A stretch of DNA of 64,000 nt. Source: Yonghaparkia sp. Root332. Its GTDB lineage: Bacteria; Actinomycetota; Actinomycetes; Actinomycetales; Microbacteriaceae. This document shows positions 1 through 64,000 of this stretch, in pieces (within the stretch, counting starts at the first letter, position 1; the number at the start of each line of letters is the position of its first letter). Made by a program: the position numbers and the translations under genes. The notes under the pieces were generated by a model. It was not told the origin of the DNA. It saw only the letters and a program-made list of their open reading frames with translations, and ran no database searches. The DNA lies in contig NZ_LMCX01000002.1 in the NCBI RefSeq assembly GCF_001425665.1, positions 868,001-932,000 of the forward strand, written 5' to 3'.

Positions 1-124
1 CGGCGATCGCCTCGGAGAAGCTCACGTCGAAGGCCGCGCGCACGGGGATGAAGGCCGCGCCGAGCTGCTGGACGAGCTCGAAGACCGCGTCCGCGTCCTC
101 CGCGCGCGCGCGACGAACCGTCAC
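1..124 (-). CDS. GNAT-family N-acetyltransferase, N-terminal fragment
   Basis: Read on the minus strand from a GTG at 122-124, the frame stays open for about 41 residues to the window edge. It begins MTVRRARAEDADAVFELV, which fits the first strand and helix of GNAT acetyltransferases (a TxRxAxxxDADAV pattern). The start lies 1 base beyond the ctaF stop, so the gene probably reads on from the cytochrome oxidase operon. The acetyl-CoA-binding motif would be outside the window, so the assignment rests on the N-terminus only and the substrate cannot be guessed. Confidence 0.5.
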   Translation of the reverse strand, partial: MTVRRARAEDADAVFELVQQLGAAFIPVRAAFDVSFSEAIA

Positions 125-125
125 C

Positions 126-542
126 TCAGCGCCCGAAGTTGCCGCGGTAGTACTCGTACACCCAGCCGACGAGACCGAGCATCGCGAGCGGAACCGCGTA
201 GAACATGATCCAGATGCCCGCGGCCAGGCCGAGGAACGCCAGGCTCACCGCGCCGGCGAGGAACACCGGCCACCAGCTCCACGGCGAGAAGTGCCCGAGC
301 TCGGGGTCGCCGTCATCGATGTCGGCGTCGAGGCGGTCCTCCGGAAGAAGCCCGCCCGTGGAGCGGTTGACGAGCTGCAGGTAGAACGCGATGAACGCGG
401 ACAGAACGGCGCAGAGGCCGATGGCCACCGTCCCGACCCACTCGACCCGGTCCGTCGAGATGAGCGCCCAGGTCGTGTAGACCGCCGTCAGGAGGGCGAA
501 GAACGCGACGAGGATCCAGAAGATGTTGATGTTGGTCTTCAT
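126..542 (-). CDS. ctaF: Cytochrome c oxidase subunit IV, actinobacterial type
   Basis: A small integral-membrane subunit of the aa3-type terminal oxidase; in actinobacteria it accompanies CtaC, CtaD and CtaE in the bc1-aa3 supercomplex. The 138-residue protein shows four hydrophobic stretches (about residues 8-28, 37-58, 88-110 and 112-130), separated by an acidic loop near residues 68-80 (DRLDADIDDGDPELG). This is the usual length and architecture of the family. It starts 7 bases after ctaD ends, as the third gene of a ctaC-ctaD-ctaF operon. Identification rests on topology, the characteristic N-terminus (MKTNINIFWIL) and gene order. Confidence 0.93.
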   Translation of the reverse strand: MKTNINIFWILVAFFALLTAVYTTWALISTDRVEWVGTVAIGLCAVLSAFIAFYLQLVNRSTGGLLPEDRLDADIDDGDPELGHFSPWSWWPVFLAGAVSLAFLGLAAGIWIMFYAVPLAMLGLVGWVYEYYRGNFGR

Positions 543-549
543 GCGCGGA

Positions 550-2286
550 CTACTTCACCTTCTCGTCGCCGAGGTCGTACGTGGGAGCGTCGGGGGCGTC
601 CTTCGCGGGGCCGATCCCGACCGGGATGCCCGCCTCCGGGTGGTTGAGGTCGAACGCCGGCGACTCCGAGCGGATGCGCGGGATCGAGCTGAAGTTGTGA
701 CGCGGGGGCGGGCACGAGGTCGCCCACTCGAGCGACCGGCCGTAGCCCCACGGGTCGTTGACCGTCACCTTGGGGGCGCGACGCGCGGTGATGTACACGT
801 TCAGCAGGAACGGGATCATCGACGCGGCGAGCAGGAACGAGCCGAAGGTCGACAGCTGGTTCATCCAGGTGAAGCCGTCCTCGACGAGGTACGTGGCGTA
901 GCGGCGGGGCATGCCCACGACGCCGAGCCAGTGCTGCACGAGGAAGGTCGTGTGGAAGCCGACGAAGAGCAGCCAGAAGTGGATCTGACCGAGGCTCTCG
1001 TTGAGCATCTTGCCCGTCCACTTCGGCCACCAGAAGTAGAAGCCGGCGAACATCGCGAACACGACCGTGCCGAAGACGACGTAGTGGAAGTGGGCGACGA
1101 CGAAGTAGGAGTCGGAGACGTGGAAGTCCAGCGGCGGCGAGGCGAGGATGACGCCCGTGAGACCGCCGAAGACGAACGTGATCAGGAAGCCGATCGTCCA
1201 GATCATCGGCGTCTCGAAGGTCACCGAGCCTCGCCACATCGTGCCGACCCAGTTGAAGATCTTCACGCCCGTGGGCACGGCGATGAGCATCGTCATGAGC
1301 GCGAAGAACGGCAGGAGCACCGAGCCCGTCACGTACATATGGTGCGCCCACACCGTCATCGACAGCGCCGCGATCGCGATCGTCGCGTAGACGAGCGTCT
1401 TGTAGCCGAAGATCGGCTTGCGGCTGAACACCGGCAGGATCTCCGACACGATCCCGAAGAACGGCAGGGCGAGGATGTACACCTCCGGATGCCCGAAGAA
1501 CCAGAAGAGGTGCTGCCAGAGGATCGCGCCGCCGTTCGCGGCGTCGAAGAAGTGCGAGCCGAACACGCGGTCGGCACCGAGAGCGAAGAGCGCACCGGCC
1601 AGGACGGGGAACGCCATGAGCACGAGCAGCGAGGTCACGAGTGTGTTCCACGTGAAGATCGGCATGCGCCACATCGTCATGCCGGGGGCGCGCATCGTGA
1701 TGATCGTCGTGATGAAGTTCACGGCGCCGAGGATCGTGCCGAAGCCGCTCATCGCGAGGCCGAAGACCCAGAGGTTGCCGCCGACGCCGGGCGAGAAGGT
1801 CTGGCTCGACAGCGGCGCGTAGGCGAACCAGCCGAACGAGGCGGCGCCCTGGGGCGTGAAGAAGCCGGCGACCGCCATGAGCGAGCCGAAGGAGTAGAGC
1901 CAGTAGGCGAAGGCGTTCAGTCGCGGGAAGGCGACGTCGGGCGCACCGATCTGCAGGGGCATGATGACGTTGGCGAAGCCCGCGAAGAGCGGCGTCGCGA
2001 ACATCAGCAGCATGATCGTGCCGTGCATCGTGAAGAGCTGGTTGTACTGCTCGTTCGTCGAGACGACCTCGAGGCCCGGAGCGAAGAGCTGCGCGCGGAT
2101 GACGAGCGCCATGACGCCGCCGACGAGGAAGTAGATGAACGACGTGATCAGGTACATGTACCCGATCGTCTTGTGGTCGGTCGAGGTGACCCAGCCGACG
2201 AAGACGTTGCCCTTGCGGGCGATCCCGGGGTTGCTGTAGCCGGGCTCGGCAGTGCCGATGGAGGGACGCGGTGCGGTCGTCGTCAT
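550..2286 (-). CDS. ctaD: Cytochrome c oxidase subunit I
   Basis: The catalytic haem-copper subunit of aa3 oxidase, which reduces O2 to water and pumps protons across the membrane. All expected metal ligands are visible in the 578-residue protein: His88 (low-spin haem a), the His266-Pro-Glu-Val-Tyr270 motif that carries the CuB His-Tyr cross-link, His315-His316 (CuB), and His399-Phe-His401 (haem a3 and haem a). Twelve or so membrane helices and the total length are normal for the family. The gene lies between ctaC (8-base gap) and ctaF (7-base gap), so the three genes are almost certainly co-transcribed. Subunit III (ctaE) is not here; in this group it usually sits with the qcr genes. Confidence 0.98.
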
Positions 2287-2294
2287 GATGCCGC

Positions 2295-3155
2295 CTACTC
2301 CTCTTCGCTGGAGCCGGTGGTGCCCGGCAGGTTGGAGTTAGTGTTGAAGGTCTCGTCGACCTGGCCCTCGAAGCCGGCGGCACGGAGGGACTCGATGTAC
2401 GCGTCGTACTCGTCCTGGGAGACGACCTCGACGTTGAAGAGCATGAGCGAGTGGTACTCGCCGCAGAGCTCGGCGCACTTGCCGACGTACGAGCCCTCCT
2501 TCTCCGGGATGAAGTACCAGTAGTTGGACTTCGCGGGGATCATGTCCTTCTTGTAGAGGAAGTCGACGATCCAGAAGGAGTGCAGCACGTCGCGCGACTC
2601 GATCTTGACCTCGACCTTCTGCCCCACAGGCAGGTACAGGGTCGGGAGCGTCGAGGCGTCGATCTGGCCCTCGTCGGTCTTCTGGGCCTGGATGCCCTGG
2701 TAGTACACGTCCTCGTTGACGTAGTTGAAGTCCCACGCCCACCGCTTGCCATACACCTCGATCGTGACGTCGGGGTCGGCCAGGGGCTCCTCGATCGCGG
2801 TCTGGTCCCGTGCCGTGAAGGCGAAGAAGCCGATGATGAGGATGAGCGGCACGACCGTGTACAGGATCTCGATCGGCATGTTGTAGCGGAGCTGGACGGG
2901 GAGGCCCGTCTGGCCCTTGCGGCGGCGGTACACGACCGCGGCCCAGATGATGAGGCCCCACGTGATGATGCCCACGCCGAGCAGGACGATCCACGACGTC
3001 ACCCACAGGCCGATGACGCGGTCGACCTGGTTGGTCGTCCCCGGCTCGGTGGGCAGCCAGCCCAGCTGCTGCTGGGGCGTGCACGCCGCGAGGACGAGCG
3101 AGGTGACGACGGCGAGGGGGATCGCCGCCAATCGAAGACGTCGGTTGGAACGCAC
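2295..3155 (-). CDS. ctaC: Cytochrome c oxidase subunit II (CuA protein)
   Basis: Receives electrons from cytochrome c or the bc1 complex through a binuclear CuA centre and passes them to subunit I. The 286-residue protein starts with a lipoprotein signal peptide whose lipobox ends at Cys25 (LVLAAC), followed by two membrane helices (about 48-75 and 95-116) and an extracellular cupredoxin domain. CuA ligands are complete: His192, Cys227, Glu229, Cys231, His235 and Met238. It is first in the operon. The upstream gap, 3156-3412, carries a hairpin terminator for erpA and presumably the cta promoter. The lipobox requires a signal peptidase II, whose gene is not seen in this window. Confidence 0.97.
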
Positions 3156-3314
3156 CGGTGGCCTCTCGAAAGGAGTGAATGAGGGACGTGGAACGTGTGC
3201 CAGTCTACGTCACCCCCGCCGCCGGGAACGCCCTCCGACGCTCCGAGAACCCGGCGAGAACCCTGCTGAGCGGCCGGTCGGCCGGCCCGTCGCGGCCGGC
3301 CGCGGCGCGAACGA

Positions 3315-3356
3315 CGACGGCGCGGGCATCCATGATCGCGGATGCCCGCGCCGTCG
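3315..3356 (-). terminator. Perfect 17-bp hairpin downstream of erpA
   Basis: Two 17-base arms (3315-3331 and 3340-3356) are exact reverse complements around an 8-base loop. The hairpin lies 57 bases beyond the erpA stop and 160 bases before the ctaC start. There is no long T tract, as is common for actinobacterial terminators. It most likely ends erpA transcription and insulates the cta operon. The rest of 3156-3412 shows no gene. Confidence 0.7.
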
Positions 3357-3412
3357 ATCGCGCGGGTGCCGGGATACGGGCGCGGGCCCGCCCTCCCGGC
3401 AAGAGACGAAAC

Positions 3413-3760
3413 TCAGTGGAAGCTGTCGCCGCACGCGCACGAGCCCTGCGCGTTGGGGTTGTCGATCGTGAAGCCCTGCTTCTGGATGGTGTCCTCGAAG
3501 TCGATCGAGGCGCCGTCGAGGTAGGGCACGCTCATCCTGTCGACGACGACCTCGACGCCCTCGAAGTCGCGCGTGACGTCGCCGTCGAGCAGGCGCTCGT
3601 CGAAGTAGAGCTGGTAGATCAGGCCCGAGCAGCCGCCCGGCTGCACCGCGAGGCGGAGGCGCAGGTCATCGCGGCCCTCCTGCTCGAGCAGCGACTTGAC
3701 CTTGGCGGCGGCGGCATCGGTCAGGGCGACGCCGTGCGTCTCGAGAGCGGTGTCGGTCAT
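3413..3760 (-). CDS. erpA: A-type iron-sulfur cluster carrier/insertion protein
   Basis: A carrier that delivers Fe-S clusters to apo-proteins. The 115-residue protein has the full HesB/IscA fold length and the three conserved cysteines: Cys44 in GGCSG, and Cys108 and Cys110 in GSCACG near the C-terminus. It is encoded alone upstream of the cta operon, a common actinobacterial arrangement, and is followed by a strong hairpin terminator. ErpA and IscA cannot be separated with certainty by sequence alone; the single-gene setting away from an isc operon favours ErpA. Confidence 0.92.
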   Translation of the reverse strand: MTDTALETHGVALTDAAAAKVKSLLEQEGRDDLRLRLAVQPGGCSGLIYQLYFDERLLDGDVTRDFEGVEVVVDRMSVPYLDGASIDFEDTIQKQGFTIDNPNAQGSCACGDSFH

Positions 3761-3854
3761 GGGGTTCCTCCCGGAGTCGATGGGACTGGTGCCAGTGTAC
3801 GTCGCGTTCCCGGATGCCCGGCCCGCACGGGAGTCAACGCCGGGCGCGTCGGAT

Positions 3855-5288
3855 CTATTCGCGCTCGGGCAGCTCGACCGCTCCCCCGAGGCGCGCGAGC
3901 AGCACCGCCTCGGTGAGGATCGCCCGGTGCAGCACGCCCAGGTGCAGGGACTCGTTGGGGCTGTGGGCGCGGGTGTCCGGGTCCTCGACGCCCGTGACGA
4001 GCACGTGCGCGTCGGGGAAGGTCTCCGTCAGCTCGGCGATGAACGGGATCGAGCCGCCGACGCCCACCATGACGGGCTCGGCCTCCCACGCCTCGCGCAT
4101 CGAGGCGAGGGCCTCGTCGACGGCCCAGGCGCTCGTGTCGACGAGGAAAGGGTTGCCGAGGTCGACGGCGCCGAAGCTCACGTGGGCCCCGAACGGGACG
4201 TGCGCCTCGAGGTGGGCGCTGATGGCGGCGAAGGCCTCCGCCGCCGACTGGCCGGGCGCGACCCGCGCGCTGATCTTCACCGAGACGCTCGGAAGGAGGG
4301 TGTTGGAGGCGTTCTGCACGCTCGGCGCGTCGATTCCCGTGACGGTGATCGTCGGCTGCGCCCACAGGCGGTGGAGCACGGGCCCTCGGCCGATCGGGGT
4401 CACGCCCTCCAGCAGCGCGGCCTCCTCGCGCAGGCGCTCCTCCGTGTACTCCGGCACCTCCTGATCGTGCGCGCGCAGACCCTCGACTGCGACGGAGCCG
4501 TCGGCGTCGTGGAGCGTCGACAGGAGCCGGATCGTCGCGAGCATCGCATCGGGTGCGGCGCCGCCGAACATGCCCGAGTGGGAGGCGTGGCCGAGCGTCG
4601 AGACGGTGAGGGTGAAGGCGGCGTTGCCGCGCAGGCCGACCGTGAGCGACGGCGTGCGGACATCCCAGTTGTCGGAATCGGCGACGACGATGACGTCAGC
4701 GGCGAGGAGGGCGCGGTGCTTCTCGAGCAGGGCGGTGAAGGAGCGTGAGCCGAACTCCTCCTCCCCCTCGATGAAGAGCACGAGCCCGAGCTCGGGGTCG
4801 CCGACCGACTCGACGAGCGCGCGGATCGCCGCGACGTGGGCGATGACGCCGGCCTTGTCGTCCGCGGCGCCTCGGCCGTAGAGCCGGTCGCCGATGACGG
4901 TCGGCTCGAAGGGCGGGGTCTCCCAGTCCTCGTCACGGCCCGGGGGCTGCACGTCGTGGTGGGCGTAGAGGAGGACGGTCGGGCGGCCAGCCCCAGGCTC
5001 GCGGCGGGCGAGGACGGCGGGCTGCCCGAGAGTGCCGGCGCCCGGGATCTCCACGCGATCGACGATCACCTCGTCGAAGACGCCCAGCTCCCGCACCAGG
5101 CGGGCGACCTCGTCGGCCGAGGCCTGCACGCGAGCCGGATCGAAGCCGTCCCACGACACCGAGGGGATGCGCACGAGCGTCGAGAGATCGGCGATCGCGG
5201 CGGGGAGGCCGTCTCTCACGCTCCCCCGCAGCTGCTCGATGAGGTCGGTCGGAGTGGCGGGCCTCGTGGGCCGGTCGTGGAGCGTCAT
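3855..5288 (-). CDS. M20 family metallo-dipeptidase
   Basis: A cytosolic zinc peptidase of the M20 (carnosinase/PepV-like) family. The 477-residue protein carries the di-zinc motifs in order: YAHHDVQPPG (His ligand and catalytic Asp), GRGAADDKAG (bridging Asp), IEGEEEFGS (catalytic Glu plus Glu ligand), ADSDNWD (Asp ligand), and a final His in HSPNESLHLG. The dimerisation lid domain lies between the third and last motifs. It starts 43 bases from the divergent DUF3043 gene. The family acts on dipeptides or N-acyl amino acids; the exact substrate is not readable from sequence. Confidence 0.88.
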   Translation of the reverse strand: MTLHDRPTRPATPTDLIEQLRGSVRDGLPAAIADLSTLVRIPSVSWDGFDPARVQASADEVARLVRELGVFDEVIVDRVEIPGAGTLGQPAVLARREPGAGRPTVLLYAHHDVQPPGRDEDWETPPFEPTVIGDRLYGRGAADDKAGVIAHVAAIRALVESVGDPELGLVLFIEGEEEFGSRSFTALLEKHRALLAADVIVVADSDNWDVRTPSLTVGLRGNAAFTLTVSTLGHASHSGMFGGAAPDAMLATIRLLSTLHDADGSVAVEGLRAHDQEVPEYTEERLREEAALLEGVTPIGRGPVLHRLWAQPTITVTGIDAPSVQNASNTLLPSVSVKISARVAPGQSAAEAFAAISAHLEAHVPFGAHVSFGAVDLGNPFLVDTSAWAVDEALASMREAWEAEPVMVGVGGSIPFIAELTETFPDAHVLVTGVEDPDTRAHSPNESLHLGVLHRAILTEAVLLARLGGAVELPERE

Positions 5289-5331
5289 GCCGGTAATCTA
5301 GTGGGCGACTCCACCGGAAGGATGTGCCGCC

Positions 5332-5937
5332 GTGGCCCCCCGAGACAACGCTGACGCCGCCGCTGCGAAGGCGGGCACGACCGCGTCGACCGCCGCCGAC
5401 TCGCGGGAGGAGGCCGCCGCGATCGCCGCCGGCAAGGGTCGCCCGACGCCGAGCCGCCGGGAGCGCGAGGCCGCGCGAAAGCGCCCCCTCGTGCCCAACG
5501 ACCGCAAGGAGGCCGCGAAGGCCGCGCGCGCGAAGATGAACGAGGCGCGCGACCGCGCTCGCATCGGCATGGCCAACGGCGAGGAGCGCTACCTCCCGAC
5601 CCGTGACAAGGGCCCGCAGAAGCGCTTCGTGCGCGACTACGTCGACGCCCGATGGGGCGTGGGCGAGTTCATGATCCCCGTGATGTTCGCCGTGATCCTG
5701 CTCAGCTTCGTGCCGACGCTCGACGTGTACGCGATCCTCGCGCTGTGGGCGTTCTTCCTCGTCGCCGTGCTTGACGCGACCATCCTCGGCTTCCTCGTCA
5801 AGCGCCGGCTCGCCGAGAAGTTCGGCGCCGATCGCGTCGAGAAGGGCGTCCGGTGGTACGCGGCGATGCGCTCGCTGCAGCTGCGCGCGCTGCGCCTGCC
5901 GAAGCCGCAGGTCCGTCGCGGGCAGTTCCCCGCCTGA
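5332..5937 (+). CDS. DUF3043 membrane protein
   Basis: A 201-residue protein of the actinobacterial DUF3043 family, function unknown. It starts at a GTG preceded by GGAAGGA. The N-terminal half is highly charged and probably disordered, with the family hallmark stretch RPTPSRREREAARKRPLVP near residue 40, followed by ERYLPTRDKGPQKRFVRDY. Two membrane helices follow at about residues 117-135 and 138-160, and the tail is basic. It is divergent from the M20 peptidase and converges on pyrD with a 12-base gap. The family is widely conserved next to hisD, nrdR and erpA genes in this group. Confidence 0.85.
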   Translation: MAPRDNADAAAAKAGTTASTAADSREEAAAIAAGKGRPTPSRREREAARKRPLVPNDRKEAAKAARAKMNEARDRARIGMANGEERYLPTRDKGPQKRFVRDYVDARWGVGEFMIPVMFAVILLSFVPTLDVYAILALWAFFLVAVLDATILGFLVKRRLAEKFGADRVEKGVRWYAAMRSLQLRALRLPKPQVRRGQFPA

Positions 5938-5949
5938 TCCGGCGCCGGG

Positions 5950-7002
5950 TCAGCGCGCGGCGGGTGCGGTGCGCCGCAGGCGCGCGAGCCCGCGGGTGAC
6001 CTGCCGCGCCCAGCCGGGACCGCGGTAGAGGAACGCCGTGTAGCCCTGGACGAGGGTGGCTCCGGCCGCGAGGCGCTCGGCGGCGTCCTCCGCGGTGTCG
6101 ATGCCGCCCACGGCGATCACGCAGTAGTCGGCGGGGACGGCGGCCCGCACGCGGCGCAGCACCTCGAGCGATCGCTCCTTGAGAGGGGCGCCGCTCAGCC
6201 CGCCCGCGCCGGCGGCCTCGACGACGGCCGGGTCCGTCGCGAGACCCTCGCGACCGATGGTCGTGTTCGTCGCGATGATCCCGCGCAGGCCCTTGCTGAC
6301 GGCGAGGCGCGCGACCGCGTCGATCGACTCGTCGTCGAGATCGGGGGCGATCTTCACGAGGACGGGAGTCGGCCCCGCCTCGTCGAGCACGGCATCCAGC
6401 AGCGGACCCAGGAGGGCCTCGTCCTGCAGTCCGCGGAGCCCGGGGGTGTTGGGCGAGGACACGTTGACGGCGAGATAGTCGGCGACGGGCGCGAGGAGGC
6501 GGGCCGACGCGCGGTAGTCGGCCACGGCATCCTCGACCGCGACGACGCGGCTCTTGCCGATGTTCGCGCCGATGATCGGGCGCGGGCGGCGGGCGGCCTC
6601 GCGCCGGACGTTCTCGGCCGCGTGCGCGGCGCCGCGGTTGTTGAAGCCCATGCGATTGACGACGGCGCGGTCGGCGATCAGGCGGAACAGGCGCGGGCGG
6701 GGGTTGCCCTCCTGCGGGATCGCGGTGACGGTGCCGATCTCGACGTGGCCGAACCCGAGAGCCCAGAGGCCTCGGATGCTCTCCGCATCCTTGTCGAACC
6801 CCGCGGCCATGCCGAACGGCGACTCGAAGCGCAGCCCCATCGCCTCGACCGCGAGGCTCGGGTCGGGCGCGGTGAACCGCCGGACGATGCTCGTCAGGCC
6901 GAGCCTCGGGATCGCGCGGATGACGGACACGGCCACGTGGTGGGCCCGCTCCGGATCCATTCGGGCGAAGACCTGACGGAAGACGACGTCGTACGCGCCC
7001 AC
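5950..7002 (-). CDS. pyrD: Dihydroorotate dehydrogenase (quinone), class 2
   Basis: Oxidises dihydroorotate to orotate in pyrimidine synthesis, passing electrons to quinone through FMN. The 350-residue protein has the class 2 N-terminal membrane-associated helices, the FGMAAGFDKDAESI motif, MGFNNRGA, the substrate and catalytic region NVSSPNTPGLR, and the FMN phosphate-binding motifs ending in VGGIDTAEDA. It starts at a GTG 4 bases after nrdR and is probably in one transcript with nrdR and hisD. Length is typical of the family. Confidence 0.96.
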   Translation of the reverse strand: MGAYDVVFRQVFARMDPERAHHVAVSVIRAIPRLGLTSIVRRFTAPDPSLAVEAMGLRFESPFGMAAGFDKDAESIRGLWALGFGHVEIGTVTAIPQEGNPRPRLFRLIADRAVVNRMGFNNRGAAHAAENVRREAARRPRPIIGANIGKSRVVAVEDAVADYRASARLLAPVADYLAVNVSSPNTPGLRGLQDEALLGPLLDAVLDEAGPTPVLVKIAPDLDDESIDAVARLAVSKGLRGIIATNTTIGREGLATDPAVVEAAGAGGLSGAPLKERSLEVLRRVRAAVPADYCVIAVGGIDTAEDAAERLAAGATLVQGYTAFLYRGPGWARQVTRGLARLRRTAPAAR

Positions 7003-7006
7003 GCGC

Positions 7007-7474
7007 TCAAGCCTCGGTCGCGCGCTGCGCGTCCTCGATGCGCAGCTGGCGGATGGCGGACTCGAAGTCGTCGAGGTTCTCGAAGGCCTGGTAGACGCTC
7101 GCGAAGCGGAGGAACGCGACCTCGTCGAGCTGGCGCAGCTCGGGGAGGATCGCGAGGCCGATGTCGTTCGCCTCGAGCTGCGAGGCCCCCGTCGCGCGGA
7201 GGTTCTCCTCCACCTTCTGAGCGAGCAGGGCGAGATCGGTGTCGGTGACGGGCCGGCCCTGGCACGCCTTCCGGACGCCCGCGACGATCTTCTCGCGCGA
7301 GAACGGCTCGACCACGCCGTTGCGCTTGATGACCGACAGGCTCGCGGTCTCGGTGGTCGAGAAGCGGCGACCGCACTCGGGGCACTGCCGGCGTCGCCGG
7401 ATCGAGAGCCCGTCGTCGCTCGTGCGCGAGTCGATGACGCGGCTGTCGGGGTACCGGCAGAAGGGGCAGTGCAT
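7007..7474 (-). CDS. nrdR: Transcriptional repressor NrdR
   Basis: A nucleotide-sensing repressor of ribonucleotide reductase genes. The 155-residue protein has an N-terminal zinc ribbon (CPFC at residues 3-6 and CPEC near residue 31), the signature [17 protein letters not shown], and an ATP-cone domain from about residue 49 ([16 protein letters not shown]). Length is normal. The gene lies between hisD (11-base gap) and pyrD (4-base gap). I did not recognise NrdR boxes in the window, and no nrd genes are present here, so its targets are elsewhere. Confidence 0.97.
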
Positions 7475-7485
7475 GGTGATCGAGC

Positions 7486-8802
7486 CTACCCGTCGGCGTC
7501 GCGGAAGCGCGCGCGGACGGCCTCGCCGTGGGCGGGCAGCTGCTCCGCCTCGCTCAGCGCTCCGACGCGGTCGGCGACCGCGCGCAGGGCCGCGCGGTCG
7601 TACTCGACGATCTGCTGCGGGCGCAGGAAGCTGTACGCGCCGAGCCCCGCGGCGAAGCGCGCCTGCCCACCCGTCGGCAGGACGTGGTTCGATCCGGCGA
7701 TGTAGTCGCCGAGGCTCACGGGCGTGTGGTCGCCGACGAAGACCGCGCCCGCGCTCGTGAGGCGCGGGACGAGCGCGTGCGGGTCGCGCACTTGGACCTC
7801 GAGATGCTCGGGGGCGTAGGCGTTGCTGAAGCGCGCCGCGGCATCCAGATCGTCGACGAGGACGAGCGCCGACTGCGGCCCGGAGAGGGCGATCTCGACG
7901 CGCTCGCGGTGACGCGTGGCGGCGACCGCGGCGGGCAGCGCCGCCTCGACCCCGGCCGCGAGGGCGGGCGAGTCGGTGACGAGCACCGCGCCGGCGAGCT
8001 CGTCGTGCTCGGCCTGGCTCACCAGGTCGGCGACGACGAGGTCGGCCGAGGCCGACTCGTCGGCGATCACCAGGATCTCAGTCGGGCCGGCCTCGGAGTC
8101 GATGCCGACGACGCCCGTGACCGCGCGCTTCGCGGTCGCGACGAACAGGTTGCCGGGGCCCGTGATGACCTGCACGGGCTCGAGGCCGAGCTCGGGCACC
8201 CCGTAGGCGAGGGCGCCGATGGCGCCGGCGCCGCCCATCGCGTAGACCTCGTCGACCCCCAGCAGGTGGGCCGCGCCGAGGATCGTCGGGTGCACGGCGC
8301 CCCCGAATGCGGCCTGCGCGGGGCTCGCGAGAGCGATCGACGCCACGCCCGCGACCTGCGCCGCGACGACGTTCATGACGACGCTCGAGGGGTAGACGGC
8401 CTTCCCGCCGGGCACGTACAGGCCGACGCGGTCGACCGGCTGCCAGCGCTGCACGATGCGCGCGCCCGGGGCGATCTCGGTCGTGACGGTCGGCGGCACC
8501 TGCGCGGCCGTGCCGCGGCGCACGCGGTCGATCGCCTCCACGAGGGCCTCGCGCACCGCGGGGTCGAGCGCGGCCTCGGCCTCGCGCAGCGCGTCGAGCG
8601 GCACGCGCACGTGCGGCGGGCGGACGCGATCGAAGCGCTCCGCCTGATCGAGGAGGGCGGCGGCGCCGCGGGCGCGGACATCCGCGATCAGGGCGTCGAC
8701 CGCCTCGACGGCGGAGCCGATGTCGCTCGCCGAGCGCGGGACGAGGGCGAGGAGGTCGGCCGTCGACAGGACGCGGCCGCGGAGATCGAGGGTCTGGATC
8801 AT
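7486..8802 (-). CDS. hisD: Histidinol dehydrogenase
   Basis: Catalyses the last two steps of histidine synthesis, L-histidinol to histidine, with NAD+ and zinc. At 438 residues it has the family length. Conserved segments include [54 protein letters not shown] and the zinc-associated QAEHD, with YAPEHLEV towards the C-terminus. It is encoded upstream of nrdR and pyrD on the same strand and divergently from a flavin reductase. No other his genes are in the window. Confidence 0.97.
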
Positions 8803-8870
8803 GACGCGATCAGCCTAATCGCGGCCAGCCTCGGGAATACCCCGCTCCCTCGGGTGTTGGATCCGGTGTG

Positions 8871-9371
8871 ATGACCACCGCAGCCGACGCCACCGGATTC
8901 GACGCCTTCGCCCAGGCATTCCGCCGCCACGCGGCGGGCGTCGCGGTGATCACGGCGCGCACCGCGGGCGGTGACCCGGTCGGCTTCACGGCGACGTCGC
9001 TCGCCTCCCTCGCCGCCGCTCCCCCGCTCGCGACCTTCAACATGGCGCGCACGGCGAGCAGCTGGCCCGCGATCGCCGAGACCGACCACGTCGCGATCCA
9101 CATGCTCGGCCTCGACGACTTCGCGGTCGCGCGCATCATGGCCGGCGACCACGACCGCCGCTTCGACGGCGACCACTGGGAGCCCGGCCCGCACGGTCTG
9201 CCCATCCTGACGGGCGTCACCGCGTGGATGGTCGGGCGCATCGTCGCCCGCACGCACGTGGCGGAGAACGCGATGATCGCGGTGCAGATCGAGGAGGGCG
9301 CGCTCGGCGAGCCCGACGAGCCGCTGCTGTACCACGAGCGACGCTACCGCGCGCTCGGCGCCGAGCTCTAG
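8871..9371 (+). CDS. Flavin reductase-like FMN-binding protein
   Basis: A 166-residue split-barrel protein of the flavin reductase/HpaC family, which reduces FMN or FAD with NAD(P)H, often for a partner monooxygenase. The N-terminal pattern RHAAGVAVITA, then GFTATSLASLAAAPPL and FNMARTASSWPAI, matches the family's flavin-binding core. The ATG at 8871 is preferred over the GTG immediately before it, although neither has a strong ribosome site. No monooxygenase is adjacent, so the partner is unknown. It is divergent from hisD and converges on the small Rv0909-like gene. Confidence 0.82.
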   Translation: MTTAADATGFDAFAQAFRRHAAGVAVITARTAGGDPVGFTATSLASLAAAPPLATFNMARTASSWPAIAETDHVAIHMLGLDDFAVARIMAGDHDRRFDGDHWEPGPHGLPILTGVTAWMVGRIVARTHVAENAMIAVQIEEGALGEPDEPLLYHERRYRALGAEL

Positions 9372-9404
9372 AGCCCGCGCAGCGGCCCGTCGGGGACGGC
9401 GGCG

Positions 9405-9620
9405 CTACGCGCGGTCGGTGCCGATCGCGCCGTCGATGTTCGACTTGACGTCGGCGATCTGGTCGGTGAACTTGCCGCCGGTGACCTTGTCTGCCACGTC
9501 GGCGACGCCGTCGAGCACCTTGTCGCTGATGTCCTCGGCCTGCTCGCTCTCGAGCATGCCCTTGACCTCGTCGCTCTCGAGGAACTCCTTGGCCTTGTTC
9601 GTGATGTCGTCGATGCCCAT
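9405..9620 (-). CDS. Rv0909-family small protein (putative antitoxin)
   Basis: A 71-residue hydrophilic protein beginning MGIDDITNKAKEFLES and containing VADKVTGGKFTDQIADVKS. This resembles the Rv0909 family (DKxTGGKxxDQxDKV), annotated in databases as a putative toxin-antitoxin antitoxin. A good ribosome site (AGGAGGAAG) precedes the ATG. No toxin gene is adjacent, so the antitoxin role is not supported here. It may equally be a stress-related helical protein of the CsbD type. It sits downstream of dnaE on the same strand with a 111-base gap. Confidence 0.65.
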   Translation of the reverse strand: MGIDDITNKAKEFLESDEVKGMLESEQAEDISDKVLDGVADVADKVTGGKFTDQIADVKSNIDGAIGTDRA

Positions 9621-9731
9621 GTCTGCTTCCTCCTCGCGCCGCTGGCGCTTCCGGGCGCCCCCGTCGGGCGCGTCGGCACGATTCTGCTCGTCCGCCCTCC
9701 CTCGCGGGCGCTCTCTCAGCGGATGCCCGGC

Positions 9732-13241
<3,510 letters not shown>

Positions 13242-13373
13242 GGCACCTCCGGGTGCGGGTCTGGGGCGTGGTCCGCGGCGTGCGGGGTCATCAGTCTAGG
13301 TCGCGCCGGAGGGCCGTTCGGCGTGTCGCGGGCGCGTCGCGCGAGCCGCGCATCCGTCGCCGAGAACGACCGG

Positions 13374-14297
13374 TCAGGATGCTCGGAGCACGTCGAGCGC
13401 GTGCTGGAGATCGTCGGGGTAGACCGACGAGAACTCGACGTCGGCGCCCGTGGCGGGGTGCCGGAAACCGAGCCGCATGGCGTGGAGCCACTGGCGAGTG
13501 AGCCCCAGCCGAGCGCTGAGCGTCGGGTCGGCGCCGTACATCGCATCGCCGACGCAGGGGTGCCGCTGGGCGGCCATGTGCACGCGGATCTGGTGGGTGC
13601 GCCCCGTCTCGAGGTGGATCTCGAGCAGGGTCGCGGAGGGGAACGCCTCGATCGTGTCGTAGTGCGTCACGGAGGGCTTGCCGTCGGCGACGACCGCGAA
13701 CTTCCAAGCCGAGCCCGGGTGCCGGCCGATGGGCGCGTCGATCGTGCCGGAGAACGGGTCGGGGTGGCCCTGCACGATCGCGTGGTAGATCTTGCTGACC
13801 TCGCGGTCGTGGAAGAGCCGCTTGAGCTCGCGATAGGCCGCCTCGGTCTTCGCGACGACCATGAGTCCGCTCGTGCCCGCATCGAGGCGGTGCACGATGC
13901 CCGCGCGCTCGGCGGGGCCGGAGGTCGCGATGCGGAAGCCCGCGGCGGCCAGCGCACCGACGACGGTGGGGCCCTCCCAGCCGACGCTCGGGTGCGCGGC
14001 CACCCCGACGGGCTTGTCGATCACGACGAGGTCGTCGTCATCGTGCACGATGCGGAGGTTGTCGACGGCGATGGGCTCGATCGAGGGCTCGCGACGGGGC
14101 TCCCACGAGACCTCGAGCCAGGCGTCGCGCGGAAGCCGGTCGGACTTGCCGAGGGTGCGGCCGTCGACCGTGACTCCTCCGGCCTCCGCGACCTCCGCGG
14201 CGAAGGTGCGCGAGAAGCCGAGGAGCTTCGCGAGGGCGGCGTCGACGCGTTCGCCGGAAAGCCCGTCGGGGACGGGGAGGGCGCGCGACTCGGTCAC
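13374..14297 (-). CDS. RluA/RluD-family 23S rRNA pseudouridine synthase
   Basis: A 307-residue RNA-modifying enzyme that converts uridine to pseudouridine. An N-terminal S4-like domain (about residues 14-70) precedes the catalytic domain, whose motif [16 protein letters not shown] holds the catalytic Asp (near residue 142). [15 protein letters not shown] follows towards the C-terminus. Length suits RluD. The start is a GTG 34 bases downstream of divIVA. In many relatives lspA lies between divIVA and this gene; here there is no room for it. RluD, which modifies helix 69 uridines, is the likely orthologue, but target sites are not proven. Confidence 0.92.
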
Positions 14298-14331
14298 GAA
14301 ACCCCTCCCCGTCCCCGACGGAGGGTGATGC

Positions 14332-15111
14332 TCAGGAGCCGTAGCCCGGGTACTGGCCCGGCGTCTGCTGCGGCTGGCCGAAGCTCGGCGCGGAGCCCGG
14401 GAACTGCGCGGAGCCGGGGGCGCCGACGGGCGCGGAGCCCACGGGGCCGGCCGCGGAGCCGGGAGCGGCGGCCTCGGGCTGACCCGTCGCGGCGCTCGAG
14501 CCCTCGAGCTCGCGCAGCTGGCCCTGGATGTAGGTGCGGAGCTGGTTGCGGTACTCGCGCTCGAACACGCGCAGCTCCTCCACCCGGGCCTCGAGGGTCG
14601 TCTTCTCCGCCTGGAGCTGGTCGACGATCTGGCGCTGCTGGCCCTCGGCCTCGGAGACGAGGCGCTGGGCGGTCGCCTGGCCCTCGGCGATGAGCTCGTC
14701 GCGCTTGGCGATGCCCTCCCGGACGTGCTCCTCGTGGAGGCGGCGGGCGAGCTGCAGCAGGTTGTTCGTGCTCGTCGTCTCGAGCGAGGCGTCCTGGGCG
14801 GCGGGCGCCGAGGCCGGAGCCGGGGCGGCCGGAGCCGAGTACGCGGGCGTCGAGGCTGCGGGGACGGAGGCGACGGGCTGCGGGGCCGGCTGCTCCGCGG
14901 CGGGAGCAGCGCCGCCGCTGCGCTGCAGCTCGGCGATGCGGGCGTCGGCGGCGACCAGGCGCTGCTTGAGCTCGTCGTTCTCCTGGTTCAGGCGACGGAA
15001 CTCGACGACGATCTCGTCGAGGAAGTCATCGACCTCGTCCTGGTCGTATCCCTCGCGGAACTTGGTCGACTGGAAGCGCTTGTTGACGACGTCTTCGGGA
15101 GTGAGGGCCAT
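14332..15111 (-). CDS. divIVA: DivIVA/Wag31 polar growth protein
   Basis: A coiled-coil scaffold that gathers at the cell poles and septum and directs polar wall growth in actinobacteria. The 259-residue protein starts with the family's lipid-binding N-terminus ([23 protein letters not shown], residues 1-23) and a first coiled coil to about residue 65. An Ala/Pro-rich linker (about 68-120) leads into a second long coiled coil (120-205) and a Gly/Pro/Gln-rich tail. It sits downstream of sepF and yggT. In mycobacteria Wag31 is phosphorylated by PknA/PknB; the equivalent site was not checked here. Confidence 0.95.
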
Positions 15112-15255
15112 TCCGTGCTACCTCGGAACTTTCTGGAGAGCGGTCGGATAACGATGGGATAACGCTAGCAACAGCGAACCACACGCGTCACATCGGTTAC
15201 CCCACCCTACCCACTCGACGCTCGACGCGTCAGGGGAGTCTCGCGCCGCGAAGGC

Positions 15256-15564
15256 TCAGCGCGCGCCCATGAGCGAGCTGGCGATCGACATCGCGATGAA
15301 GAGGGCGATCATGACGATCGTCCAGGCCAGATCGAGCTGGATCATGCCCAGCCGGATGGGCGGGATGACCCGGCGGACGGCCCGGATCGGCGGATCGGTG
15401 AGCGTGTAGCTGACCTCGGCGGCGACGACCACGGCGCCCGTCGGGCGCCATCCGCGATTGAGCGCCTGGATCCAGTCGAAGACGAATCGCGCCCACATGG
15501 CGAGGAAGACGATGAGAAGCGCGACGTAGATCACGCCGAACACGATGGAGAGGACGGCCTGCAC
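15256..15564 (-). CDS. YggT-family membrane protein
   Basis: A 102-residue integral membrane protein with two hydrophobic segments, about residues 3-25 and 75-97. It contains the family motif region YTLTDPPIRAVRRVIPPIRLGMIQLDL (residues 53-79). YggT proteins lie between sepF and divIVA in nearly all actinobacterial division clusters; their role is unclear, possibly in membrane or septum organisation. The start is a GTG 76 bases after sepF ends. Confidence 0.9.
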   Translation of the reverse strand: MQAVLSIVFGVIYVALLIVFLAMWARFVFDWIQALNRGWRPTGAVVVAAEVSYTLTDPPIRAVRRVIPPIRLGMIQLDLAWTIVMIALFIAMSIASSLMGAR

Positions 15565-15640
15565 GACGGTCAGTCTGTCAGGTCACACTGGGAGCCACGG
15601 CGCGCGGCGCGCGGCCGGACTCGCCCGCGGATTCGACGGC

Positions 15641-16120
15641 TCAGGAGAGGAACGAGGCGTCGACGTCCGGCTCCGCCTCGGCCTGCTCGCCGCTCACCGC
15701 GACGTGCGAGGGCGAGAGCAGGAAGACCTTGCTCGTGACGCGCTCGATCTTGCCGTAGAGACCCTGCGACAGACCGCTCGCGAAGTCGACGAGGCGACGC
15801 GCCTCGGACTCGGTCATCTGCGAGAGGTTGATGATGACGGGGATTCCCTCGCGGAAGCTCTCGGCGATGACCTGCGCGTCCTTGTAGTGGCGCGGGTGGA
15901 CGGTGAGGATCTCGTTCATGTCGGAGGGTGCGGCATTCCGTGTCGGGGCGGAGCGACGCAGAGGCGTCACGGGGGCGCGCTGCGGACCCGGAGCGGGCAC
16001 CGCGGCGACGGAGGGCGCGGGCTGCGCACGGTGGTCGCGCTGCTCGGCGGGAGCGTCGTACTCGACCTCTTCATCGGCGAGGCCGAGGTAGACCATGGTC
16101 TTGCGAAGCGGGTTCGTCAT
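15641..16120 (-). CDS. sepF: Cell division protein SepF
   Basis: Links the FtsZ ring to the membrane; actinobacteria lack FtsA and rely on SepF. The 159-residue protein has an N-terminal membrane-binding amphipathic segment ([18 protein letters not shown]), a Pro/Ala-rich linker (about 25-65), and the C-terminal SepF fold from about residue 72 ([15 protein letters not shown], then [19 protein letters not shown]). It is followed by yggT and preceded by the PLP-binding protein gene (33-base gap). FtsZ in this window has the matching conserved C-terminal tail, [11 protein letters not shown]. Confidence 0.95.
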
Positions 16121-16153
16121 GAGGCGTCCTTCGAGTCGTGGTGCTCTTGCAGG

Positions 16154-16834
16154 CTATTGGGGCGCCGGACGTTTTCCGGTGATTGCGGTCCCGATCCGAA
16201 GGTGTGTCGCCCCCTCGGCGATGGCCTCGGCGTAGTCGCCCGACATCCCGGCCGAGAGGTCGGTCGCCTCGGGCGCGATCGTGCGCACGCGGTCGCCGAT
16301 CGCGCGCAGTCGCGCGAAGGCCGTACGGGCATCCTCGTCGAGGGGCGCGACGCCCATGACGCCGCGCAGGCGCAGGCGCTCCGTCTGGAGGACGGCCTCG
16401 GCGAGCTCCTCGACGCGATCGGGCGAGACTCCGCCGCGACCGGGGTCGTCGGTGAGGTTGATCTCGAGGAAGACGTCGACCGCGCGCTCGGCGCCCGCGA
16501 GCGCGGTGACGAGGGATGCGCGGTCGACGGAGTGGATCACGTCGGCGTAGCGGGCGACGGCCTTCGCCTTGTTCGACTGCAGCTGCCCCACGAAATGCCA
16601 GGTGAGCGGCAGATCGGCGAGCTCGGCGGCCTTCGGCGCCGCGTCCTGGTGCCGGTTCTCGCCCACGTGCCGCACGCCGAGCTCGACGAGCTCGCGCACG
16701 AGCTGCGCGGGGTGGAACTTCGTCACCACGATGAGCGTCAGCTCCTCCGGCGATCGCCCCGCGCGCGCGCACGCGTCGGCGATGCCCGCCGTCACGGCGG
16801 CGTAGCGCTCGGCGAGCTCGGGCGAGGCCGTCAC
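16154..16834 (-). CDS. YggS/PROSC-family PLP homeostasis protein
   Basis: A 226-residue single-domain PLP-binding protein, thought to buffer pyridoxal phosphate and affect amino-acid pools. The PLP lysine is in VVTKFHP near residue 38. Further family motifs are GENRHQDA and WHFVGQLQSNKAK. It starts at a GTG only 5 bases after ftsZ ends. In many actinobacteria a laccase-domain gene (pgeF/ylmD) lies between ftsZ and this gene; it is absent here. Confidence 0.94.
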   Translation of the reverse strand: MTASPELAERYAAVTAGIADACARAGRSPEELTLIVVTKFHPAQLVRELVELGVRHVGENRHQDAAPKAAELADLPLTWHFVGQLQSNKAKAVARYADVIHSVDRASLVTALAGAERAVDVFLEINLTDDPGRGGVSPDRVEELAEAVLQTERLRLRGVMGVAPLDEDARTAFARLRAIGDRVRTIAPEATDLSAGMSGDYAEAIAEGATHLRIGTAITGKRPAPQ

Positions 16835-16839
16835 GCGGG

Positions 16840-17982
16840 TCAGCGGAGGAACTCGGGGATGTCGAGGTCGTCGTCGCTGTCGGCCTCGACCTCGAGCGGG
16901 TCGATCGGCGCGGTTGCGGCGAGAACGGGCGCGTGCCCCGCCTCGGGCGCCGAGTCGCCGGGCTGAGCGGTGACACGCTCTCCGGGGGCGGCGGGCACGA
17001 AGCTCGAGCGGCGGTCCTTCTGCACGGTCGTCGGCTCGCCGCCGTCGAACCCGGCCGCGATGACGGTGACGCGCACCTCGTCGCCGAGCGAGTCATCGAT
17101 GACCGCGCCGAAGATGATGTTGGCCTCGGGGTGCACTGCCTCCTGCACGAGCTTCGCGGCGTCGTTGATCTCGAAGATGCCGAGATTCGAGCCGCCCTGG
17201 ATCGACAGGAGCACGCCGTGGGCGCCGTCGATGCTCGCCTCCAGCAGCGGGCTCGCGACGGCGAGCTCGGCGGCCTTGATGGCGCGATCGGCTCCGCGGC
17301 TGGAGCCGATGCCCATGAGGGCGCTTCCCGCGCCCTGCATGACGCTCTTGACGTCGGCGAAGTCGAGGTTGATGAGACCGGGGGTCGTGATGAGGTCGGT
17401 GATGCCCTGGACGCCGGCGAGGAGCACCTGGTCGGCGGTCGCGAAGGCCTCGAGCATGCTGATGCCGCGGTCGGAGATCTCGAGCAGCCGGTCGTTGGGG
17501 ACGACGATGAGCGTGTCGACCTCGTTCTTGAGGGCCGCGACGCCGTCCTCCGCCTGCGCCTGACGGCGCTTGCCCTCGAAGCTGAAGGGCTTCGTGACGA
17601 CGCCGATCGTGAGCGCGCCGATCGACTTGGCGATGCGCGCGACGACGGGCGCGCCGCCCGTGCCGGTGCCGCCGCCCTCGCCCGCGGTGACGAAGACCAT
17701 GTCGGCGCCCGCGAGGGCCTCCTCGATCTCCTCAGCGTGGTCCTCCGCCGCACGGCGGCCGACCTCGGGGTCGGCGCCCGCGCCGAGACCGCGCGTGAGC
17801 TCGCGCCCGACGTCGAGTTTGACGTCGGCGTCGCTCATGAGCAGCGCCTGCGCGTCGGTGTTGATGGCGATGAACTCCACCCCGCGCAGGCCGAGCTCGA
17901 TCATGCGGTTCACCGCGTTGACACCGCCGCCGCCGATGCCGACGACCTTGATCACGGCGAGGTAGTTCTGGTTGCTGGTCAC
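16840..17982 (-). CDS. ftsZ: Cell division protein FtsZ
   Basis: The tubulin-like GTPase that forms the division ring. Starting at the GTG at 17982, which has GGAGG at a 6-base spacing, the protein is 380 residues and begins [19 protein letters not shown]. An upstream TTG at 18000 would add six residues but lacks this support. The GTP-binding signature GGGTGTG is at residues 103-109. The protein ends with an acidic linker and the conserved C-terminal peptide [11 protein letters not shown] that binds SepF. A 178-base gap separates it from ftsQ, so it probably has its own promoter. Confidence 0.97.
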
Positions 17983-18160
17983 GTCCGGCCTCCGCGTCAA
18001 ACCCTAAACCTCCAGTTGAGGTCTAAAGTTATGCTCAGTATGTACTCCTGAGACATGACGGTAGGGGCGCGAGGGGCGCAGCGCCCTCAAGCGCGCCGCG
18101 TGTCGGAGCGATTGCGCGCGAGACCCGCCCGCGCGACGGGGCGCGGCCGGGTCCGTGCCC
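17983..18160 (-). promoter_or_regulatory. ftsZ leader with AT-rich dyad
   Basis: This is the only sizeable non-coding gap between rsmH and ftsZ. Its ftsZ-proximal part (about 17998-18050) is clearly more AT-rich than its surroundings. It holds an inverted repeat at 18005-18025 (8-base arms, one mismatch, 5-base spacer; core ACCTC-CAGTT-GAGGT), 23 bases before the GTG start. A separate ftsZ promoter is expected from other actinobacteria. I cannot assign clean -35/-10 elements. The ftsQ-proximal half is GC-rich and shows nothing else. Confidence 0.45.
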
Positions 18161-19240
18161 TCAGAGCCGGCGGACGATGACGCTATCGGGCGCCGAGACG
18201 TCGAACTGCCACGACACCGCCGGGTCGTTCACGGCGATCGCGGCCTCGAGCACGCGCGTCTTGAACGCCGAGCGCTCCGCACTCCCCCACACGACCCGGT
18301 GGCCCAGGTCGCGGATCGTGAAGGCGACGTCGTCGCGCGTCGACGCGGTCACGACGTCGACCCGGGACGCGAGCTCGTCCGGCAGAGCATCGAGCACCTC
18401 CGCGACCGAGCGGAACGCCGCCTCGTCGGGGTCGGCCTCCCCCACCCGGATGAGCGGCACGCCCGTCGGCCGCTCGGGCGACGACTCCACGACCACGCCG
18501 GCCGCATCGACCAGATCGAAGGCCTCGCCGCGCTCGACGGCGCCGATGGGTGCCCGCTCCACGATGCGCACGACGAGCGAGTGCGGCGGAACGACCTCGA
18601 GCGAGTACGACCGGATGAGGGCGAACTCCTCCAGATCGGAGCGGATGCCCCCCTCGTCGAGCAGCGCGAGCGGGGTGTCGCGGTGCCGGTCCAGCGCTCC
18701 GCCCACCGCTGCCGGGTCGAGACGCACCGTGCCGGTGACGCGGATGTCCGTGAGGGCCATGAGCGGCGACAGCGTGACGGCGACGACCGTCGCGAGCAGC
18801 GCCGTGAGCACCGCGACCGAGCCCCATGTGAGCAGTCGGCGCCGACGCGAACGGCGCGTGAACCTGCGCGCCTCGGCCCGCTCCGCGCGACGCGCGGCGC
18901 GCGCCGCCGAACGCTCCAGGTGGTCGGCGCGGCGGCGCGCCTGCTCGACGGGGTCGATCGAGCGGGCGGGGATCAGGCGAGGGCGCGACCCGCGGCGCGG
19001 GAGGGGGACGGGGCCGGTGGTCGACCCGTGCGCGGCGCCGTCCGGCTCGGGCGGCGAGGGGCGCGAGCGCGGCCGGGAGGGACGGGGGGTGCGCGCCTCG
19101 GGCGCGGCCGACGGGCTCGGCGGGGCGGCCGGGCCGGTCGCGCCGCCGCGACCCGCGGGCCGGGAGGCCGCGGAGCCGGAGCCCGAGGGCGAGCCCGACC
19201 CGGGCTGGCGCCCGCGATCGAAGCCCTCGGGGCGCTTCAC
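18161..19240 (-). CDS. ftsQ: Cell division protein FtsQ
   Basis: A divisome protein linking cytoplasmic and extracellular components. The GTG start at 19240 overlaps the murC stop in a GTGA, giving 359 residues. The N-terminal ~140 residues are cytoplasmic, rich in Pro, Ser and Arg and probably disordered (longer than in most relatives). A membrane helix follows ([20 protein letters not shown]), then the POTRA domain ([17 protein letters not shown]) and the FtsQ/DivIB core. It sits after murC and before ftsZ, its standard actinobacterial place. Confidence 0.93.
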
Positions 19241-20730
19241 CGGGCGGGCTCCTCGGCGGTGCCGGCGGGGGCATCCCCCGCACCGGCGCCGACGACGGCG
19301 CTCGCGTCGGCACTCGCAGAGACGATCGCCTCGTGCACGCTCGGGAGGATGCGGTAGACATCGCCGCACGAGAGCGTCATGACGATGTCGCCGGGGCGGG
19401 CGATCTCGGCGACGCGCACGGCGGCCGCGCTCCAGTCGGGGCGGTAGTCGACGCGCGCAGGGTCGCGGAAGGCGTCGGTCACGAGGGCGCCCGTGACGCC
19501 GGGGATCGGGTCCTCGCGCGCCCCGTAGACGTCGAGCACGACCGTGTGGTCGGCGAGCCGCTCGTAGACCGCGGCGAAGTCGCCCGCCATCGCCTGCGTG
19601 CGGCTGTACAGGTGCGGCTGGTGGATCGCGATCACGCGGTGGTCGCCGACGACCGAGCGCGCCGTCTGCAGCGCCGCCGCGACCTCGGTCGGGTGGTGCG
19701 CGTAGTCGTCGTAGAGGCGCACGCCCGCGGCCTCGCCGTGCGACTCGAAGCGGCGCAGGGTGCCGGCGAAGCCGTCGAGCGCGCCGACCGCGTCCGCGAG
19801 CGGGACGCCGAGGCCGACGAGCACCGCGACGACTCCCGCCGCGTTGAGCGCGTTGTGCCGGCCGGGCACGCCGAGCTGGCCGTGCGCCTCCGCGCCGTCG
19901 GCGGCGATCGTGAACGCGATCGGGCCGGTCTCGCTCACCGCGGTGAGGCGCACGTCGGCGTCGGCGGCCTCGCCGAAGGTGAGGATGCGCGGCGCGGCCC
20001 TGCGGGCGAGCAGGGCGCCGTGCAGCGCCCGCGTTCCGGCGTCGTCCGCCGAGAGCACGACGAGCTCGGTCGCCGCCGCCGCGAACTCCACGAAGGCCTC
20101 CGCGATCGCCTCGGCCGAGCCGTAGTGGTCGAGGTGGTCGGTGTCGATGTTGGTGATGAGCGCGATGGCGGTGTCGTAGAGGAGGAACGACCCGTCGGAC
20201 TCGTCGGCCTCCACCACGAAGAGATCCCCCTCGCCCCAGGCCGAGGAGGTGTTCGCGCCCTGGATCACGGCGCCGTTCACGAAGGAGGGATCGCGGTCGA
20301 GGGCGCGCAGGGCCGTGACGAGCATCCCCGTCGACGTCGACTTGCCGTGGGCGCCCGCGACGGCCACCAGGCGCTCGCCGCGCACGAGCCAGGCGAGGGC
20401 CTGCGAGCGGTGCAGGACGGGCAGGCCGCGGCGCAGGGCCTCCTGGTACTCGGGGTTCTCGACCCACAGCGCGCCGGTCACGACGAGCGTGTCGGCGTCG
20501 CCCACGTGGGCGGCGTCGTGCCCGATCGCGACGGGGATGCCCAGCTCGCGCAGCGCCTTGACGGTCGCGGAGTCCGACCGGTCGCTCCCGGTCACGGCGA
20601 CGCCCCGCTCGTGGAACAGGCGGGCGATGCCGCTCATGCCCGAGCCGCCGATTCCGACGAAGTGGAGGCGGCCGAGGTCATCGGGGAGGACGAGGCTGGG
20701 GTCGGGCTTGATCGTCATATCGCCGTTCAC
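19237..20730 (-). CDS. murC: UDP-N-acetylmuramate--L-alanine ligase
   Basis: Adds the first amino acid to UDP-MurNAc in lipid II synthesis. The ~497-residue protein has the Rossmann motif [17 protein letters not shown], the ATP-binding loop [11 protein letters not shown] (Ser where most Mur ligases have Thr after Lys), and the substrate region [23 protein letters not shown] in the C-terminal domain completes the set. The GTG at 20730 lies 1 base after murG; an ATG at 20718 is an alternative start. Its stop overlaps the ftsQ start. Confidence 0.96.
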
Positions 20731-20731
20731 C

Positions 20732-21814
20732 CTACGGGGTCGACGAGGCCAGGGCCTCGCGCACGAGGGCGAGGAGAGCCGCGCTGCCGTCGCGCCGCCC
20801 GACCGACTGCGCCGCCGCCGCCATGCGCGCGATCTCGGCGCGCCCGGTCAGGAGCGGGACGAGCTCGCCCGTCACGAACGCGGGGGTGAAGGCGGCGTCG
20901 TCGACGAGTCGCGCACCGCCGGCGGCGACGAGCTCGCGCGCGTTGAGACGTTGCTCGCCGTTGCCGACCGGGTACGGGACGAGGATCGAGGGCAGCCCCA
21001 CGGCGGCGAGCTCGCTCACCGTCGCCGAGCCCGAGCGGCACACGACGAGGTCGGCCGCGGCGAACGCGAGATCCATGCGGTCGCAGTACTCCATGACGCG
21101 GTAGCCGGGGAGGCCCGGGTCGGCGCCGCCGCGGTCGCGGCCCGTGATGTGGAGGACGTTCCAGCCCGAGCCGAGGAGGTGCGCGATCGACTCGCCGATC
21201 GTCTCGTTGAGCCGCTTCGCCCCCGTCGATCCGCCCGTGACCAGGAGCGTCGGCCTCTCGGGGTCGAGGCCGAAGTGCGCGACGGCCTGCGGGCGCAGAG
21301 CCACCCGGTCGAGCTCGACGATCTCGCGGCGCAGCGGCATGCCGACGACCCGCGCGCCCCGCAGCGGGGTGCCGGGGAAGGTCGTGCCGACGCGGCCGCC
21401 GAGCCAGCCGGCGAGCCGGTTGGCGATGCCCGGGCGGGCGTTCGCCTCGTGGGCCACGATCGGCACGCGTTCGAGGCGTGCGGCGACGTACGCGGGGGCC
21501 GAGGCGTACCCGCCGAAGCCGACCACGACATCCGCCCCCCGCTCGCGGATGGTCGCGCGGGTCGCCGCGACGGCGTCGCGGAACGCGCGGGGGAACCGCA
21601 GCGCCGCCGCGTTCGGCCGGCGCGGGAACGGCACGCGCGGGATGGTCAGCAGCTCGTAGCCGCGCGCGGGGACGAGGCGCTCCTCCAGGCCGCCCGCCGT
21701 GCCGAGGGCGAGGATGCCCACCTCGGGCTCGACCGCGCGCCAGTGGTCGGCGAGAGCGAGCAGGGGGTTCACGTGGCCGGCGGTGCCCCCGCCGGCGAGC
21801 AGCGCGGTCGTCAC
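20732..21814 (-). CDS. murG: Lipid I GlcNAc transferase MurG
   Basis: Transfers GlcNAc to lipid I to form lipid II on the inner face of the membrane. From the GTG at 21814 the protein is 360 residues. It has the N-terminal glycine loop [31 protein letters not shown], the hinge and UDP-binding [11 protein letters not shown], and the donor-binding region [20 protein letters not shown] with [12 protein letters not shown]. The start overlaps the ftsW stop (GTGA, 21811-21814), implying translational coupling. Confidence 0.97.
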
Positions 21815-23028
21815 GGGCGCGGCTCCGGGCGGACGTCGCGCGCGAGCGAGAGCACGACGCCGATGGCGATGAGCGTCGCGACGAGGGCCGTCCCTCCGGC
21901 CGACATCAGAGGAAGCGGCACGCCGAGGACGGGGAGCATGCCGAGGACGACGGCGACGTTGACGAAGGCCTGACCGACGATCCACACGAGCACGGCACCC
22001 GTCGCGATGCGTCGGAACGGGTCGGTGTGCGCGCGCATGAGCCGCACCATGCCGATCGCGAGGACGGCGAAGAGGATGAGCACGACCATCGCGCCGATGA
22101 GCCCGAGCTCCTCGCCGACGATCGCGAAGATGTAGTCGCTCTCGGCGTGCGGCAGCCATGACCACTTGAGCGCCGAGTTGCCGAGACCCACGCCGAAGAC
22201 GCCGCCCGAGCCGAGCGCCCACATGCCGTGCATGGGCTGCCAGCAGACGTCCTCGAGCTGCTCGGGCGTGCAGCCGTTGAGCCACGCGCTGATGCGGTCG
22301 GACCGCGAGGCGCCCGAGAGCGCGAACAGCACGGCCCCGCCGACCCCCGCGGCCACGAGCCCCAGGATGTGGCGCATCGGGGCACCCGCGAAGAAGAGGG
22401 CGGCGAGCACGATCGAGGCCATGATCGTGACCGTGCCCAGGTCCTGACCCAGCAGGACGAGGCCGATCGCGACGGCCGAGACCGGGAGCGCGGGGATCGC
22501 GACGCTCCGCCAGTCGGTGAAGGAGTCGGCGCGCGGCGCGAGCACCGTGGCGAGCCACACCACGAGCGCGAGCTTGAGCAGCTCGGAGGGCTGCAGGCTG
22601 AAGCCCGCGATCTCGATCCAGTTGCGGTTGCCGCCGTACTCGTTGCCGAGCGGCGTGAACACGAGCAGCTGGAGCCCGAGGCCCAGGAGGACGCCGTTGC
22701 GCGCCCACCGCCGCCAGAACACGGCGGGCAGTCGCGAGATCAGCAGCATGAGGGGGATGCCGATCAGGGCGAAAGCGCCCTGGCGGGCGAAGATCCCGAA
22801 GAAGTCCCCTCCGCCCTTTCCGGACTGCACGAACGAGCTGGAGAGGACCATGACCAGCCCGAGCAGCACCAGGAAGATCGTCGTACCGAGCACGAGCATC
22901 CAGTCGGCGCTCTGCGCGGTGAACAGGCGGCGCACGGCGACGATCGCCGCCCCGCCGTGGGCGGGCGCGGAGGCGCCGGCCGAGCGGGCCGTGCGGTCCG
23001 TGCCGTGCGGCGGTCGCGTCGCGGTCAC
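21811..23028 (-). CDS. ftsW: Peptidoglycan polymerase FtsW (SEDS family)
   Basis: A septal glycosyltransferase partnered by FtsI. I place the start at the GTG at 23028, which has AGGGGGA just upstream; the frame extends further up but would overlap murD. This gives 405 residues with about ten membrane helices. SEDS features include SQ-ADWMLVLG at the first helix, the WIEIAGFSLQPSELLKLAL region, and QDLGT with the conserved Asp, followed by PHAESDYIFAIVGEELG. It lies between murD (37-base gap) and murG. Confidence 0.96.
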   Translation of the reverse strand: MTATRPPHGTDRTARSAGASAPAHGGAAIVAVRRLFTAQSADWMLVLGTTIFLVLLGLVMVLSSSFVQSGKGGGDFFGIFARQGAFALIGIPLMLLISRLPAVFWRRWARNGVLLGLGLQLLVFTPLGNEYGGNRNWIEIAGFSLQPSELLKLALVVWLATVLAPRADSFTDWRSVAIPALPVSAVAIGLVLLGQDLGTVTIMASIVLAALFFAGAPMRHILGLVAAGVGGAVLFALSGASRSDRISAWLNGCTPEQLEDVCWQPMHGMWALGSGGVFGVGLGNSALKWSWLPHAESDYIFAIVGEELGLIGAMVVLILFAVLAIGMVRLMRAHTDPFRRIATGAVLVWIVGQAFVNVAVVLGMLPVLGVPLPLMSAGGTALVATLIAIGVVLSLARDVRPEPRP

Positions 23029-23065
23029 GCGATCCCCCTTCCCCCGGTCGTCGCCTCGGTCGGAT

Positions 23066-24550
23066 TCAGCTCGGGTCGTGGTGCTCGCGCACCGCGGCCT
23101 GGAACCGACGGCCGCGGTCGGCGTAGTCGGCGAACTGGTCCATCGATGCCGCGGCGGGCGCGAGGAGCACGGTGTCGCCATCGTGCGCCGCAGCGGCCGC
23201 CAGTCGCACGGCGACCGGCATCACCTGCTCAGTGTCGTCGGCCTCGACCTCGAACACGGGGAGCTCCGGCGCGTGTCGCCCGAACGCCGCGAGGACCGCC
23301 GCGCGATCGACGCCGACGACGATCGCGGCGCGCAGGCGCTCGCGGTGCGTCTCCACGAGCGCGTCGATCTCCACGCCCTTGAGCAGCCCGCCGACGATCC
23401 ACACGACCGAGCGGAAGGCGCTGAGCGCGGAGTTCGCCGCGTGGGGGTTGGTCGCCTTGGAGTCGTCGACCCACATGACGCCCCCCTCGTCTCGGACGAT
23501 CTCGGTGCGGTGGTGGTCGACGCGGAAGGCGCGCAGCCCGTCGCGGACGGCGAGCGGCGGGGCCCCCGCGGCGCGCGCGAGCGCGGCGGCGGCGAGGGCG
23601 TTCGCGAGGCCGTGGGGCGTCGCGAGTCCCGCGATCCTCACGTCGGCGAGCGTGCCGAGCTCGAGGGCGGAGCGGTGACGGTCGTCGAGGAAGGCGCGGT
23701 CGACGAGGATGTCGTCGACCACGCCGACGTCGCTCGGGCCGGGCGTGTCGGTGCCGAAGCCGATCGCGCGAGCGCCGTCGACGACATCGGCCTCCTCGAC
23801 CATCCGCATGGTCGCAGCGTCGGCGCGGTTGTAGACGCACGCGAGGAGGGTGTTGGCGTAGACCTTCGCCTTCGCGTCGCGGTACGCCTCGGCCGAGCCG
23901 TGCCAGTCGTAGTGATCCTCCGCGAGATTGAGGCACGCGGACGCGATCGGCCCGAGAGCACCCGGGCCCTCGGTCGGCAGCTGGTGCAGCTGGAAGCTCG
24001 AGAGCTCGACGACGAGCACGTCGAAGCCGGCGGGGTCGCGCACGGCGTCGAGCACCGGGATCCCGATGTTCCCGCAGGGCGCGGCGCGGATCCCCGCCTC
24101 CCTCAGCATGGTCGCCGTCAGCTGCGTCGTCGTGGTCTTGCCGTTCGTCCCCGTGATGAGCACCCACTGCGCGGCGGGCGCGATCTTGTCGCGCACGCGC
24201 CAGGCGAGCTCGATGTCGCCCCACATCGGGATCCCGTGCGCCTCGGCCCAGCGGAGGATCGCGTGATCGGGGCGGAAGCCCGGCGAGACGATGAGCAGCT
24301 CGGGCTCGAGGGCGGCGAGCCGCGGCAGGGCATCCTCATCGGAGCCCTCGAGCTCGATCAGCTCGACGCCGATGACGGGCAGGATGCGCGCGCGATCGTC
24401 ATCGGGATTGCGTGCGGCGACCGCGACCTGCGCTCCGAGCTCGGCGAGGGTGTCGGCGGCGGCGAAGCCCGTGACGCCGAGGCCCAGCACGAGGACGCGG
24501 AGCCCGGACCAGTCGGCGTGCCAGCTGGTCAGGTCGTCGAGGCGGTTCAC
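23066..24550 (-). CDS. murD: UDP-N-acetylmuramoylalanine--D-glutamate ligase
   Basis: Adds D-glutamate to UDP-MurNAc-L-Ala. From the GTG at 24550, 2 bases after mraY, the protein is 494 residues; an in-frame ATG at 24568 overlapping mraY is an alternative. It shows the N-terminal Rossmann domain (VLVLGLGVTGFAAADTL), the P-loop ITGTNGKTTTTQL, LNLAEDHYDWHGS, and the C-terminal motif WVDDSKATNPHAANSAL with the DSKATN signature. It sits between mraY and ftsW. Confidence 0.96.
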   Translation of the reverse strand: MNRLDDLTSWHADWSGLRVLVLGLGVTGFAAADTLAELGAQVAVAARNPDDDRARILPVIGVELIELEGSDEDALPRLAALEPELLIVSPGFRPDHAILRWAEAHGIPMWGDIELAWRVRDKIAPAAQWVLITGTNGKTTTTQLTATMLREAGIRAAPCGNIGIPVLDAVRDPAGFDVLVVELSSFQLHQLPTEGPGALGPIASACLNLAEDHYDWHGSAEAYRDAKAKVYANTLLACVYNRADAATMRMVEEADVVDGARAIGFGTDTPGPSDVGVVDDILVDRAFLDDRHRSALELGTLADVRIAGLATPHGLANALAAAALARAAGAPPLAVRDGLRAFRVDHHRTEIVRDEGGVMWVDDSKATNPHAANSALSAFRSVVWIVGGLLKGVEIDALVETHRERLRAAIVVGVDRAAVLAAFGRHAPELPVFEVEADDTEQVMPVAVRLAAAAAHDGDTVLLAPAAASMDQFADYADRGRRFQAAVREHHDPS

Positions 24551-24552
24551 GG

Positions 24553-25650
24553 TTACTGGCTCACCCATTCGAGGTAGAAGAGGCCGACTCCGACCGCGAC
24601 GAAGAGACCGGCGATGAGCCAGAAGCGCACGACGACGGTGACCTCGGCCCAGCCCTTGAGCTCGAAGTGGTGGTGCAGCGGGCTCATGAGGAAGATGCGC
24701 TTGCCCTTGGTGAGCTTGAAGTAGACCCGCTGAACGATGACCGAGCCCGTGACGATCAGGAACAGGCCGCCGATGAGGACGAGCAGGAGCTCGGTGCGCG
24801 TCACGATCGCGAGGCCGGCGATCGCGCCGCCGATCCCGAGCGACCCGGTGTCGCCCATGAACACCTGCGCGGGCGAGGTGTTCCACCAGAGGAAGCCGAT
24901 GAGCGACGCGGCGATCGCGGCCGAGACGATCGCGATGTCGAGAGAGTCGGCGCGCACCTCGTAGCACTTGTAGGCGAGCTCGGGGTCGAGGTTGGGGTTG
25001 AAGCAGTTCTGGTTGAACTGCCAGAACGCGATGATGATGTACGACGCCACTGCGAGGATCGCCGAGCCGGTCGCGAGGCCATCGAGCCCGTCCGCGACGT
25101 TCACGGCGTTCGAGGTGCTCACGACGATGAGGTTGATCCACAGCACGAAGAGGACGATGCCGATCGCCCCGAGCGCGGCGAAATCGAGCCACGGGATGTC
25201 GCGGACTCCGGAGACCATCGTCGACGCGGCCGTCTGCCCGTCGGCGTCCGGGTACGAGATCGCGAGGATCGCGAAGCCGGAGGCGACGACGACCTGCCCG
25301 GCGACCTTCGCCCAGCCCGTCAGCCCGAGGCTGCGCTGATTGCGCACCTTCATGAAGTCGTCGATGAATCCGACGAGCCCGAGGCCCACCATGAGCAGCA
25401 GGACGAGCATCGCGCTCTGCGTGGGCGCCGTCTGATCGACGAGGTGGCCGAAGAAGTACCCGAGCACCGAGCCGAAGATGACGATGATGCCGCCCATCGT
25501 GGGCGTGCCGCGCTTGGTGTGGTGCGTCTGCGGACCGTCGTCGCGGATGAACTGGCCCCACTCCAGGCGCCGGAAGAGGCGGATGAACAGCGGCGTCAGC
25601 AGGAGGGTGAAGGCCAGCGAGAAGGCCCCCGACAGGAGCAGGGCTCTCAT
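24553..25650 (-). CDS. mraY: Phospho-MurNAc-pentapeptide transferase MraY
   Basis: Makes lipid I by moving phospho-MurNAc-pentapeptide to undecaprenyl phosphate. The 365-residue protein has about ten membrane helices and the family motifs GTPTMGG, the catalytic Asp pair in [23 protein letters not shown], the Mg-binding [13 protein letters not shown], and [15 protein letters not shown]. The ATG overlaps the stop of the upstream murF-like gene by ATGA (25647-25650). Confidence 0.98.
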
Positions 25651-26297
25651 GCGGTCTCCTCCGTCAGGCGGGCGATCAGGGTGGCGAGCGGGGTGACTCC
25701 GGCGGCGCTCACGAGCACCGCGTCGCCCGGCGCGAGCCGGGCTCGGAGTTCATCGTAGGCCGCGTCGACGTCGTCGACGAGGAGCGACTCCCCGTCCCAC
25801 GAGCCCTCGAGCCCGGCGGCGGTGCTCGTGTGGCGCGCGCCGTGGCCGACGACGATGAGCTGGCCGATGTCGAGGCGCACGACGAGCCGTCCGAGCTGGT
25901 CGTGGTCCTCGAACCAGTCGGCCTGCTCGCTCACGAGCTCGCCCACGACGGCGAACGAGCGGGCGACGCCGCGCGTGGCGTCGGCGAGCACCTTGAGCGA
26001 GCGCCTCACCTCCGTCGCGGTCGTCGCCCGCGTGTCGTCGATGATCGTGATGCCGTCGGAGGTGCGGGTGCGGCGGCATCGCCCGGGGATCTCCCCGACG
26101 CCCTCCCCCGCCCTCGCGGCCTCCTCGAGCGTCGCGCCCGCCTCGAGCGCGGCGCGGACCGCCTCGACTGCCGCGTCGACCGCGGCGTCGCCGAGCGCAT
26201 CGAGACGCATGAGGGTCGAGCCCTGAGCGCCGCGGATCGTCACGACCGCGCCGTCGAGCCGGTGCTCGACGTCGTCGACCACGAGCGCGGCGGTCAT
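25647..26297 (-). CDS. Truncated MurF-like protein: C-terminal Mur ligase domain without P-loop
   Basis: Occupies the murF position but encodes only 216 residues; MurF is usually about 450-500. Residues 1-70 resemble the end of the Mur central domain (an [23 protein letters not shown] helix region, then PGRC). Residues 80-216 resemble the C-terminal domain: [55 protein letters not shown]. The UDP-substrate domain and the GTxGKT(T/S) ATP loop are absent. The usual DAYNANPDS segment reads [10 protein letters not shown] (87-96), and the KGSR motif is replaced by VSAAG. Both junctions are clean ATGA overlaps, with murE at 26294-26297 and with mraY at 25647-25650. The upstream space is entirely murE, so no 5' part can be hidden. 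It is not a conventional D-Ala-D-Ala ligase; its function is unknown. Confidence 0.8.
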
Positions 26298-27874
26298 CGC
26301 GTCGGCCAGCCGGCCTCGCGGAGGGCGGCGCGCGCCTCCTCGCGGGCGGAGTACTCGGTCCGCACCCCGCGGATGTCGCGGTAGTCCTGGTGCCCGGGCC
26401 CCGCCCACAGGATGGAGTCGCCCTCCTCCGCGAGGCCGACCGCGACGCGGATCGCCGCCTCGGGCGGGCTCACCTCGTGGATCTCAGGCTTATTGGTCGC
26501 GAGCGCGGCGCCCTCGATCAGGGTGGCGCGGATGGACGCCGGGTCCTCGAAGCGCGGGTGGTGGTCGGTGATGACGAGCACGTCGCAGCCCTCGGCGGCG
26601 ACGCGCGCCATCTCGTGCCGCTTGGTGGCGTCGCGGTCGCCATCGGCGCCGAAGACCATGATCGTTCGGCCGGTCGTGAAGCTGCGCACGGCGCCGAGCG
26701 TCTGCTCGAACGCGTCGGCGCTGTGGCCGAAGTCGACGTAGACGCTCGGGCCGCGATCTCCTGAGACGCGCTCGGTGCGCCCGGGGAGGTACGCGTCGAT
26801 GCCGGTCTCGCCGAGCGCCTGCCCGATGACGGCGAGGTCGAAGCCCGCCTCGACCATCATGACGAGCGCGAGCCCGGCGTTGGCGGCCATGTGCCACCCG
26901 ATGAGCGGGACGCGCGTGGTGAGCGAGCGGCCGTCGGGGCCGGTCAGACGGAAGCCCGTGAACGCCGGCTCCTCCTCCGTGAGCTCGACGCGCCACTCGG
27001 CGTCGACCCCGGGCCGGGCCGAGATCGTGGTGACGGGGATGCGCGCCGACTCCACGACCCGCTCGCCGTAGGGCGAGTCGAGCGAGACGACGCCGCGCTT
27101 CGCGCGATCGGGCTGGAAGAGCGGGAGCTTCGCCTGGAAGTACTCCTCCATGTCCGCGTAGTCGTCGAGGTGGTCGTGGCTGAGGTTGGTGAAGCCCGCG
27201 ACGTCGAAGACGATGCCGTCCACGCGGTGCCGGCTGAGGGCCTGCGCGCTGACCTCGACGGCGACGGCGCGGACCCCGGCCTCGCGCATGCGCGCCAGGA
27301 GCGCGTGCATCTCGCTCGCCTCGGGCGTCGTGAGGCGGCTCACGACGGTCAGCTCGCCGATCTTGCGCTCGGCGGTCGACGAGAGCCCCGTGACGAGATC
27401 GAGCTGACGGAGGATCCCGTCGAGCAGGTAGGCGGTCGAGGTCTTCCCGTTCGTGCCGGTCACGCCGAAGAGCAGCGGCGGCTCCTCGCGGGTCCGGTAC
27501 ACCCACGCCGCGAGCTCTCCGAGCGCGGCTCGCGGGTCGTCGACGACGAGGACGGGCACCTCGAGCCCCGACGCGAGCTCAGCCCCCGCGGCATCCGTCA
27601 GGATCGCGACGGCGCCCGCCTCGACGGCAGCCGGCGCGAACTCGGCCCCGTGGCGGTGCTGGCCGCGGATGCCGACGTACAGGTCGCCGGGCTGCAGGTC
27701 GCTCGTCGCGAGCGTGATCCCCATGACCTCGACGCCGTCGGTGCGGCCGTGCGCGACCTCGATGCCGAACTCCTCCACGAGTCCGCCGAGGGGACGAGCG
27801 GAGGGGTGCTCGGGCCGCAGGACGGGGGGGATGCGACCGGACAACACGACCTCTTTCTCGACCGGACCTACCAC
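26294..27874 (-). CDS. murE: UDP-MurNAc-tripeptide synthetase MurE, non-DAP type
   Basis: Adds the third stem-peptide residue. The 526-residue frame has the N-terminal substrate domain, the P-loop GVTGTNGKTSTAYL, the SAQALSRHRVDG and NLSHDHLDDYADMEEY regions with the lysine in FQAKLPLF, and a full C-terminal domain. Where meso-DAP enzymes have DNPR and GKGHE, this protein has HHPR (residues 438-441) and GPGHQ (492-496). That argues for a diamine or other residue such as Lys, Orn, Dab or homoserine, as in Microbacteriaceae type B walls. The start is uncertain: GTG 27874 overlaps ftsI, while GTG 27847 and TTG 27844 lie just downstream of AGAGG. Confidence 0.95.
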   Translation of the reverse strand: MVGPVEKEVVLSGRIPPVLRPEHPSARPLGGLVEEFGIEVAHGRTDGVEVMGITLATSDLQPGDLYVGIRGQHRHGAEFAPAAVEAGAVAILTDAAGAELASGLEVPVLVVDDPRAALGELAAWVYRTREEPPLLFGVTGTNGKTSTAYLLDGILRQLDLVTGLSSTAERKIGELTVVSRLTTPEASEMHALLARMREAGVRAVAVEVSAQALSRHRVDGIVFDVAGFTNLSHDHLDDYADMEEYFQAKLPLFQPDRAKRGVVSLDSPYGERVVESARIPVTTISARPGVDAEWRVELTEEEPAFTGFRLTGPDGRSLTTRVPLIGWHMAANAGLALVMMVEAGFDLAVIGQALGETGIDAYLPGRTERVSGDRGPSVYVDFGHSADAFEQTLGAVRSFTTGRTIMVFGADGDRDATKRHEMARVAAEGCDVLVITDHHPRFEDPASIRATLIEGAALATNKPEIHEVSPPEAAIRVAVGLAEEGDSILWAGPGHQDYRDIRGVRTEYSAREEARAALREAGWPTR

Positions 27875-29640
27875 GTGAGGGGCGGGCTCTGCGCGGGCTG
27901 CGTCGAGGGCGGCACCCGGAATGTCTTGAGCACTTGCGTCATGATCGACCGGAACGTGGGCGCCGCAGCAGCCGACGTCTTCATCGTATCGGGACGCGCG
28001 AGCGTGACGACGACCACGAACTGCGGATCATCGGCGGGCGCCATGCCGGCGAGCGACACGATGCGCTGGCCGCCGTAGCGCCCGTTCTCCGCGACCTCGG
28101 CGGTGCCGGTCTTCGCGGCGACGCGATAGCCGGGGATGCTCAGCTGCGAGGACAGGAATCCGTCGGTCACGACCGACTCCAGGATCGAGACGGTCGTGTC
28201 GGCGGCCTCCTGCGACAGGATGCGCTCGCCCTCGCCCGTCGGCTGCATGGTGACCGTGCCGTCGGTGTGCCGGCACCCCGCCACGAGGGTGAGCGGCATG
28301 TGCACGCCCCCGTTCGCGATCGCCTGGTAGGCGCTCGCGACCTGCGCGCTCGTCGCCGTCATGCCCTGGCCGAACATCTGGGTGAACGCGCTGTGGCCGT
28401 CGATCGACGCCGGGTCCTGGATGTCGCCGCCCTCCTCGCCGAGGAACCCGACCGCGGTCGGCTCGTCGAGCCCGTAGCGCTGGAGCATCTCGGCCCGCTG
28501 CTCGAGGCTCGTGCGCTCGACCACCATCGAGGTGCCGACGTTGGAGGAGTTCATGAGGATGCCCGCGGTCGTGAGCGGCAGGTCGCCGTGCGCCCAGGCA
28601 TCCCCGATCGTGTAGTTGAGGATCGTCGCGTACCGGCCCGGCACCGTGAACTTCTCCGTCGGGGTCGTGACCCCTTCGTCGAGCAGCGCCGCGAAGGTCA
28701 GCGCCTTGATCGTCGAGCCGGGCTCGTAGGGCGCCGTGAAGCTGCGCGCGCCGAGGTTGTCGGCCGGCGTACCGTTGACGTCGTTGGGGTCGACGGTCGG
28801 CCAGTCGGCGGCCGCGACGACCGCGCCGTCGGCGACGCGCACGACGAAGGCCGTCGCCCAGTCGGCGCCGATCGCGCTCGCCTGCTCGGCGATCGCCTGC
28901 TGCGCGAACCACTGCACGTCGCGGTCGATCGTGAGCTCGAGCGTCCCGCCGTCGACGGGCTCCTGCTCGACGACCGTCGTGCCGGGGAGCCGGACGCCGT
29001 CGGCGCCGCGCTCGTAGGTCGAGGTGCCGTCGGTCGCGGCGAGGCACTCGTCGGCGCTGAGCTCCAGGCCGGTCTGCGGGCCGTCGGTGCCCAGGAAGCC
29101 GACGAGGTTCCCGGCGACCTGGCCGTTCGGGTAGGCCCGCGCCGGCTGCCGCTCGAAGTACACCCACGGGATGCGCAGCTCGCGCACGGCCTGGTAGACC
29201 TCGGTCTCCACCCCGCGCACGAGGTAGGCGAAGTCGTCCTCCGGGTCGGCGGCGAGCTCCGCATCGATGAGCGACTTCAGCTGCAGCGGATCCTGCCCGG
29301 TGAGCGCCGCGAGCTGCCCGAGGGCGTCCTCCACCGAGCGCGTCGTCCGCTCGCCCGTCGTCTCGTCGAGGATCGTCGAAGGGGCGACGAATCGCGGCGA
29401 CACGGTGATGTCGTATCGGTAGACGGTGTCGGCGAGCACGACCCCGTTGCGATCGACGATGTCTCCACGCGCCCCCTGCAGCACCTGCGGGATCGATCGG
29501 CGGGCCTCCGACTGCTCGGCGAGCTCGCCCGCTCGGACGACCTGGATGTCGATGAGCCGGACGAGGAAGGCGAGGAGGACGGCGGCGACCAGGAGGACGG
29601 TGAGCGCCAGTCGGCGGCGAGTGCGTCGGACGGCGATCAC
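27868..29640 (-). CDS. ftsI: Septal class B penicillin-binding protein (FtsI/PBP3)
   Basis: A transpeptidase that cross-links septal peptidoglycan with FtsW. The 590-residue protein has a short basic N-terminus, one membrane helix (about 10-30), a PBP dimerisation domain with RGDIVDRNGVVLA, and the transpeptidase domain. Active-site motifs are complete: Ser309-Thr-Ile-Lys312, Ser365-Ser-Asn367 and Lys510-Thr-Gly512. There are no PASTA domains. It follows the ftsL-like gene (28-base gap) and overlaps murE. Confidence 0.97.
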   Translation of the reverse strand: MIAVRRTRRRLALTVLLVAAVLLAFLVRLIDIQVVRAGELAEQSEARRSIPQVLQGARGDIVDRNGVVLADTVYRYDITVSPRFVAPSTILDETTGERTTRSVEDALGQLAALTGQDPLQLKSLIDAELAADPEDDFAYLVRGVETEVYQAVRELRIPWVYFERQPARAYPNGQVAGNLVGFLGTDGPQTGLELSADECLAATDGTSTYERGADGVRLPGTTVVEQEPVDGGTLELTIDRDVQWFAQQAIAEQASAIGADWATAFVVRVADGAVVAAADWPTVDPNDVNGTPADNLGARSFTAPYEPGSTIKALTFAALLDEGVTTPTEKFTVPGRYATILNYTIGDAWAHGDLPLTTAGILMNSSNVGTSMVVERTSLEQRAEMLQRYGLDEPTAVGFLGEEGGDIQDPASIDGHSAFTQMFGQGMTATSAQVASAYQAIANGGVHMPLTLVAGCRHTDGTVTMQPTGEGERILSQEAADTTVSILESVVTDGFLSSQLSIPGYRVAAKTGTAEVAENGRYGGQRIVSLAGMAPADDPQFVVVVTLARPDTMKTSAAAAPTFRSIMTQVLKTFRVPPSTQPAQSPPLTW

Positions 29641-29668
29641 GATGTCGGCCTCCCCCTTCGGTGCTGCG

Positions 29669-30331
29669 TCAGTTGGTCACGGGCGACGGGATCGTCGTCG
29701 GGGCGGCGGGCGCCGCCGGCGCGGCCGGCTGGACCGCGCCAGGCGCCGGTGCCGCGGGAGCGGTCGGACCCGTCGCGGCGATTCCGCCCGAGGCTACCGA
29801 CCCCGGCGCCGACGGCCCGGGTGAAACGCCCGCGACCTCCCCTGTCGACGCCGGAGTCACCAGCGGCACATCGGCCAGCAGCACATTGCCGATCATGCTG
29901 TCGCGCCCGTCGAGCACTCCTGCTCCGGCGCCTGCCGCGACGGGCGCTCCGAGCACCGTCGCGTCGGCCAGCCGCAGATACGCGGGGCTGGCGTTGGCGA
30001 CCATGCCGAGCGATTCGGCATTGGCCGCGAGGTTCTGCGGAGACCGCAGAGTGTCGAGGCTCTCGGTGAGCACCTGCGCGTTGCGATCGAGCTCCACGGC
30101 GCTGGCCTGCAGCGCGGCGATCCTGTAGGCGCCCTCCGAGAGCGCGATCGAGAGCAGGAGCTGGGCGAGAAGGATCGCGAACGCGCCGGCGGTCGCGACG
30201 ATCGCGTACACGGCGCGCGGGCGGGATCGGCGCTGCTCTCGCGTCGTGACGACCTCCACGGGCCGCGGCGCCCGGCGGGGGCTCGGAGCCGCGGCCCGAC
30301 GGGGGGTCGTGGGGGCGAGGACGGCGCTCAT
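29669..30331 (-). CDS. FtsL-like septum formation protein
   Basis: A 220-residue bitopic protein in the ftsL slot between rsmH and ftsI. The ATG at 30331 overlaps the rsmH stop (ATGA). The N-terminal 40 residues are basic and Pro/Ala-rich, a membrane helix spans about 41-64, and a short coiled-coil-like region (66-100) ends in NAESLGMV. A long Ala/Pro/Gly-rich extracellular tail (126-220) follows. FtsL proteins diverge strongly, so the call is based on topology, the ESLGM-type segment and position. It probably bridges FtsQ and FtsI/FtsW. Confidence 0.8.
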
Positions 30332-31278
30332 GCTGCGGCCGCGAGTCGCTCGGCCGCGCGGAGGCGGACGGGGATGGCGCGCGGGTTCACGGCGCGCTCC
30401 TGCTCGCTCGCGAGCTCGGCGCCGCGGACGAGCAGGCGGAAGCGTGGAGCATGCTCCGGCAGCTCCATCGGCAGCCCCGCGGGGGCGGTCGACCGCACAC
30501 GGGAGGCGAGCTCGCGCTTGACGATGCGGTCCTCCAGCGACTGGTAGGCGAGGACGACGATGCGGCCGCCGACGGCGAGCACGTCGAGCGCGGCGGGGAG
30601 GGCGGCCTCGAGGGCGGAGAGCTCGGCGTTCACCTCGATGCGCAGCGCCTGGTAGACGCGCTTGGCAGGGTGGCCGGTCCGCGGCGCGGAGCGCGGCGTC
30701 GCATCGAAGATGATCTGGTTCAGGTCGGTGCTCCGATCGATCGCGCGGGCGGCGCGCGCCTCGACGATCCGGCGGGCGTAGCGCGGCGCGAGCTTCTCCT
30801 CGCCGTACGCGTAGAAGATGCGGCGGAGCTCCTCCTCCGGGTAGCTCGCGAGGACCTCGGCGGCGGTGATGCCGGTCGTGCGGTCCATGCGCATGTCGAG
30901 CGGGGCGTCCTGGGCGTAGGCGAAGCCGCGCTCGGCCTCGTCGAGCTGCATCGAGGAGACTCCGAGATCGAAGAGCACGGCATCGACCTCGTCGATGCCG
31001 ACCGAGGCCAGTGCCTGCTCGATGCCGTCGTAGACCGTGTGCATGGGGCGGAAGCGGTCGCCGAACCGCGCGAGGCGCGCGATCGACGCGGCCAGGGCAT
31101 CCGTGTCTCGATCGAGTCCGACGACCGTGAGGCCGGGGAAGCGCTCGAGCGCCGCCTCGGTGTGGCCGCCGAGGCCGAGGGTCGCGTCGACCATGACGGC
31201 GCCCTCGCGCGAGAGCGCGGGACCGAGGAGCTCGAGCGTGCGCTCGAGGAGGACGGGAGTGTGTCGGTTCTCGATCAT
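30328..31278 (-). CDS. rsmH: 16S rRNA (cytosine1402-N4)-methyltransferase
   Basis: An SAM-dependent enzyme (MraW) that methylates C1402 in the ribosomal P site. The 316-residue protein opens [13 protein letters not shown] and has the SAM-binding motif [17 protein letters not shown]. Next comes the catalytic-region [24 protein letters not shown], then a C-terminal [15 protein letters not shown] and SLEDRIVKR. It is second in the dcw cluster, 102 bases after mraZ. Confidence 0.97.
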
Positions 31279-31380
31279 GTCGTTCCGGTGGATGAGCGCG
31301 GGGCCCGGATCCCCATCCGTCGACCTGGCACCGGGGAAGTGATGTCAGGGCGATGACGGCTGGGAGTCCGACCCTCGCGA

Positions 31381-31812
31381 TCAGAAGAGGCCCGGGATCA
31401 CCTCCTCCTCGGTGTTCGAGAACGCTTCTTCCTTCTCGGCGTAGTAGGCGTTCCACGCCTCGGTCGACCAGATCTCGGCGCGGTCGCCGGCGCCGATGAC
31501 CGTGAGGTCGCGGTCGAGCCCGGCGTAGTCGCGCAGCGCCGCGGGGATCGTGACGCGGTGCTGCTTGTCGGGGCGCTCGTCGCTCGCGCCGGAGAGGAAG
31601 ACGCGGACGTAGTCGCGGGCGAGCTTGCTCGTGAGCGGGGCCTGGCGGATCTTCTCGACCTGCGCCGCGAAGCCCTCCGCGCTGAAGACGTAGATGCAGC
31701 GCTCCTGCCCGCGGGCGAGGACGAGGCCGTTGGCGAGCTCATCCCGGAACTTCGCCGGAAGGATGATGCGCCCCTTCTCGTCGAGCTTGGGGGTGTGCGT
31801 GCCGAGGAACAT
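31381..31812 (-). CDS. mraZ: Transcriptional regulator MraZ
   Basis: An AbrB-like DNA-binding protein that heads and controls the dcw cluster. The 143-residue protein has the two tandem MraZ/SpoVT-AbrB repeats: [25 protein letters not shown] (residues 2-26) and the second around [18 protein letters not shown] (near 83-100). The ATG is preceded by GGGGGAG at 8 bases. The upstream DNA carries three GTGGAG boxes at exact 10-base spacing (listed separately), consistent with autoregulation. Confidence 0.97.
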
Positions 31813-31854
31813 CGTCCGCTCCCCCTTCTTCTCCGGCCGGAAGTTCTAGGTACG

Positions 31855-31880
31855 CTCCACTTTACTCCACAATGCTCCAC
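31855..31880 (-). promoter_or_regulatory. Triple GTGGAG boxes upstream of mraZ (MraZ operator)
   Basis: On the minus strand GTGGAG occurs three times, at 31875-31880, 31865-31870 and 31855-31860, each exactly 10 bases (one helical turn) apart and 42 bases or more upstream of the mraZ ATG. Known MraZ proteins bind direct repeats of TGGGN-like boxes spaced by one turn in their own promoters. These boxes, with A in place of the third G, fit that arrangement. No other gene explains them. Confidence 0.75.
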
Positions 31881-31952
31881 TTTGCTATCACTCGACGCCA
31901 CTGTAGCCCGAATTGGGGGCACTTCTCCCCCGTGATCTCGCGGGAGGCGCGC

Positions 31953-32142
31953 GGGGAGGACGGTGGAGGGGAGCACGAGGACGTCCGCGCCTCGCCCGGG
32001 TCGCAGCGCGCGCCGGGCCGCGGACGGACGGTCCGAAGGCCCGGAACAGCGCGGATCCCCGGGAGTCAGTGCGCCGCCGCCGATCGCGGTGGAGGACGGT
32101 GGAGGGCGGGGAGGACGGTGGAGTGCGGGGAGGGCAATGGAG
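31953..32142 (+). repeat. Purine-rich GTGGAG/GGAGGACGG repeats
   Basis: The 429-base gap 31813-32241 between mraZ and the DUF3040 gene holds, besides the MraZ boxes and a terminator, a G-rich stretch with degenerate repeats on the plus strand. A 16-base unit GGGGAGGACGGTGGAG is exact at 31953-31968 and 32108-32123, and GTGGAG also occurs at 32089 and 32099 (10 bases apart). The boxes are in the opposite orientation to the mraZ-proximal ones. No convincing gene was seen in this interval. Confidence 0.5.
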
Positions 32143-32184
32143 CGCGCGGGGGCGGACGCCGGCCCGCGGGAGCGCTGCGGCATG

Positions 32185-32214
32185 AAAAAAGGGGCCGATC
32201 TCTCGATCGGCCCC
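32185..32214 (-). terminator. Rho-independent terminator of the DUF3040 gene
   Basis: Ten-base perfect arms (32191-32200 and 32205-32214) with a 4-base loop are followed, on the minus strand, by six T residues (the AAAAAA at 32185-32190). This is the clearest classical intrinsic terminator in the window. It lies 27 bases after the stop of the DUF3040 gene, so read-through into the mraZ promoter region is blocked. Confidence 0.9.
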
Positions 32215-32241
32215 GGAGGGACTTGTGGTGCGGGCCCGGCC

Positions 32242-32628
32242 CTAGCGGCCCTGGTCGCCGTCCTGTCGACGTTCCCACCGCTCGTTGATCGTGTCCATGA
32301 ACGACGAGCGTGAGCGCTTCGGAGCGGACGCGCGCGGTGCTGAGCCCGCGGGCTGCGCACTCGCCGCGGCCTTGCCGGGCGTGAGGACCAGGAGCACCCC
32401 GCCGAGCATCAGCGCGAAGCCGATGACGCCGACGATCGGGAGCTGCACGATCACGCCCGCGACGAGAGTGGCGACTCCGGCGATCGCGAGCAGGGAGCCC
32501 AGGACGATCTGCGTGTAGTTCGGTCGACCGCGACGACCCGAGACGGTCGCCACGAAGTCGGCGTCGTTCTGGTAGAGGCTGCGCTCCATCTCTTCGAGGA
32601 GGCGCTGCTCCTGCTCCGACAGCGGCAT
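32242..32628 (-). CDS. DUF3040 membrane protein
   Basis: A small actinobacterial protein of unknown function. From the ATG at 32628, with AGGGG at 7 bases, it is 128 residues and opens with the family motif MPLSEQEQRLLEEMERSLY. Two membrane helices lie at about residues 38-58 and 60-80, and the C-terminal tail is basic. DUF3040 genes commonly sit just upstream of mraZ. The gene is divergent from the polyprenyl synthase and is closed by a strong terminator. Confidence 0.88.
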   Translation of the reverse strand: MPLSEQEQRLLEEMERSLYQNDADFVATVSGRRGRPNYTQIVLGSLLAIAGVATLVAGVIVQLPIVGVIGFALMLGGVLLVLTPGKAAASAQPAGSAPRASAPKRSRSSFMDTINERWERRQDGDQGR

Positions 32629-32713
32629 GTGTGGACCCCTTGGTGCGAATACGGGTTGGGAGGCTCCCACCGTCTCCCCATTCTAGGCTCGCGCCGCTGG
32701 ATAGGCTAGGCGA

Positions 32714-33835
32714 GTGCCTGAGAGATTGCGGTTAGTCGACCTGGTCAACGCCCGACTCGACGCGTTCCTGGTCGATCGCTCGACCCACCTCGCGACGATC
32801 GCGGACGAGCTGGACGTCTTCATCGACGCGTCCCGAGACCTCCTGCGGGGCGGCAAGAGGTTCCGCGCGCTCTTCGCCTACTGGGGGTGGCACGCCGTCG
32901 CCGGCACCGTCAGGCCCGACGACCCCCTGGCCGAGATGGACGACCACGCCGAGCTCGACGCCGTCATCGCCCTCGCCGCCGCACTGGAGATCTTCCACGC
33001 CGCGGCTCTCGTCCACGACGACATCATGGACAACTCCGACACTCGGCGGGGCATGCCGTCGATGCACCGTCGATTCGAGACCGACCACGCGCGCCGCGAG
33101 TGGGTCGGGTCGGCCGCCTCGTACGGCACCTCCTCCGCGCTCATGCTCGGCGATCTCCTGCTCGGCTGGAGCGACGAGCTCCTCGCCGAGGGGCTGTCGA
33201 TCGTCGCCGACCGCTCGGCGGCCCGCCGCGCGCGCCACGAGTTCCACGTCATGCGCACGGAGGTGACAATGGGCCAGTACCTCGACATCCTCGAGGAGGT
33301 GGCGTGGCGCGACGCTCCGGAGGAGGACCTCCTCCCCCGCGCCCACCGCGTGGTCACATACAAGTCGGCGAAGTACTCCATCGAGGCGCCGCTCGCGCTC
33401 GGCGGACTCATGGCCGGCGGCACGGCCGAGCAGGTCGACGCTCTGCGCGCCTTCGGCCTGCCGCTCGGCGTCGCCTTCCAGCTGCGCGACGACCTCCTCG
33501 GAGTCTTCGGCGATCCCGAGGTGACGGGCAAGCCCGCCGGCGACGACCTCCGCGAGGGCAAGCGCACCGTCCTCATCGCGCTCGCGCGCCGTGCTCTTCC
33601 CGCGTCCGCGGCGCGCCTCATCGACGAGCTGCTGGGCGACCCCGAGCTCTCGGAGCACCAGATCGCGACCCTGCAGGCCACGATCCGCGACAGCGGGGCC
33701 GTCGACACGGTCGAGACGATGATCGCGCGATCCGTGCGCGAGGCGACGGCCGCGATCGAGGATGCCCCGCTCAGCCGGGCGGCGCGCTCCGAGCTCGTCG
33801 GCCTGGCCGACCTCGTGACGCGCCGAGCGCACTGA
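32714..33835 (+). CDS. Long-chain polyprenyl diphosphate synthase
   Basis: A trans-isoprenyl diphosphate synthase that condenses isopentenyl diphosphate onto allylic diphosphates. The 373-residue protein has both aspartate-rich motifs: VHDDIMDNSDTRRG near residue 100 (first, DDxxD) and FQLRDDLLGVFGD near 257 (second), with KYSIEAPLALGG in between. Position next to an Rv2175c-like gene matches Rv2173 (idsA2) in M. tuberculosis. Chain length, and therefore use for geranylgeranyl or longer products such as menaquinone side chains, cannot be fixed from sequence. Confidence 0.9.
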   Translation: MPERLRLVDLVNARLDAFLVDRSTHLATIADELDVFIDASRDLLRGGKRFRALFAYWGWHAVAGTVRPDDPLAEMDDHAELDAVIALAAALEIFHAAALVHDDIMDNSDTRRGMPSMHRRFETDHARREWVGSAASYGTSSALMLGDLLLGWSDELLAEGLSIVADRSAARRARHEFHVMRTEVTMGQYLDILEEVAWRDAPEEDLLPRAHRVVTYKSAKYSIEAPLALGGLMAGGTAEQVDALRAFGLPLGVAFQLRDDLLGVFGDPEVTGKPAGDDLREGKRTVLIALARRALPASAARLIDELLGDPELSEHQIATLQATIRDSGAVDTVETMIARSVREATAAIEDAPLSRAARSELVGLADLVTRRAH

Positions 33836-33864
33836 GCCGCCGCCGCCCTCGAGCGGAGGGGGCC

Positions 33865-33897
33865 AGCTGAGCGGCGGGAGGCACGAGCCGCTCGGCT
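33865..33897. terminator. Bidirectional hairpin between convergent genes
   Basis: An 11-base stem with one G-T pair (33865-33875 with 33887-33897) and an 11-base loop lies between the convergent polyprenyl synthase and the Rv2175c-like gene, overlapping the latter's stop codon. Position and symmetry suggest it ends both transcripts. There is no T tract. Confidence 0.5.
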
Positions 33898-34234
33898 AGA
33901 ACGCCATGGCCTGCGCGACCCGCCTGACCTCGGCCTTGCGCCCCCGCCGGAGGGCCTCGATGGGCGAGGTTCCGAGCATCTCGTCGACCGACAGCATCCA
34001 CTCCATCGCCTCGTCGTCGCTGAACCCGTTGTCGGCGAGCAGGATGAGCGTCCCGCGCAGCTCGTGGAGGGGCTCGCCGTCGCGCAGGAACTCCTCCGGG
34101 ACCACCAGGACCCTGTCGCGACGAACGGCGAGGAGTGCGTGATCCTCGAGGAGACGGTGGACGCGGCCGGGCGAGACGCCCAGCAGCTCGACGAGGTCGG
34201 GGACGGTCAGCCAGCGGCTGGAGTCTGCGGTCAC
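33896..34234 (-). CDS. Rv2175c-family DNA-binding protein
   Basis: A winged-helix protein of the Rv2175c family. From the GTG at 34234 it is 112 residues. The N-terminal half has a helix-turn-helix (WLTVPDLVELLGVSPGRVHRLLEDH), then RDRVLVVPEEFL; the C-terminal half is the family's helical part (LILLADNGFSDDEAMEWML). In M. tuberculosis Rv2175c is a substrate of PknL, encoded next to it. Here a PknL-like kinase gene lies two genes away on the opposite strand, so the partnership is likely kept. Confidence 0.88.
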   Translation of the reverse strand: MTADSSRWLTVPDLVELLGVSPGRVHRLLEDHALLAVRRDRVLVVPEEFLRDGEPLHELRGTLILLADNGFSDDEAMEWMLSVDEMLGTSPIEALRRGRKAEVRRVAQAMAF

Positions 34235-34290
34235 GACTCCAGCGTGCCATGAACCGAGTCGCCGCGCCCGCGCATGGTCGTGTTTCCGGC

Positions 34291-34347
34291 GTGTTAACTG
34301 CAGCAACATCCTCCACAGTGGTTGACACCAGTGTTAATGTGTAACAG
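34291..34347 (+). promoter_or_regulatory. AT-richer promoter region of the LysM gene with paired GTGTTAA elements
   Basis: Between the divergent Rv2175c-like and LysM genes the G+C content falls. GTGTTAA occurs at 34291-34297 and again at 34331-34337, exactly 40 bases apart, with a GTAACA at 34341-34346. A TTGACA (34322-34327) looks like a -35 element, but the only -10-like hexamer (TAACAG) is 14 bases away, which is too short. I read this as a regulator-binding region for the LysM gene; MtrA-type control of wall hydrolases is one possibility. Confidence 0.35.
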
Positions 34348-34403
34348 CGGACGGGGATCCGCGCGCGGCGCTGTCGCCGCACCGCATCACGAGGGGACGA
34401 CCG

Positions 34404-35753
34404 ATGATCGAGCTCGACCGCACCGGGGCGGCGTCAGCGACCGACGACGCCTCGATCGCCCGCGATCAGGAGGACGCGAGAGCCCGCGCTCGAGCCGTGT
34501 TCGGCGGCCTCGCTCCCCGCATCAACTCCGCACCGTCACCGACCGCCCCGGCCGCCGATCCGGTCGTGTCCCGCGCGGCCGCTCGAGCACGGAGCGCCGC
34601 GCTGTCGACGATGCCGCTCGTGCTCACCGGCGCTCTCACGCTCGGGCTCGGCCTGACCGGCCCCGTCGACGCCGCCCATGCGGCGCCTCGCAAGCCGCTC
34701 AGCCCGAAGCCGCAGCAGGCCGCCGGCCCGTCCACTCTCCGAGCGGCGCTGGCCCACGTCGGGGCCGCCATCACCCCGGGCGCCATGAGCACGGTGGCTC
34801 TCACCACGAGCGCCGCCCCCGCCGTGTACACGGTCGAAGCCGGCGACACGGTCTCCGCGATCGCCGCGCGATTCGGGCTCTCGACGGCCGGAATCCTCGC
34901 TCTGAACGGTCTCAGCTGGAAGTCGGTGATCTTCCCCGGCCAGGTCCTCACGCTCACGAGCGCGCCGACCAAGGGCGCCACCGTCTCCGCGCCCGTCTCA
35001 CCCGGCGGCACCTACCAGGTCCGCAGCGGGGACACGGTCTCGGCGATCGCGGCACGATTCGGCGTGTCCACCAAGTCGATCCTCGACGCCAACGCCCTCG
35101 GCTGGTCGAGCATCATCTACCCGGGTCAGACCCTGCTGATCCCCGGCACATCGAGCGCTCCCGCTCCCGCGGCCGCACCCGCCATGGAGACCGTCTCGTC
35201 GGTCACGTCGATGCCGATCGCGCAGCGCCCCGTACTCCCCGGCGGACCGGCGCCCGCGCCCGCGCCCGAGACCGCGCCCGAGACCGCAGCGCCCGCGCCG
35301 GCGCAGCCGACCCCGACCGCACCGGTCCCCAGCGCGCCCGTGAGCGGGAGCATCCAGCCCCTCAACGCCGAGGGCCGCGTGCACGCCGCCACGATCATCC
35401 AGGTCGGCCGCTCGCTCGGCGTGCCCGACTACGGGATCGTCATCGCGCTCGCGACCGCCATGCAGGAGTCGTCGATGCGCAACCTCTCGTGGGGCGACCG
35501 CGACTCGGTCGGCCTCTTCCAGCAGCGGCCGAGCCAGGGCTGGGGCGAGCCCGAGCAGCTGCAGGACCCGGCCTACGCCGCGCGCCTGTTCTACGTCGGC
35601 AACGAGGGGCACACCCGCGGCCTGCTGGATGTCCGCGGCTGGCAGTCCATGACCGTCACGCAGGCCGCGCAGGCGGTGCAGATCTCGGCCTACCCCGACC
35701 ACTACGCGAAGTGGGAGACCTCCGCCTGGGCCTGGCTCTACGAACTGACCTAG
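34404..35753 (+). CDS. Secreted double-LysM protein with transglycosylase-like C-terminal domain
   Basis: A 449-residue wall-associated protein. The N-terminal ~70 residues are cytoplasmic, followed by a hydrophobic export or anchor segment (LSTMPLVLTGALTLGLGL). LysM peptidoglycan-binding modules lie at about 140-184 and 203-248, each with the AGDTVSAIAARFG or SGDTVSAIAARFG motif, and a Pro/Ala linker follows. The C-terminal domain (about 325-449) contains ATAMQESSMRNLSWGDRDSVGLFQQRPSQGWG, a motif seen in actinobacterial lysozyme-like or transglycosylase-like proteins. Hydrolase activity is inferred. It is 49 bases before the PknL-like kinase. Confidence 0.82.
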   Translation: MIELDRTGAASATDDASIARDQEDARARARAVFGGLAPRINSAPSPTAPAADPVVSRAAARARSAALSTMPLVLTGALTLGLGLTGPVDAAHAAPRKPLSPKPQQAAGPSTLRAALAHVGAAITPGAMSTVALTTSAAPAVYTVEAGDTVSAIAARFGLSTAGILALNGLSWKSVIFPGQVLTLTSAPTKGATVSAPVSPGGTYQVRSGDTVSAIAARFGVSTKSILDANALGWSSIIYPGQTLLIPGTSSAPAPAAAPAMETVSSVTSMPIAQRPVLPGGPAPAPAPETAPETAAPAPAQPTPTAPVPSAPVSGSIQPLNAEGRVHAATIIQVGRSLGVPDYGIVIALATAMQESSMRNLSWGDRDSVGLFQQRPSQGWGEPEQLQDPAYAARLFYVGNEGHTRGLLDVRGWQSMTVTQAAQAVQISAYPDHYAKWETSAWAWLYELT

Positions 35754-35802
35754 GCCGTGTGGCGCCCGGCTCGGACGAGGCTCGCGACCTAGACTGGGGA
35801 GG

Positions 35803-37767
<1,965 letters not shown>

Positions 37768-37813
37768 CCGCGCCGACGCATCGGCGAGAGGCGGGGACGA
37801 CCACGCCGGCGGC

Positions 37814-39193
37814 TCAGGCGCGCTGCGCCTTGCTGAGCTCCTCGGCGACGAGGAACGCGAGCTCGAGCGACTGCATGTGGTTCAGTCGCGGGTCGCACAG
37901 CGACTCGTAGCGGGTGGCGAGCGTCGCCTCGTCGATCATCTCCGAGCCGCCGAGGCACTCGGTGACGTCGTCACCGGTGAGCTCGACGTGGATTCCTCCG
38001 GGGTGCGTTCCCGCCTCGCGGTGCGCCTCGAAGAATCCCGTGACCTCGTCGACGACGTCGTCGAAGCGCCGCGTCTTGTAGCCCGTGGGGGTCGTGAGCC
38101 CGTTGCCGTGCATGGGGTCGGTGACCCAGAGCGGGGTCGCGTCGACGGCCTTGATCGCCTCGAGCAGCGGCGGCAGGGCATCCCGGATCGTGCCGGCGCC
38201 CATGCGCGTGATGAAGGTCAGGCGACCCGGCTCGCGATCGGGGTCCAGGACGTCGATCAGGCGCTCCATGGTCTCGGGCGTCGTCGACGGGCCGAGCTTC
38301 ACGCCGATGGGGTTGCGGATGCGGCGGAAGAAGTCGACGTGCGCGCCGTCGAGCTCGCGCGTGCGCTCGCCGATCCAGAGGAAGTGGGCGCTCGTGTTGT
38401 ACGGGGTGCCCGTGCGCGAGTCGATGCGCGTCATGGGCCGCTCGTAGTCCATGAGGAGGCCCTCGTGGCTCGAGTAGAACTCGACGCGCTTGAGCTCGTC
38501 GAAGTCGGCGCCGGCGGCCTCCATGAAGCGGATGGCGCGGTCGATCTCGCTCGCGAGGCCCTCGTAGCGCTGGTTGGCGGGGTTCGAGGCGAAGCCCTTG
38601 TTCCAGCTGTGCACCATACGGAGGTCGGCGAAGCCACCCTGCGTGAAGGCGCGGATGAGGTTCAGCGTGGACGCGCTCGTGTGGTACCCCTTCACGAGGC
38701 GCGCGGGGTCGGCCTGGCGCGACTCGGGCGTGAAGTCGTAGCCGTTCACGATGTCGCCGCGGTAGGCGGGCAGCGTGACGTCGCCGCGGGTCTCGGTGTC
38801 GCTCGAGCGGGGCTTGGCGAACTGGCCGGCCATGCGACCCATCTTGATGACGGGCATCGAGGCGCCGTAGGTGAGCACGACGGCCATCTGCAGGATGGTC
38901 TTCACGCGATTGCGGATCTGGTCGGCCGTCGCGCCCGCGAAGGTCTCAGCGCAGTCGCCGCCCTGCAGGAGGAAGGCGTCGCCGCGCGCGGCGCGCGCGA
39001 GGCGCTCGCGGAGCTGGTCGACCTCGCCGGCGAACACGAGCGGAGGCATCGACGCGATCTCGGCCGACGCGGCGGCGACCGCGGCAGGGTCGGGCCAGGC
39101 GGGCTGCTGCTTGATCGGGAGGGTGCGCCAGTGATCGAGCCCCGCGATGACGGCGGGATCGGCGGAGATGACGGGCTCGGTCGCATCGACCAC
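37814..39193 (-). CDS. aroG: 3-deoxy-7-phosphoheptulonate synthase, class II
   Basis: The first shikimate-pathway enzyme, joining erythrose-4-phosphate and PEP. The 459-residue protein is of the plant-like class II family, with LDHWRTLPIKQQPAWPD near the N-terminus, LQGGDCAETF (conserved Cys, metal-binding region), the substrate-binding KPRSSDTE, and WVTDPMHGNG, then GGIHVELTGDDVTECLGG. It corresponds to Rv2178c, continuing the synteny with the pknL region. It converges on the kinase gene with a 46-base gap. Confidence 0.97.
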   Translation of the reverse strand: MVDATEPVISADPAVIAGLDHWRTLPIKQQPAWPDPAAVAAASAEIASMPPLVFAGEVDQLRERLARAARGDAFLLQGGDCAETFAGATADQIRNRVKTILQMAVVLTYGASMPVIKMGRMAGQFAKPRSSDTETRGDVTLPAYRGDIVNGYDFTPESRQADPARLVKGYHTSASTLNLIRAFTQGGFADLRMVHSWNKGFASNPANQRYEGLASEIDRAIRFMEAAGADFDELKRVEFYSSHEGLLMDYERPMTRIDSRTGTPYNTSAHFLWIGERTRELDGAHVDFFRRIRNPIGVKLGPSTTPETMERLIDVLDPDREPGRLTFITRMGAGTIRDALPPLLEAIKAVDATPLWVTDPMHGNGLTTPTGYKTRRFDDVVDEVTGFFEAHREAGTHPGGIHVELTGDDVTECLGGSEMIDEATLATRYESLCDPRLNHMQSLELAFLVAEELSKAQRA

Positions 39194-39344
39194 GGTGGAA
39201 CATCCTTCACAGCGACAGGAATCAGGGCAGAGGGCGGCTCCCTTGCCGCTGGGACGAGCCTAGCCGAGCGCGGAGGCTCCTCAGCGCGCGGCGACGGCCC
39301 CGAGAAGGCCTCAGGGCTGGCGCTGCGAGCGGCGGAGGGCCGGG

Positions 39345-40034
39345 TCAGCGCACGTGCGCCGGCCGCTTGTCCTTCACGGTCGTCGCGTAGACGTCGTGGT
39401 ACTCCTGTCCGCTGAGGCGGTTGAGCTCGTACATGATCTCGTCGGTGATGGAGCGGAGCACGAAGCGGTCGGACTCGAGGCCCGCGAAGCGCGAGAAGTC
39501 GAGCGGCTCGCCGAAGACGACTCCCGGCCGCATGACCTTGGGGATCCGCACGCCGATCGGCATGACCTTCTCGGTGTCGATCATCGCGACGGGCACGACC
39601 GTCGCGCCCGACTCCAGGATCATGCGGGCGACGCCGGTCCGGCCGCGGTACATCACGCCGTCGGGGCTGCGGGTGCCCTCCGGGTAGATGCCGAGCGCGA
39701 AGCCCTCGGAGAGCACCCGAAGACCGGTGTTGAGCGAGGCCTCGCTGGCCTTGCCTCCCGATCGGTCGATCGGCAGCTGGCCGCTCGCCTCGAAGAAGAC
39801 GCGCGTGAGCCAGCCTTTGATGCCCGTGCCCGTGAAGTAGTCGCTCTTGGCGAGGAAGACCACGCGACGGTCGAGCACCAGAGGCAGGAAGATCGAGTCG
39901 ACGAACGAGAGGTGGTTGCTGGCGAGGATGACCGGGCCCGTGCGCGGGACGTTCTCGACGCCGCGCACCCACGGTCGGAACACCGTCAGCAGAATGGGCC
40001 CGATGACGAGGTTCTTCATCAGCCAGTAGAACAT
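39345..40034 (-). CDS. 1-acyl-sn-glycerol-3-phosphate acyltransferase (PlsC family)
   Basis: A phospholipid-synthesis acyltransferase. From the ATG at 40034, with GGGAGGGA upstream, the protein is 229 residues. It has the catalytic NHLSFVDS (His41, Asp46; the HX4D motif), FLAKSDYF, and the substrate-binding IYPEGTRSPDG near residue 118, then VPVAMIDT. This corresponds in position to Rv2182c. It lies downstream of the ROK kinase gene on the same strand (37-base gap). The exact acyl acceptor is inferred from the family. Confidence 0.9.
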   Translation of the reverse strand: MFYWLMKNLVIGPILLTVFRPWVRGVENVPRTGPVILASNHLSFVDSIFLPLVLDRRVVFLAKSDYFTGTGIKGWLTRVFFEASGQLPIDRSGGKASEASLNTGLRVLSEGFALGIYPEGTRSPDGVMYRGRTGVARMILESGATVVPVAMIDTEKVMPIGVRIPKVMRPGVVFGEPLDFSRFAGLESDRFVLRSITDEIMYELNRLSGQEYHDVYATTVKDKRPAHVR

Positions 40035-40071
40035 CGTCGTCCCTCCCCCGTACCGGTCGTATCCGACAACC

Positions 40072-41037
40072 CTAGCTCGCGGTCGCGGCGCCGATGCCCG
40101 CCGCGTGGATCCGCGCGAGGTCGGCCGCGCCGACGACGCCGGCGTCGTTGACGAGCTGCGCGGTGACGAAGACCGGCTCCGGGTGGTAGCCGCGGGCGGG
40201 GAGGTGGGCCAGGTACGCCTCGCGCACCGGGTCGAGGAGCAGGTCGCCCGCGATCGAGACTCCCCCGCCGAAGACGAACATCTCGGGGTCGAGCACGGCC
40301 GACAGGCTCGCGCACGCCTGACCGAGCCAGCGCCCCAGCTGCGAGAGGGCGTGGAGGGCGCCCGGATCGCCCTCGGTGATGAGGGCGGCGAGGATGCTCC
40401 CATCGAGCGCACCGTTCTGCGCGCGCGCATCGGCGAGGGCCAGGCCGATGCCCCCGGCATCGGCGATCTCGTTGGCCATCCGCAGCAGCGCCCGGCCGGA
40501 GCCGTACTGCTCGATGCAGCCACGCGCACCGCACCCGCAGGGCAGGCCGTCCGGCACGACGCGCAGGTGGCCGAGCTCGCCCGCCGTGCCGAAGCCGCCG
40601 CGGAGGAGCCGGTCGCCCGTGACGATGGCACCGCCGACGCCCGTGCCGATGGTGAGCATCGTCATGTCCCGCACGTCGCGCGCCGCGCCGAATCGGAACT
40701 CGGCCCACCCGGCGGCGTTCGCGTCGTTGTCGATCGTGACGTCGATGCCGAGACGGTCGCGGAGGCGATCGCGGAAGGGCTCGTTGCGCCAGTTGATGTT
40801 CGGCGCGTAGTAGACCGTCGACTGCGCGGAGTCGATGAAACCGGCGGCGGCGACGCCCGCGGCGATGACCTGCTGGCCCGCGCTCAGGCGCTGCACCATC
40901 TCCACGACGACGTCGACGATCGCATGCGGGTCGCCCGCGGGCGTCGGATGACGGTCCTCCGCGAGGATCCTTCCGTCATCGCCGACAAGAGCGCCCGCGA
41001 TTTTCGTTCCACCGATGTCGATTCCCACAGCATGCAC
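40072..41037 (-). CDS. ROK-family glucokinase
   Basis: A sugar kinase of the ROK family, probably glucokinase. Starting at the GTG at 41037 it is 321 residues. The N-terminal phosphate-binding motif is VGIDIGGTKIAGALV, followed by NDANAAGWAEFRFG with the catalytic Asp, TIGTGVGGAIV, and the zinc motif CGCGARGCIEQYGSG that defines ROK proteins. No helix-turn-helix domain is present, so it is an enzyme and not a ROK repressor. Preference for ATP or polyphosphate cannot be told. It is divergent from the acyl-CoA ligase. Confidence 0.9.
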   Translation of the reverse strand: MHAVGIDIGGTKIAGALVGDDGRILAEDRHPTPAGDPHAIVDVVVEMVQRLSAGQQVIAAGVAAAGFIDSAQSTVYYAPNINWRNEPFRDRLRDRLGIDVTIDNDANAAGWAEFRFGAARDVRDMTMLTIGTGVGGAIVTGDRLLRGGFGTAGELGHLRVVPDGLPCGCGARGCIEQYGSGRALLRMANEIADAGGIGLALADARAQNGALDGSILAALITEGDPGALHALSQLGRWLGQACASLSAVLDPEMFVFGGGVSIAGDLLLDPVREAYLAHLPARGYHPEPVFVTAQLVNDAGVVGAADLARIHAAGIGAATAS

Positions 41038-41139
41038 GAGGAGAGAGTCTAGTGAGCCTCGAGTCCCGTCCCCGGCCGCGATGCGCGGGCTAGAGTGGTC
41101 GCACTGTACCCACCCGTTGACGGTGCCAAAGGAGTCCCC

Positions 41140-42966
41140 GTGCAAGAATTCGTCGTCCCGGCCGTCGTGTCGCCCGATCCCGGCGCGAACGCGAGCGACC
41201 TGCTCGTCGACCGCGTCGCCGTCGATCCCGACGCGCCGCTCTTCTCGCTCCCGACCGCGGACGGCGGCTGGAGCGACGTCACGGCAGGCGAGTTCCACTC
41301 CCAGGTCGTCGCGCTCGCCAAGGGCCTCATGGCCGCCGGCGTTCAGGCCGGCGACAAGATCGGCTTCATGTGCAAGACGCGCTACGAGTGGACCCTCGTG
41401 GACTTCGCGACGTGGTTCGCCGGTGCCGTGCTCGTGCCGATCTACGAGACGAGCTCGCCGAGCCAGATCCAGTACATCCTGGAGGACTCGGGGGCGCGCG
41501 AGCTCATCGTCGAGACTGCGGAGCACTTCTCGCGCTACGACGAGGTCGCGGGAGATCTGCCCCACGTGGGCCGCGTCTGGCAGATGCACCTCGGCGACCT
41601 CGAGAAGCTCGCCGCCGACCCAGGGTCGGTCACCGACGAGCAGCTGGAGGAGCGCCGGCGCATCGCGAAGGGCACCGACCTGGCGACGCTCATCTACACC
41701 TCGGGCTCGACCGGCACCCCCAAGGGCTGCATCCTCACCCACTCCAACTTCGTCGAGACCTGCCGCAACGCGGCGGTCGCCATGAAGGAGGTCGTGGCAC
41801 CCGGCTCCTCCACCCTTCTCTTCATCACGACGGCGCACATCTTCGCGCGCTTCATCTCGATCCTGGCCGTGCACGCCGGCGCGAAGGTGGGCCACCAGGC
41901 CGACACCAAGCAGCTGCTCGCCGCGCTCGGCTCGTTCAGGCCCTCCTTCCTCCTCGCGGTGCCGCGCGTGTTCGAGAAGGTCTACAACTCGGCCGAGCAG
42001 AAGGCGGAGGCCGGCGGCAAGGGCAAGATCTTCCGTCGGGCCGCCGACGTCGCTGTCGCGCACTCGAAGGCGCTCGACGCCGGCCACGTGCCGCTGGGGC
42101 TCAAGGTGCAGTTCGCCGTCTTCGACAGGCTCGTCTACTCGAAGCTCAAGACCGCGATGGGCGGGCGGGTGCAGTACGCCGTCTCCGGCTCCGCGCCGCT
42201 CGGCCCCCGCCTCGGCCACTTCTTCCGCAGCCTCGGCATCCGGATCCTCGAGGGCTACGGCCTGACCGAGACCACCGCCCCGGCGACCGTGAACCTCGTG
42301 AACAAGTTCAAGATCGGCACGACGGGGCCGGCGCTGCCGGGCGTCGGGGTCCGCATCGAGGACGACGGGGAGATCCTCGTCAAGGGCGTCAACGTCTTCG
42401 GCGGCTACTGGAACAAGCCCGAGGCGACCGCCGAGGTCATGGACGGCGAGTGGTTCCGGACGGGCGACATCGGCTCGCTCGATGCCGACGGCTACCTGAC
42501 GATCACCGGCCGCAAGAAGGAGATCCTCGTCACGGCCGGCGGCAAGAACGTGGCCCCCGCCGCGCTCGAGGACCCGATCCGCGCCAACCCGATCGTCGGC
42601 CAGGTCGTCGTCGTCGGCGACCAGAAGCCGTTCGTCTCCGCGCTCGTGACGCTCGACCCGGAGATGCTCCCGGTGTGGCTCAACAACAACGGCGAGGACG
42701 CCACGATGCCCCTCACCGACGCGGTCAAGCACCCCAAGGTGCTCGCGGAGGTCCAGCGCTCGATCGACGCGGCCAACAGCCGCGTGTCGCGCGCGGAGTC
42801 GATCCGGAAGTTCACGGTCCTCCCCGTCGAGTTCACGGAGACCAGCGGCCATCTGACGCCCAAGATGAGCATCAAGCGCAACGTCATCGTCGCCGACTTC
42901 GCGAGCACGATCGAGGCGATGTACTCCGGCGCTCCGGCGACGCAGGGAATCTCGCTGCAGCAGTAG
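41140..42966 (+). CDS. Long-chain fatty-acid--CoA ligase (AMP-forming)
   Basis: Activates long-chain fatty acids as acyl-CoA via an acyl-adenylate. I prefer the GTG at 41140, with AAAGGAG at 6 bases, giving 608 residues; the frame is open back to 41095. Motifs: YTSGSTGTPKGCI near residue 186 (P-loop), GYGLTETTAP near 373, WFRTGDIGSLDADGYLTITGRKKE, and a C-terminal LTPKMSIKR with the catalytic Lys region. It resembles the actinobacterial FadD15 group. A strong hairpin follows the stop. Confidence 0.93.
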   Translation: MQEFVVPAVVSPDPGANASDLLVDRVAVDPDAPLFSLPTADGGWSDVTAGEFHSQVVALAKGLMAAGVQAGDKIGFMCKTRYEWTLVDFATWFAGAVLVPIYETSSPSQIQYILEDSGARELIVETAEHFSRYDEVAGDLPHVGRVWQMHLGDLEKLAADPGSVTDEQLEERRRIAKGTDLATLIYTSGSTGTPKGCILTHSNFVETCRNAAVAMKEVVAPGSSTLLFITTAHIFARFISILAVHAGAKVGHQADTKQLLAALGSFRPSFLLAVPRVFEKVYNSAEQKAEAGGKGKIFRRAADVAVAHSKALDAGHVPLGLKVQFAVFDRLVYSKLKTAMGGRVQYAVSGSAPLGPRLGHFFRSLGIRILEGYGLTETTAPATVNLVNKFKIGTTGPALPGVGVRIEDDGEILVKGVNVFGGYWNKPEATAEVMDGEWFRTGDIGSLDADGYLTITGRKKEILVTAGGKNVAPAALEDPIRANPIVGQVVVVGDQKPFVSALVTLDPEMLPVWLNNNGEDATMPLTDAVKHPKVLAEVQRSIDAANSRVSRAESIRKFTVLPVEFTETSGHLTPKMSIKRNVIVADFASTIEAMYSGAPATQGISLQQ

Positions 42967-42981
42967 CAGCCGCGCGACTCG

Positions 42982-43010
42982 CGGGGCGTCGGACGCGGTC
43001 CGGCGCCCCG
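42982..43010. terminator. Bidirectional GC hairpin between convergent genes
   Basis: A 13-base stem with one G-T pair (42982-42994 with 42998-43010) closes on a 3-base loop. It lies 16 bases after the acyl-CoA ligase stop and 9 bases before the end of the convergent deformylase gene. Its position suggests it terminates both transcripts. Confidence 0.7.
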
Positions 43011-43018
43011 TCCGCGTT

Positions 43019-43519
43019 CTACGAGCGGCCGAACCACTCCGCCTGGCGGATCGCTCGCATGGCCTCGCGCTTGATCTCCGGAGCCAGGCCCTCGACGTAG
43101 AGCCGCCCGTCGAGATGATCGGTCTCGTGCTGCAGGGCCTGGGCGAGCAGCCCCTCCCCCGCGAGCTCGATCGGAGCGCCGTCGCCGTCGAGGCCGGTAA
43201 CCCGCGCCCACGGGTGGCGGAGACGCGGGAAGCCGAACCCGGGCACCGAGAGGCAGCCCTCCTCGACGGGCTCCGGCTCACCGCGCACCTCGGCGAGGAC
43301 GGGGTTGACGATGTAGCTCACCTCGCCGTCGATGTTGAGGCTGAACACCCGCAGGCCGACGCCGATCTGATTCGCCGCGACGCCCGCGCGGCCGGGAACC
43401 CGCACGGTGTCGAGGAGGTCGTCGACGAGCAATCGGAGAGAGGCGTCGAACCGGACGACCTCGTCGGCGCGCGATCGGAGCACCGGATCTCCGAAGAGTC
43501 GGATGGGACGGACGGTCAT
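43019..43519 (-). CDS. def: Peptide deformylase
   Basis: Removes the formyl group from nascent proteins. From the ATG at 43519 it is 166 residues. All three motifs are present: GVAANQIG (motif I, Gln51), EGCLSVPG (motif II, Cys89 metal ligand), and QHETDHLDG (motif III, His131, Glu132, His135). It starts 10 bases after the EspI-like gene and is probably co-transcribed with it. The C-terminal extension is short. Confidence 0.96.
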   Translation of the reverse strand: MTVRPIRLFGDPVLRSRADEVVRFDASLRLLVDDLLDTVRVPGRAGVAANQIGVGLRVFSLNIDGEVSYIVNPVLAEVRGEPEPVEEGCLSVPGFGFPRLRHPWARVTGLDGDGAPIELAGEGLLAQALQHETDHLDGRLYVEGLAPEIKREAMRAIRQAEWFGRS

Positions 43520-43529
43520 CGGACGGCGC

Positions 43530-44837
43530 TCACGACTCCCGGTCGGGCATGCCGTCGATGACGATCGCGGCGAGCTCTCGGGCCGACTGGCGGGTGAGCG
43601 GCCGCAGGTCGTTCCAGTGGATGACCGACCCCGCCGCGAGCTGCTCATCGTAGGGGATGCGGACGATCTGCCGCACGCGGGAGGCGAAGTGGGCCTCGAT
43701 CTCCTCGAGCTTCACGAGGTTCGTGCCCTGCGTGGCGGTGTTGATCGCGACGACGGCGTTGCGGACCAGCTCGCCGTACCCGTTCGCCTCGAGCCAGGTG
43801 AGCGTCTCGGAGGCCAGTCGCGCCTCATCGACGCTGCCGCCCGACACGATGACGATCGAGTCGGCGCGCTGCAGGGTCGCGCGCATGACGGAGTGCACGA
43901 TGCCCGTGCCGCAGTCGGTGAGCACGATCGAGTAGTAGCGCGCGGCGAGGTCGGCGACCACGTTGTAGTCGTTCTCATCGAACGCCTCCGAGAGCATCGG
44001 GTCGGTGTCGGAGGCGAGGATGTCCAAGCGGGTCGTATCGCGCGAGACGAGCTTCGTGAAGTCGGTGAAGCCCTGGATGCTCGCGGCCCGGTTGACGACG
44101 TCGCGCACGGTCGCGCGCGTCTGCTTGGTCACCCGCTCGGCGAGGGTTCCGCGGTCGGGATTGGCGTCGATCGCGATGATGCGGTCCTCTCGGACCGTGG
44201 CGAGCGCCATCCCGAGCAGGGTCGTGATGGTCGTCTTGCCGACGCCGCCCTTGCGGGTGAGCACGGGGACGAAGCGGGCTCCGCCCTCGAGCACGGCGTC
44301 GATGCGCGCATCGAGCTCCTTGCGGGCGCGGACGCGGGCGGAGTCGCCGAGATTCACGCGCGTGAGGGTGGCGCGGTAGACGAAGCGCTGCCACGCGCCC
44401 TCCGGGGCCGAACGGGGCCCGCGCCGCGGGTCGATGAGGCGATCGGCGGTGAGCATCGCGGCGGACTCGGGGCCGACATCCGCCCCCGCCATGCGCTCGC
44501 GGCGGGAGTAGTCGGCGATCGCGACCGAGCCCGTGTCCGCCGGGCTCGCCGGCGTCGTCACGGCGACGATGGCGGGCTCGGAGAGCGAGATCGACGTCGT
44601 CCCGCTCTCGAGAACCTCGATGACGGAGGGGTCGATTCCGGTGCCGACGAGGGCGACGGCGGTCTCCTCCTCCGGCGCCTCGTGCACCGGGGCGGGAAGC
44701 GCGACCTCGATCGTCAGGCTCTCGGGGAGCGCGGTCGCGAGGTCGTCCCCGCCGGCCGGCTCGAGGCCCTCGGCCACGGAGCGGGCGCGCCCGTGCACGA
44801 TCTCGCTCTCATCGCCGGAGGCGCGGTCGGTCACCAT
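43530..44837 (-). CDS. MinD/ParA-like ATPase resembling EspI
   Basis: A 435-residue protein with an acidic, Ala/Pro/Ser-rich N-terminal ~140 residues of low complexity and a C-terminal MinD/ParA-type ATPase. The deviant Walker A is RKGGVGKTT near residue 195, the Walker A' region is IIAIDANPDRGTL, and the Walker B region is SIVLTDCGTGIV. A bridging segment (WQRFVYRATLTRVNLGDS, then RARKELDARI) matches the pattern seen before the ATPase in ESX-associated EspI proteins. No ESX (esx, ecc) genes are nearby; it is followed by def. The function is unknown, and it is not the chromosomal ParA, which is better represented at 48436. Confidence 0.78.
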   Translation of the reverse strand: MVTDRASGDESEIVHGRARSVAEGLEPAGGDDLATALPESLTIEVALPAPVHEAPEEETAVALVGTGIDPSVIEVLESGTTSISLSEPAIVAVTTPASPADTGSVAIADYSRRERMAGADVGPESAAMLTADRLIDPRRGPRSAPEGAWQRFVYRATLTRVNLGDSARVRARKELDARIDAVLEGGARFVPVLTRKGGVGKTTITTLLGMALATVREDRIIAIDANPDRGTLAERVTKQTRATVRDVVNRAASIQGFTDFTKLVSRDTTRLDILASDTDPMLSEAFDENDYNVVADLAARYYSIVLTDCGTGIVHSVMRATLQRADSIVIVSGGSVDEARLASETLTWLEANGYGELVRNAVVAINTATQGTNLVKLEEIEAHFASRVRQIVRIPYDEQLAAGSVIHWNDLRPLTRQSARELAAIVIDGMPDRES

Positions 44838-44917
44838 TCACGAACCCTTCGTCGTTCTCGTGGACGGCCCAGTCTATCGCCCGAGCTGCCCGGGTCCCGC
44901 GAAGGAGTGAATCGTGC

Positions 44918-47900
44918 TCAGTCGATGACGACGAGAAGGTCGCCCGCCTCCACCTGCTGCGTGGCGGGGATCGCGAGCCGGCGCACCGTGCCCGAGACCG
45001 GGCTCGTGATCGCCGCCTCCATCTTCATGGCCTCGATCGTCGCGACGGGGGCCCCCGCCTCCACCGCGTCGCCCTCCGCGATCTTGAGCGTGACGACTCC
45101 CATGAAGGGCGCGGCGATCTGACCGGGATGCGCGGGATCGGCCTTCTCCGCCTGCACGGTGTCCACCGCGATGCCCCGATCGCGGATCGTGACCGGGCGC
45201 ATCTGCCCGTTGAGGGTCGCCATGACGCTGCGCATGCCCTTCTCGTCGGGCTCGCCGATCGCCTCGAGGCTCACGAACAGGCTCACGCCGCGCTCGATCT
45301 CGATGATGTGCTCGACGCCGGGCTTGAGGCCGTAGAGGTAGTCGGGCGTGCTCAGCACGGAGAGGTCGCCGAACTGCTCGCGCACCTGCAGGAACTGCTG
45401 GGTGGGCTGCGGGAAGAGGAGCTGATTGAGCATGAGACGACGCTCATCGGTCGAGCCGTCGAGCTTGGCCTGCTGGTCCTCGGTGAGCGGCGTCGTGCCG
45501 ATCTTGACCGTTCGACCGGCGAGCACCTTCGAGCGGAAGGGCTCGGGCCAGCCGCCGGGCAGGTCGCCCAGCTCGCCCGCCATGAACCCGATGACCGAGT
45601 CGGGGATGTCGTACTTCTCGGGGTTCGCCTCGAAGTCGGCCGGGTCGGCGCCGGCCGCGGCCATCTGCAGGGCGAGGTCGCCCACGACCTTGGAGGACGG
45701 CGTGACCTTCGTGGGGCGGCCGAGGATGCGGTTGGCCGCGGCGTACCAGTCCTCGATGAGCTCGAAGCGGTCGCCGAGCCCGAGCGCGATCGCCTGCTGG
45801 CGGAGGTTCGAGAGCTGCCCGCCCGGGATCTCGTGGTGGTACACGCGCCCCGTCGGGCCGGAGAGACCCGACTCGAACGGCGCGTAGACCCGCCGCACGG
45901 CCTCCCAGTACGGCTCGAGGTCGCTCACCGCCTGCAGGCTCAGCCCGGTGTCGCGCTCGGTGTGGGCGAGGGCGGCGACGAGCGCGGAGAACGGAGGCTG
46001 CGAGGTCGTGCCGGCCATGGGCGCGCTCGCCACGTCGACCGCGTCGACGCCCGCGCGCGACGCGGCCAGGAGCGTCGCGAGCTGACCGCCCGCCGTGTCG
46101 TGCGTGTGGAGGTGCACCGGCTGGTCGAAGCGCTCGCGCATTGCGGCGACGAGCTTCTCGGCGGCGCCCGCGCGCAGCAGGCCCGCCATGTCCTTGATCG
46201 CGATGATGTGAGCGCCGGCGTCGACGACCTGCTCCGCGAGACGCAGGTAGTAGTCGAGCGTGTAGAGGTCCTCCGCCGGATCGAGCAGGTCGCCGGAGTA
46301 GCAGAGCGCGACCTCGGCGACGGTCGAGCCCGTCGCGAGCACGGCCTCGATCGCGGGCCGCATCTGGTCGACGTCGTTGAGCGCGTCGAAGATCCGGAAC
46401 ACGTCGATCCCCGTCTCGGCCGCCTCCCGCACGAACGCCTCGGTCACCTCCGTGGGGTACGGGGTGTAGCCGACCGTGTTACGGCCGCGCAGCAGCATCT
46501 GGATGGCGATGTTCGGCAGGGCCTCCCGCATCGCCGCGAGGCGCTGCCACGGGTCCTCGCCGAGGAAGCGCAGCGCGACGTCGTAGGTCGCCCCGCCCCA
46601 GGCCTCGACGCTCAGGAGCCCGGGCGTCATCCGGGCCACGTGCGGCATGACCTCGACGAGGTCCTTCGTGCGGACGCGCGTCGCGAGCAGCGACTGGTGC
46701 GCGTCGCGGAACGTCGTGTCGGTCACCGCGAGCGCGGTCTGCCCGCGCAGGGCGCGGGCGAAGCCCACCGGGCCGAGCTCGAGCAGGCGCTGGCGCGAGC
46801 CCGCCGGTGCGGAGGCGTCGAGGTCGATCTCCGGCAGCTTCGTCGCGGGATCGATCGCCGTCGCGCCGGCGCCGTTGGGCTGGTTGACCGTGATATCGGC
46901 GAGCCAGTTCAGGACCTTCGTGCCGCGGTCCTTGGAGATGTTGGCGCGCACGAGCTCCGGACGCTCGTCGATGAACGACGTGCTCAGATCGCCCGCCTGG
47001 AACTGCGGGTCGTCGAGGACGGCCTGGAGGAACGGGATGTTCGTGGTCACGCCGCGGATGCGGAACTCGGCGAGACCGCGACGGGCGCGCGCGACCGCGG
47101 CGCCGAAGTCGCGACCGCGGCAGGTCATCTTCGCGAGCATCGAGTCGAAGTGGGGCGAGATCTGAGCGCCCGAGGCGATCGTGCCGCCGTCGAGGCGCAC
47201 TCCGGCGCCGCCGGGCGAGCGGTAGGTCGTGATCTTGCCGGTGTCGGGGCGGAAGCCGCTCGCCGGGTCCTCCGTCGTGATGCGGCACTGCAGCGCCGCG
47301 CCGCGCAGGTGGATGTGCTCCTGCGTCAGGCCCAGCTCGGCGAGCGACTGGCCGTAGGCGATCCGCATCTGGGACTGCACGAGGTCGACGTCGGTGACCT
47401 CCTCGGTCACGGTGTGCTCCACCTGGATGCGCGGGTTCATCTCGATGAAGACGTGCTGGCCCGTGCGCTCCCCCGCCGTGTCGAGGAGGAACTCGACCGT
47501 GCCGGCGTTGACGTAGCCGATGGACCTCGCGAAGGCGACGGCGTCGCGGTACATCGCCTGGCGGACATCCTCGTCGAGGTTCGGAGCCGGGGCGATCTCG
47601 ACGACCTTCTGGTGTCGGCGCTGCACCGAGCAGTCGCGCTCGAACAGGTGCACGGTCTCGCCGTGCGAGTCGGCGAGGATCTGCACCTCGATGTGGCGCG
47701 GGCGCACGACGGCCTGCTCGACGAACATCGTCGCGTCGCCGAACGCGCTGTCCGCCTCGCGCATGGCGGCCTCGAGGGCCGCGCGCAGGTCCTCCCGCTT
47801 CTCCACCCGGCGCATCCCCCGCCCGCCGCCGCCGGCGACGGCCTTGGCGAAGACGGGGAAGCCGATCTCGTCGGCCGCGGCGACGAGCACCTCGATGTCG

Positions 47901-48316
47901 GTCGTCGCGGGGCTCGACTTCAGGACGGGCACTCCCGCGGCGATCGCGTGCTCCTTCGCTGTGACCTTGTTGCCGGCCATCTCGAGGACGGCGCGCGGCG
48001 GGCCGATGAAGGCGATTCCCGCGTCGGCGGCGGCCTGGGCCAGATCGGGGTTCTCGCTGAGGAAGCCGTAGCCGGGGTAGATCGCGTCGGCCCCGCTCTC
48101 CTTGGCGACGCGGATGATCTCGGCGACGTCCAGGTAGGCGCGCACGGGGTGCCCGGGCTCGCCGATCTGGTAGGCCTCGTCCGCCTTGAGGCGGTGCATC
48201 GAATTGCGATCCTCGTACGGGAAGACCGCGACGGTGCGCGCCCCCAGTTCGTACGCGGCTCGGAAGGCGCGGATCGCGATCTCCCCGCGATTGGCAACAA
48301 GGATCTTCCGGAACAT
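44918..48316 (-). CDS. pyc: Pyruvate carboxylase
   Basis: A biotin-dependent anaplerotic enzyme converting pyruvate to oxaloacetate. The 1132-residue single chain has the biotin carboxylase domain (KILVANRGEIAIRAFRAAYE, ATP loop GGGGRGMRRVE, EMNPRIQVEHTVTEEV), then the carboxyltransferase domain (TDTTFRDAHQSLLATRVRT near residue 540, metal-binding HTHDTAGGQ). A biotin carboxyl carrier domain with IEAMKMEAAI ends the chain. A good ribosome site (GAGAGGAA) precedes the ATG. It is divergent from parA. Confidence 0.97.
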   Translation of the reverse strand: MFRKILVANRGEIAIRAFRAAYELGARTVAVFPYEDRNSMHRLKADEAYQIGEPGHPVRAYLDVAEIIRVAKESGADAIYPGYGFLSENPDLAQAAADAGIAFIGPPRAVLEMAGNKVTAKEHAIAAGVPVLKSSPATTDIEVLVAAADEIGFPVFAKAVAGGGGRGMRRVEKREDLRAALEAAMREADSAFGDATMFVEQAVVRPRHIEVQILADSHGETVHLFERDCSVQRRHQKVVEIAPAPNLDEDVRQAMYRDAVAFARSIGYVNAGTVEFLLDTAGERTGQHVFIEMNPRIQVEHTVTEEVTDVDLVQSQMRIAYGQSLAELGLTQEHIHLRGAALQCRITTEDPASGFRPDTGKITTYRSPGGAGVRLDGGTIASGAQISPHFDSMLAKMTCRGRDFGAAVARARRGLAEFRIRGVTTNIPFLQAVLDDPQFQAGDLSTSFIDERPELVRANISKDRGTKVLNWLADITVNQPNGAGATAIDPATKLPEIDLDASAPAGSRQRLLELGPVGFARALRGQTALAVTDTTFRDAHQSLLATRVRTKDLVEVMPHVARMTPGLLSVEAWGGATYDVALRFLGEDPWQRLAAMREALPNIAIQMLLRGRNTVGYTPYPTEVTEAFVREAAETGIDVFRIFDALNDVDQMRPAIEAVLATGSTVAEVALCYSGDLLDPAEDLYTLDYYLRLAEQVVDAGAHIIAIKDMAGLLRAGAAEKLVAAMRERFDQPVHLHTHDTAGGQLATLLAASRAGVDAVDVASAPMAGTTSQPPFSALVAALAHTERDTGLSLQAVSDLEPYWEAVRRVYAPFESGLSGPTGRVYHHEIPGGQLSNLRQQAIALGLGDRFELIEDWYAAANRILGRPTKVTPSSKVVGDLALQMAAAGADPADFEANPEKYDIPDSVIGFMAGELGDLPGGWPEPFRSKVLAGRTVKIGTTPLTEDQQAKLDGSTDERRLMLNQLLFPQPTQQFLQVREQFGDLSVLSTPDYLYGLKPGVEHIIEIERGVSLFVSLEAIGEPDEKGMRSVMATLNGQMRPVTIRDRGIAVDTVQAEKADPAHPGQIAAPFMGVVTLKIAEGDAVEAGAPVATIEAMKMEAAITSPVSGTVRRLAIPATQQVEAGDLLVVID

Positions 48317-48435
48317 CGATTCCTCTCAGGGTGACCCGAACGGGCGATGAGGAGGCCCGCGATGGATCGTGGTGGCATACCGAGGTCGGCGCGTGGGCGC
48401 GCACTTCAAGACTAGTGAAGGTAGGGTCGTTGATC

Positions 48436-49239
48436 GTGCACGTACTGAGCATCAGCTCCCTCAAGGGAGGCGTGGGGAAGACCACGGTGACGCTCGGGCT
48501 GGCATCCGCGGCCTTCTCGCGCGGTTTGCGAACGCTCGTCGTCGACCTGGACCCGCAGTCCGACGCCTCCACCGGAATGGACATCTCCGTCGCCGGGCGG
48601 CTCAACGTCGCCGACGTCCTGGCCTCCCCGAAGGAGAAGACCGTCCGTCAGGCGATCGCCCCCTCCGGCTGGACGAAGGGGCGCACCGGCACGGTCGACG
48701 TGCTCATCGGCAGCCCCAGCGCGATCAATTTCGACGGGCCGCACCCGAGCATCCGCGAGATCTGGAAGCTCGAGGAGGCCCTCGCGCACGTCGAGAACGA
48801 CTACGACCTCGTGCTCATCGACTGCGCCCCGTCACTCAACGCGCTCACCCGTACCGCCTGGGCAGCGAGCGACCGCGTCGTCGTGGTCACCGAGCCCGGC
48901 CTGTTCTCGGTCGCAGCCGCCGACCGAGCGCTGCGCGCCATCGAGGAGATCCGCCGCGGCCTCTCGCCCCGCCTGCAGCCGCTCGGCATCATCGTCAACC
49001 GTGCGCGCGTGCAGTCGCTCGAGCACCAGTTCCGCATCAAGGAGCTCCGCGACATGTTCGGCCCGCTCGTGCTCGCCCCCCAGCTGCCGGAGCGCACCTC
49101 GCTCCAGCAGGCGCAGGGCGCGGCGAAGCCGCTGCACATCTGGCCGGGCGAGAGCGCCCAGGAGATGGCCCGGAACTTCGACCAGCTGCTCGAGCGCGTC
49201 ATGCGCACCGCGCGCATGGGCGAGTACGCACAGCGCTAG
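48436..49239 (+). CDS. ParA family ATPase
   Basis: A 267-residue chromosome-partitioning type ATPase beginning at a GTG at 48436. It has the deviant Walker A LKGGVGKTTV near residues 9-17, VVDLDPQSDASTG (A' motif), and DLVLIDCAPSLN (Walker B). There is no parB gene beside it, and it is not next to an origin, so it may be the orphan ParA seen near the garA region in this group and not the segregation ParA. It converges on a MerR gene, with a hairpin in between. Confidence 0.88.
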   Translation: MHVLSISSLKGGVGKTTVTLGLASAAFSRGLRTLVVDLDPQSDASTGMDISVAGRLNVADVLASPKEKTVRQAIAPSGWTKGRTGTVDVLIGSPSAINFDGPHPSIREIWKLEEALAHVENDYDLVLIDCAPSLNALTRTAWAASDRVVVVTEPGLFSVAAADRALRAIEEIRRGLSPRLQPLGIIVNRARVQSLEHQFRIKELRDMFGPLVLAPQLPERTSLQQAQGAAKPLHIWPGESAQEMARNFDQLLERVMRTARMGEYAQR

Positions 49240-49252
49240 ATCCGCACTTCCC

Positions 49253-49286
49253 CGGCGGGACGACCGTCCGGACGGACGTCCCGCCG
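49253..49286. terminator. Bidirectional hairpin between parA and merR
   Basis: Ten-base perfect arms (49253-49262 and 49277-49286), one A-A mismatch, then an inner self-complementary CCGTCCGGACGG make a long GC hairpin. It is 13 bases after the parA stop and 62 bases from the end of the convergent MerR gene. Nothing else is seen in the 109-base gap. Confidence 0.7.
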
Positions 49287-49348
49287 TCGAGGTCGCGCCG
49301 TGAGGCGCCGCGCGTGCGAGACGGGATGCCCGGGGCCGGGCCCGCGGG

Positions 49349-49894
49349 TCAGCTCGCGCGCGTGGCGCGGCGCTGGGCGAGCTCGTCGGCGGGGTCGGCG
49401 GCGGCTGTCGAGTCGAGGTCGACGAGCGAGCTCTCGACCTCGCGGAGGACCTTGCCGACGGCGATGCCGAAGACGCCCTGCCCGCGGCTGACGAGGTCGA
49501 TGACCTCGTCGTCGGAGGTGCAGAGGTAGACGCTCGCGCCGTCGCTCATGAGAGTGGTCTGGGCGAGGTCGTTGACGCCGGCCTCACGGAGCTGGTTGAC
49601 CGCGGTGCGGATCTGCTGGAGCGAGATGCCGGTGTCGAGCAGCCGCTTGACGAGCTTGAGCACGAGGATGTCGCGGAAGCCGTAGAGCCGCTGCGTGCCG
49701 GAGCCGGCGGCGCCGCGCACCGTGGGCTCGACGAGCTGCGTGCGCGCCCAGTAGTCGAGCTGCCGGTAGGAGATCCCGGCGGCGCGGGCGGCGACGGCGC
49801 CGCGGTAGCCGGCCTGGTCGTCGAGCTCGGGGAGGCCGTCGGTGAAGAGCAGGCCGAGGTCGTACCGTTCGTCGCGGCGGCTGACGTCGCTCAT
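49349..49894 (-). CDS. MerR-family regulator (Rv1830-like)
   Basis: A 181-residue transcription factor. The helix-turn-helix region is AARAAGISYRQLDYWARTQLVEPTVR (residues about 35-60), followed by RLYGFRDILVLKLVKRLLDTGISLQQIRTAV, the MerR linker helix. The C-terminal domain resembles mycobacterial Rv1830. Its neighbours match the Rv1827-Rv1830 block, though the bifunctional nuclease gene (Rv1829) is missing here. A perfect 7-7-7 inverted repeat lies 26 bases upstream of its start and is a likely operator. Confidence 0.88.
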   Translation of the reverse strand: MSDVSRRDERYDLGLLFTDGLPELDDQAGYRGAVAARAAGISYRQLDYWARTQLVEPTVRGAAGSGTQRLYGFRDILVLKLVKRLLDTGISLQQIRTAVNQLREAGVNDLAQTTLMSDGASVYLCTSDDEVIDLVSRGQGVFGIAVGKVLREVESSLVDLDSTAAADPADELAQRRATRAS

Positions 49895-49919
49895 GGCCTC
49901 TACCTAACCTTCATCGTTA

Positions 49920-49940
49920 ACGTGATACTTCGCATCACGT
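49920..49940 (-). promoter_or_regulatory. Inverted repeat operator upstream of the Rv1830-like MerR gene
   Basis: ACGTGAT (49920-49926) and ATCACGT (49934-49940) form a perfect dyad around a 7-base spacer. It begins 26 bases before the ATG of the MerR gene, in the AT-richer part of the 117-base gap 49895-50011. MerR proteins bind such dyads within promoters, so autoregulation is the simplest reading. It is not long enough for a terminator and lies outside both genes. Confidence 0.6.
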
Positions 49941-50011
49941 CATCCAGACTAGCGAGCCACCCGACCCCCGCCGCAGACATTCGCACCGTCGGCGCGGCGT
50001 GTCGGGCCCGA

Positions 50012-50722
50012 CTACGACTGTAGCCTGCCGAGCGCCGATCTGATCAGGCTCGAGCGCACGATCTCGAGCTGCCCGGCGATCTCGAGGGCCAGCTCGGCCG
50101 CCCGCGCGCGGGAGGACGGATCGTTCCGTCGGGACACCGGGATGAGGGCGCTCTCGATGAGCCCGAGCTCGCGCTCGGCGGCCGCCCGGAACCCGCGGAG
50201 ATGGCGCGGCTCGATGCCCGAGCGCTGCAGCTCCACGAGCGAGCGCAGCACCTGCAGGGCCTCCTCGCCGTACGTCTCGCCGGGGGCGATGAGTGATGCG
50301 CTGACCGCGTCGCCGAGGAGTGCCGTAGTCGCACCGGCCTCCCGCACGAGCTCGTCGCGGCTGTACCGGCGCTCGGTGGCGAGCATCGACGGGGCGGGGA
50401 CGGCGCCGCCGAGCGGGAGGCTGGGCGTGCGCCCGGCGTCGAGCTCGTCGAGATAGCCGCGGATCACCTTGAGCGGGAGGTAGTGATCGCGCTGCATCGT
50501 CAGGACGAAGCGCAGACGGTCGACATCGGAGGGAGAGAACTTGCGGTAGCCCGACTCGGTGCGCGACGGGGAGATGAGCTGGCGCTCCTCCAGGAAGCGC
50601 AGCTTCGAGGGCGTCAGGTCGGGGAACTCCGGGCTGAGCTTGGCGAGCACCTGCCCGATGCTCAGCAGGGATGCCGCAGGCGTCGCGGGGCGACGGGCTG
50701 CGGCGGCGGACCGCTCCGCCAC
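50012..50722 (-). CDS. MerR-family regulator (Rv1828-like)
   Basis: A 236-residue transcription factor. After a short Ala-rich lead, the winged-helix domain begins LLSIGQVLAKLSPEFPDLTPSKLRFLEERQLISPSR (about residues 19-54), then GYRKFSPSDVDRLRFVLTMQRDHYLPLKVIRGYLDEL, diagnostic of the Rv1828 group. The C-terminal part is helical. Its GTG start overlaps the stop of the FHA gene by one base (50722), so the two are co-translated, as in the garA-Rv1828 pair of mycobacteria. Confidence 0.92.
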   Translation of the reverse strand: MAERSAAAARRPATPAASLLSIGQVLAKLSPEFPDLTPSKLRFLEERQLISPSRTESGYRKFSPSDVDRLRFVLTMQRDHYLPLKVIRGYLDELDAGRTPSLPLGGAVPAPSMLATERRYSRDELVREAGATTALLGDAVSASLIAPGETYGEEALQVLRSLVELQRSGIEPRHLRGFRAAAERELGLIESALIPVSRRNDPSSRARAAELALEIAGQLEIVRSSLIRSALGRLQS

Positions 50723-51213
50723 TAGGCGACCGGGCGGCGGTCGGCGCGCGAGGCGTAGAAGGTGAGGCGGAACTTGCCGACCTGCACCTCCGAGCCGTCG
50801 ACGAGCGCGGCGGTGCCGTCGATGCGCTCGCCGTTGAAGAAGAGGCCGTTGAGCGAGCCGAGGTCGCGCACCGTGAATGACGTGCCGTCGCGGTGGAACT
50901 CCGCGTGCTTGCGCGAGACGGTCACGTCGTCCAGGAAGATGTCGGCGTCGGGGTGCCGACCCGCGACCGTCACGTCGGCGTCGAGGAGGAAGCGGGCTCC
51001 GGTGTTCGGGCCGCGACGCACGATGAGCAGAGCGGAGCCGGACGGCAGGGCCGCGATCGCCTCCTGCTCCTCGACGGTGACCCCGGCCTCCATGGCGGCG
51101 AGCTGCGCGACGAAGTCCGGACCGTAGTGGACCGTCGTCTCGGACGAGTTGTACGCCGGCGCGGCGCTGCTCTGCTCGTCCCCCGCGGGGCGGGCAGACA
51201 CGTTCTCAGCCAT
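50722..51213 (-). CDS. garA: FHA-domain metabolic regulator GarA/OdhI
   Basis: A phosphorylation-switched inhibitor of 2-oxoglutarate dehydrogenase and related glutamate enzymes. The 163-residue protein keeps the N-terminal phosphorylation motif SSETTVHYG (Thr26-Thr27), then PSGSALLIVRRGPNTGARF and the FHA core GRHPDADIFLDDVTVSRKH, with SLNGLFFNG and a terminal VGKFRLTFY. In mycobacteria PknG and PknB phosphorylate the Thr pair; in the window only the PknL-like kinase is present. It overlaps the upstream phosphatidyltransferase by 8 bases. Confidence 0.95.
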   Translation of the reverse strand: MAENVSARPAGDEQSSAAPAYNSSETTVHYGPDFVAQLAAMEAGVTVEEQEAIAALPSGSALLIVRRGPNTGARFLLDADVTVAGRHPDADIFLDDVTVSRKHAEFHRDGTSFTVRDLGSLNGLFFNGERIDGTAALVDGSEVQVGKFRLTFYASRADRRPVA

Positions 51214-51862
51214 CAGTGGACCTCCTCAGATCACTCAGCGTATCCGATGCCGGCACGGGGGCTCCGGGTCGATTCCCCACGAGCTCGAGGGTCTGACGCA
51301 GGTAGAGAGCGCCCGCCCACCAGTAGAGGAAGGCACCCCAGAGGGCGAACGCCCAGCCGATCGGGTCGGATACGACGCGGGCGTCGGGGAACGCCTGCCC
51401 GAGCACGAGGATGGGCAGCGCGTAGAACAGCGCGAAGGTCGCGAGCTTGCCCAGGTGATGCACGGGAAGCGGACCGTAGCGATGCTGCGCGAGGACGACG
51501 CCGAGGACCACGAGCATGACGTCGCGGCCGACGATGACGACGACGAGCCACCACGGCACGACCTCGCGCACGGCGAGGGCGACGACCGCGGCGAAGATGA
51601 ACAGGCGATCCGCGGCCGGGTCGAGCAGCTGCCCGAGGCGCGTGATCTGGCTGAAGCGACGGGCGATGATGCCGTCGACGTAGTCGGAGACGCTCGAGAA
51701 CACGATCACGAGCAGAGCGGCGACGTCCTGGCCCGTCAGGACCAGCAGGAGGAAGACGGGCACGAGCGCGAGGCGGATGGCGCTCAGCAGGTTAGGGATG
51801 GTGAGGATGCGCGTGCTGACGGGCGGGCGGCTCGCCGGGGGCACTGCGTCGGCTTCGCTCAC
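51206..51862 (-). CDS. CDP-alcohol phosphatidyltransferase (PgsA family)
   Basis: A phospholipid head-group transferase. From the GTG at 51862 it is 218 residues with about six membrane helices. The family signature is complete: SDYVDGIIARRFSQITRLG, then QLLDPAADR, supplying the four Asp residues and the Arg. It corresponds to Rv1822 (pgsA2-like) upstream of garA in mycobacteria. It may be a cardiolipin-type or phosphatidylglycerophosphate synthase; the substrate is not decided by sequence. Confidence 0.9.
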   Translation of the reverse strand: MSEADAVPPASRPPVSTRILTIPNLLSAIRLALVPVFLLLVLTGQDVAALLVIVFSSVSDYVDGIIARRFSQITRLGQLLDPAADRLFIFAAVVALAVREVVPWWLVVVIVGRDVMLVVLGVVLAQHRYGPLPVHHLGKLATFALFYALPILVLGQAFPDARVVSDPIGWAFALWGAFLYWWAGALYLRQTLELVGNRPGAPVPASDTLSDLRRSTDG

Positions 51863-51932
51863 GCTGTCAGTGTAGTGAGGCACGGCGTGCCCGACAGCGC
51901 GGATGCCGCGGCCGCGGGTTATTCTGCCGCGC

Positions 51933-52397
51933 ATGTCGTGCATCCGCTTCAACACCCCAGCCCAGCGCCGACAGCTCGCCGCGAGCGCCCCCGCGCGCGC
52001 GACCTCGCCCGACCCGGTCGCGCAGTTCCTCTCCCCCACCGTGACCGCATCGAAGATCGCCCGCATCCGCCGGCTCGCGAGCGACGCGAACCCGCGGATC
52101 CGCGAGAGCGCCGCGCTGTCGTACCACGCCCCTGATGAGGTCTACGCCGCCCTCGCGAAGGACCCGGTCGCGAGCGTGCGGGCGTGCGTGGCGAAGAACG
52201 AGCACACCCCGTGCGACATCCTCCGCGAGCTCGCCTCCGACCCCGACGAGACCGTCCGCGCGTGGGTCGCCATCAACTACTTCGTGCCCGCCGACGCCAT
52301 GGAGCGCCTCGCGGAGGACGCGAGCGCCACCGTCCGCGGCCTCGTCGCGTGGAAGGCGCAGCTCGCCGACGAGCCCGCGCAGCCCGTCTCCGTCTAG
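51933..52397 (+). CDS. Variant leucine-rich-repeat (LRV/HEAT-like) protein
   Basis: A 154-residue protein from the ATG at 51933. Residues about 40-145 consist of roughly four ~24-residue helical repeats with the pattern LAxDxxxxVRxxVAxNxxxP, for example LAKDPVASVRACVAKNEHTP and LASDPDETVRAWVAINYFVP. This pattern is typical of LRV or ARM-like solenoids that bind proteins or nucleic acids. No catalytic motif is present. The function is unknown. Its TAG stop shares the palindrome CTAG (52394-52397) with the stop of the convergent SDR gene. Confidence 0.7.
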   Translation: MSCIRFNTPAQRRQLAASAPARATSPDPVAQFLSPTVTASKIARIRRLASDANPRIRESAALSYHAPDEVYAALAKDPVASVRACVAKNEHTPCDILRELASDPDETVRAWVAINYFVPADAMERLAEDASATVRGLVAWKAQLADEPAQPVSV

Positions 52398-53152
52398 TCG
52401 TTCGGCGCGAGGCTGCCCGCCGCCGCGACACGCGCTGGCAGCACGCGCGCGAGCCCCGCGATGATCTTGTACCGCAGGGTCGGGATCGACACCGCTCGGC
52501 CGCGGTCGATGTCGCGCAGCGCGAGCCGCACGAGGTCGCGCACGTCGAGCCAGAGCGCCCCGGGGACCCCCGTCGTGGCGACGCCCATGCGCTCGTGGAA
52601 CTCGGTGCGCGTGAAGCCCGGCGCGACCGCCGTGACGCTCACGCCTCGGCCGCGGTACCGCAGGTTCGCCCAGCGCGCGAACGAGACGCCCCAGGCCTTC
52701 GCGGCGCCGTAGCTGCCGCGGGGGGTGAAGGCCGCGACGCTCGAGATCAGGACGATGCGGCCGTGGCCGCGGGAGAGCATCCCCTGCATCGCCGCGTGCG
52801 TGAGGCGCAGCGGCACACCCACGTGGAGGTCGAGGTGGCGCACCTCGTCGTCGAGCGGCGAGGAGGCGAAGTCGGTGACGAGCCCGTGCCCGGCGTTGTT
52901 GACCAGCAGGTCGACGGGATGCGCGTCGTCGCGGACGCGGCGCTCCACCGCGCCGACCCCGGCCTCGTCGAACAGATCGGCCGCGATCGTCTCGACGCCG
53001 ACGCCGTGGCGCGAGCGCAGCTCGGCGGCGACCTGCTCGAGGCGGGAGGCCGTCCGGGCGACGAGCACCAGGTCGGTTCCGCGGGCGGCGAGCTGGCGGG
53101 CGAACTCGGCGCCGATGCCGGCCGTCGCGCCCGTGATGAGAGCCGTCGTCAT
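52394..53152 (-). CDS. Short-chain dehydrogenase/reductase
   Basis: A 252-residue classical SDR. NAD(P)-binding motif GATAGIGAE (residues 8-16), NNAGHG, then the catalytic SSVAAF serine region and YGAAKAWG (Tyr-x3-Lys). ARTASRL after the second strand suggests NADP preference. Length is normal. It starts 4 bases after the G6PDH-like gene and is probably co-transcribed with it. The substrate is unknown. Confidence 0.9.
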   Translation of the reverse strand: MTTALITGATAGIGAEFARQLAARGTDLVLVARTASRLEQVAAELRSRHGVGVETIAADLFDEAGVGAVERRVRDDAHPVDLLVNNAGHGLVTDFASSPLDDEVRHLDLHVGVPLRLTHAAMQGMLSRGHGRIVLISSVAAFTPRGSYGAAKAWGVSFARWANLRYRGRGVSVTAVAPGFTRTEFHERMGVATTGVPGALWLDVRDLVRLALRDIDRGRAVSIPTLRYKIIAGLARVLPARVAAAGSLAPND

Positions 53153-53156
53153 AGAG

Positions 53157-54530
53157 CTACGGTAGCGGCGCCCAGCCGGACGGTCCGTTCGAGCCGGCGG
53201 GGTACTCCTCGAGCGGCACGCGGTCGGCGCGCCACGCCTCGAGCACGGGCTCGACGATGCGCCAGCACTCCTCGGCGATGTCCCCGCGGACGGTGAAGGC
53301 CGAGTCGCCCTCGAGCACGTCACCGAGCACCTCGCCGTACGCCGTGAGCTCGCCGGCCGCGAACTCCGCATCGAGGCTCACGCGGTCGAGATCGGAGGGG
53401 TCGCCGGCGCCGTTGATGTCGAGCTCGATCGAGAGCCGCTCGGGACTCAGCGCGACGATGATCGCCGGGGCTCCCGCCGCGGGCTCGAGCCCTCGGGGGA
53501 GGTGAGGCGCGGATCGCATGCTCGCCCGCACGTGCGTCGAGGGGTGGCCCAGCGCCTTGCCGCTGCGCAGCACGACCGGCACGCCCGCCCAGCGCGGCGT
53601 GGCGATGTCGAGCACGACCTCCGCGAGCGTCTCGGTCGCGCGCGCCGGGTCGACGCCCTCCTCCGCCGTGTAATCGGGAACGGCGTCGCCCTCGACCGCG
53701 CCCGCGGTGTACCGAGCGCGGCGGCTGGAGGCGACGGCGTCGCCGCCCCGGACGCTCGTCGCGCGCAGAACCTGCATCATCGCGCCGTGCAGGTCGTCGG
53801 CCTCGAGGCTCGAGGGCAGCTCCATCGCGGCGAGCGCGAGCACGAGGAGCAGGTGGCTCTGGATCATGTCGACGAGCGCCCCGGCCGTGTCGTAGTAGCC
53901 GGCCCTGCCCTCGAGCGCGAGCGACTCGTCGTAGACGATCTCGAGCCGGGCGATGCCCTCGCGGCTCCACACCGCCTCGATGACGCGATTGGCGGCCCGC
54001 AGGCCGATGAGGTTCGCGACCGTGGACTTGCCGAGGAAGTGGTCGACGCGGAAGACGCGGTCCTCCGGGAGGAGCTCGGCGAGCCGGGCGTTGAGGTGCG
54101 CGGCGCTCTCGCTGTCGACCCCGAAGGGCTTCTCGAGGACGAGGACCGCGCCGGCCGGCAGCTCGACCTCCGCGAGCGCCTCGACCGTCGCCAGCGCGAT
54201 CGAGGGCGGGACGGCCAGGTACAGCAGCGGCGGGCGGGTCGCCGCGGCGAGCAGCGCGCGCAGGGCATCCGCGTCGGTCGCGTCGGTGCGCACGTACCGG
54301 GCCCGGTCGAGGATGCCCGGCAGCGCGTCGCCCGCGGAGTCCCCGAGCGTCGAGCGCAGGAGGTCGCGCCAGCGATCGTCGCTCCAGTCGCTGCTGCTCG
54401 CGCCGATGAGCTCGATTCCCCGCGCGCGCCCCGCGTCGAGGAGGCTCGCCAGGCCCGGGAGGAGGAGCCGTTCGGCGAGGTCGCCCGTCGCGCCGAGGAT
54501 GATCAGAGAGCGGTCGCGGGAGGAAGGCAT
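53157..54530 (-). CDS. Glucose-6-phosphate dehydrogenase-like protein
   Basis: A 457-residue member of the G6PDH family, shorter than the usual ~500. The nucleotide motif is GATGDLAERLLLPGL; the substrate motif RVDHFLGKS keeps Asp-His but has Ser in place of the usual Glu after GK. The later catalytic-His segment reads DMIQSHLLLVLALAAME, with Ser for the usual Asn before His. The C-terminal domain is complete. It is probably a divergent second copy; the main zwf would normally sit with tal, tkt and opcA. It is divergent from the GH15 gene. Confidence 0.82.
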   Translation of the reverse strand: MPSSRDRSLIILGATGDLAERLLLPGLASLLDAGRARGIELIGASSSDWSDDRWRDLLRSTLGDSAGDALPGILDRARYVRTDATDADALRALLAAATRPPLLYLAVPPSIALATVEALAEVELPAGAVLVLEKPFGVDSESAAHLNARLAELLPEDRVFRVDHFLGKSTVANLIGLRAANRVIEAVWSREGIARLEIVYDESLALEGRAGYYDTAGALVDMIQSHLLLVLALAAMELPSSLEADDLHGAMMQVLRATSVRGGDAVASSRRARYTAGAVEGDAVPDYTAEEGVDPARATETLAEVVLDIATPRWAGVPVVLRSGKALGHPSTHVRASMRSAPHLPRGLEPAAGAPAIIVALSPERLSIELDINGAGDPSDLDRVSLDAEFAAGELTAYGEVLGDVLEGDSAFTVRGDIAEECWRIVEPVLEAWRADRVPLEEYPAGSNGPSGWAPLP

Positions 54531-54597
54531 CCCTCCACGCTAGGCGCGACCGGGCGCGCCGCGGCCCCGCGTGCACCGAGTTCGGAGGAAGCTCCGA

Positions 54598-56415
54598 TTG
54601 GCTGGGAGGATGCCCGCCCCGATCGAGGACTACGCCATCATCGGCGACTGCCACACCGCCGCCCTCATCGATCGAGAGGGGGCGATCGACTGGCTGTGCC
54701 TCCCCCGCTTCGACTCGGCCTCGATGCTCGGCGCGCTGCTCGGCACCGAGGAGCACGGGCAGTGGGTGCTGCGCCCCGTCGGCGAGGCCGAGATGCTCGG
54801 CCGGCGCTACGAGCCCGACACGCTCGTGCTCGTCACCCGCTGGCGCACCGCCACCGGCGAGATCGAGGTCATCGACGCGATGCCGCACGGCGATCGTCGC
54901 GCCGACGTCGTGCGCCGCGTGCGGGGCGTGAGCGGCGAGGTCGCCGTCGAGCAGGTGCTGAGGATCAGATTCGACTATGCGAGCGCGATGCCGTGGGTCC
55001 GGCAGATGGGCACGGACGAGCATCCCGCTCTCGTCGCCATCGCCGGCCCGGACGCGGTCGTCGTCCGGGGGCCTCGCTTCCGCGCCATCGACCACGCGCA
55101 CCGCGCCGAGACCCTCGTGCGCGCGGGCGAGACCGTCGACACCGTGCTCACCTGGTTCCCCGCCCACCGCCCCGCGCCGGGCCCGCTCGACGTCGACGCT
55201 CAGCTCGACCGCACGCGCGCGTGGTGGCGGGAGTGGGCGCTCACCTGCGCGGCGCCCGGCGCCTACGACGAGCACGTGCGGCTCTCGCTGCTCGTGCTGC
55301 GCGCCCTCACCCACGAGGACACCGGAGGCATCGTCGCGGCCCCCACGACGAGCCTGCCCGAGGACCTCGGCGGGAGCCGCAACTGGGACTACCGCTACGT
55401 CTGGCTGCGGGACGCCGCGCTCACGCTGGAGGCCCTCATGCTCCACGGTCACCAGACGGGAGCCGCCGAGTGGCGGGCGTGGCTGCTGCGCGCGATCGCG
55501 GGCGACCCGCAGGACCTCCAGATCATGTACGGGCTCTCGGGCGAGCGTCGCCTCGCGGAGTACGAGCTCGACTCGCTGCCCGGCTACCGCGGCTCGGCGC
55601 CCGTGCGGGTCGGCAACGGGGCCTTCACGCAGTTCCAGGGCGACATCTTCGGCGAGGTGCTCATCGCCCTCGATCGGGCCCGCGACCTCGGCGTCGAGGA
55701 GGACGAGTCGTCCTGGTCGCTGCAGAAGGCGCTCCTCGCGCACGCCGAGAAGCAGCTGGACCGGCGGGACAACGGGATCTGGGAGATCCGGGGCGAGCAC
55801 CGCACGTTCACCCACTCGCGCGCGATGCTCTGGGCCGCCTTCGATCGCGGCGTCCACGCGGTCCGCGAGCACGGGCTCGACGGCGACGCCGACCACTGGG
55901 CGGCGCTGCGCGACGGGCTGCGCGCGGAGATCCTCGCGAACGGCGTGAGCGAGGGCGGCTGGTTCGTGCAGCACTACGACACCGACGAGGTCGACGCCTC
56001 TCTCCTGCAGCTGGCGCACATCGGCTTCGTCCCCCACGACGACCCGCGGATGCTCGCGACCGTCACCCGCATCGAGGAGACGCTGCTGCGGGGCGGGCTC
56101 CCCCTGCGCTACCGCACCGAATCGGGGGTCGACGGTCTGCCCGGCGACGAGCACCCGTTCCTGGCCTGCGCGTTCTGGCTCGTGGAGAACTTCGCCTATG
56201 GAGGCCGGCTCGACGACGCGGTCGCGCTCATGGACCGCCTGGTCGGCCTCACGAACGAGGTCGGACTGCTCGCCGAGGAGTACGACGTCGAGAACGATCG
56301 GCACATGGGCAACACGCCGCAGGCGCTCTCGCACCTCGCGCTCGTGCGGGCGGCGGATGCGATCGCGACCGCGCGCAAGCGGGTGTCGCCCGCGATGCCG
56401 AGTCGGGCATCCTGA
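54598..56415 (+). CDS. Glycoside hydrolase family 15 protein (glucoamylase/trehalase-like)
   Basis: A cytosolic alpha-glucosidase-type enzyme. The protein opens PAPIEDYAIIGDCHTAALIDREGAIDWLCLPRFDS, a typical GH15 N-terminal beta-sandwich. Its (alpha/alpha)6 barrel has GGSRNWDYRYVWLRDAAL, RDNGIWEIRGEHRTFTHSRAM (general acid Glu region) and LLAEEYDVENDRHMGNTPQALSHLAL (catalytic base). The first ATG (54610) touches a GGGAGG, leaving no spacer. A TTG at 54598 has GGAGGA at 8 bases and is preferred, giving 605 residues. Mycobacterial members are trehalases; activity on trehalose or short glucans is inferred. Confidence 0.88.
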   Translation: MAGRMPAPIEDYAIIGDCHTAALIDREGAIDWLCLPRFDSASMLGALLGTEEHGQWVLRPVGEAEMLGRRYEPDTLVLVTRWRTATGEIEVIDAMPHGDRRADVVRRVRGVSGEVAVEQVLRIRFDYASAMPWVRQMGTDEHPALVAIAGPDAVVVRGPRFRAIDHAHRAETLVRAGETVDTVLTWFPAHRPAPGPLDVDAQLDRTRAWWREWALTCAAPGAYDEHVRLSLLVLRALTHEDTGGIVAAPTTSLPEDLGGSRNWDYRYVWLRDAALTLEALMLHGHQTGAAEWRAWLLRAIAGDPQDLQIMYGLSGERRLAEYELDSLPGYRGSAPVRVGNGAFTQFQGDIFGEVLIALDRARDLGVEEDESSWSLQKALLAHAEKQLDRRDNGIWEIRGEHRTFTHSRAMLWAAFDRGVHAVREHGLDGDADHWAALRDGLRAEILANGVSEGGWFVQHYDTDEVDASLLQLAHIGFVPHDDPRMLATVTRIEETLLRGGLPLRYRTESGVDGLPGDEHPFLACAFWLVENFAYGGRLDDAVALMDRLVGLTNEVGLLAEEYDVENDRHMGNTPQALSHLALVRAADAIATARKRVSPAMPSRAS

Positions 56416-56419
56416 CCCG

Positions 56420-57394
56420 ATGCGATTGAAGCGATCCTCCCCCGACGCGCCAGGGATCCGCCGCGTGCGGCACGGCCGCGGCTTCCGGTATCTGGATGCC
56501 CGGGGCCGGTCGGTCGCGGACGCGGACGTGCGCGCGCGCATCGCCGCGCTCGCGATCCCTCCCGCGTGGAGCGACGTGTGGATCTGCCCCGACGAGCGGG
56601 GTCACGTGCAGGCGATGGGACTCGACGCCGACGGCCGACGCCAGTACCGCTACCACGAGGAGTGGACGCGGCGGGCCGGGGTGAAGAAGTTCGCGCGCGT
56701 GCGCGAGCTCGCCGCTGCGACCGGGGCGATGCGCGCGCGCGTGACGCGCGACCTGCGCGGCGATGACCCGCAGGCCCGGGCGCTCGCGATCGCCGCACGC
56801 ATCATCGACGCCCTGGGCGTGCGGGTCGGCGAGGAGCGCTACGCCCTCGAGCGCGGCACGATCGGCGCGCTCACGCTCGCGTGGGAGCACGTGGAGGTCT
56901 CGGGCTCGACGATCGCGTTCGACTTCCCGGCGAAGTCGGGCGTGCGCTGGGAGGCGGAGCACGAGGACGACGACCTCGCCGCGGCGCTCGTGCTCACCCG
57001 GAGCGCGCGCGGGCCCCGCGGCGAGAGCGCCGAGCGGGTCACCGAGTGGATCGATGACTCGGGGCTGCATCGCGTGCACTCGGCGGCGCTCAGCGACTAC
57101 CTGCGCACGGCGACCGGGTGCGCGATCACGCCGAAGGACCTGCGGACTCTGCGCGGCTCGCGGCTCGCCGCGGAGCACCTCGCCCGGTGCGGTCCGTCCG
57201 CGACGAGGAAGGAGCAGGAGCGGGCGATCCGCGAGGCGGTCGCCGTCGTGGCCGAGGGGCTGCGGAACACTCCCGCCGTCGCTCGCAGCTCGTACATCGA
57301 CCCGCTCGTGCTCGAGCGCTACCGCCGCGGCACGACCGCCGCGCTCAGCCGGGGACGCGTGAGCGACGCGGCGCTGGCCGAGCTGCTGGGCTGA
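56420..57394 (+). CDS. DNA topoisomerase IB
   Basis: A 324-residue eukaryotic/viral-type topoisomerase IB that relaxes supercoils through a 3'-phosphotyrosine. The N-terminal domain has GFRYLDARGRSV and IPPAWSDVWICPDERGHVQAMGLDADGRRQYRYH; the catalytic domain has GVRVGEERYALERGTIGALTL, KSGV and LRTLRGSRLAAEHLA. The active-site Tyr is in SSYIDPLVLERY near residue 293. It starts 4 bases after the GH15 gene, suggesting co-transcription despite no obvious functional link. This enzyme is accessory to gyrase and topoisomerase IA. Confidence 0.93.
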   Translation: MRLKRSSPDAPGIRRVRHGRGFRYLDARGRSVADADVRARIAALAIPPAWSDVWICPDERGHVQAMGLDADGRRQYRYHEEWTRRAGVKKFARVRELAAATGAMRARVTRDLRGDDPQARALAIAARIIDALGVRVGEERYALERGTIGALTLAWEHVEVSGSTIAFDFPAKSGVRWEAEHEDDDLAAALVLTRSARGPRGESAERVTEWIDDSGLHRVHSAALSDYLRTATGCAITPKDLRTLRGSRLAAEHLARCGPSATRKEQERAIREAVAVVAEGLRNTPAVARSSYIDPLVLERYRRGTTAALSRGRVSDAALAELLG

Positions 57395-57425
57395 CGCGCA
57401 CCGCGGTGCGGCCTACCCTGAGGGG

Positions 57426-57827
57426 ATGAGCCCCGCCCCCGTTCCGACGAGCGCGCGGGTCGATGCGTGGGTGTGGGCGATCCGGCTGTACGCGACGCGC
57501 TCGGCGGCGACCGCGGCCTGCAAGGCCGGGCACGTCAAGGTCAACGGAGCGACGGCGAAGCCCTCGCAGACCGTGAGGGTCGGCGACCTGGTGCGCGCCT
57601 ACACCCCCGGCGGCGAGCGGATCGTCGCCGTCACGGGGCTCATCACCAAGCGGACGAGCGCGCCGCTCGCGCAGCAGAACTACGAGGACCGCACTCCCCC
57701 GCCCCCGCCCCGGGCCGAGCGGCCGCTCGACGTGCTCCGCGAGCGCGGCGCGGGCAGGCCCACCAAGCGCGACCGACGACTGATCGAGCGTCTGCGGGGA
57801 CGCGAGGAGGGCATCCCCCCGTTCTGA
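57426..57827 (+). CDS. S4-domain RNA-binding protein (Hsp15/HslR-like)
   Basis: A 133-residue basic protein with an N-terminal S4 domain (ARVDAWVWAIRLYATRSAATAACKAGHVKVNG, residues 10-41) of the Hsp15 type. A tail rich in Pro and Arg contains RGAGRPTKRDRRLIERL. Hsp15 binds stalled 50S subunits carrying nascent chains. It lies 31 bases after topoisomerase IB on the same strand and ends 9 bases before the convergent ldh gene. Confidence 0.88.
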   Translation: MSPAPVPTSARVDAWVWAIRLYATRSAATAACKAGHVKVNGATAKPSQTVRVGDLVRAYTPGGERIVAVTGLITKRTSAPLAQQNYEDRTPPPPPRAERPLDVLRERGAGRPTKRDRRLIERLRGREEGIPPF

Positions 57828-57836
57828 GAGCTCGCG

Positions 57837-58793
57837 TCAGCCGAGCTCGAGCGCGTCGAGCGAGCGGCGGACCGCGGCCGCGCTCGCGTGGAGCGCACGC
57901 TCCTCCTCCGCGGAGAACGGCGTGTCGATGACGCGCGACACGCCGCCCGCGTCGACGACGCTCGGCACGGAGAGCGCGACGCCGCTGACCCCGTGGTAGT
58001 CGTCGAGCACGCTGCTGACGGGAAGGACCGCCTTCTCGTCGCGCAGCACCGCCTCGACGATGCGCGCGCCCGAGAGCCCGATCGCGTAGTTGGTCGCGCC
58101 CTTCCCCGCGATCACCGTGTACGCGGCGTTCTTGACCTCCTCGGCGATCGCGTCGAGCTCCTCGACGGCGAGTCGCTCGCCGTCGTCGCCCACCCAGTCG
58201 CGGACGGGGATGGGACCGATGCGCGACTGCGACCAGAGCGGGAACTCGCTGTCGCCGTGCTCGCCCACGATCATCGCGTGCACGCTCGAGGCGGCGACGC
58301 CCACCCGCTCGGCGAGCCGCCAGCGCAGGCGCGAGGAGTCGAGGACGGTGCCGCTGGAGAACACGCGCGCCGGGTCGAGGCCGCTGAAGCGCTGAGCGGC
58401 GACGGCCAGCACGTCGCACGGGTTCGTCACGAGCATGATCACGGCCTCGGGTGCGCGGGCGACGAGCTCGGGCATGAGCTCGCGGAGGATCGCGACGTTC
58501 GTGGCGGCGAGGTCGAGGCGGCTCTGGCCCGGGTGCTGCTTCGCGCCCGCGGTCACGACGACGATGTTCGCGCCTTCGACGACATCGAGATCGCCGCCGC
58601 CGACGACGCGGCTCGAGCCCGTGAACGGGGTGCCGTGCGCGAGATCGAGCACCTCGGCCTCGGCGCGGCGGGCGTCGATGTCGTAGAGGGCGACCTCGCG
58701 CGCGGAGCCGCGGATGAGGGCGGCGTAGGCGAGGGAGGTTCCGACGGCGCCGGCACCGATGACGGCCAGGCGGGAGTTCTCGATCACGGGCAT
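57837..58793 (-). CDS. ldh: L-lactate dehydrogenase
   Basis: Interconverts pyruvate and L-lactate with NAD(H). The 318-residue protein has the nucleotide motif VIGAGAVGTSLAYAAL, the Asp that favours NAD (ALYDID), and the loop GAKQHPGQSRLDL, where Gln sits at the specificity position that is Arg in malate dehydrogenases. It also has VTNPCDVLA and the catalytic His in IVGEHGDSEFPLW near residue 178. These features choose lactate over malate. It is a monocistronic gene divergent from none; upstream lies a HesB-like gene with its own terminator. Confidence 0.94.
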   Translation of the reverse strand: MPVIENSRLAVIGAGAVGTSLAYAALIRGSAREVALYDIDARRAEAEVLDLAHGTPFTGSSRVVGGGDLDVVEGANIVVVTAGAKQHPGQSRLDLAATNVAILRELMPELVARAPEAVIMLVTNPCDVLAVAAQRFSGLDPARVFSSGTVLDSSRLRWRLAERVGVAASSVHAMIVGEHGDSEFPLWSQSRIGPIPVRDWVGDDGERLAVEELDAIAEEVKNAAYTVIAGKGATNYAIGLSGARIVEAVLRDEKAVLPVSSVLDDYHGVSGVALSVPSVVDAGGVSRVIDTPFSAEEERALHASAAAVRRSLDALELG

Positions 58794-58823
58794 GCCTCAA
58801 GACTGGCAGAGTCGCCGCGCATG

Positions 58824-58861
58824 GCGACGGCCGCACCCCGAACCGGGGGTGCGGCCGTCGC
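58824..58861 (-). terminator. Perfect 16-bp hairpin after the HesB-like gene
   Basis: Arms at 58824-58839 and 58846-58861 are exact reverse complements around a 6-base loop. The hairpin lies 12 bases beyond the stop of the HesB-like gene and 30 bases before the ldh start, on the strand of both genes. It most likely terminates the HesB-like transcript and separates it from ldh. It lacks a T tract. Confidence 0.75.
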
Positions 58862-58873
58862 GGATACGAAGGG

Positions 58874-59161
58874 CTAGAGCCCCTGCTGCTCGCCGATCGC
58901 GAAGCGAACAGCGCCCTCGTCGCTCACCTGGGCGTCGAGGATCTTGTCGTCGAGCGCCACCGAGGCGTGCTGCTCGAGGAAGACGCGGGCGGAGCCGGCC
59001 TCGACGACGTGGTCGCCGGGGAGGGGCGCCGGCTCGACGGTCACGGCGAACTCGTTCTGCTGCGCGGCTCCGTCGATGCGGAGCCCGGCGCTCTGGGGGT
59101 CGGCCTCGCGGGCGACGAGGTTCTCGATCACGGTGCTGGCGGTCGGCGTCAGTGTGAGCAT
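58874..59161 (-). CDS. HesB/IscA-like protein lacking cluster cysteines
   Basis: A 95-residue protein from the ATG at 59161, with AGGAAGGGG upstream. Its order of segments (MLTLTPTASTVIENLVAREADPQS at residues 1-24, then AGLRIDG, a FLEQHASVALDDKILDAQV core and a DEGAVRFAI end) follows the A-type carrier fold. However, no cysteine exists anywhere in the protein, so it cannot bind a cluster like ErpA at 3413. Such proteins are often labelled Fe-S assembly or adhesin-like in databases. The role is unknown. It is flanked by a terminator downstream and a histidine kinase gene upstream. Confidence 0.75.
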   Translation of the reverse strand: MLTLTPTASTVIENLVAREADPQSAGLRIDGAAQQNEFAVTVEPAPLPGDHVVEAGSARVFLEQHASVALDDKILDAQVSDEGAVRFAIGEQQGL

Positions 59162-59302
59162 GGGGGTGCCCCTTCCTCTCTCGCGGTCGTCGAGCCAGCC
59201 ACGATGCCGAGAATGCGGCGGCAACTCAACCGCGCGGTCGTGTTTGCCAGGCTCCTCACACGAGGCCCTGCGGAGACTCTGCGGAAGCCCGGGCGTGTCG
59301 CC

Positions 59303-61333
59303 TCAGGGGGCGGCGTCGAGGTCGTGGGCCCGCGCGAAACGGATGATGAACGTGCTGCCGCGCTCGCCGTCCGACTCGACGAGGACGGATCCGCCGATCC
59401 CGTCGAGGAGCGTGCGCACGATCGAGAGGCCCAGTCCCGTTCCGGGGGTCGCCTTCGCCGTCGCGTCCTCCGTGCGGTAGAACCGATCGAAGACGCGCTC
59501 CTGATCGGCGAGCGGGATGCCCGGCCCGGCGTCGCGGACGAACAGCTCGATCGCCTCATCGTCCACGAGGGCGCTCACCACCACGCTCGAGTCGTCGGGA
59601 GAGAACTTGACGGCGTTGCTCATGATGTTGGTCAGCACCCGTGACACGGAGTCCTCCGTGCCGATGGCCTCCGGCAGGGCGGTCGCCGAGGTCTCGACGA
59701 CGATCTCGACGCGCCGCGATGCGGCGACGGCGCGCAGGTCGTCCGCGACCTCGCCGATGATGCGGTCGAGAGCGAGAGGGTGCGGGTCGTCGACCGAGTC
59801 GGCCGCGCGCTTCGCGGCCGACAGAAGCTCCTCCACGCGCTCCTGCAGGCGGCCGGCATTGCGGACGATCGTGTCCACGAAGCGGCGCTGCATCGGGTCG
59901 AGCTCGGTCTCGTCGAGCGTCTCGGCGTAGCCGACGATGCTCGCGAGCGGGGTGCGCAGCTCGTGGCTGATGCTCGCGACGAAGTCGTCCTTCTGCCGCG
60001 AGAGCTCCTGGTACTGGGCGGAGAGCGCGCGCTCGCGTTCGACGAGCGCGCGCAGGCGGCGATCCTCCCGGCGCTTCTCGGTGACGTCGGTCAGCTCGAC
60101 GGACATGACGCCGGACTTGTCCCCGGCGGCGCGCTCGATCGCGACCTCCGCGTCGGCCCGGCCCGCGAACGCCTCCAGAACGAGCTCGCCGCGCCACCGC
60201 GGCTCGCCGTCCGCGACGACCGAGAGGCCCTCGATGAGCGGATGGTCGTCGGGCAGCGCGATGTTGATCTCGGAAGAGGCGGAGAAGAAGGCGTTGCTGG
60301 GGTCCATCCCGAGCGCCCGCAGACCGTGGTCGTTGGCCTGCACGACGATGAAGGCGTCGCCGATCGGCTCGACGAGGAGGAAGGCGGTCTGGGCCTGCTC
60401 GACGGCCCGGCGCAGCACCCTGTCCTTCGCGAGCGCGCGCTCCACCTCGAGCTCGCCCTCCACGCGCTTGGACCACAGCACGAGCGTCGAGCTGAGGAAG
60501 ATGAACAGCCCGCCCTGCAGCACGACGATCGCGTCGCGCGTTCCGTCGGCGGCCATCGCGAACGGCCCCCAGCCGAGGATCGTCGCGATCGTCGTGCCGA
60601 ACGTCACGAGGAGGAGCTGCAGCGTCACGCCGATCGCCGAGAGGCGCAGAGCCGCCCAGGCGAACAGCGGGAGCGGGAGGAAGGACACGGAGATGTTGAT
60701 CGAGAGCGTGAAGGTCACGACCAGCGCGGTGGCCATGAGCAGCCACTGGGCGGTCACCTCGGTCCGCGACGCGATGGCCCCCTGGCGCACGCGCGCGAAC
60801 GCGAGCGGCGTCGCGACGACGAAGGAGACGAGGTTCGCCACGAACGCGTCGTTCGCGAAGGCGTCGCCCAGGTCGATCCCCGCGAGGATCCGGACGACCG
60901 TGACGCCGGCCGCGAAGAAGGCCGAGGAGATCGTCGCGCCGAGGACGAGCCGGACGCTGTGGGCGACCGAGTCGAGGCGCGGGAGACGACCCGATCGCTC
61001 GACGATCGCGCAGAACAGCAGGATCTCGAGCACTCGCAGGAAACCGGTCTGGAGGACATAGTCGAGCGGCAGCCCCGTGATGACGTTGCCGATCGCGACG
61101 GCCGCGACGCCCGCCGTCGTGACCGGGATCCGCCAGCCGCTGCGCGCGATGAGCGTCAGGACGGCGATGACGCCGCTCGCCGGCGCGAGGGTTGCGCGCG
61201 AGATCGACACGTCGGTCGCGTTTCCCCCGGTGATCGAGAGGCCGAGGATCGCGAGGAGCACGACCGCGAGCATCGCGAGTCGCCGCGGCCTGCTCCACCG
61301 GCGCGCCGTCGACGCGAGACTCGCTCCGACCAC
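59303..61333 (-). CDS. Membrane sensor histidine kinase (MASE1-like input, PAS-like linker)
   Basis: A 676-residue kinase from the GTG at 61333, which has AGGAGGG at 5 bases; the longer frame would invade the divergent gene. The first ~300 residues contain about eight membrane helices resembling a MASE1 sensor. A PAS-like domain follows (about 325-430), then a coiled linker, the HisKA H-box SHELRTPLASIVGYAE near residue 450, and an HATPase with NIMSNAVKFSP, DAGPGIP and GTGLGLSIV. It is divergent from a single-domain response regulator 99 bases away, which is its likely partner. Confidence 0.9.
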   Translation of the reverse strand: MVGASLASTARRWSRPRRLAMLAVVLLAILGLSITGGNATDVSISRATLAPASGVIAVLTLIARSGWRIPVTTAGVAAVAIGNVITGLPLDYVLQTGFLRVLEILLFCAIVERSGRLPRLDSVAHSVRLVLGATISSAFFAAGVTVVRILAGIDLGDAFANDAFVANLVSFVVATPLAFARVRQGAIASRTEVTAQWLLMATALVVTFTLSINISVSFLPLPLFAWAALRLSAIGVTLQLLLVTFGTTIATILGWGPFAMAADGTRDAIVVLQGGLFIFLSSTLVLWSKRVEGELEVERALAKDRVLRRAVEQAQTAFLLVEPIGDAFIVVQANDHGLRALGMDPSNAFFSASSEINIALPDDHPLIEGLSVVADGEPRWRGELVLEAFAGRADAEVAIERAAGDKSGVMSVELTDVTEKRREDRRLRALVERERALSAQYQELSRQKDDFVASISHELRTPLASIVGYAETLDETELDPMQRRFVDTIVRNAGRLQERVEELLSAAKRAADSVDDPHPLALDRIIGEVADDLRAVAASRRVEIVVETSATALPEAIGTEDSVSRVLTNIMSNAVKFSPDDSSVVVSALVDDEAIELFVRDAGPGIPLADQERVFDRFYRTEDATAKATPGTGLGLSIVRTLLDGIGGSVLVESDGERGSTFIIRFARAHDLDAAP

Positions 61334-61432
61334 GGCGGCCCTCCTCAGTTCTTCTGCATTATCGTCGTGTTCAGGCACGCGAAGGGCGTGACACGGCGAG
61401 GCGATCGCCGCCCGGGGGGAATCGAGGACGAC

Positions 61433-61804
61433 GTGGCACGCATTCTGGTCGCCGACGACGATCAGGATCTCAACGACCTGGTGACGATGAAGCTCGAGGC
61501 CGCCGGCCACGAGGTCGTGAGCGTCGTCGACGGTGAGAACGCGCTCTCGCGCGCGATCTCCGACAAGCCCGACCTCATCGTGCTCGACTGGATGCTGCCG
61601 CGCCGCAACGGCCTCGAGGTGTGCCGCGAGGTGCGATCGGATCCGGGGCTCGCGCGCACGCGCATCCTCATGCTGACGGCGCGCGCCCAGGAGGTCGACG
61701 TCGAGCGCGCCTTCGCGGCCGGCGCCGAGGAGTACATCACGAAGCCGTTCAGCCCGCGCGAGCTCGTCCTGCGCGTCGCGACGCTCCTCTCCCGGCCGCT
61801 ATGA
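61433..61804 (+). CDS. Single-domain response regulator
   Basis: A 123-residue receiver domain with no output domain. GTG start at 61433 with GAGG at 5 bases. Key residues are complete: Asp8-Asp9-Asp10, phospho-acceptor Asp52 (LIVLDWMLP), Thr82 and Lys104 (YITKPFSP). Because it lacks a DNA-binding domain it must act through protein contacts. Its stop overlaps the ATG of the HEAT-repeat gene (ATGA, 61801-61804), so the HEAT protein or the following glycosyltransferase is a plausible target. Confidence 0.9.
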   Translation: MARILVADDDQDLNDLVTMKLEAAGHEVVSVVDGENALSRAISDKPDLIVLDWMLPRRNGLEVCREVRSDPGLARTRILMLTARAQEVDVERAFAAGAEEYITKPFSPRELVLRVATLLSRPL

Positions 61805-62640
61805 CCGCACTGCTCGTCGCGACCGCGGCGGCGGCACTCCTGTGCCTCGCGCTGCTCGCGACGGTGCTCATCGTGCGCGCCCGCATCGCGCGCCTGGATT
61901 CACGAACCCGCCATCGGCGCTCCGAGGTCTCCACGATCCTGCGCACGCTCCTCGTCGACGAGGGCATCGCGCCCGCTCCGCGATCGCCCTCGACGCTGCA
62001 CGCGGTCGCCTCGGTCGTGACGCGCGTGCACGGGGAGGACCGGGAGTCCCTGCAGCGCTGGCTTGACGCGAACGGCGCGACCGCGCTCGCGAAGCAGGGA
62101 ATGCGAGACCGTCGGGCGATCGAGCGGGCTCGAGCGATCCGGCTCTACGTGCGGACGACCACTGAGCCCTCGTCGATCCTCATGGTGCGGATGCTCGACG
62201 ATCCCGATCCGCGCGTGCGGGGCGTCGCGGCTCTCGAGTGGGGCTCCACGGGGAGCACGGAGGCGATCGCGCCCGTGCTCGCGGCGGCGTGCCGCGCCGA
62301 GCGCCGCCTGCCCCCCCTCGTCGCCTCGATCGCCATCATGCGCTGCCGGCTCCTCGATGTGGAATCGCTCCACGCGGCGTGGAGCACGCGCGACCCGGAC
62401 GGACTCCGCGTGGCTCTCAGCACCGGGAGCGCCGCCGGGCTCGCGGGAGTGCAGTCGCACGCGATCACTGCGCTGACCCATGACGACCCCCTCGTGCGCA
62501 TCGCCGCCGCTGACGCGCTGCGCCGGGTCGGCACCCGCCGATCGCTCGAGCCGCTCCGCGAGCGTCTGACGCTCGAGGCCAATCCCATCGCCCGCCGCCA
62601 CGTCGACGAGGCGATACTCGCGCTCGGAGGCGGCGCGTGA
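61801..62640 (+). CDS. Membrane-anchored HEAT-repeat protein
   Basis: A 279-residue protein with an N-terminal membrane helix (about residues 3-27) and a cytoplasmic helical-repeat domain. Repeats with the DxDPxVRxxAAxxL pattern are visible at LDDPDPRVRGVAALEWG and LTHDDPLVRIAAADALRRVG, with related helices between. There is no catalytic motif; HEAT arrays bind proteins. ATGA overlap with the receiver gene and GTGA overlap with the glycosyltransferase (62637-62640) place all three in one translationally coupled operon. Confidence 0.82.
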   Translation: MTALLVATAAAALLCLALLATVLIVRARIARLDSRTRHRRSEVSTILRTLLVDEGIAPAPRSPSTLHAVASVVTRVHGEDRESLQRWLDANGATALAKQGMRDRRAIERARAIRLYVRTTTEPSSILMVRMLDDPDPRVRGVAALEWGSTGSTEAIAPVLAAACRAERRLPPLVASIAIMRCRLLDVESLHAAWSTRDPDGLRVALSTGSAAGLAGVQSHAITALTHDDPLVRIAAADALRRVGTRRSLEPLRERLTLEANPIARRHVDEAILALGGGA

Positions 62641-64000
62641 TCCCCGCCGAGCTCGCGGCGTGGCTCGCGGCGTCGCTCGTCGTCGTCACGATCGCCTTCG
62701 GGATCTACTTCGCGCTGTACCAGCTGCTCTACGTGACGATCGTCATCCGCGCGATCGGGGCGATCGCCGACGAGCGGCGCTGGGCATCGGACGAGCTGCT
62801 CTCCGGAACCTTCGCGAGCCCTCTGACCCCGGGCGTGAGCGTGCTCGTCCCAGCGCACAACGAGAGCGCCGGCTCGGTCGCGTGCGTCGAATCGCTGCTG
62901 CGGCTGCAGTACCCGCAGGTGCAGATCATCGTCGTCGACGACGGATCGACGGACGGTACGTCGGAGGTGCTGCGCGCGGCCTTCCCGATGACGCCCACCG
63001 ACGAGGAGCCGATCAGCCCGGTGCCCGTGGGCGGCGTCATCGAGAGCATCCACCGCTTCGATCACCATGACGCGCTGCTGATCAGGAAGTCGTCCGTCGG
63101 GCGTCGCGCCGATGCCGTCAACGCGGCGCTGCAGTTCGCGCGGCACGAGCTCGTGTGCATGATCGACGGCGACTCGATCCTGTCGCCGACCGCTCTGCTG
63201 CGCGTCGTGCAGCCGTTCATCGACGACCCGACCGTCGTCGCCTCGGGCGGTATCGTGCGGCCCGCGAACGGCGCCGTCCTCATCGAGGCGGAGGTCGATC
63301 GCGTCGAGGTTCCGTCGCGGCTCATCGAGCGCATCCAGGTGCTCGAGTACCTGCGCGCCTTCCTCGTCGGGCGGGCCGGCTGGTCGGCGATCAAGGGGCT
63401 GCTCATCATCTCCGGGGCGTTCGGCGTCTTCCGCCGCGACACCCTCGTGCAGCTCGGCGGGCTCGACGCCGAGAGCCTCGCGGAGGACGCCGAGCTCGTC
63501 GTCGCCGCGCACCGCCACCACCGCACCGAGCGCGAGCCGTACCGCATCGTGTTCGTCGCCGACCCGGTGTGCTGGACGGAGGTGCCCGCGACGTGGTCGG
63601 CGGTGTCACGGCAGCGGAAGCGCTGGTCGCAGGGGCTCGGCGAGCTCCTGCGGGGCGCGCGCGACATGATGCTGCGGCCGCGGTACGGGGCGCTCGGCAT
63701 GGTGACCCTGCCGTACTTCTGGCTGTTCGAGCAGTGGGGCGCCCCGCTCGTCATCGTCGCGATGGTGCTCGCAGCGCTCTCGGGGGCTCTCGGGCTCATC
63801 CCGTGGATCGCCATCGGCCTCGCGCTCGTCGTCTCCTACTTCGTGGCCGTCGCGACCTCGCTCCTCGCGATCGCGATCGAACTGGGAGCGACGCCCGACT
63901 ACCGGACGGGCCGCTCGATGCGGCGACTGATCCTGACCGCGTTCCTGGAGCCGATCCTCTTCTACCTCCCGCACGCGCTGTGGCGGATGATCGGGCTCAT
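62637..64000 (+). CDS. Processive family 2 glycosyltransferase, truncated by the window end
   Basis: Open from the GTG at 62637 to the window edge, over 450 residues. An N-terminal membrane helix (about 8-35) precedes a GT-A catalytic domain with VLVPAHNESAG, VVDDGSTDGT (about 101), the metal-binding IDGDS (about 176), an SLAEDAELV acceptor region (about 281) and QRKRW (about 326). C-terminal membrane helices follow from about 365. This DxD/ED/QxxRW set marks cellulose synthase-, hyaluronan synthase- or PgaC-like enzymes that make and export polysaccharides. The product is unknown. Confidence 0.88.
   Translation, partial: MIPAELAAWLAASLVVVTIAFGIYFALYQLLYVTIVIRAIGAIADERRWASDELLSGTFASPLTPGVSVLVPAHNESAGSVACVESLLRLQYPQVQIIVVDDGSTDGTSEVLRAAFPMTPTDEEPISPVPVGGVIESIHRFDHHDALLIRKSSVGRRADAVNAALQFARHELVCMIDGDSILSPTALLRVVQPFIDDPTVVASGGIVRPANGAVLIEAEVDRVEVPSRLIERIQVLEYLRAFLVGRAGWSAIKGLLIISGAFGVFRRDTLVQLGGLDAESLAEDAELVVAAHRHHRTEREPYRIVFVADPVCWTEVPATWSAVSRQRKRWSQGLGELLRGARDMMLRPRYGALGMVTLPYFWLFEQWGAPLVIVAMVLAALSGALGLIPWIAIGLALVVSYFVAVATSLLAIAIELGATPDYRTGRSMRRLILTAFLEPILFYLPHALWRMIGL

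Follow-up and report, generated by a model that had tools for sequence, protein, structure and literature searches.

A conserved, catalytically dead MurF stub between murE and mraY in Microbacteriaceae, and a membrane cassette that probably took over its reaction

Introduction

Which enzyme adds D-Ala-D-Ala in a bacterium whose murF slot, between murE and mraY, holds a gene too short for MurF, and why has that short gene been kept? MurF is regarded as an essential enzyme and is a studied antibacterial target, and whole lineages appear to lack its textbook form. The question arises in the window analysed here, a stretch of 64,000 nucleotides from Yonghaparkia sp. Root332 (Microbacteriaceae), in which an initial annotation had placed a domain-truncated Mur ligase in the murF slot and had taken it for a maintained gene rather than a decaying one, possibly one that scaffolds or regulates MurE or MraY. 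A search of open-licence papers found no description of a membrane MurF or of a MurF stub.

Results

The murF slot encodes the C-terminal domain of MurF

At the locus itself, the initial annotation proved accurate. The frame opens with an ATG, is intact over 216 aa and overlaps both neighbours (Table 1), and it encodes only the C-terminal part of MurF. Mur_ligase_C (PF02875) was the sole Pfam domain above cut-off (8.7e-11, residues 72-200), and the MurF profile TIGR01143 matched over positions 220-414 of 418 only (59.7 bits; cut-off, 288.6). The motif losses were as described (no P-loop; DAYNANP to [14 protein letters not shown] to VSAAG), and neither a P-loop nor DxYNxxP was present when both were looked for in the 216-aa ORF. 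The stub thus shares with MurF the Mur_ligase_C fold and the dcw position between murE and mraY, but differs in lacking the ATP and substrate domains and the catalytic motifs: the N-terminal UDP-binding domain and the central ATPase domain with its P-loop are absent, as are DxYNxxP and GEMxELG of the C-terminal domain. An AlphaFold2 model built from 38 relatives reached a mean pLDDT of 95.2 and a pTM of 0.90, and the best Foldseek matches of the predicted fold were MurF structures, which suggests a folded domain rather than random sequence.

Table 1. Positions of the slot gene, its neighbours and its motifs in the window, and of the cassette Ddl in locus L014.
Feature	Position	Strand	Remarks
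murF-slot ORF, 216 aa	25647..26297	minus	MurF central-domain tail and C-terminal domain; catalytically dead MurF stub
murE	26294..27874	minus	upstream neighbour; 4-base overlap with stub
mraY	24553..25650	minus	downstream neighbour; 4-base overlap with stub
EGSWDGES codons (residues 164-171)	25785..25808	minus	E-G-S-W-x-G-E-S in 42/42 Microbacteriaceae slot proteins compared
[10 protein letters not shown] (residues 87-96)	26010..26039	minus	canonical MurF: DAYNASPDS; key N lost in 42/42
VSAAG (residues 196-200)	25698..25712	minus	canonical family MurF: VKSS at same place
cassette Ddl (P0003)	L014:9964-11121	plus	PF01820 4.1e-17, PF07478 2.6e-17

A homologue of the slot protein was found in all 26 genomes of the genus at E<=1e-5, far more than chance would produce. 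The matches in G024 and G025 are cut off by a contig end, and both genomes were left out of the slot comparison below; the slot protein of G017 is shorter, at 151 aa. A MurF over the TIGR01143 cut-off was found in 0/26 genus genomes and, in the same search, in 34/34 genomes from outside the genus. An assembly or sequencing artefact that deleted most of murF is therefore extremely improbable, since the short form is carried by the entire genus set and the source genome (2.63 Mb) is 99.99% complete in 2 contigs. Neither of the circumstances that the initial annotation had named as fatal to a short murF applies: there is no sequencing error, and no genome of the same genus has a MurF over the cut-off.

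A membrane-embedded MurF-like ligase lies in a cassette with a divergent Ddl

If the slot protein is dead, then either a second, complete MurF should exist elsewhere or D-Ala-D-Ala addition should be done differently, as the initial annotation had put it. Both alternatives turned out to be partly true. A MurF-like ligase does lie elsewhere, but it is not a normal full MurF; searches of the source genome with TIGR01143 and PF08245 found none of that kind. The best MurF match is instead a membrane-embedded protein of 530 aa (180 bits against the cut-off of 288.6; E 3.8e-53), encoded beside a divergent Ddl about 750 kb from the slot on the same contig. Its match to TIGR01143 begins at profile position 62, and its first ~180 residues are predicted to form helices (7-33, 53-76, 81-95, 113-137 and 149-182) that stand where MurF has the UDP-binding domain.

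The remainder of this protein (P0002) resembles MurF closely. PF08245 and PF02875, the Mur central and C-terminal domains, were above the Pfam cut-off, and across 24 aligned membrane ligases the P-loop TGSYGKTSTK, FNN, K287 (which we take to be the catalytic lysine), DDxYNxNP and ENDLPDHY were invariant apart from the x positions. The P-loop, the lysine and DxYNxNP of MurF are thus present, whereas the N-terminal UDP-binding domain is absent, the score falls below the curated value and the protein ends in ENDLPDHY. The predicted structure (mean pLDDT 86.4) had MurF 4qf5 as its top Foldseek match, and its best solved relatives are MurFs. On these features, the protein appears to be a functional MurF-type ligase anchored in the membrane.

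Genomes of family f26 (L278, L279, L283, L284, L288, L291 and L293) have a membrane MurF of another type, with HVFQLEGYKR/HVYQLESYK-like motifs in the N-terminal part as against W-L-R-V-A-Q-R-E-H-Y in the Microbacteriaceae type.

The ligase gene is the middle member of a cassette that opens with an alpha/beta hydrolase gene and closes with that of the divergent Ddl. This cassette lies outside the window (G000:C2 at about 137.6-141.1 kb, L014 7582-11121), presumably with gpsA upstream and thiL downstream. The hydrolase belongs to PF12697, and a G[HW]SxGG nucleophile motif occurs in 68 of 74 hydrolase matches. The Ddl carries both Ddl domains, Dala_Dala_lig_N and _C, but scores under all curated cut-offs shown (TIGR01205, 157.6 bits against 245.65), so that its candidate product, D-Ala-D-Ala, is uncertain. 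It is 29% identical to the canonical family Ddl of the G158 murF-alr-ddl cluster and belongs to a distinct divergent group.

Scanning with the membrane-ligase alignment gave at least 80 loci, most of them from MAGs. Titles among the loci listed include Microbacteriaceae, Pontimonas, Nocardioides, Acidimicrobiia and Actinomarina, and also Acidobacteria, Bacteroidales, Tissierellia, Poribacteria and Chloroflexi. Among 80 loci listed, 74 have the hydrolase immediately upstream of the ligase, 67 have the Ddl immediately downstream and 66 have both; where there was room on either side (68 listed loci), both flank the ligase in 62. We searched 49 membrane-ligase genomes from the loci listed for MurF. 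The membrane form was the only one detected in 42 at E<=1e-35 (seven of these are Microbacteriaceae by title, and six of the seven have the same coordinates as, and hence are, G010, G017, G020, G151, G208 and G276). A MurF over the cut-off was present in two (G293, G325), a full-length match below the cut-off in four of Bacteroidales type (G327, G329, G330, G333) and a partial match in one (G331). Several Bacteroidales genomes and one Tissierellia genome have the membrane ligase alongside another MurF. In 23 of the 30 mraY loci read from other membrane-ligase genomes, murE and mraY adjoin directly, without a stub.

Cassette and MurF largely exclude one another in Microbacteriaceae

Within the genus, the membrane ligase was found at E<=1e-30 in 24 of 26 genomes; the two without a match, G011 and G025, are each 71% complete. 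Across the family, 23 of 249 genomes, from seven genera, carry it at full length. All but one of these carriers (22/23; the exception is G158) are without a MurF over the cut-off, which was present in each of the 16 non-carriers tested. The rule holds even inside g64 and g105, genera that contain both carriers and non-carriers. The cassette Ddl was found at E<=1e-20 in 6/6 carriers and 0/16 non-carriers, which suggests that Ddl, too, is replaced by the cassette.

In a FastTree phylogeny of partial MurE and MraY from 61 taxa, carriers fall into six groups: Pontimonas-type g52; g101; G193 inside g105; g59; G161 with G265, adjoining the non-carrier G216 (support 0.998); and g89 with the source genus. 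The exact placement of G193 has a support of 0.716 only. The family's membrane ligases group in a single clade (support 0.988), whose branching broadly follows the murE+mraY tree. The simplest story is an early acquisition of the cassette, a period with both enzymes and then the lineage-specific loss of one or the other; alternatively, the cassette may have been transferred within the family, or non-carriers may have regained MurF.

Two observations concern neighbouring genes. The murE genes of G023 and G007 (L049, L050) differ from that of G000 with dN of 0.255 and 0.300, against 0.029 and 0.012 for mraY, as if murE had been exchanged or its specificity had changed. In G012:C1, at about 101-115 kb, Mur ligase matches of equal score lie on both strands (101325/114268; 105288/110533), and these mirror matches in the dcw region suggest an inverted duplication or an assembly fault.

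The stub loses the catalytic residues and keeps one loop

We compared 42 stubs with 16 canonical slot MurFs of the family, after dropping L070 as a duplicate of L243. The slots of carriers are never empty: they encode 141-337 aa, compared with 467-472 aa in two canonical slots measured. The longest stubs (G085, g101) retain a decayed P-loop region, and the shortest consist of the last ~140 residues only.

At least 15 of the 16 family MurFs agree at 61 C-domain positions, and 12 of these positions are kept in all 42 stubs. The catalytic-motif residues N343 and M373 occur in no stub, and Y342, E375 and L376 in one each. E416, G417, S418, W419, G421 and E422 of the motif EGSWxGES, in contrast, are among the 12 kept in 42/42; S423 is likewise kept in all stubs and is present in 14/16 canonical family MurFs. 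By these counts, the stubs have lost the residues characteristic of the enzyme, while a loop that is not universal among MurFs has become fixed. Some of the 42 proteins that keep the motif are only 25-31% identical overall to the source slot protein. A nucleotide element beneath EGSWxGES was considered and is disfavoured, because synonymous codons inside the motif vary, which favours constraint on the protein.

EGSW was found in 15/16 slot MurFs of the family and in 11/19 MurFs from other families of the order, counts that treat the off-locus MurF of G158 apart from slot MurFs. The 11/19, together with 17/26 near G295 (see below), indicate that not every MurF requires it. G158 has both versions: its extra MurF has intact catalytic motifs and SEWTGHT instead of the EGSW motif, and its dcw stub has EGSWDGES. 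The gene of the extra MurF lies outside the dcw cluster, in a second set with alr and a canonical Ddl (L231, G158:C1:1903500-1913500).

For the stub, dN/dS was 0.09-0.45 (18 pairs), and within it 0-0.36 for the C-core and 0.15-0.67 for the N-part (17 pairs); the C-core was the less constrained of the two in 2 of the 17 comparable pairs (G001-G003, G011-G015). Values for mraY were 0.01-0.11 and for murE mostly 0.04-0.15 (14 pairs). The stub thus changes more quickly than mraY and, in most cases, more quickly than murE; it is constrained, but less so than both enzymes. Neither the loss of frame nor the loss of constraint that marks a pseudogene was found, the frame being uninterrupted in each of the 42 slots that were compared. 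The purifying selection, together with the invariant motif, which is not a catalytic one, bears out the view that this is a maintained gene rather than one in decay.

Stubs in a second lineage and a survey of the phylum

How far the short form extends had been left for checking: it reaches beyond the genus, at differing lengths, to the six Microbacteriaceae carrier groups and to a second lineage. In 41 genomes (G295 and relatives; record titled 'Frankiales bacterium'), we found five stubs with EGSWGxES, all in Frankiales-like MAGs: G295 (EGSWGEES), G727 (EGSWGSES), G729 (EGSWGAES), G730 (EGSWGQES) and G732 (EGSWGEES). Their slots, 349-373 bases long, encode the C-terminal ~115-125 residues of MurF. 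In G295, G727 and G732 we also read the membrane ligase, and G729 and G730 gave weak matches resembling it. Relatives of G295 with longer MurF frames provided 28 loci, 26 of them readable, and EGSW occurs together with an intact DxYNANP in 17 of these 26. By sequence comparison, the second lineage appears to be an independent case of stub retention.

In a survey of the phylum, 348 of 396 genomes had a MurF over the cut-off; of the 48 that fell under it, 44 had a weaker match and 4 had no match at E<=1e-40. Among 20 loci read from genomes under the cut-off, some hold a divergent slot MurF with intact motifs (e.g. G354, G474, G685) and others the membrane form (e.g. G468, G549). We therefore did not accept a low TIGR01143 score as sufficient evidence of the membrane form, and the survey gives no frequency for that form, since divergent but intact slot MurFs also score low. 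No further stub was identified in the 20 loci read. An alignment of the stub family (A2; 38 rows from the 42-protein family) had matches in all 60 genomes against which it was run, mostly membrane ligases, intact MurFs and other Mur ligases. Partial matches in G380, G476 and G361 extend to the end of the locus or contig, and G471 (order-level, under the cut-off) gave weak matches only. In a Modestobacter MAG (G303, L256), ~200 bases separate murE from mraY and contain a short ORF without EGSW; this slot is possibly further eroded.

Discussion

We consider it likely, judging from sequence comparisons, that a membrane cassette took over D-Ala-D-Ala addition and that the stub preserves a non-catalytic function of the MurF C-terminal domain. 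The ligation step would have moved from the dcw MurF to the cassette, which we infer performs the MurF reaction, and the slot protein would be what remained of the old MurF after the UDP domain, the P-loop, DxYNxxP and GEMxELG were lost, kept as a folded domain for a second function centred on EGSWxGES. Docking onto another component of the cytoplasmic Mur complex (MurE, MraY or MurG) is our best guess at this function. The guess is a natural one because a MurE-MurF fusion in Bordetella binds MurG (PMC6420597). That case is a model for stub docking, in that Mur ligases can act in complex, although the Bordetella MurF is a complete enzyme and the stub would be a dead domain only. Whatever the second function, it would be limited to certain lineages, since most other membrane-ligase mraY loci read (23/30) have no stub.

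The three remaining readings each account for part of these data. Slow decay of the slot gene as a pseudogene, its frame held open only for translational coupling of murE, stub and mraY, would fit the varying slot length among groups (141-337 aa), the dN/dS above that of mraY and the overlap of the ORF with both neighbours in nearly every case. We regard it as quite improbable: coupling needs a frame and not an invariant peptide, yet seven motif residues persist in 42/42 proteins despite overall identities to the source protein as low as 25-31%. Many other genomes with the membrane ligase, moreover, join murE to mraY directly, and stubs persist in genomes of 1.2-1.8 Mb. If instead the stub worked with the membrane MurF, as a subunit or activator that provides the function of a C-terminal domain in trans, then the joint occurrence of the two in six groups and in the second lineage would be explained. 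This is unlikely, because the membrane ligase has a C-terminal domain of its own and, in most of the other lineages that were read, occurs without a stub; canonical MurFs of family genomes that have no membrane ligase conserve EGSW as well.

The other doubt concerns the cassette. Microbacteriaceae have an unusual peptidoglycan, and the membrane ligase might do another job there, such as forming a bridge or modifying a lipid-linked precursor, with D-Ala-D-Ala added by an undetected enzyme or never. The missing UDP-binding domain, the divergence of the Ddl partner and the presence of a further MurF beside the membrane ligase in some Bacteroidales and a Tissierellia genome are all compatible with such a role. 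We nevertheless find it rather unlikely, given the near-perfect exchange with MurF (missing in 22/23 carriers vs 0/16 non-carriers), the invariant MurF-type motifs, the genetic linkage to a Ddl-family gene and the solved MurF structures as best relatives.

Returning to takeover by the cassette with retention of the stub, the membrane ligase may work on a lipid-linked tripeptide, as it lacks a UDP-binding domain and has a membrane domain. Can the last cytoplasmic precursor step, then, occur on a lipid-linked intermediate when the ligase has a Ddl of its own? GatD/MurT acts on lipid II and so offers, by analogy, a precedent for a Mur ligase relative acting on a lipid-linked precursor. Like MurT (PMC6113224), the membrane ligase is a Mur-ligase relative that would serve a late precursor step. 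It differs in having standard PF08245 and PF02875, with no MurT-specific C-terminal domain in the Pfam scan, and in having a hydrolase and a Ddl, rather than a GatD-like protein, as cassette partners.

More tentatively, and with the odds somewhat against it, MurF in actinobacteria could have two separable jobs: ligation, which can be transferred to a membrane cassette acting on the lipid-linked tripeptide after MraY, and a job of the EGSWxxES loop, which cannot. Since the loop's job could not be handed over, the stub would survive each displacement of MurF in these lineages. Recurrent displacement is in effect a natural dissection, which removes the enzyme and exposes the residues kept for another reason, and a hidden function of MurF becomes testable through one small gene.

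A Mur-ligase fold kept for structural reasons has a precedent: the Foldseek listings for the stub and the membrane ligase include chain Q of the plastid-encoded RNA polymerase (8r6s, 9epc), presumably a MurE-like protein without a ligase role, although its host, complex and history are unrelated to those of the stub. On the side of the cassette, the nearest parallel is with actinobacterial van clusters, which contain murF-like genes (PMC8698665) and, like the cassette, place them off the dcw cluster and near Ddl-family genes. The cassette differs in being without vanHAX genes, and, while that paper reports no van-like genes for Acidimicrobiales and Actinomarinales, the cassette occurs in both groups.
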